A stretch of DNA of 6,574 nucleotides from positions 1 through 6,574 of the forward strand of contig DAOVBK010000093.1 of assembly GCA_030670605.1 (NCBI GenBank). The letters run 5' to 3'. Position 1 is the stretch's first letter; every line of letters starts with the position of its first letter. The stretch comes from Candidatus Stahliibacteriota bacterium (GTDB lineage: Bacteria > Hydrothermota > Tepidihabitantia > SM23-42). Made by a program: the position numbers and the translations under genes. Shown here piece by piece: positions 1-6,574 of the stretch. The notes below the pieces were generated by a model. The model was not told the DNA's origin. It was given only the letters and a program-made list of their open reading frames with translations, and made no database searches.

Positions 1-10
1 GTTTATGTGG

Positions 11-70
11 CGGAAGGAGTCCTGCTTGCAGGACGACGTGGCAATCTCAGAATGTTGAATTTCGAGATTT
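11..70. repeat. Palindromic intergenic element, two hairpins (RPE/REP-like)
   Basis: Two inverted repeats lie back to back. The first is a perfect 7-bp stem, GTCCTGC (19-25) with GCAGGAC (28-34). The second pairs AATCTC (43-48) with GAGATT (64-69) and can extend inward past one mismatch to about 10-11 pairs. The segment GACGTGGCAATCTC resembles the arms of dispersed palindromic elements known in many bacterial genomes (for example the Rickettsia-type GAAGCAATCTC repeats); that resemblance is from memory. The first bases (TATGTGGCGG) may be the right arm of another hairpin cut by the window edge. No T-run follows either stem, so it is not a typical terminator. Confidence 0.45.
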
Positions 71-169
71 GACCCCAAAGGCGGGCATGGTCGGATAGTC
101 AAATCATTGGTGTAACAATAAGACAATACGACTATGGGACAATCAGACACATGAATAGCATTGCGTCTC

Positions 170-198
170 TTGACATCCCATCTTTTTCAGTCTACAAT
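170..198 (+). promoter_or_regulatory. Sigma70-type promoter for the CPDase-kinase unit
   Basis: A perfect -35 hexamer TTGACA (170-175), a 17-nt spacer and a near-consensus -10 TACAAT (193-198) are seen. Transcription should begin around 205-207, only 6-8 nt before the ATG at 213. A weak AGGT at 200-203 would lie upstream of that start point and so outside the mRNA. The transcript is therefore probably leaderless or nearly so. Confidence 0.75.
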
Positions 199-212
199 CA
201 GGTCATAGAATT

Positions 213-719
213 ATGGAAAGGGCAAGCGGGTATTCATTGTGGCTCATGCCGTCTGGTGATGTATTTGATCAGCTGTCGGCGATAATCCATAGCGTGAGCA
301 AAGCACATAGCACCCCTGTTTTCAAACCCCATGTGACCTTGCTCGGTGGCTTGCAGGAAAAAGAAAGTGGAATCATCGCACGAACCAGGAAACTCGCCGA
401 GGTGCTACAACCATATACAATCACACTGAATCGGATTGAATACCGTGATGAGTACTTTCGCTGTTTGTACTACAGTGTTGAAAAAACCACTGAAGTACTT
501 AGTGCATATGCGAGAGTGTGTGATATCTTCAGAATATCACAGGGGCATTATATGCCGCATCTGAGTCTGATGTACGGTGATATCCCACACGCTATGAAAG
601 AAAAAACCGTAGCCAAGATAAAACCGCATGCAAATACATTCACGGTTGAGCACGTAGACCTGGTCCTGACCGATGGTTTGGTTGAAGATTGGCATAAGGT
701 ACGACGATTCGCCTTATGA
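213..719 (+). CDS. 2H phosphoesterase, cyclic phosphodiesterase (CPDase)-like
   Basis: This is a 168-residue soluble protein with the two catalytic HxT/S motifs of the 2H phosphoesterase superfamily: HVT at residues 40-42 and HLS at 116-118, the latter in the context MPHLSLMYGD. That context is typical of the CPDase branch (yeast Cpd1 / plant CPDase), which opens ADP-ribose 1'',2''-cyclic phosphate or nucleoside 2',3'-cyclic phosphates to monoesters. The length matches the family (about 160-200 residues), and GYSLWLMPSG at residues 6-15 fits the usual first strand, which supports the ATG at 213. No signal peptide or membrane segment is seen, so it should act in the cytoplasm. Its stop overlaps the next start (ATGA, 716-719), implying translational coupling to the kinase-like gene. 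RNA 2',3'-cyclic phosphodiesterase/ThpR-type activity is an alternative; the physiological substrate cannot be read from sequence. Confidence 0.85.
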   Translation: MERASGYSLWLMPSGDVFDQLSAIIHSVSKAHSTPVFKPHVTLLGGLQEKESGIIARTRKLAEVLQPYTITLNRIEYRDEYFRCLYYSVEKTTEVLSAYARVCDIFRISQGHYMPHLSLMYGDIPHAMKEKTVAKIKPHANTFTVEHVDLVLTDGLVEDWHKVRRFAL

Positions 720-1468
720 AGAAAAAGAAAAGAAAGATTGTGAAGCCACAGGTTACGAGTTTTGATTTTCAACCGGGAAGAATACTTGCGAGGAAGTATG
801 AGGTTGTCACGTTCCTTGGAAGTGGTTGGGAAGGTGAGGTTTACCTTGTTCGAGAGAAAGAAAGTGGTATAGAACGTACTGCCAAAATTTTCTTTCCGCA
901 GAGGAATGTGCATAACCGCGCAATAAAATTCTATGCGAAGAAATTACACCGTCTTCGACATTGCCCGATTCTCATTCAGTATCATACGCAGGAGCGTATC
1001 ACATTTTGCAGCATGCCGATTACTTTTCTTATATCGGAATATGTTGAAGGAGAATTGCTCCTTCAATTCCTGAAGAAGCAACCGGGCAAGCGACTGACTG
1101 CCTTTGAAGGTTTGCATCTGCTCCATGAACTTGCTGCTGGTGTTGAGATCATCCATCAGGCGCGTGAGTATCATGGCGACCTCCACGACGAGAATATCTT
1201 CATCCGGCGTAGGGGTCTTTCGTTTAATGTCAAGCTTGTCGATATGTATAACTGGGGTGCTCTGAATAAGGAGCACATCCGTGACGATGTATGCGACCTT
1301 ATCCGCCTGTTTTATGATGCGATAGGAGGAGCGCGGCATTATGCGCGACAACCGCAGGAGATAAAGAATATCTGCTGTGGTTTGAAGCGCTCACTTATTG
1401 TACGAAAATTCCGCACGGCTGGTCACTTGCGTAATTACCTGGAGACAATGCCGTGGCGGAGAAGGTGA
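716..1468 (+). CDS. Short atypical protein-kinase-fold protein
   Basis: This 250-residue protein has a very basic N-terminus (KKKKRK at residues 2-7) and then a recognisable kinase fold. It has a glycine loop GSGWEGEV (35-42), the ATP-anchoring Lys57 in TAKIFF, a hinge-like segment SEYVEGELL (107-115) and a catalytic loop HGDLHDEN (153-160) with base Asp155 and Asn160. Asp176 in LVDMYNWG stands where DFG would be, and a DDVCDL segment (190-195) resembles the helix-F aspartate region. The activation segment is very short, no APE motif is visible, and the helix C region (about 66-82) shows no clear glutamate. The C-lobe is minimal, as in small eukaryotic-like, LPS or aminoglycoside kinases. The closing residues WRRR are basic. 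There is no transmembrane segment. The start overlaps the preceding stop by ATGA, so it is co-translated with the CPDase. The substrate (protein, small molecule or nucleotide) is unknown. Confidence 0.8.
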   Translation: MKKKKRKIVKPQVTSFDFQPGRILARKYEVVTFLGSGWEGEVYLVREKESGIERTAKIFFPQRNVHNRAIKFYAKKLHRLRHCPILIQYHTQERITFCSMPITFLISEYVEGELLLQFLKKQPGKRLTAFEGLHLLHELAAGVEIIHQAREYHGDLHDENIFIRRRGLSFNVKLVDMYNWGALNKEHIRDDVCDLIRLFYDAIGGARHYARQPQEIKNICCGLKRSLIVRKFRTAGHLRNYLETMPWRRR

Positions 1469-1473
1469 CGAGC

Positions 1474-1502
1474 TTGACACGGTAGTTTGCATATCATATA
1501 AT
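1474..1502 (+). promoter_or_regulatory. Perfect-consensus sigma70 promoter for the exported-protein unit
   Basis: TTGACA (1474-1479), a 17-nt spacer and TATAAT (1497-1502) match the full housekeeping consensus. The -35 begins 6 nt after the kinase stop codon. Transcription should begin near 1508-1510, giving a leader of about 21-23 nt that contains the ribosome binding site. No operator-like inverted repeat is obvious around it, so expression may be strong and constitutive. Confidence 0.85.
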
Positions 1503-1516
1503 AGGACACAAAAAAG

Positions 1517-1525
1517 AGGAGGAGG
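1517..1525 (+). promoter_or_regulatory. Tandem Shine-Dalgarno that fixes the start at 1531
   Basis: AGGAGGAGG contains two overlapping AGGAGG cores (1517-1522 and 1520-1525), 8 and 5 nt from the ATG at 1531. The alternative in-frame GTG at 1525 shares a base with this site and would have no usable spacing, so ATG 1531 is preferred. Confidence 0.85.
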
Positions 1526-1530
1526 TGTGT

Positions 1531-3678
1531 ATGGTAGTTGTGTTATTGATGGTTACTCTTTTGCTTCCGTCTCAGCATGACGTGACCATTCCGCATGAAA
1601 CATACCGATGTGTCGGTGTAGAACTCGCGACAGAAACACCACCGGAGTTGCCAGCAGTATATTACCCTCTGTATACTGATACGATTTCCTGGGTTTTTGT
1701 AGATGCACTCACGTTTTCAGGACCGCTCATGGACAGTTCGTGCTTCGCTATCCATAATGATAATGGCAGTATTGCCTATTCGATCTCGCCACCGGAATTA
1801 TCTCCGCTCGCACAGGTCGCGGTCGGCTATGCGCCACTGCGTTTCCGTAACGAGTTGACTGCTGCATTTCATAGACTCGACACCTTGCAGGATTTCTACG
1901 CCAATCTTATTCTCAACACGACACTCAAGTATGTTGATGAGGTTATTTTTCAAATATGCTGCATTGGTCCTGAGATTCTATCATATCCAGGATTCGATCC
2001 TGACCTCATCACGCGTAATGCTGAGCTCATGTACGAGCTCGACGATTCTTTGCAGTATGCAAATATCGTTGATTATGCATTTTCGAGCGGTGATTATTAC
2101 TCGACAGTCGAGTACCGGGTCATAGAGAATGGTGACAGCATCTGGTTCGAACTGCCACCAGAGATCTACTACCACTACATTGTTCATCCAATCATCTCTG
2201 ACGAATTTCCTGACATGAGTGCGTATGTCTATTCGCAATTCTGGCGCGAGTATCTATTCTACGAATCAGACAGTGGTTATCCCACCTTGAGTGATTATAT
2301 CAAGCAGGCACACGTAGTCTGGGATGGGCAACGCATTATCTTGCCTCCAGGTCGTCCATTCGAACCGGATGACCATGCGCTCGATGTGATTGGCAACTGG
2401 GCATCGTACACGGTGCCATGGGCAGCCTCAGGCAACAGGCCAATACAGCCTAATATCATTGCCCATGAGCATAATGGAAATTGTGGTGAAATGCAGGACA
2501 TACTCTGCGCTGGCGCGCGGACCTGCCTTATTCCCTCTGTCTGCGTCATGGACATATGCGAAGATCACGTCTGGTGTGAGTTCTATGACCGTGGTTTGTA
2601 TCCCTATCAGGTTGATCTCGGGCACGGTGTGACTCATATCGCGGATACTGGTGTTGCCTATGACGAACAGTATGGTGGGAGTAAACGTGTCTCAGGCATT
2701 TTTGACTGGCGCAGTGATGGCTACTGGTGGACCGTGACCAATACGTATTCCAATACCTGTTCCTTGTACGTGTATGTGTATGACCTCATGGGAAGACCGA
2801 TTGACGGTGCTGCCGTTACTATCTCGTCAGAGTACTACTACGGCGGTTTGAGCACAGCGACACGGGCATGGACAGACCCGCAAGGCATGTGCGCGTTTGC
2901 CCTCGGCGATTTGAGAAACTTCTATGCACGTGTGACAACACCAATCGGTTCCTACCCGGGGAATCCTGGTGAGGTTATTCAGATCATCGAAAACAGCCAG
3001 TCCAGTGCCTGCTATCACAAGGCATTCTATATCGACGATTACCTGCCGACCTTGCGATTCTCAGACACCACGTGTACTGATTCGCTCGCACTATGGAAAT
3101 ACGAAGTCATTGTGGAACCTCTCGAAGGTCAGAGTAGCGGTAACTGCATAACGCGGTATGGTCCTGGCGATTCAATACGGGTGTATCGTAGTTTTTTTGA
3201 AAAATATGACATGGGCAACATCGACGTGCTCTTTGTTGATGACGATAACCTGCAGGACTATCTTGCGGGAATACCATTTGCAGCATACCATGCATGCGCG
3301 ACGACCGGCGGTACTGTGGAATTCATCGCCCATGATTCAGCACTGTACCATTGCATTATTGCCAATCAGGACGTGCTCTACTATACCCCGTTCTGCGATA
3401 TCACGGTGAATCTCTACATCAACCCAGCGTACGGCATCGAAGAAGAGGTTTCTGAAGCCTCATGTGTGCAAAGACTGCCAACGGTGTTCAATCAGAGGAT
3501 ATATGTTGATCTCGATGCACCATCACGCGTGAGGTTGTACGAGATATCAGGCAGGTGTATATACGACTCTCATCACAGGATTCCGTTAATCGACTACCAG
3601 CTTTCTGCCGGAGTGTACTTTCTGAGAACGACAACTGATAATGCAGATACCATCAGTAAGTGTGTTGTCGTCAGGTAG
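1531..3678 (+). CDS. Exported transglutaminase-like protein with sorting tail
   Basis: The product is 715 residues from ATG 1531. Residues 1-14 are a short hydrophobic leader without positive charges, an unusually weak signal peptide. Residues about 20-300 are a family-specific region with no assigned function. The transglutaminase/papain-fold core has Cys318 in GNCGEMQD, His346 in DHVWCEF and Asp362 in YQVDLG, with spacing typical of the family's Cys-His-Asp triad. Residues about 411-480 form a carboxypeptidase-regulatory-like beta domain (YVYVYDLMGRPIDGAAVTI). Residues about 515-635 are another beta-rich domain, perhaps GOLD-like. Residues 644-715 are a FlgD/T9SS type A-like tail (RVRLYEISGR, then SAGVYFLRT, ending in VVVR). 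The catalytic core holds six cysteines within 32 residues. The likely activity is amide-bond chemistry (peptidase, amidase or crosslinking) at the cell surface; the substrate is unknown. Its stop codon overlaps the Shine-Dalgarno of the next gene, with which it forms an operon. Confidence 0.8.
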   Translation: MVVVLLMVTLLLPSQHDVTIPHETYRCVGVELATETPPELPAVYYPLYTDTISWVFVDALTFSGPLMDSSCFAIHNDNGSIAYSISPPELSPLAQVAVGYAPLRFRNELTAAFHRLDTLQDFYANLILNTTLKYVDEVIFQICCIGPEILSYPGFDPDLITRNAELMYELDDSLQYANIVDYAFSSGDYYSTVEYRVIENGDSIWFELPPEIYYHYIVHPIISDEFPDMSAYVYSQFWREYLFYESDSGYPTLSDYIKQAHVVWDGQRIILPPGRPFEPDDHALDVIGNWASYTVPWAASGNRPIQPNIIAHEHNGNCGEMQDILCAGARTCLIPSVCVMDICEDHVWCEFYDRGLYPYQVDLGHGVTHIADTGVAYDEQYGGSKRVSGIFDWRSDGYWWTVTNTYSNTCSLYVYVYDLMGRPIDGAAVTISSEYYYGGLSTATRAWTDPQGMCAFALGDLRNFYARVTTPIGSYPGNPGEVIQIIENSQSSACYHKAFYIDDYLPTLRFSDTTCTDSLALWKYEVIVEPLEGQSSGNCITRYGPGDSIRVYRSFFEKYDMGNIDVLFVDDDNLQDYLAGIPFAAYHACATTGGTVEFIAHDSALYHCIIANQDVLYYTPFCDITVNLYINPAYGIEEEVSEASCVQRLPTVFNQRIYVDLDAPSRVRLYEISGRCIYDSHHRIPLIDYQLSAGVYFLRTTTDNADTISKCVVVR

Positions 3679-3683
3679 GAGGG
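3677..3683 (+). promoter_or_regulatory. Ribosome binding site overlapping the gene 3 stop
   Basis: AGGAGGG overlaps the TAG stop (3676-3678) of the transglutaminase-like gene and lies 3 nt before the ATG at 3687 (core AGGAGG, 4 nt). This supports that start and suggests coupled expression of the two genes. Confidence 0.75.
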
Positions 3684-3686
3684 ACT

Positions 3687-6574
3687 ATGAAGATACGTGC
3701 TACAATACTTATCCTCCTGTGCGTATGCATAGGATTTGCGATTTGGAGCCGCAAGCCGCATGACAAAGGGCTGCTCTATCTCCGTATGACCAATTATGGC
3801 ATGTTCGGGTATGAGAATTTAGGGATCTGGCCTAAGGGAACGAACGAGCATTACATATTTGGTGCCGGTGTCTGGGTTGGTGGTTTGCACAAATCGCACG
3901 ATGATACGACATCGTTGAGCAATGCATGTACAGCAAGTGATACGGTCATCTTCGTTTATTCTACTGACGGGTTCGCCGGAGCCGGTGTGCTTTCCATTGA
4001 GGATGAACTGATATTGTATCACAGCAAAACCGACACGTCATTCAACGGCTTGGTCCGTGGATTTTCCCAGACGCAAGCACTAGGACACAGTTCTGCGACA
4101 ACGGTAACTGAGATGGTGGTGAAAGTCACGGTCGGTTATAATGCATCATCAGCAACGAGTGAATTTGTGCCTGGCGATTTACCGAATGAACCTGGCTATC
4201 CTGACCCGGATGAACGCGTGCTCATGACCGATGACCCCCAGGATACTGCTCTATGGCCCTTGCGTGATCCGCTCGGTGACCCAATCATCCGTTCAAAACA
4301 GGACAGCTATGCTATCTTCAATGACCAGGATTCGTCACGCTGTCCTCAGCCGCTGCTGCTCAAGGTAATACAAGTCGGCTATGCATGGGATTACCATTAT
4401 TACGAAGATTTCATTTTCATAAACTACTATGTTGTTAATGATGGTCCTGATACGATCTATCATGCGTACTTATCGCTGAACTGCGATGCCGATGTTGGCG
4501 ATGCCACCGATGACTTGATCGATTTTGACCAGCCGCGTGACCTCGGTTATGCGTATGATTCCGACTTCAATGAGCCAGGGTGGATACACACACCAGGCTA
4601 TATTGGTTTTGATTTCCTCGAATCACCACTGGATACACTGAACCAGCAAATCGGACTCACCGCATTCAAGATCACACACAATCCTGGTACAGGAGGTCAG
4701 GGTGAGCCAGACCCGGGCACTGACTATGAAGCCTACCAGCTCATTGCTGGGTACAACTATACGTCCGGCGAGTATCATCCCTTTGATTCGATCGAACAAG
4801 CAACCGATGTGCGTTTTCTCCAGTGCACCGGTCCGTTCGACTTTGCACCGGGTGATACGGTGAAGGTTGTGGTCGCGGTTATTGCCGGCGCAGACATGAG
4901 TGACTTTCTTGCCAATGATGACCTTGCCCAGAACCTGTACAACTCAGATTACCTGACCCATGACATCACCGTACTCAATCCTAATGGTGGAGAAGAAATT
5001 GACGGCACATACCAGGTAACCTGGACTGACAGTTCGTCAACCGGGGCACCACTCGTTGTTGATGTATCGTGCAGCCGTGACGGCGGCGCCACATGGGAAG
5101 ATATCGTTACGTCCATACCTGATGTGCACTACTACAACTGGAATACGGTTGATTACCCCGATGGCACACGCTATCTCATGCGTGTGACTGTGCATGATAC
5201 GATCGCTGTTGGCGAGGATTTCTCGGATTCACTGTTCACGGTAAATAATCCCGGTAATGGTATACCCGACGTGGTCCTCCTTGCACCGTTATCCGGAACA
5301 ATACAGGATACAGTGACGGTTGAGTGGTGGGCAAATGATGCAGATGGTGATGTGCTCACCATTGATCTTTTTGCCAAACAGGAAGGCGGTGAGTGGGATA
5401 CGGTTGCAGTCGATCTGCCCAACACAGGCACATACTTGTGGTATACGTTCTATTTCCACAATGCAGACTACCGCATCATGGTTGTTGCACGTGACAATGA
5501 TACGTGTGCAGTCGATTCGAGTTTGCTGCCTGTAACCATTGTCAATGACCATCCGCCTGCAGCAGATATTGAGCATGTGCAGGGCGGATGTAATTCACTG
5601 ACGCTCAACTGCTTGCTGTATGACCCGAATGATGTCACCGGTCATACGTATGAAGTCCGTTTTCATCCGATTGAGAAGGGTGCTGACCCGCCTGATGTGT
5701 ACTATCAATATGACCTGTGGGACATGACAACAAGCACCGCGTTGATCGAACACTGTTCTTTGGAGGTGTTCTACGATGGGAGGTTGCACCGCGTGTACAC
5801 GCCGATCATTGATGGCTTTGCGCTTGAGTTCAACATTCAGATAGACATGGAGTCATTCAGATTCATCGACTTTGAAATCCTTGAGAACGAAAGCGGCTAT
5901 GATGGTAATCTGTTTATCTGGGGTGCTGACAGCATGGGTACGGCGCCACCAATGGGCGGCAATCAATGGTCATTCCGCGGTTCTGATTTTATTGTCTACT
6001 GGAAGCGCTGTACAGATGATACAACCAAGCTGACCCTTGAGGTGCGCGATACAACGAATTGCACGGCGATTGCCTATGATCCGCTCCGCCTTGATTCATG
6101 GCGTTTTGAACCTGGTGTTGCAAGCGACACATTCAATCCTTCGGTGCACAAGCGTTTCTATGTATGCGGTGGCGTGTTCTGGTTCAACATGGATGGTTCA
6201 ATGACGGTGTTGCCTGGTGAGGGTGACATCTGGCAGATACGTTCTTCAGGTCACCGTGTCCCGTGTAATGAAAACATCTACCGGTTCACGACAACGGGCA
6301 TTGCTGAACACGAGTCAGCAGAACTCACGTCATTCTTTTCAGTGTATCCGTCTGTATTTAGAAACAGAACAGATATACGCTACGCAGTAGGCAGTAAGCA
6401 GCACTCAGCAGGTAGTATAAAAATATACGATGTTACTGGGAGAGTGGTCAAATCTTTTGACCCTCTGCCCTACGCCCCAAGCCCTATGCAGATTAGCTGG
6501 GACGGTACTGACGATCACGGTGTGACGCTACCTGCTGGTGTTTATTTTGTGAGGATGCATAGTGATGAAATCAG
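3687..6574 (+). CDS. Large exported multi-beta-domain protein, 3' end outside window
   Basis: The frame stays open for 962 codons plus two bases to the window edge. The N-terminus (MKIR, then hydrophobic residues about 5-20) is a signal peptide or signal anchor. Residues about 30-420 form a conserved-looking beta domain (LRMTNYGMFG, YIFGAGVWVGG, DADVGDATDD, YDSDFNEPGW, RFLQCTGPFDFAPGD). I recall this domain from candidate-phylum surface proteins; its function is unknown. It is interrupted at about 85-142 by a phage-structural-like module. Residues 427-521 are an Ig-like domain (LNPNGGEE, SRDGGATW), about 522-620 a second Ig/Fn3-like domain, and about 620-880 a further beta region with a GDIWQIRSSG motif. 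Residues from 883 are a FlgD/T9SS type A-like sorting domain (VYPSVF, IKIYDVTGRV, SWDGTDDHG, LPAGVYFVRM); its last few residues are missing. No catalytic motif is seen. It is very acidic and Asp/Tyr-rich, probably a structural or adhesive surface protein, and a possible partner of the transglutaminase-like enzyme. Confidence 0.8.
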   Translation, partial: MKIRATILILLCVCIGFAIWSRKPHDKGLLYLRMTNYGMFGYENLGIWPKGTNEHYIFGAGVWVGGLHKSHDDTTSLSNACTASDTVIFVYSTDGFAGAGVLSIEDELILYHSKTDTSFNGLVRGFSQTQALGHSSATTVTEMVVKVTVGYNASSATSEFVPGDLPNEPGYPDPDERVLMTDDPQDTALWPLRDPLGDPIIRSKQDSYAIFNDQDSSRCPQPLLLKVIQVGYAWDYHYYEDFIFINYYVVNDGPDTIYHAYLSLNCDADVGDATDDLIDFDQPRDLGYAYDSDFNEPGWIHTPGYIGFDFLESPLDTLNQQIGLTAFKITHNPGTGGQGEPDPGTDYEAYQLIAGYNYTSGEYHPFDSIEQATDVRFLQCTGPFDFAPGDTVKVVVAVIAGADMSDFLANDDLAQNLYNSDYLTHDITVLNPNGGEEIDGTYQVTWTDSSSTGAPLVVDVSCSRDGGATWEDIVTSIPDVHYYNWNTVDYPDGTRYLMRVTVHDTIAVGEDFSDSLFTVNNPGNGIPDVVLLAPLSGTIQDTVTVEWWANDADGDVLTIDLFAKQEGGEWDTVAVDLPNTGTYLWYTFYFHNADYRIMVVARDNDTCAVDSSLLPVTIVNDHPPAADIEHVQGGCNSLTLNCLLYDPNDVTGHTYEVRFHPIEKGADPPDVYYQYDLWDMTTSTALIEHCSLEVFYDGRLHRVYTPIIDGFALEFNIQIDMESFRFIDFEILENESGYDGNLFIWGADSMGTAPPMGGNQWSFRGSDFIVYWKRCTDDTTKLTLEVRDTTNCTAIAYDPLRLDSWRFEPGVASDTFNPSVHKRFYVCGGVFWFNMDGSMTVLPGEGDIWQIRSSGHRVPCNENIYRFTTTGIAEHESAELTSFFSVYPSVFRNRTDIRYAVGSKQHSAGSIKIYDVTGRVVKSFDPLPYAPSPMQISWDGTDDHGVTLPAGVYFVRMHSDEI
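3939..4110 (+). other. Inserted phage-structural-like beta module in gene 4
   Basis: Residues about 85-142 follow the pattern of a short module seen in phage neck and tail proteins: a Gly-turn, then LSIEDELILYHS, then SFNGLVRGF, then a His-Ser segment (LGHSSATTV). In those proteins the pattern is roughly 'I-D-x-E-x-I-x-Y ... F-x-G ... R-G ... H-S-x-G-x-x-V'. It sits between GAGVWVGG and KVTVGYN, which I expect to be close together in relatives lacking it. The pattern match is seen; the evolutionary link is inferred from memory. Confidence 0.5.
6384..6411 (+). repeat. Four imperfect heptamer repeats (GCAGTAR) inside gene 4
   Basis: Consecutive 7-nt units read GCAGTAG, GCAGTAA, GCAGCAC and TCAGCAG. 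They encode the loop AVGSKQHSAG between two strands of the C-terminal sorting domain. The first two units differ by one base and the others are degenerate. Because 7 is not a multiple of 3, gain or loss of one unit would shift the frame, while three units (21 nt) would keep it. Confidence 0.55.
6461..6488 (+). repeat. Four imperfect heptamer repeats (CCCTAYG) inside gene 4
   Basis: Consecutive 7-nt units read CCCTCTG, CCCTACG, CCCCAAG and CCCTATG. They encode the proline-rich loop PLPYAPSPM just before SWDGTDDHG in the C-terminal sorting domain. Unit length and copy number match the array 50 nt upstream, but the unit sequence differs. Confidence 0.6.

Follow-up and report, generated by a model that had tools for sequence, protein, structure and literature searches.

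Short 7- and 8-nucleotide tandem repeats occupy two predicted loops of a putative C-terminal sorting domain

The two heptamer arrays near the end of gene 4, from an uncultured bacterium probably of the WOR-3 group, are part of a degenerate 7- and 8-nt tandem-repeat population that extends through the genome and is mostly intergenic. Within genes, this population is concentrated in two predicted loops of a putative C-terminal sorting domain (CTD), and comparison of paralogous loops suggests that the arrays likely spread among CTDs as ~40-nt cassettes via short-tract recombination. We give this explanation as a whole a probability of roughly 60%. The window, which is the whole 6,574-nt stretch of DNA analysed, contains the following features.

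114..144, no strand: octamer array between genes, GACNATNN family (period 8, 16/21; Tandem Repeats Finder 115-149)
3687..6574, + strand: gene 4, exported-protein-like ORF running off the contig end after 962 residues
6345..6563, + strand: predicted CTD, TIGR04183-like and FlgD_ig-like by profile matches
6384..6411, + strand: array 1 in loop 1, made of four degenerate GCAGTAR units (lag-7 and model)
6412..6460, + strand: non-repetitive middle stretch SIKIYDVTGRVVKSFD, conserved strands separating the loops (AlphaFold-model strands 910-914 and 920-924)
6461..6488, + strand: array 2 in loop 2, made of four degenerate CCCTAYG units (lag-7 and model)

Gene 4 has homologues at 40-91% identity and a full-length AlphaFold model with a pLDDT of 85.9. 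Its stop codon lies beyond the contig end, and the homologues P0001 and P0002 suggest ~10 further residues. The tail is a putative T9SS/FlgD-type CTD, a tag that would guide export to the cell surface. FlgD_ig matches it at 33.3 bits, above the cut-off of 27, while TIGR04183 scores 18.8 bits on the gene 4 protein, under the cut-off of 23, and 25.9 bits in a genome search that counted in neighbouring pieces. T9SS export machinery is present in the same genome, with PorU at 449.7 bits (cut-off 420) and SprA at 204.2 bits with neighbours counted in (cut-off 200).

The original prediction of paired four-unit heptamer arrays at 6384-6411 and 6461-6488 stood up to shuffle testing. Array 1 (GCAGTAG/GCAGTAA/GCAGCAC/TCAGCAG) has 16/21 lag-7 matches and array 2 (CCCTCTG/CCCTACG/CCCCAAG/CCCTATG) has 15/21, and they are the best two period-7 stretches of the whole window. 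Among 1,000 codon shuffles of gene 4, none reached 16/21, seven reached at least 15/21, and none held two such stretches within 105 nt of each other. A chance origin was rejected on these shuffles and on the period controls. The arrays are degenerate, since Tandem Repeats Finder at a minimum score of 30 reported neither, and their units are 71-76% alike. Their placement on two loops of the tail, also proposed originally, agrees with the AlphaFold model. Residues 900-909, encoded by array 1, coincide with a predicted loop at 901-909 between strands 894-900 and 910-914 (modelled with low confidence, mean pLDDT 61 over block 901-910); residues 925-934, encoded by array 2, coincide with a predicted loop at 925-933 between strands 920-924 and 934-938.

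Are these loops array sites in other proteins as well? Judged at the protein level only, both are array hot spots in homologues. In the 267 homologous tails kept for the profile (32 of 299 were dropped), period-7 and period-8 windows peak at the two loops and are almost absent from the middle stretch, which bears out the earlier view that the intervening strands are non-repetitive. Selection of the repeats at the protein level was rejected, as a period of 7 nt does not match the reading frame and no positional peaks occur for periods 6 and 9. Only the positions are informative here: 94/267 tails have at least one period-7 or -8 window anywhere, a count that is no evidence alone because the body rate predicts ~0.3 windows per tail. 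Array families vary between loops, between paralogues and between orthologues, and they switch between orthologues at 80-91% identity. Loop 2 of P0001, the 91% sister, differs from that of the window when compared as protein; its back-translation reaches 20/26 at period 7 (~1/910 windows) and fits period 6 nearly as well (19/27, ~5/910), and the corresponding peptide of the window is unexceptional by this test (~20/910). In the closed relative genome G006, 5 of the 30 CTDs examined carry arrays, and just two arrays in its stretches scored as CTD, one of them at the domain's outer edge.

The source genome is rich in such repeats. Across 489,653 bases (28% of the genome), arrays of at least 16/21 number 46 at period 7 and 42 at period 8, compared with 0-6 at the other periods from 2 to 13 and one at each of periods 7 and 8 after shuffling. 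They belong to many dispersed heptamer families; octamer arrays, absent from the earlier prediction, accompany the heptamers across the genome. By a simple ORF caller, 103/137 of the 7- and 8-mer arrays in this 28% are intergenic, 20 lie in other ORFs and 14 in CTDs. Their density is 0.93 per kb in CTDs versus 0.048 per kb in other ORFs. Without the ten contigs that were picked by motif or bear the window, it is 0.27 versus 0.031 per kb (3 CTD and 11 other-ORF arrays, Fisher p 0.0075). Arrays occur in 11/59 CTDs, a set that includes weak matches, versus 7/1000 random coding windows; on contigs not picked for motifs, arrays of at least 15/21 occur in just 3/43 CTDs. The suggestion that small heptamer repeats invade tolerant loops throughout the genome is thus supported by many dispersed families of 7- and 8-mers that within genes favour the two CTD loops.

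Searches for the two motifs also recovered loci in the source genome. GCAGTAR gave 19 matches versus 1 for a clean control. In a stop-avoidance comparison of these loci, a strict filter retained two CTD loci and dropped the window's own. CCCTAYG was found at four loci in the whole genome, each in loop 2 of a CTD. This search gave 5 matches versus 27 for the reversed pattern and therefore shows no excess by itself, although the control is an imperfect null: CCCTATG read backwards gives GTATCCC, which is abundant in this genome as a family of its own. For several loop families, intergenic arrays match at 22-25/28 bases, and CTDs on contigs C31 and C237 carry the GACNATNN family, intergenic in the window, in their loop 2. 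No intergenic source was seen for CCCTATG (best 19/28, control mean 18.6).

Loop DNA is better preserved between paralogues than the strands around it. In 29/31 same-class paralogue pairs (10/10 and 19/21, the 8-mer class pooling two families, AACCATCC and GACTATCC), identity is higher in loop 2 than in either flanking strand; this holds for 0/35 cross-class pairs and for 0/146 array-free pairs with similar middle strands. An anchor rule dropped 13/59 CTDs from this test, and neither the paralogue pairs nor the homologues are mutually independent. The contrast between 29/31 and 0/146 is why we consider it likely that arrays travel as cassettes. Identity of paralogous loop DNA is up to 42/42 and 37/39, with flanks at 0.60-0.83, and the loops share irregular units in identical order as well as non-repeat edges. 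A small set of families turns up repeatedly, both in loops and in intergenic DNA.

We propose that cassettes move through gene conversion or repeat-mediated recombination, and that CTD loops may accept them because many stop-free 9-10-residue peptides would be tolerated there. A crossover near loop 1 may have given gene 4 its array tail. The signal for this is soft, given that upstream of loop 1 the closest paralogue in its own genome (0.50) does no better than the orthologues on average (0.49). Selection would hold loop length, eliminate stops and keep the frame open, and arrays would therefore change mainly by substitution and replacement rather than slippage. A broader and more tentative extension, which we hold to be possible but rather doubtful, is that the two loops form a phylum-wide docking site for heptamer and octamer repeats. 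Through repeat-mediated recombination, which could also swap the second half of the CTD, secreted proteins and intergenic DNA would trade ready-made cassettes, and selfish or neutral satellite DNA would thus supply and reshuffle the surface of exported proteins.

The original prediction had offered slippage as an alternative, with loops growing in frame by three units. Three consensus CCCTAYG units are indeed open in all frames, but in-frame growth fails for array 1, because three consensus GCAGTAR units hold a stop in every frame; in its third unit, CAC at 6402-6404 stands where the consensus would be an in-frame TAR stop. Loop lengths tell against slippage-driven variation more generally. 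Another array-bearing protein and its 99% homologue have identical loop lengths, with one residue substituted, and lengths are also kept in six orthologues with the same families (P0002 at 84%; P0069-P0072 and P0077 at 70-81%). Differences of 1-2 residues accompany a switch of array family, as in loop 2 of P0001 (91%, +1 residue) and in the C33 protein versus P0180/P0181 (80-83%, 1-2 residues). Loop 2 is 14-21 residues long in 208 of the 216 tails measurable by rule (of 267), and the sole unit-like step seen is +8 residues, or 24 nt, in an octamer loop of P0074 versus P0075. A phase-variable contingency locus, in which unit gain or loss toggles the sorting tail or extends loops in frame, could draw on this step and on the fact that a 7-nt change would shift the frame ahead of the last strands. 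Given the degenerate units, the lengths kept where the family is the same, the narrow length range and the stops in array 1's consensus, we rejected it as very improbable.

Other readings keep the arrays but change their history. The array loops might have been inherited once from an ancestral CTD and selected, for example as an address for the export machinery, while the strands drifted. Same-class loops are more alike than strands, and in orthologues of the C58 protein, loop motifs including GSKQYGVSS and NHPTIQQSNH persist at identities as low as 70-76%. However, the identity of paralogous loops is at the DNA level, families switch between close orthologues, and gene 4 orthologues at 64-73% identity have ordinary loops without arrays; we regard such descent as unlikely. 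Arrays might instead have grown in situ by duplication of 7- or 8-nt words, with composition favouring similar words. The many families fit this account, as does a proposal reported in PMC4679880 that 7 nt suits polymerase slippage. Yet shared irregular units and edges, and the few families recurring both in loops and intergenically, speak against it, and loop-2 sequences suggest that irregular units are common to loops of unrelated genes beyond chance. We judge independent birth just as unlikely, if not slightly more so. Finally, purines abound in loop 1 and pyrimidines in loop 2, so that the two arrays might pair as a hairpin in DNA or mRNA. The C104 arrays pair well (z -3.9), and 56% of intergenic octamer arrays (n=50) fold with z < -2, but the duplex exceeds shuffles in just 1/8 CTDs and lies within their range in the other 7/8, with a z of -0.35 for the window. 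We give this rejected candidate almost no chance.

Why does this matter? Genes should normally be purged of tandem repeats that are out of frame. Yet in many secreted proteins of this genome, 7- and 8-nt units recur within a single domain type, always at the same two loops, and between paralogues this loop DNA is better preserved than the structural strands on either side. If our reading is correct, these proteins offer a natural, countable system for studying how non-coding satellite DNA turns into protein sequence and how one loop replaces another as a unit. Caution is also warranted, as repeat traffic may affect how such tails are aligned at their loops, placed in domain trees and called as genes.

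How do these arrays compare with known repeats? Comparable heptameric repeats are known in cyanobacteria as STRR sequences, and the present genome resembles them in its many dispersed 7-nt tandem loci (46 versus 1 after shuffling) and their mostly non-coding location (103/137). In cyanobacteria, RNase P RNA and the tRNA-Leu intron also carry heptanucleotide repeats in loops, likewise tolerant loops of a functional product, but of RNA rather than protein. The heptameric repeats of Nostoc and Xanthomonas, as described in PMC4692102, are similarly 7-nt units in few copies (often four), dispersed and mostly extragenic. They form one main G-rich family per genome, however, whereas many 7- and 8-nt families coexist here and, in addition, repeatedly settle in one protein domain, at two of its loops. 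The TAACTGA direct repeats of marine Beggiatoaceae differ in being a single motif, chiefly upstream of start codons, with related heptamers rare (PMC4679880). Borg tandem repeats are also both intergenic and within exported proteins, but those in ORFs are all perfect with units divisible by three (PMC9879509), unlike the degenerate 7- and 8-nt units in short structured-domain loops here. Rickettsia palindromic elements are likewise repetitive DNA tolerated in frame within protein genes; according to the review PMC10969869, they are ~150 bp long, encode a conserved peptide and enter unrelated metabolic genes, whereas ours are tandem heptamers and octamers in one domain type. An insert of that kind was rejected for the loops, which hold solely 7- and 8-nt tandem units over ~28-45 nt with no ~150 bp palindrome. 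The gene 4 arrays are a case of short tandem repeats recurrently serving as protein loops.

Gene 4 closes the window and ends in a C-terminal sorting domain (CTD) of the T9SS/FlgD type, and two of the loops in this domain carry short tandem arrays.

Features of the window
3687 to 6574, forward strand: gene 4, open at the contig end
6345 to 6563, forward strand: CTD of gene 4
6384 to 6411: array 1, four degenerate GCAGTAR heptamers in loop 1
6461 to 6488: array 2, four CCCTAYG heptamers in loop 2
114 to 144: octamer array of the GACNATNN family, upstream of the window's first gene

The two heptamer arrays lie where the original prediction placed them, with lag-7 matches between successive units of 16/21 and 15/21, and are the top two period-7 stretches in the window. 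Among 1,000 codon shuffles of gene 4, none reached 16 matches, seven reached at least 15, and none held a pair within 105 nt. Tandem Repeats Finder at a minimum score of 30 called neither array, and the arrays are therefore degenerate.

The FlgD_ig domain terminates gene 4 (33.3 bits, cut-off 27). Against the T9SS type A sorting domain (TIGR04183), the tail scores 18.8 bits as protein, below the cut-off of 23, and 25.9 in a genome search with neighbouring pieces. The closest solved structures by sequence are PorU (6za2, E 0.0028) and FlgD (3c12, E 0.014), and the same genome encodes PorU (449.7 bits, cut-off 420) and SprA (204.2 bits with neighbours, cut-off 200). AlphaFold modelling of the full-length protein (mean pLDDT 85.9, pTM 0.58, 50 sequences) places array 1 on a predicted loop that links strand 894-900 to strand 910-914, and array 2 on one that links strand 920-924 to strand 934-938; with a mean pLDDT of 61 for block 901-910, loop 1 has an uncertain shape. 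Relatives of gene 4 are present in records named Candidatus Stahlbacteria, candidate division WOR-3 and TA06. Elsewhere in the window, two genes overlap, one cyclic-phosphodiesterase-like (213-719, CPDase 65.6 bits) and the other protein-kinase-like (716-1468, Pkinase 48.7 bits). In gene 3 (1531-3678), one stretch weakly resembles a transglutaminase (17.1 bits, under cut-off), and the gene has its own array-free sorting tail (TIGR04183 24.5 bits, cut-off 23).

These arrays are members of a repeat population that has a single main niche within coding DNA. The 75 unmasked sequences that we scanned (489,653 bases, 28% of the genome) hold 46 arrays of period 7 and 42 of period 8 at 16/21 or more; one shuffle gave one of each, and the remaining periods from 2 to 13 gave 0-6. 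Period 14, twice 7, was raised too (27 arrays; period 15, 6). Unit families are many, including GCAGTAR, GGGATAC, RCAAARG, ATGGCNT, CCCAAAY, CATTCAC, AACCATCC and GACNATNN. By a simple longest-ORF caller, 103 arrays in this 28% of the genome are intergenic, 20 lie in other ORFs (10 within 5% of an ORF end) and 14 in CTDs, or 1.87, 0.048 and 0.93 per kb, respectively. With ten motif-picked or window-holding contigs removed, 84, 11 and 3 arrays remain (1.86, 0.031 and 0.27 per kb; CTD versus other ORF, Fisher p 0.0075). FlgD_ig and TIGR04183 matches at E 0.01 (42 and 54), merged, give 59 CTDs, weak matches among them.

Inverted pairs (TAGTCCTATGGTC.. / ..GACTATCCGACCATAGGAC), folding as hairpins, are common among intergenic octamer arrays, and for 56% of these arrays (n=50) the fold z relative to base shuffles is under -2.

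Intergenic inverted octamer pairs
L156 (contig C161): 3134-3222
L120 (contig C80): 3016-3151 and 11228-11399
L130 (contig C272): 2791-2979

Within CTDs, loop 1 holds GCAGTAR, GGGATAC, GCATAGA or CAGATA units, and loop-1 and loop-2 families mix between domains: two adjacent genes on C119 have identical loop 2 DNA (42/42) and different loop-1 families. In loop 1 of L111 (C89, 7483-7620) and L121 (C237, 4182-4310), a palindrome-rich insert, CCGTCCCCATGGGACGAGAGTCCTCGTCC, stands beside degenerate GCAGTAR units as a second repeat kind within the same loop.

Loop-2 families in CTDs of the genome, by contig
CCCTATG heptamers: C182, C119 (twice), C33, C104
AACCATCC-family octamers: C58 (twice), C252 (twice), C89
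GACTATCC-family octamers: C237, C31

We compared loop-2 DNA identity with that of both flanks between CTDs, of which 46 of 59 were usable; the pairs are not independent. Loop 2 exceeded both flanks in 10/10 heptamer pairs (means 0.83 versus 0.64 and 0.68), 19/21 octamer pairs (0.72 versus 0.61 and 0.62) and 0/35 heptamer-by-octamer pairs. Array-free pairs gave 56/561 overall and 0/146 where middle strands reached at least 0.56. Because loops are expected to vary more than strands, short-tract copying is the likely cause of this excess between same-class paralogues, and the arrays have probably spread as loop cassettes. Intergenic matches of 22-25/28 bases exist for the loop families GCAGTAR, GGGATAC, AACCATCC and GACTATCC; for CCCTATG, no intergenic match exceeded control level (best 19/28, control mean 18.6).

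Relatives of gene 4 at 33-73% identity had no array at 14/21 or more in any of the 12 with a sufficiently complete DNA tail (a thirteenth is truncated), and the loops of homologues P0003-P0014 (64-73%; P0007 truncated) are ordinary. An array-like loop 1 is common to the window, P0001 (91%) and P0002 (84%), and in P0002 loop 2 remains CCCTATG-like. In P0001, loop 2 is instead SSQSLTPKAQSL, one residue longer, with loop-2 identity to the window of 0.08 between flanks of 0.75 and 0.81. At the level of protein sequence, about 1 in 910 body windows back-translates to a 7-nt array as readily as this loop does, and about 5 in 910 do so to period 6. Before loop 1, the window tail matches orthologues at 0.49, the paralogue C119b at 0.25 and its best own paralogue at 0.50; from loop 1 onward, C119b versus orthologues gives 0.75 versus 0.37, 0.85 versus 0.08 and 0.56 versus 0.40. 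This pattern of identities hints at a crossover near loop 1.

The original prediction offered two origins, slippage-driven variation or invasion of tolerant loops by small repeats. Lengths are the same in P0068, a 99% homologue of a C58 protein with one changed loop-1 residue, and are kept in its orthologues at 70-81%; in 208 of the 216 tails measured, loop 2 is 14-21 residues long. Between the C33 protein and P0180/P0181 (80-83%), the array family changes and the length differs by 1-2 residues; in one octamer loop, P0074 and P0075 are a 24-nt step apart. The proposed in-frame growth by three units fails for GCAGTAR, as three consensus units contain a stop codon in all frames; CCCTAYG units have none in any. 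Given these stops, the narrow loop-2 span and the loop lengths conserved between close homologues, we dropped the slippage reading. Invasion was borne out in a sharper form, with dispersed 7- and 8-nt arrays and an array at 15/21 or more in 11/59 CTDs versus 7/1000 random coding windows of 310 nt (3/43 CTDs outside picked contigs). Two whole-genome searches are unaffected by motif-based contig picking: CCCTAYG arrays (at most three mismatches) occupy four loci, each of them loop 2 of a CTD, although a reversed-pattern control yielded more matches than the pattern itself, and three of nine GCAGTAR loci are CTD loop 1.

We profiled 267 of 299 homologues from three protein families (the third by its best 120 of 358), taking the best lag match over synonymous codons in each 11-residue window. 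Period-7 windows peak in loop 1 (18/267), loop 2 (28/267) and the linker before the CTD (13/267), and period-8 windows in loop 2 (10/267), whereas the rates in body windows (20 and 4 of 6675) predict about 0.8 and 0.2; the homologues are related, and serine-, leucine- and arginine-rich linkers may lift scores. Control periods 6 and 9 reach maxima of 4 and 3, and the inter-loop strands are nearly devoid of period-7 or -8 windows. The linker peak marks a third, weaker heptamer-encodable site, 28-39 residues upstream of the G of the GR motif in P0003-P0300 tails (for example, STFDIRHSSFD in P0051). G006, a closed genome of another genus in the same family, has 104 CTDs; among the 30 that score best, five bear an array at 14/21 or more, and in four of these five loop 2 is of the CGCCCTACG type. 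Of the arrays in evenly spaced stretches of G006 (400 kb), 28 lie in intergenic DNA (32 kb), 8 in other ORFs (364 kb) and 2 in sequence counted as CTD (3.8 kb), one of these two at its domain's outer edge. Counting presence at any location, the GCAGTAR pattern occurs in 17/61 relatives and CCCTAYG in 22/147 genomes of the phylum.

In the parts of the open-access literature available on WOR-3 or T9SS and tandem repeats, we found no account of the present pattern. Heptameric repeats in Xanthomonas and Nostoc (PMC4692102) and in Beggiatoaceae (PMC4679880) are described as lying mainly outside genes. In-gene repeats of Borgs have unit lengths divisible by three (PMC9879509), and Rickettsia elements insert in frame (reviewed in PMC10969869).
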